DNA of 11,252 bases from Anaerolineales bacterium (GTDB taxonomy: Bacteria > Chloroflexota > Anaerolineae > Anaerolineales > DRMV01). Position numbers and translations under genes: made by a program. Every line of letters starts with the position of its first letter. The first letter of the stretch is position 1. Below, in pieces: positions 1 through 11,252 of the stretch. The notes under the pieces are model-generated. The model saw only the letters and a program-made list of their open reading frames with translations. It searched no databases and was not told the DNA's origin. Where the stretch lies: positions 1 to 11,252 of the forward strand of contig WFVP01000122.1 in assembly GCA_015491595.1 (NCBI GenBank). The letters run 5' to 3'.

Positions 1-60
1 ATCGCGCACCGCAGACCTCCTTGGTTGGAGAAGATGTGGGACAAATGGGGAACGCCCACC

Positions 61-89
61 AGTATACCCCGGGGAGTGACGCTCTCCAA
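61..89 (-). promoter_or_regulatory. Candidate sigma-70-type promoter firing out of the left edge
   Basis: On the minus strand there is TTGGAG (84-89), a 17-nt spacer and TATACT (61-66). The -10 hexamer is one base from consensus and the spacing is ideal; the -35 matches only TTG. It would start a transcript near position 54, leaving the window to the left. The spacer contains the palindrome CCCCGGGG. It lies directly after the methyltransferase stop codon, where a new transcription unit would be expected. This rests on pattern matching alone; bases 1-60 hold no gene that I can see. Confidence 0.35.
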
Positions 90-94
90 GAGGT

Positions 95-757
95 TCAGCC
101 AGGAGATGCAGGATGGCGGGATGCCTGAGCCTGGGGTGGGCGGGCATGGATGAGCTTGACCAGGTCCCCGCTGAGGTTTTCAACAGAGACCAGGGTCAAC
201 CCCGCCCGACGGACGTTCTCGACCGTGCGGCGGTTGATGTTGGCGCCCACCATACGCACCACCAGGGGATTGAGCAGGTCCATGAGGGGACCGATGATGG
301 GTCTGTCCACCCGCACGTGCTCCAGAAGCCAGATATCCCCCTCGGGTTTGACCACCCGGGCCAGTTCTTGCAGCCCCCGGATGGGGTCGGGCACCGAGCA
401 GAAGACAAAGGTGGCAACGGCGGTGTCAAAGGCATCGTCGGGGAAGGCCAGGGATTGGACGTCCATCCATTGCAAGTCGACGTCCAGGCCCAGTTTCCGG
501 GCCCGGGAACGGGCCCGCGCCAGCATGGCTTCGCTGAGGTCGATAGCCGTGACCTGGGCGCCGGGGGGATAGTAGGGCATGTTCTTTCCTGTGCCCACCC
601 CGACCTCCAGAATGCGTCCGGGCCTCACGCGAGACCACAACCGGGCGCGCCACTTCTGAAAACGGGCCCGCTCCACGAAAGTCTCCATGAGGTCGTACAG
701 GGGCGCAATGCGGTTGTAACGCTTGCGGGTGACCTGGGTCAGAGACGCGAGGTCCAT
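95..757 (-). CDS. Class I SAM-dependent methyltransferase (UbiE/PmtA-like)
   Basis: A 220-residue protein with a Rossmann-type methyltransferase fold. The N-terminal RYNRIAPLYD (about 13-22) is typical of UbiE and PmtA-like enzymes. Motif I, LEVGVGTGKN (50-59), is the SAM-binding glycine loop; Asp73 in AIDLS is the acidic residue expected to hold the ribose; CSVPDP (120-125) and EGDIWLLEH (139-147) fit motifs II and III. Family members methylate quinone precursors, phosphatidylethanolamine or small molecules; the substrate here is unknown. There is no signal peptide or clear membrane helix, so it is probably cytosolic or membrane-associated. The ATG at 757 has GGAGG nine bases upstream. It is the last gene of the exporter operon, 21 bp after the HlyD stop, so co-transcription is likely. 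The Pro/Ala-rich tail from about residue 207 looks disordered. Confidence 0.88.
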   Translation of the reverse strand: MDLASLTQVTRKRYNRIAPLYDLMETFVERARFQKWRARLWSRVRPGRILEVGVGTGKNMPYYPPGAQVTAIDLSEAMLARARSRARKLGLDVDLQWMDVQSLAFPDDAFDTAVATFVFCSVPDPIRGLQELARVVKPEGDIWLLEHVRVDRPIIGPLMDLLNPLVVRMVGANINRRTVENVRRAGLTLVSVENLSGDLVKLIHARPPQAQASRHPASPG

Positions 758-778
758 GGTCTCTTGCCTCCGGATGAT

Positions 779-1789
779 TTACGGATTTTCTTCGAACACC
801 GCGTCAGCAATCATTCCCGGTTTCAGGGCCAGGTCGTCGTTGGGCAGGGTGATTTCCACCGCGTACACCAGCCGGGCCCGCTCGTCAGGGGTTTGCACGT
901 TGGCCGGAGTGAATTCCGCCTGCGGCGAGATGTACGTCACCGTGCCCGTGAAGGTGCGCTCCGGCCAGCTGTCCACGTATACGGCTACCGAGTCCCCCAG
1001 ACGAACTCGACCATACGCCGTTTCGGGCAGGTACACCGTGAGGGTGACCTGTCGCAGGTCGGCCAGCATCAGGATGGGGGCCAGGGGCGCGGCGATTTCC
1101 CCTGCCGAAAACAGGCGGTCCAGGATGAAACCGCTTCGGGGCGCAGTCAGGGTCATCTTCTCCTTTTGCAGTTGAAGCAGGTCCTGGATGCTATACGCGG
1201 CTTGCAGGAGGGCTTCGAGACCCTGGTAAAGCATCTCCGCTTGGCTGGCCTGGGCCTCCAGGGCATAAGGCTCATCCCGCATGGTGGTGAGCAGGTCCAG
1301 CACTCGTTGCAGGCCGTCCCGGGTGGTCTGGGCCAGCTGTACCTGCTGTGGGTTTCCGGCCAGCTGGGCGGCCTGGAGTTGAAGTTCGGCCGCGTCCAAC
1401 TGCGCCTGGATTTCCGCAATGCGCAGCTCGATTTCCTGGGGGTTGGCGCTTGCGGCCTGGGCCGCACGCCAGGCTTCCCGGGCCGCGTCCCGGGCCTTTT
1501 CCAGAGATTGGATGGCGGCTTCCGTGCGGGCCAGGTCCGCGTCAATCATGTCCGTCTCCAGGCGCACCAGAACGTCCCCTTCCCGGACTTCGTCACCTTT
1601 GTTGACGGTGATTTCCACAATGCGGCCGCCCATCTCCGAGGCAATGGCCACCATTTCCACTTCAATGGTGCCTGTGGCCCGTATCTGATGGCGGCTTCCC
1701 TGGGCCTCCCGACCCATCCACCACCACCCCAGGGCCAGGATCGCGGCGAAAAAGATGCCCGTGAGGACGTATCGCCAAGTCTTGTTCAT
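779..1789 (-). CDS. HlyD/YbhG-type membrane fusion (periplasmic adaptor) protein
   Basis: A 336-residue adaptor linking an inner-membrane ABC exporter to the outer envelope. Residues 6-24 form one N-terminal membrane anchor. The first half of a biotinyl-lipoyl domain is at about 44-80 (GGRIVEITVNKGDEVREGD), followed by a long Ala/Gln/Leu/Glu-rich alpha-helical hairpin (about 84-212), the second lipoyl half (LTAPRSGFI onward) and a beta-barrel. FTPANVQT (293-300) matches the conserved element of YbhG-like adaptors. An in-frame GTG at 1798 is a possible start, but AAGGAG touches that GTG and sits eight bases before the ATG at 1789, so I chose the ATG. It follows the second permease by 55 bp, as expected for a YbhGFSR-like system. 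The substrate is unknown. Confidence 0.9.
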   Translation of the reverse strand: MNKTWRYVLTGIFFAAILALGWWWMGREAQGSRHQIRATGTIEVEMVAIASEMGGRIVEITVNKGDEVREGDVLVRLETDMIDADLARTEAAIQSLEKARDAAREAWRAAQAASANPQEIELRIAEIQAQLDAAELQLQAAQLAGNPQQVQLAQTTRDGLQRVLDLLTTMRDEPYALEAQASQAEMLYQGLEALLQAAYSIQDLLQLQKEKMTLTAPRSGFILDRLFSAGEIAAPLAPILMLADLRQVTLTVYLPETAYGRVRLGDSVAVYVDSWPERTFTGTVTYISPQAEFTPANVQTPDERARLVYAVEITLPNDDLALKPGMIADAVFEENP

Positions 1790-1844
1790 GGGTTCCACTC
1801 CTTACGATTCAGGTTTCCCTCATCGCCCAGGTTGCGAGCGTTGC

Positions 1845-2981
1845 CTACACCAGCCGTTTTCGGAAATACAGGGCGCTGATGCTCAACAACACCAGGCCGT
1901 ACAGGGTCAGGGCCAGGGTCTGAGGCCAGAGCACGTCCAGCCCCACGCCTTTGAGGAAAATCCCCAGGGTGACCTCTACGTAGTAACGCAGAGGGCTCAG
2001 ATAGGTGAACCACTGGAGGACCCGGGGCATATTGCTGATGGGCACCACGGTACCCGAGAGAAAGGCCAGAGGAAACAGAATGAAGAAGGCCAGCATGAGG
2101 GTCTGCTGCATGTTTCGGGCCAGGGTGCCGATGAGCACCCCAATGCCGCTGCTGCTCATGAACATGAGCAGGGAGATGCCGTAGAACAGGAGCGCGCTGC
2201 CCTTCAGGGGAACCCCGAACACCCACATGGACATGAGCACGCCCAGGGTCAGCCCCACGAGCTTCAGCCCCATCATGGGCAGGATTTTGGCCGTGATGAG
2301 CTCCGCGTTGGTCACCGGGGTCATTATCAACTGTTCCAGGGTACCGGCTTCCTTCTCCCGAACAATGGCCGCGGCGGGAATCAGAATCCCCAGAATGAGC
2401 ACGGAGATGGTGAGCATGGTGAGCATGATGAAGTGGACGTACTTGAGTTGGGGCATGTACCAGATGCGAATCACGTTCTCTACCCGGGGGAGGGGGGAAA
2501 AGCCCCCCAGGCCTGCGCGTTGGACGCGGCGCATTCGAACCTTCTGGTTGTACTCCTTCAGCATGCCCGCGGTGATGGCCAGGGCCTGGCTGGCAATGGT
2601 GCTGTTGCTACCATCCACCAGAACCTGTACCTGGGCCGTTTCGCCCCGGCGTAGGGTTCGGGCAAAGCCCTGGGGAACCACCAGGGCAAACTGAATCTCC
2701 CCCGCATCCATCAGGGCTTGGAGTGCGTCGGGGTTCTCCACCTGGGCCACCAGGCGGAAACCCTCCAGGCGGGCGAAGGCGTCCACCAATGCCCGGCTTT
2801 CCGGCGTATGGTCACCGTCGTATACCGCGGTGGCCATGTTGCGTACTTCCAGGGTGAGGGCCCAACCGCAGATGGCGATTTCGACAAAGGTATAGAGGAT
2901 GAGCAACACCAGCGCCCGGTCGCGGGCGAACTGGATGAACTCCTTGCGCATCAGGCCCCACAAGCGTCGGTTGACCATCAT
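1845..2981 (-). CDS. ABC-2 type exporter permease (YbhR/YbhS-like), second subunit
   Basis: A 378-residue inner-membrane permease of the ABC-2 class. It has an N-terminal cytoplasmic segment (RRLWGLMRKEFIQFARDR), a first membrane helix (about 23-42), a large extracytoplasmic domain (about 45-180) and five or more C-terminal helices. The coupling motif IVREKEAGTLEQL (about 206-218) is typical of the family. LRRGETAQVQ (110-119) also occurs at the same place in the neighbouring permease, showing the two are paralogues. ATG codons at 2981 and 2978 are both possible; the first overlaps the TGA of the upstream permease as ATGATG, a sign of translational coupling. The open frame continues far upstream to 4127, but that part is only the shadow of the first permease. 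It should pair with that permease and the double ATPase. Confidence 0.9.
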   Translation of the reverse strand: MMVNRRLWGLMRKEFIQFARDRALVLLILYTFVEIAICGWALTLEVRNMATAVYDGDHTPESRALVDAFARLEGFRLVAQVENPDALQALMDAGEIQFALVVPQGFARTLRRGETAQVQVLVDGSNSTIASQALAITAGMLKEYNQKVRMRRVQRAGLGGFSPLPRVENVIRIWYMPQLKYVHFIMLTMLTISVLILGILIPAAAIVREKEAGTLEQLIMTPVTNAELITAKILPMMGLKLVGLTLGVLMSMWVFGVPLKGSALLFYGISLLMFMSSSGIGVLIGTLARNMQQTLMLAFFILFPLAFLSGTVVPISNMPRVLQWFTYLSPLRYYVEVTLGIFLKGVGLDVLWPQTLALTLYGLVLLSISALYFRKRLV

Positions 2982-4120
2982 CCCACCCTCTTTCGGAAGC
3001 GCCAGACGGCCAGGACCAGGATGACCAGGGTGTAGGCTGTGAGCACCACCAGTTGAGGCCACCAGACTTCCCAGCCCACACCCTTGAGGAACACATCGTA
3101 GGTGATTTTGGTGTAGTACCGGGCAGGGAAGAGGTAGGCGTAGACTTGCATGGCTATGGGCATGGTGAAAATGGGGAACATGAAGCCTGAGAAGAGGAAC
3201 GAAGGCATCATGGTCAGGACCAGGGCCAAGAGCATGGCCGCCACTTGGGTTCGGGTGAGGGTACTGACCAACAACCCAATGGCCACGGTACTCACCGCGT
3301 AGGGGATAGAGGCCAGGAGGAAGAGGGCCAGGCTCCCTTGAAGGGGTACCCGGAACCAGTAACGGGCGGCCAACAAAATTAAGGCCAGCTCTCCGAAGGC
3401 GATGAGCAAGTAGGGTAGTAGTTTGCCCACGATAAAGGCCCAGGGTCGCAAGGGGGAGACGAAAATTTGTTGAATGGAGCCGTGTTCCTTCTCTCGTACG
3501 ATGGCCAGCGCGGCGAGCAGAGGCGGGAAGGCCATAAGGAGCACGCCGATGAGTCCGGGCACGATGAAGGACTCGCTGCGCATCGCAGGGTTGTAACGCA
3601 CCTGGGGTATGGCCACCACCGCAGGCGCGGTCAGATGGCGGTCCACGGCCTGGAGCGCGGCCAGGCGTTCCCCGGCCAGTTCGGCCAAGAAGGCGTCGTT
3701 GACCGCGTCCACATAGGCCCGCACGACCCGGGCCGAGGTGGGAAAAGTGCCGTCTACCAGGGTTTGCACCTGAGCTGTTTCCCCGCGACGCAGGGCCCGG
3801 GCGAACCCCCCGGGAATGATGAGCACCACCTGAGCCTGTCCCCGATCCAGCAGGTCTTCGGCCTCTTCCGGCGAATCGGGCCGGTAGGCCAGGACGAACT
3901 TGCCCGTGTTCACTAAGGCCTGGGCATAGGCCCGGCTTTCGGGGGTATGATCCAGGTCCACCACGGCCAGGGGGATGTCCTTCACGTCCAGGTTGAGGGC
4001 GTACGCGAAGAGGAAGAGCAGGGCCACAGGCAGCAACAGGGCGATGCTCAGGGTATAGGGGTCCCGCCAGATTTCCCGGAATTCCTTTTTGAGGATGGGA
4101 AGCACACCGTGCCAGGTCAT
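2978..4120 (-). CDS. ABC-2 type exporter permease (YbhS-like), first subunit
   Basis: A 380-residue permease with the same layout as its downstream paralogue: cytoplasmic start (LPILKKEFREIWRDP), helix 1 at about 23-42, an extracytoplasmic domain (about 45-185) and a C-terminal bundle of about five helices. AIVREKEHGSIQQIFVSPL (206-224) is the coupling-helix region that contacts the nucleotide-binding domains in this family. The start ATG (4118-4120) overlaps the TGA of the ATPase gene (4117-4119), and its own TGA overlaps the start of the next permease, so the three genes are probably translated as a coupled unit. GAGGTG lies just upstream of the ATG. With the paralogue it would form a heterodimeric membrane channel. 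The substrate cannot be inferred. Confidence 0.92.
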   Translation of the reverse strand: MTWHGVLPILKKEFREIWRDPYTLSIALLLPVALLFLFAYALNLDVKDIPLAVVDLDHTPESRAYAQALVNTGKFVLAYRPDSPEEAEDLLDRGQAQVVLIIPGGFARALRRGETAQVQTLVDGTFPTSARVVRAYVDAVNDAFLAELAGERLAALQAVDRHLTAPAVVAIPQVRYNPAMRSESFIVPGLIGVLLMAFPPLLAALAIVREKEHGSIQQIFVSPLRPWAFIVGKLLPYLLIAFGELALILLAARYWFRVPLQGSLALFLLASIPYAVSTVAIGLLVSTLTRTQVAAMLLALVLTMMPSFLFSGFMFPIFTMPIAMQVYAYLFPARYYTKITYDVFLKGVGWEVWWPQLVVLTAYTLVILVLAVWRFRKRVG

Positions 4121-6114
4121 GATGCACCTCGGGCTTTACGACCGGCTTCTTCCATTTCGATGAAGAGCATGAACAGGTCTTCCAGGGAAAGGGAAACGGG
4201 CCGGATGGGACCGGCCAACAGGCCCAGGGGGTGGAGGGCCCGTTCCACGGCCTCTTGGCCGGCCTCGGCCTCCCATACCAGAACGTGCAATTTGTCGCCG
4301 AAGATGCTGGTCTGGATGACTTCGGAAAGTCCTTCCAAAGGTGCGAGGGCGGCTAAGGGGTCCCGAACAGGCACCTCGATCAGGGAGCCCAACTTCATAT
4401 TGGCCCGTAATTGGGCCGGACTGCCCAGGGCGATGAGGCGTCCTCGGTAGATGAGGCCCAGGCGGTGGCAGTGTTCCGCTTCGTCCATGTAATGGGTGGT
4501 CACGAACACCGTGGTTCCCTGCGCGGCCAGGGCGAAAATCAGGTCCCAGAATTCCCGACGGGAGACGGGATCCACACCGCTGGTGGGTTCGTCCAGGAAG
4601 AGGACCTGAGGGTCGTGAAGGATGGCGCAGCCTAAGGCCAGGCGCTGTTTCCATCCGCCGGAGAGGTCCCGGGTCAGTAAGTGTTCTTTGCCCACCAGGC
4701 CGGCCATTTCCAGTACCCAGCGGCGCCGTTCCTGAAACCGCCGTGGAGGAAGGTCGTACACGTCGCCGTAGAAGCGGATGTTTTCCTCTACGGTGAGGTC
4801 GTTGTAGAGGGAAAACTTCTGAGACATGTAGCCGATGTGGGGCTTCATGCGGCCGCGTTCGCGCACCACGTCAAAGCCCGCGACGGTGGCCCGACCCGCA
4901 GTAGGGGGCAGCAAACCGCACAACATGCGAATGGTTGTGGTCTTGCCCGAACCATTGGGTCCCAGGAAACCGAAAACCTCGCCTTTGCCCACCGTGAAGG
5001 TCACGTTGTCTACGGCCAGAACGGAACCAAAGCGTTTGGTCAGGCCCTCGGCCAGGATGGCCGCCTCCCGGTGGCCGTTTCGGTCGGGCTCCTCTTCGGG
5101 AAGGGGGATGATAGGACGACGCACGTCCTCGGCCGCGCGCAACTCTTCGATGGCCGCGATGAAGACGTCCTCCAGGCTGGGCTTGGTGATTTCCATGTGG
5201 GTCACGGTGATGCCGGCTTGGGCCAGGCGCTGGGGGAGGTTGCGGGCCAGGGCCTCCCCATCCCGCAGCAGGAGGTGAAGGCGTTCGCCGAAAACCTGCA
5301 CCTGGGTCACGCCGGGGATTTCTCGCAGGCGGGCCACCGCGCGCGTTTGGGGATGGGCCACTATATCCACGGCCACGCCGTGAATCATCCCTTTGAGCGC
5401 TTCGGGGGCGTCCATGGCGATGATTTCCCCCCGCCGCATGAGGGCTACCCGATGGCAGCGTTCCGCCTCGTCCATATAAGGCGTGGTGACGAAGATGGTG
5501 ATGCCCTCGGCCAGGAACTCATACAACAACTTCCAGAACTCTTGTCGGGAAACGGGGTCCACGCCAGTGGTGGGCTCGTCCAGGAAGAGGATTTGGGGCT
5601 GGTGGATGAGGGTGCAGGCCAGGGCCAGTTTCTTCTTCATGCCACCGGAGAGGTGCTCGGCGCGACGGCTACGGGCCTCTTCCAGGCGGGCAAAGCGCAG
5701 AAGGCGCTCCTTGCGTTCCACAGCCACTTCGGGGGGCACCTTGTAGAGCTGGGCGAAGAAGTCCAGGTTCTCCTCCACCGTCAGGGAGCCGTACAGGGTG
5801 AACCCTTCGGACATGTAGCCCACCCTGCCGCCCCGGGCCTCGGGGTCGCGCACCACATCCACCCCCGCGACGGTGGCCTCGCCCGCGGTGGGGGTGAGGA
5901 GGCCACACAACATCTGGATGGTGGTGGTTTTCCCCGCGCCGTCGGGGCCGACGAGGCCGAAAATCTCACCAGGATAAACATCAAAGCTCACCCCACGTAC
6001 AGCCTCCATGGGCCCTCGCCGCGTCCGGTACACTTTGCGCAGGTCCCGGACCCGGATCATGGGTTCTGGAAGATGGGCGCTTGTCCGGCGGGTTTGGGTT
6101 GTGGTCAACATCAT
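4117..6114 (-). CDS. ABC exporter ATP-binding protein with two fused NBDs (YbhF-like)
   Basis: A 665-residue protein carrying two complete ABC ATPase domains. NBD1 has Walker A GPDGAGKT (56-63), signature LSGGM (155-159) and Walker B with catalytic Glu180 (ILFLDEPTTGVDP). NBD2 has Walker A GPNGSGKT (385-392), LSGGW (484-488), Glu509 and the H-switch THYMDEAE (His541). NBD1 is unusual: the Q-loop reads GYMSEG (Glu103 instead of Gln) and the H-switch reads TTPYMDEAE (Pro212 instead of His). The frame stays open upstream to 6297, but that part overlaps the HMA gene and is low in ABC homology. The ATG at 6114, or the adjacent one at 6111, lies four bases after the HMA stop and is the best start; no strong Shine-Dalgarno is seen, so coupling is likely. 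It energises the two downstream permeases. Confidence 0.93.
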   Translation of the reverse strand: MMLTTTQTRRTSAHLPEPMIRVRDLRKVYRTRRGPMEAVRGVSFDVYPGEIFGLVGPDGAGKTTTIQMLCGLLTPTAGEATVAGVDVVRDPEARGGRVGYMSEGFTLYGSLTVEENLDFFAQLYKVPPEVAVERKERLLRFARLEEARSRRAEHLSGGMKKKLALACTLIHQPQILFLDEPTTGVDPVSRQEFWKLLYEFLAEGITIFVTTPYMDEAERCHRVALMRRGEIIAMDAPEALKGMIHGVAVDIVAHPQTRAVARLREIPGVTQVQVFGERLHLLLRDGEALARNLPQRLAQAGITVTHMEITKPSLEDVFIAAIEELRAAEDVRRPIIPLPEEEPDRNGHREAAILAEGLTKRFGSVLAVDNVTFTVGKGEVFGFLGPNGSGKTTTIRMLCGLLPPTAGRATVAGFDVVRERGRMKPHIGYMSQKFSLYNDLTVEENIRFYGDVYDLPPRRFQERRRWVLEMAGLVGKEHLLTRDLSGGWKQRLALGCAILHDPQVLFLDEPTSGVDPVSRREFWDLIFALAAQGTTVFVTTHYMDEAEHCHRLGLIYRGRLIALGSPAQLRANMKLGSLIEVPVRDPLAALAPLEGLSEVIQTSIFGDKLHVLVWEAEAGQEAVERALHPLGLLAGPIRPVSLSLEDLFMLFIEMEEAGRKARGAS

Positions 6115-6118
6115 GGCC

Positions 6119-6463
6119 CTACGATTCCCAGACCTCGTCGCTGAGGGCTTCCTGGGCCGGCATGATGGCCACGACGCGTGCCCAGTAGTGATGGCGTCCA
6201 TCGTTCCCGGCTTGGGCGACGGCCTGCACCAGGTCGTTGGGGGAGACCTGGTCGGGGTCGTAGGCCGCGGCGGCCATTTGATGCTCGAGATAGACACTGG
6301 CCAGGTGGACGCCTTCCAGGCGCAGGAGCGCGTTTTGCACCCGCATCGCGCATCGGGGACATCCCATGCCGCCCACGGCCAGATAGGCCACCATGGACTG
6401 GCGCAGAGCGTCCATGTCTACCGGCTTTTCGAAGGGTTCCACATGGCAGTTGTGGTGTTCCAT
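6119..6463 (-). CDS. Small heavy-metal-associated (HMA) domain protein, CopZ/MerP-like
   Basis: A 114-residue soluble protein. The core (about 24-90) fits an HMA fold: GMGCPRC (32-38), with Cys35 and Cys38 as the metal-binding pair, then MRVQNALLRLEGVHLASVYLE and a DLVQAVAQAG helix. Free-standing HMA proteins bind Cu(I), Zn(II), Hg(II) or similar ions and hand them to transporters or regulators. Two additions are unusual: the N-terminus begins MEHHNCH, a His/Cys cluster that could form another metal site, and a 25-residue tail follows HHYW (91-94). The start has a very strong ribosome binding site, AAAGGAGGTG, five bases before the ATG. It directly precedes the exporter ATPase (4-bp gap), which suggests the exporter works with metals or metal complexes. 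The metal is unknown. Confidence 0.85.
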   Translation of the reverse strand: MEHHNCHVEPFEKPVDMDALRQSMVAYLAVGGMGCPRCAMRVQNALLRLEGVHLASVYLEHQMAAAAYDPDQVSPNDLVQAVAQAGNDGRHHYWARVVAIMPAQEALSDEVWES

Positions 6464-6488
6464 GATGCACCTCCTTTAGGTTTGGTGT

Positions 6489-6512
6489 GGGACGAACCGC
6501 CTTCGGGTTCCC
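6489..6512. other. Imperfect hairpin in the leader of the HMA gene
   Basis: GGGACGAACC (6489-6498) pairs with GGTTCCC (6506-6512) around a GCCTTCG-containing loop, with a 3-nt bulge. It sits between the orphan RMMBL reading frame and the strong HMA ribosome binding site. No T-run follows on the minus strand, so it does not look like an intrinsic terminator. It may be an mRNA processing or stabilising structure, or chance. Confidence 0.25.
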
Positions 6513-6530
6513 AAGCGGCTTGTAACAAGT

Positions 6531-6761
6531 TCAGGACGTCGCCGTCAAGACGGCACTTTGGCCTATCTCTGGCGCCTGAGCCTTCCAACCCCACGTCTGC
6601 AGGGTTTGGGCCAGGCCGTGGGCGGCTTCGGGCTCACCGTGGACGACGAAGGTGTCCCTGGGCGGGGGCGAAAGGGCTGAGAGCCAAACGTAAGGGTCCA
6701 GGAACTCATGCTGTGCTTTCTCCCAGGGTAAAGGCCGGGGATTGGGGTTGCTCTCCATCAT
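6531..6761 (-). CDS. Orphan RMMBL-like domain (C-terminus of a beta-CASP metallo-hydrolase)
   Basis: A 76-residue reading frame. Residues 38-72, beginning FVVHGEPEAAHGLAQTLQ and ending APEIGQSAVL, closely resemble the RNA-specificity (RMMBL) segment at the C-terminus of metallo-beta-lactamase/beta-CASP RNases, where the His in VVHGE is a conserved element. The catalytic lactamase and beta-CASP domains are absent: the upstream sequence is occupied by the FAD reductase, whose 3' end overlaps this frame by 56 bp. No good ribosome binding site precedes the ATG at 6761, so translation would depend on coupling to the reductase. It may be a small stand-alone protein or the relic of a larger gene cut by rearrangement. 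The first 30 residues are unrelated to RMMBL and overlap the neighbour's code. Confidence 0.5.
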   Translation of the reverse strand: MMESNPNPRPLPWEKAQHEFLDPYVWLSALSPPPRDTFVVHGEPEAAHGLAQTLQTWGWKAQAPEIGQSAVLTATS

Positions 6762-7800
6762 CCAGCGCGAACGCGGCGAAGTAGCGGCGCAGGGTTCGGC
6801 GGTAGACGCTGGGCCGGGTCCCCAAAGCCATGAAGATTTGCAAAACCGATAGCGGAAGGCGCGGGAGTAAGCGCTGCAGGCGGTACAGCAGGTCGTAGGC
6901 CTTTTTATATCGCAGGACCAAGCGCCGGTAGCGTTCCCGCGTCTGGTCCAACGAGAGCTCCCCTTCCAGGTGCCGCCGCAGCAGACGCCCCAGTTGGGTG
7001 CCGAAGTACAGCGCCGGGCGGATGCCTTCTCCGGTCAGGGGAAGGCACTGCCCCGCGGCATCCCCCACCAGGAAGAGGTGCTCCAGAACTGGGTCCCGCA
7101 AGCGGTAGGTAAAGTAACCGCCGTGGACCTTGCGCCGGGCCTGGCCCAGGTCGGCCAGGTACAGGTCCAGGAGGCGCAGGGTGCCCTGGGTTTCGCCCTC
7201 GTACCGACCGATACCGATGCGACTCGCGCCGTTGATGGGAAAAATCCAGGCAATGCTTAACCGCCCCAGGCGTTTGGGGTCGTAGGTGAAGTGCAGGCCC
7301 TCATCGGCATAGGGCACCGTACTCTCCAGACCGAAGTTGACGGCCTGCCCCTGAACCCAATCCGGGCGCAGACTGGAAGCCAGGACCGCTCGCCAACCGC
7401 TGGCGTCCACGATGACCCGTCCCTCGTACTCGCCCTTGGGCGTGCGTACCCGCTGACCTTCGACTCCCAGGGCCGGGGCTTCCACGAAATCCGCGGTGGC
7501 GCGTTCCCACAGGAGGCGACAGAGTTTCTCGTAATCGAAGGTGCAATAAGGGTATTGGGGTACCGGGTAGACAAAGGAGCGTTCTGGAGTGTGCAGGATG
7601 AGGGCGTCGTGGATTTGCAAAACCGCGTCTTCCAGGTTCAACGCCTTAAGGGTGGCCAAGGGAACACCACAAGCCGAGGTTTGTCCTGCGCCAATGGGCT
7701 GGTGGTCAATGACCAACACGCGTCTTCCCCGGAGATGAGCCGCCACAGCCAATCCTGCAAAACTGGCCCCGGCAATGATGACATCGTACGCATACGTCAT
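6706..7800 (-). CDS. FAD-dependent oxidoreductase, geranylgeranyl reductase family-like
   Basis: A 364-residue flavoprotein. The N-terminal Rossmann motif is GASFAG (11-16), following VIIA, with Asp32 at the end of beta-2 for the ADP-ribose. The second FAD motif is VGDAAGQCLPLTGEGI (245-260), characteristic of the p-hydroxybenzoate hydroxylase/geranylgeranyl reductase fold. VDASG (131-135) is the middle conserved element. Relatives reduce isoprenoid double bonds in lipids, quinones or chlorophyll side chains, or act as hydroxylases or halogenases; the substrate here is not known. The start ATG at 7800 has GAGGAGG about ten bases upstream. It begins 47 bp after the copA terminator and is probably the first gene of the second transcription unit. 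Its end overlaps the orphan RMMBL frame. Confidence 0.88.
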   Translation of the reverse strand: MTYAYDVIIAGASFAGLAVAAHLRGRRVLVIDHQPIGAGQTSACGVPLATLKALNLEDAVLQIHDALILHTPERSFVYPVPQYPYCTFDYEKLCRLLWERATADFVEAPALGVEGQRVRTPKGEYEGRVIVDASGWRAVLASSLRPDWVQGQAVNFGLESTVPYADEGLHFTYDPKRLGRLSIAWIFPINGASRIGIGRYEGETQGTLRLLDLYLADLGQARRKVHGGYFTYRLRDPVLEHLFLVGDAAGQCLPLTGEGIRPALYFGTQLGRLLRRHLEGELSLDQTRERYRRLVLRYKKAYDLLYRLQRLLPRLPLSVLQIFMALGTRPSVYRRTLRRYFAAFALDDGEQPQSPAFTLGESTA

Positions 7801-7823
7801 GGTTCCCGTTCCTCCTCATGGCT

Positions 7824-7839
7824 CCATCCGGCAGGATGG
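7824..7839. other. Small hairpin in the reductase leader
   Basis: CCATCC (7824-7829) and GGATGG (7834-7839) form a 6-bp stem with a GGCA loop between the copA terminator and the reductase ribosome binding site. No T-run follows it. It might act as a secondary structure element next to the terminator; the function is unknown. Confidence 0.3.
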
Positions 7840-7842
7840 TTG

Positions 7843-7877
7843 AAAAAAGCGGGGTGGACCTTGCGCCCACCCCGCTT
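7843..7877 (-). terminator. Rho-independent terminator after copA
   Basis: AAGCGGGGTGG (7847-7857) and its exact complement CCACCCCGCTT (7867-7877) make an 11-bp, GC-rich stem with a 9-nt loop. Read on the minus strand it is followed at once by a T-run (from the A-run 7843-7848). It starts 13 bp past the copA stop codon. This is a textbook intrinsic terminator and separates the copper-ATPase transcript from the reductase/exporter operon. Confidence 0.9.
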
Positions 7878-7889
7878 CACCTTACCCCT

Positions 7890-10418
7890 TCAGGCCGTGG
7901 CCTCGGAGGTTCGGCCGGAAAGTTGGGCCTGGGACCGGTCTTCGGTCTTCATATAGGAGGGTCGAATGTCGACTTTCCGGAGTCGGTTGGCGTTGGTGAC
8001 CACGGTGATGGAACTGGTGGCCATGGCGATTTCCGCCAGTACCGGGTGCATCCAACCGATGATGGCCAGGGGAATCATGGCCACGTTGTAGAAGAAGGCC
8101 CAGAAGAGGTTCTGCTTGATTTTGCGGAAGGTGGCCCGGCTCAGGTTGATGGCCTCCACAACGCCGCTCAGGTGTCCGCGCACCAGGATGACGTCGCTGG
8201 CCTCGATGGCGATGTCCGTACCGGTGCCGATGGCGATACCCACGTTGGACTGGGTGAGGGCAGGTGCGTCGTTGATGCCGTCGCCCACGAAGGCCACCAT
8301 CCCAAATTGCTCCTGCATCTTCTTCACCTCGGCCACTTTACCGTCGGGCAACACTTCTGCCAGCACGTAATCGATGCCTACCTTGCGGGCGATGGCTTCC
8401 GCGGTGCGGCGGTTGTCGCCCGTGATCATGGCCGTCTTCAGACCCATGCGGTGGAGTTCCTGGATGGCCAGAACCGAGTCATCCTTGAGGGTGTCGGCTA
8501 CCGCGATGACGCCCGCCAACTGACCGTTGATGGCGACCAGCATGGCCGTTTTGGCCTCTTCCTCCAGGCCCCGCATTTGATCTTCGGCCGGCGCCGGGTC
8601 AATGCCGTGTTCCTGCATCAACCGCCGTGAACCTACCAGGACGGTCGCGTCTCCTACTTTTGCAATCACGCCCTTGCCGCGTATGGCCTGGAAATCCTGG
8701 GGGTCCTCCAGAGCCAATGCTTCCCCTTCGGCCCGTTCCACGATGGCGCGGCCCAGGGGGTGTTCGCTCCCTCGCTCAGCCGAGGCGGCCAGACGGAGGA
8801 CCTCTTCGACTGTAAAGCCATTGAGCGGGACGACATCGGTAACTTCCGGCTTACCCTTGGTGATGGTGCCCGTCTTGTCGAAGATGATGACCTGTACGTC
8901 CTTCAAGGTCTGAATGGCCTCGCCGCTGCGAATCAAGATGCCGTGCTCCGCGCCCAGTCCGCTGCCTACCATCAGAGCTGTGGGCGTGGCCAAGCCCAGC
9001 GCGCAGGGGCAGGCGATGACCAGCACGGCGACGGTCGAGACCACCGCCAGGGTAATTACGCCCAAAGTGGGGTCAACCCAGGGCAGGAAGGAGCCCAGTT
9101 CCACCAGGCGGCGCATGGTGTCCGGGAAGACAAGCCAGGCTACAAAGGTGAGGATGGCAATGGTGATGATGATGGGCACGAACACAGCCGTAACTTTGTC
9201 AGCGAATTCCTGGATTGGAACTTTGGTGCCCTGGGCTTCTTCCACCAACTTGATGACCTGGGCCAGGAAAGTGTCCTTGCCCACCCGCGTGGCCCGTACC
9301 TTTAACAGACCGTCTTGGTTGATGGTGGCACCGATGACCTCATCGCCCGGGCGTTTGTTCACCGGCATGGATTCGCCCGTGGCCATCGATTCGTCGACCG
9401 CGCTCTCGCCTTCGATGACCACACCGTCGGTGGGAATCTTCTCGCCGGGGCGCACAATCATGATGTCGCCCACCTGGACTTCTTCAATGGGAATTTCGAT
9501 TTCCTTGCCGTCCCGAATCACCCGGGCCGTTTTGGCTCCCAGTTCCAACAACTTGCGTATGGCCTGGGAGGCCCGGCCCTTCGCGGTCTCTTCCACGTAC
9601 CGGCCGGTCAAGTGAAAGGCCATGATCATGGCCGCGACACCGGCATAGTTGGCCACGGGGAAGAAGAAGGATGCCGGTCCGGTAAGCAGAGCCACGCCCG
9701 TACCCAAGGCAATCAAGGTGTCCATGTTGGCATAGCCTTTGAGCACGGGTTTGAGACCGTTGCGGTAGGTGTGACGGCCAACCCAGAAGAGGACGGGGAG
9801 GGCGAGTACGATGAGGCCCAGGTTATAAATGGTTTCGTTAGGCCAGTAGACCCCCCAGAACATCTCGGGGAGCATCCACAAGATGATGGGCAGGGTAAAG
9901 GCCCAGGCAACGCGCATGCGGAAGCGGGCTTCGCGCATCTTGCGTTCGGCCTCGTCTTCCTCTTCTTCGGTCTGGGCAGCCCCTTGGGCTTCCGATTTAG
10001 CCTCCAGAACCTCGTAGCCCGCATCGGCCACGGCCTTCTTGAAGTCGGCCAAGGTAGCCAGGCCTGGAATGTAAGTAACCGTGGCTTTCTCCGTTGCCAA
10101 ATTCACATTGGCGTCCAGGACGCCGAAGACTTTCTTTAACGCACGGGTGACATGGCTGGCGCAAGAAGCGCACGTCATCCCCCCGATGGGCAGGGTGATG
10201 GTTTCCGTTGCCACGTCGTATCCGGCGTCTCGGACGGCTTCGACCAGGTCTTGTAAGGACACCGAGCCGTTCGCAAGGACCACCGTGGCCTTTTCGGTGG
10301 CCAGGTTGACCTGAACGTCGGCCACGCCGGAGACCTTCTTCAAAGCCCGGGTGATGTGGCTGGCGCAAGAAGCGCACGTCATACCTTGAATGGGAAGCAC
10401 AATCTTTTGTGCGCTCAT
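7890..10418 (-). CDS. copA: Cu(I)-exporting P1B-type ATPase CopA
   Basis: An 842-residue P-type ATPase that pumps Cu(I) out of the cytosol. Two N-terminal HMA domains carry GMTCASC at 12-18 and 80-86. The membrane metal site CPC (470-472, in [15 protein letters not shown]), Tyr777-Asn778 and the MATSS motif (799-803) match the Cu(I)-selective P1B-1 class. TGES is at 347-350, the phosphorylated Asp514 is in DKTGT, the nucleotide-binding His553-Pro554 is in SEHPLG, and GDGINDAP is at 712-719. Length and domain order are normal. The two HMA domains are unusually alike, including ASH(I/V)TRALKKV and [10 protein letters not shown], which points to a fairly recent internal duplication. The ATG at 10418 has AGGAGGTG upstream. 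It lies 160 bp after the glutaredoxin gene and is closed by a strong terminator. Confidence 0.97.
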
Positions 10419-10441
10419 GTTTCGTCACCTCCTGGAAGGAT

Positions 10442-10459
10442 GGGGATGGTGCCATCCCC
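10442..10459. other. Perfect short hairpin in the copA leader
   Basis: GGGGATGG (10442-10449) and CCATCCCC (10452-10459) are exact complements separated by two bases. The structure ends about 20 bp upstream of the copA ribosome binding site. It is followed upstream by a second hairpin, CCCGG-TTTT-CCGGG (10465-10478). On the minus-strand mRNA the two would stack just before the Shine-Dalgarno. A role in copA translation or as a protein-binding site is inference. Confidence 0.45.
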
Positions 10460-10464
10460 TTGCA

Positions 10465-10478
10465 CCCGGTTTTCCGGG
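10465..10478. other. Second short hairpin in the copA leader
   Basis: CCCGG (10465-10469), loop TTTT, CCGGG (10474-10478). In the copA mRNA the loop would be AAAA. It lies five bases from the neighbouring GGGGATGG hairpin. No U-run follows in the minus-strand transcript, so it is not an intrinsic terminator. Confidence 0.35.
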
Positions 10479-10487
10479 GCACTCTCC

Positions 10488-10493
10488 AGTATA
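10488..10493 (-). promoter_or_regulatory. Candidate -10 element for copA
   Basis: TATACT on the minus strand, one base from the sigma-70 consensus, 70 bp upstream of the copA start. No convincing -35 is found at 16-18 nt or at the 19-20 nt spacing used by MerR-type activators. The region upstream is C/G-rich. The same TATACTGG string occurs in the candidate promoter at the left edge. copA could instead be read through from the glutaredoxin gene. Confidence 0.3.
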
Positions 10494-10521
10494 GTTTCTC
10501 GAACCCGGGGCCGGGAGCGCC

Positions 10522-10539
10522 ATTCCCTATAAGGGGAAT
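10522..10539. promoter_or_regulatory. Candidate operator palindrome upstream of copA
   Basis: ATTCCC (10522-10527) and GGGAAT (10534-10539) form an inverted repeat with a 6-bp A/T-rich spacer. It sits 29 bp upstream of the candidate copA -10. C-tract/G-tract palindromes with a short spacer resemble the general form of CsoR-type copper-repressor operators, but this one does not match a published site that I can recall exactly. No regulator gene is in the window. Confidence 0.3.
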
Positions 10540-10578
10540 AGGCCATTTGGCGGATACGCTCGTAGGAACGAAGGAAGA

Positions 10579-10863
10579 TTACAGGTAGCCGCCTTTACGC
10601 AAGGCTTGTTGAATCGCCCCCAAGTTCATTCCAAACCCGATGAACACCTGTCCGTCAATGACCAACGTCGGCGTGATAAAACGTCCCGCCACTTCCTTTA
10701 GTTCATCCATATAAGAGGGGTTGGTGGTGACGTCTTTCTCTGTATAAGGGATGCCGTGTTCAGCGAAGAACCTCTTCGCCATCTGACAGTCGCTTCAAGT
10801 GGGTTGTGTGTAAATCACAATCCCTCTGGTTTTTCTGCGGCCGCGAAAGACGAACGGAACCAT
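10579..10863 (-). CDS. Glutaredoxin-like selenoprotein (UxxC), read through TGA
   Basis: A 94-residue glutaredoxin-fold protein. Reading from ATG 10863, the frame gives VIYTQPT, then TGA (10795-10797), then SDCQMAKRFF, where the TGA occupies the first Cys of the CxxC redox motif (position 23, with Cys26 intact). The rest is a normal glutaredoxin: the cis-Pro element ITPTLVIDG (63-71), FIGFG (75-79) and a final helix ending ALRKGGYL. GGAGG lies nine bases before the ATG. A perfect hairpin starts 15 nt after the TGA. Sequence similarity thus continues on both sides of the stop, which favours selenocysteine over a dead gene. A caller without Sec support would report only 67 residues from the Met at 10782, lacking the redox site. 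Family members reduce disulfides or mixed disulfides; here it may serve copper/redox balance beside copA. A point-mutation pseudogene remains possible. Confidence 0.8.
10763..10794 (-). promoter_or_regulatory. Candidate bacterial SECIS element
   Basis: On the minus strand, GCGAAGA-GGT-TCTTCGC (10779 to 10763) is a perfect 7-bp stem with a GGU loop, extendable by two G-U pairs. There are 22 nt between the TGA and the loop. Bacterial SECIS elements lie inside the coding region just after the UGA, with a small apical loop having G among its first bases, about 16-37 nt downstream; this hairpin fits. SelB binding is inferred. Confidence 0.7.
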
Positions 10864-10920
10864 GAGGAAGCACCTCCATTGGAAAATCCCTTTGATATCG
10901 CGTCACAAAGGTATATGGCT

Positions 10921-10949
10921 ATTGTACTCGGAAGACTTTCTGCTTTGCA
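10921..10949 (-). promoter_or_regulatory. Candidate promoter of the glutaredoxin/copA unit
   Basis: TACAAT (10921-10926) is a good -10 hexamer on the minus strand, with a 17-nt spacer to TGCAAA (10944-10949), a weak -35. The start of transcription would be near 10914, about 50 bp upstream of the glutaredoxin ATG. A 6-bp inverted repeat (CCTTTG 10889-10894, CAAAGG 10906-10911) lies just downstream of the predicted start and could be an operator. The right repeat element begins immediately upstream. Confidence 0.35.
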
Positions 10950-10957
10950 GTAGGCTA

Positions 10958-11252
10958 TTTGAACAGGGTGCATGCAGATGTTGCCGAAATCAGCTGGTCC
11001 TTTATGGACCGAAAGTTTGGACCACCTCTGCAGGCGGGCCTTTTCCTTTTGGAACGCACGGGTCTGTCTGGGTCCGGGACCTCGGATGAAGAGAGAGATA
11101 ATGCAGCAAGCGGCGAAGCCGCTTGCTGCATTATCTCTTCTTTGCTCCTGCGGTCCAGGGCCTGGACAGTCCTGTGCGAAACGCTGGGTGCCTTTCCAAA
11201 GCGGCACCATCTTTTCTCCCACTTCGGCAACTTTTGAGTGCACCTTTTGAAC
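10958..11252. repeat. Large imperfect palindrome, MITE-like, with flanking 7-bp direct repeats
   Basis: This block has no credible gene. Its centre is a perfect 21-bp inverted repeat (11094-11114 with 11118-11138) around a GAA loop. Outside it, 11055-11081 matches the reverse complement of 11152-11178 at 21 of 27 positions, and 10967-10988 matches that of 11223-11244 at 18 of 22 (both contain GTTGCCGAA). The arms differ in length: 148 and 127 bp. TTTGAAC flanks both ends as a direct repeat (10958-10964 and 11246-11252), like a target-site duplication around a 281-bp element (10965-11245). No transposase is encoded, so it would be non-autonomous. I cannot assign an IS family. It could also be a structured RNA or a hairpin-type intergenic repeat. 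The reading frames crossing it on both strands are mirror images caused by the palindrome. Confidence 0.75.
11094..11138. repeat. Perfect 21-bp central stem of the palindrome
   Basis: The left arm 11094-11114 (AGAGATAATGCAGC... to GGC) and right arm 11118-11138 are exactly complementary, with GAA between them. A further G-T pair extends it. A stem this long and perfect is able to extrude as a cruciform or to fold in RNA. No T-run follows on either strand to make it a standard terminator. Confidence 0.95.

Follow-up and report, generated by a model that had tools for sequence, protein, structure and literature searches.

The stretch of DNA analyzed here (the window, 11,252 nt) is a whole contig of a 2.08-Mb MAG that comprises 450 contigs and is 81% complete with 2.9% contamination. 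Near one end, on the minus strand, it carries a small glutaredoxin-like gene with a TGA codon in frame and, downstream of it, a gene for a metal-transporting ATPase. The features that concern us are as follows.

10873..10877, minus strand: GGAGG, likely ribosome-binding site, 9 nt upstream of the ATG
10579..10863, minus strand: predicted selenocysteine (Sec)-glutaredoxin gene, 94 aa, ATG start, TAA stop, codon-23 TGA read as Sec
10795..10797, minus strand: in-frame TGA, predicted Sec23, the U of the UxxC redox motif
10786..10788, minus strand: TGT, Cys26, second UxxC position (28 of the 29 distinct Sec loci have Cys here; L081 has Ser)
10763..10779, minus strand: hairpin GCGAAGA-GGU-UCUUCGC, predicted as a bacterial SECIS element, with its apical GGU loop at 10772-10770 and 22 nt from UGA to loop
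7890..10418, minus strand: CopA-type heavy-metal P-type ATPase, 842 aa, with two HMA stretches

Read from 10863 to 10579 on the minus strand, the frame contains exactly one in-frame TGA, at codon 23 (10797-10795), and is otherwise open. The TGA occupies the codon of the first Cys of the glutaredoxin CxxC motif, in the context VIYTQPT-U-SDC-QMAKRFF. The original prediction had described a single 94-residue frame running from an ATG with a GGAGG to a normal stop, and re-deriving the coordinates on the minus strand reproduced it, with TAA as the stop. It had also placed the TGA on the redox-active Cys of a U-S-D-C motif, where the second Cys is indeed encoded by the TGT at 10788-10786. The observed frame, and the position of the codon-23 TGA at the glutaredoxin Cys, are therefore confirmed as real. 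With Cys written for Sec, the translation scores 63.3 bits against Pfam PF00462 (gathering cut-off 22.9), in keeping with the proposed glutaredoxin identity.

An ordinary ORF call covers only the 67-aa part 3′ of the TGA, which bears out the expectation that gene callers would truncate, and so hide, the gene. In a protein-database search, 38 of 40 matches, the window's own among them, start 3′ of the Sec position; gene calling thus loses the redox half of this protein group. The remaining two matches are P0032, with an intact CxxC, and P0005, a JGI homologue with W at the Sec position. P0005 may have been called under a code in which TGA means Trp (code 4 or similar), which would speak for a reassignment of TGA to Trp in the organism studied here. 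However, TGA terminates five of the eight neighboring genes in the window (for one of the eight, perm2, the coordinates lack a start codon and only its stop, TAG, was used), so it has not simply been turned into a sense codon. In addition, Trp in place of the redox Cys would destroy the motif, and the genome contains tRNA-Sec, SelA, SelB and SelD, as described below. Recoding to Trp was rejected on the use of TGA as an ordinary stop, and we regard it as barely credible.

A late ORF start alone is no proof of a Sec-coding TGA, and for this reason we compared the DNA of homologues. Examination of close homologues, proposed as a check at the outset, found TGA at the homologous codon in all 15 loci from named genomes, 12 from Chloroflexota and 3 from Nitrospirota. 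Across 396 genomes of the same class, 68 give matches at 1e-10 or below; the best 22 of these 68, window included, all contain a TGA, which lies at codon 23 in all 20 that were checked, and the next-best matches are the Cys forms L085 and L086. Several of the 22 are the same records as among the 15 named-genome loci. After collapsing loci with the same 54 nt from codon 23 onward, there were 29 distinct Sec loci, from Chloroflexota and Nitrospirota, that share the TGA codon, 34 distinct homologues with TGC or TGT in its place, and one other (L094). Further frame damage in relatives had been named as grounds for refutation; it is absent from most of them but present in two of the 22 TGA matches, which have one extra stop each, a second TGA in G090 and a TAG in G064 (the same locus as L083).

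Selection on the frame was compared in 14 chosen Sec loci. At codon positions 1/2/3 these differ pairwise by 0.151/0.056/0.508 over the 9 codons 5′ of the TGA and by 0.244/0.159/0.514 over the 72 codons from the TGA on, and this third-position excess on both sides of the TGA indicates that the two halves are read in one frame. These comparisons bear on the reading in which the TGA is a true stop, so that either the gene is a Cys-glutaredoxin in decay or the product is no more than a 67-aa fragment that begins at a Met after the TGA. That fragment is what the ordinary ORF covers, L083 has its additional TAG, and at 1e-12 the Sec-glutaredoxin was found in none of 17 other genomes of the same family (3 of the same genus and 14 others). 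Yet a TGA at the same codon recurs in 29 distinct loci, the nine codons before it are constrained in the frame of the downstream codons, and the fragment would be without the first strand of the structural model and the redox motif. A pseudogene was rejected given the conserved TGA and the same-frame constraint on both of its sides, and a true stop of either kind is very unlikely.

We also built a tree with the Sec/Cys column masked, using 76 columns and merging identical protein rows to leave 29 Sec rows (L052 in, L090 out); many of its forks are unresolved. In this tree 28 of the 29 Sec rows group with L093 (Cys) and L094 (neither), with support of 97/77, and the window row lies inside a nearly all-Sec group, while L089 (Sec) falls among Cys rows. 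Counting L094 with the Cys group, the Sec/Cys state needs 3 changes on the tree compared with 20.7-20.8 when shuffled.

The relatives yielded some observations of their own. Within genus g36 (L088, L089, L090), the corresponding codon of another glutaredoxin encodes Cys in one species and is TGA in two others, a pattern that we read as a recent Sec/Cys switch. There, a SECIS-like hairpin is strong in the TGA forms only (-10.0 vs -1.6 kcal/mol), and in L090 a TAA was also counted within the matched stretch. Five distinct loci carry Sec-glutaredoxins in tandem, with a second type (YTQ[PS]GU.FCG.VKEFLS) just upstream of the first, at 2741 in L059, 1246 (minus) in L073, 1002 in L076, 1233 (minus) in L081 and 1248 in L083. 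L081 is also a UxxS Sec homologue, with Ser replacing the second Cys.

For bacterial SECIS elements, the review PMC13188914 gives limits of 3-9 nt for the loop, which has G in its first two positions, 4-16 bp for the upper stem, 16-37 nt for the spacing and at most -7.5 kcal/mol for the energy. A SECIS predictor had been suggested as a check, and the hairpin predicted after the window TGA lies within these limits: its loop is GGU, its spacing is 22 nt and its 23-nt core has an energy of -10.1 kcal/mol. The stem has 7 pairs (8 in the fold, 9 by scan). The scan finds stems of 6 pairs or more whose loop has G in its first two positions in 29 of 29 Sec loci (median 8; in L081 and L087 the longest such stem sits at another loop), whereas the 34 Cys loci have a median stem of 4.5 pairs and only six of them have 6 or 7. 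Mean core energy is -9.5 kcal/mol in the 29 Sec loci, where 24 cores reach -7.5 kcal/mol and five are weaker, against -4.0 kcal/mol in the 34 Cys loci; since Sec and Cys loci mostly belong to different subfamilies, relatedness confounds these hairpin comparisons as well as the CopA comparison made below.

Covariation was assessed on 24 of the 29 Sec rows, L062-L064, L089 and L090 being excluded for a one-base shift of their hairpin. In this alignment 96.4% of 168 pair cells are paired, and cells with a double change number 7 against 2.0 in shuffles, a count reached by 0 of 500 shuffles. The pair formed by two third codon positions is G-C in 16 loci, A-U in 6, G-U in 2 and unpaired in none. Two of the five covariation measures are weak (463 of 500 shuffles reach the observed value for 'further pair types' and 21 of 500 that for double-change pairs), and sliding the alignment by -2 gives a covariation score of 0.134 compared with 0.146 in place. 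Much of the helix never varies because the protein (AK[RS]FFA) also fixes the sequence. Taken over 60 nt from the third base past the UGA, the RNA has no unusual stability (z -0.03). Among 10,000 synonymous codings of the window gene, 5.0% attain the observed core energy and 0.59% the observed stem length; when the same codon usage, taken from six window genes, was applied to every locus, fewer than 5% of codings reach the core energy in 19 of 29 Sec loci and 5% or more do so in the other 10, with L081, L082 and L084 exceeding 10%. The hairpin thus shows some covariation, and Sec homologues have a far more stable core than Cys homologues. We propose that this structure, which starts 15 nt after the UGA, would serve to deliver SelB-bound Sec-tRNA to codon 23, and that upon incorporation of Sec there translation would continue to the TAA.

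The genome was expected to carry the Sec machinery, and all four components are present above their cut-offs: tRNA-Sec on contig C128 (80.6 bits, cut-off 47; called SeC with anticodon tca by ARAGORN), SelB on C438 (352.6 bits, cut-off 242.25), SelA on C420 (552.6 bits, cut-off 267.9) and SelD on C145 (334.8 bits, cut-off 125). The tRNA-Sec cut-off is not strict, as a tRNA-Ser of the same genome also passes it with 49.1 bits. Across 14 control genomes, the searches for tRNA-Sec, SelB and SelD gave a match in all, over the cut-off in 5, 2 and 2 respectively, and the SelA search gave a match in 4, over the cut-off in 1. The selD gene has its own in-frame TGA in the context AKCAGU, a common Sec site in SelD. 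Contig C260 ends in another N-terminal selD stretch that is nearly identical to the first (L115, L116).

Together, the conserved TGA, the Sec machinery and the SECIS-type hairpin 3′ of the TGA support the original prediction of a functional selenoprotein. Judged from sequence, we put the probability that the gene encodes a functional Sec-containing glutaredoxin-fold oxidoreductase at about 0.93, and we infer that Sec is inserted in the cell. A sequencing error, or a misbinned contig for which this Sec machinery would be irrelevant, is conceivable in a MAG of this fragmentation and contamination, the more so as the gene lies near a contig end and is missing from other genomes of the same family. 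The same-genus MAG G001 shares 3904 nt of the window (5372-9275) in a stretch without the Sec gene; the shared stretch stops short of that gene because the G001 contig ends there, inside the ATPase. The identity of this stretch, 98.9%, nevertheless matches that of selA between the two genomes (98.5%), parts of a repeat near the contig end recur elsewhere in the genome, and an identical TGA is found in other assemblies. Misbinning was rejected for these reasons, and error or misbinning is highly improbable.

The repeat in question, at 10967-11244, is bounded by imperfect inverted repeats of 22 nt (82%), encloses a perfect 21-nt palindrome at 11094-11138, and looks like a dispersed miniature element. 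Parts of it recur in three stretches among 57.7 kb of the genome, two of them clear and one weak (E 0.009). An Rfam search of 10400-11252 returned five matches, all under the gathering score, three over the palindrome and two over the gene (sR15 and drum; E 1.2 and 4).

Within the family, selA is over the cut-off in 5 of 15 genomes searched, with a partial match at a contig end in G003. G003 keeps the ATPase at 79.7% DNA identity with a different upstream gene, which by eye is acyl-CoA dehydrogenase-like. Loss or transfer within the class would best fit the sporadic presence of the Sec gene. In viral contigs, 18 stretches fit a pattern and none was confirmed.

An AlphaFold2 model with Cys for Sec has glutaredoxin topology (E-H-E-H-E-E-H) with a mean pLDDT of 86.7 and a pTM of 0.75. 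Glutaredoxin-type folds have a Pro ahead of the third strand; the predicted model has both this Pro and a CxxC-type site, and P65 is invariant across 26 rows. The profile matches solved glutaredoxins and NrdH-redoxins, the best being 7c10_A (7.8e-20). In the UxxC site the predicted nucleophile is Sec23, the resolving residue would be Cys26, and the protein likely takes part in thiol or metal-thiolate redox chemistry. Glutathione synthetase (GshB) is over the cut-off in 0 of 25 genomes (this one and 24 relatives, several of the 25 incomplete), with one weak match in G025. By this search for GshB, glutathione would be an unlikely reductant, and reduction is probably by a thioredoxin-reductase-type enzyme.

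Downstream, the next minus-strand gene is that of the CopA-type ATPase, 160 nt past the stop of the Sec-glutaredoxin gene. A CopA-like ATPase is present within 1.5 kb at 9 of 29 Sec loci vs 1 of 34 Cys loci (Fisher p 0.004, which is optimistic because the comparison was made post hoc among related loci). A CopA-like frame is found directly 3′ of the Sec gene in all three Nitrospirota loci (L062-L064), several Chloroflexota loci have a CopA-like ATPase close to the Sec gene, and L087 also carries a cupredoxin-like gene. This neighborhood suggests, but does not prove, a link of the Sec-glutaredoxin to copper handling, which we hold tentatively and at somewhat under even odds. The protein may keep the CxxC motifs of neighboring CopA and HMA proteins reduced. 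Alternatively, a genuine selenoprotein could use its Sec in general disulfide or peroxide metabolism, with adjacency to a copper pump being incidental. Consistent with this, 20 of the 29 Sec loci have no CopA within 1.5 kb, and the 20 neighboring proteins scanned are varied, with rhodanese, cytochrome c, sigma factor and response regulator among the matches and seven without a family; the repeated adjacency in Nitrospirota and Chloroflexota, and the cupredoxin-like gene, speak against it. We give incidental adjacency an even chance. A more specific proposal is a dedicated copper branch in glutathione-free bacteria, in which the UxxC site would reduce the CxxC of the CopA HMA domains or pass on Cu(I) via its selenolate, and this we consider unlikely. 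If it were true, CopA adjacency in both Chloroflexota and Nitrospirota would reflect a shared copper role. The subgroup offers a concrete test case for whether Sec serves copper homeostasis.

According to PMC1794560, PMC9312934 and PMC13188914, Sec glutaredoxins with a UxxC site are an established selenoprotein family, and the window protein is therefore a new member; PMC1794560 lists Sec-glutaredoxins for Geobacter sulfurreducens, Alkaliphilus metalliredigenes and Moorella thermoacetica. In the open-access literature on Sec-glutaredoxins, Chloroflexota selenoproteins and copper, as far as its text was accessible, we found no paper on this subgroup or on a link between Sec-glutaredoxin and CopA. 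For each of the 16 NCBIfam families listed, the window protein falls under the cut-off, and the proteins of relatives tested (two from L059, one from L063) are likewise under theirs. The best NCBIfam score, 64.0 bits, is to YruB (TIGR02196), short of its cut-off of 88.55. NrdH (TIGR02194), whose structures match the profile, has a cut-off of 85.75 that is also not reached, and the window protein has Sec where YruB and NrdH have Cys. Uxx-star (NF041212) likewise comprises small glutaredoxin-like selenoproteins, and the window protein scores 63.5 bits, below its cut-off of 66. The window protein is UxxC, in contrast to the UxxT given for family 1 and the GxGU given for family 2 in PMC13188914. 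Like the published Sec-glutaredoxins (PF00462), as these are described, it is a glutaredoxin-family protein with Sec at the first position of UxxC. Compared by those descriptions, its subgroup differs in having mostly QPTU[SAG]DC, in occurring in Chloroflexota and Nitrospirota, and in lying partly by CopA. What is new here is thus a Chloroflexota-centered subgroup of Sec-glutaredoxins, also present in Nitrospirota, and its partial link to CopA.
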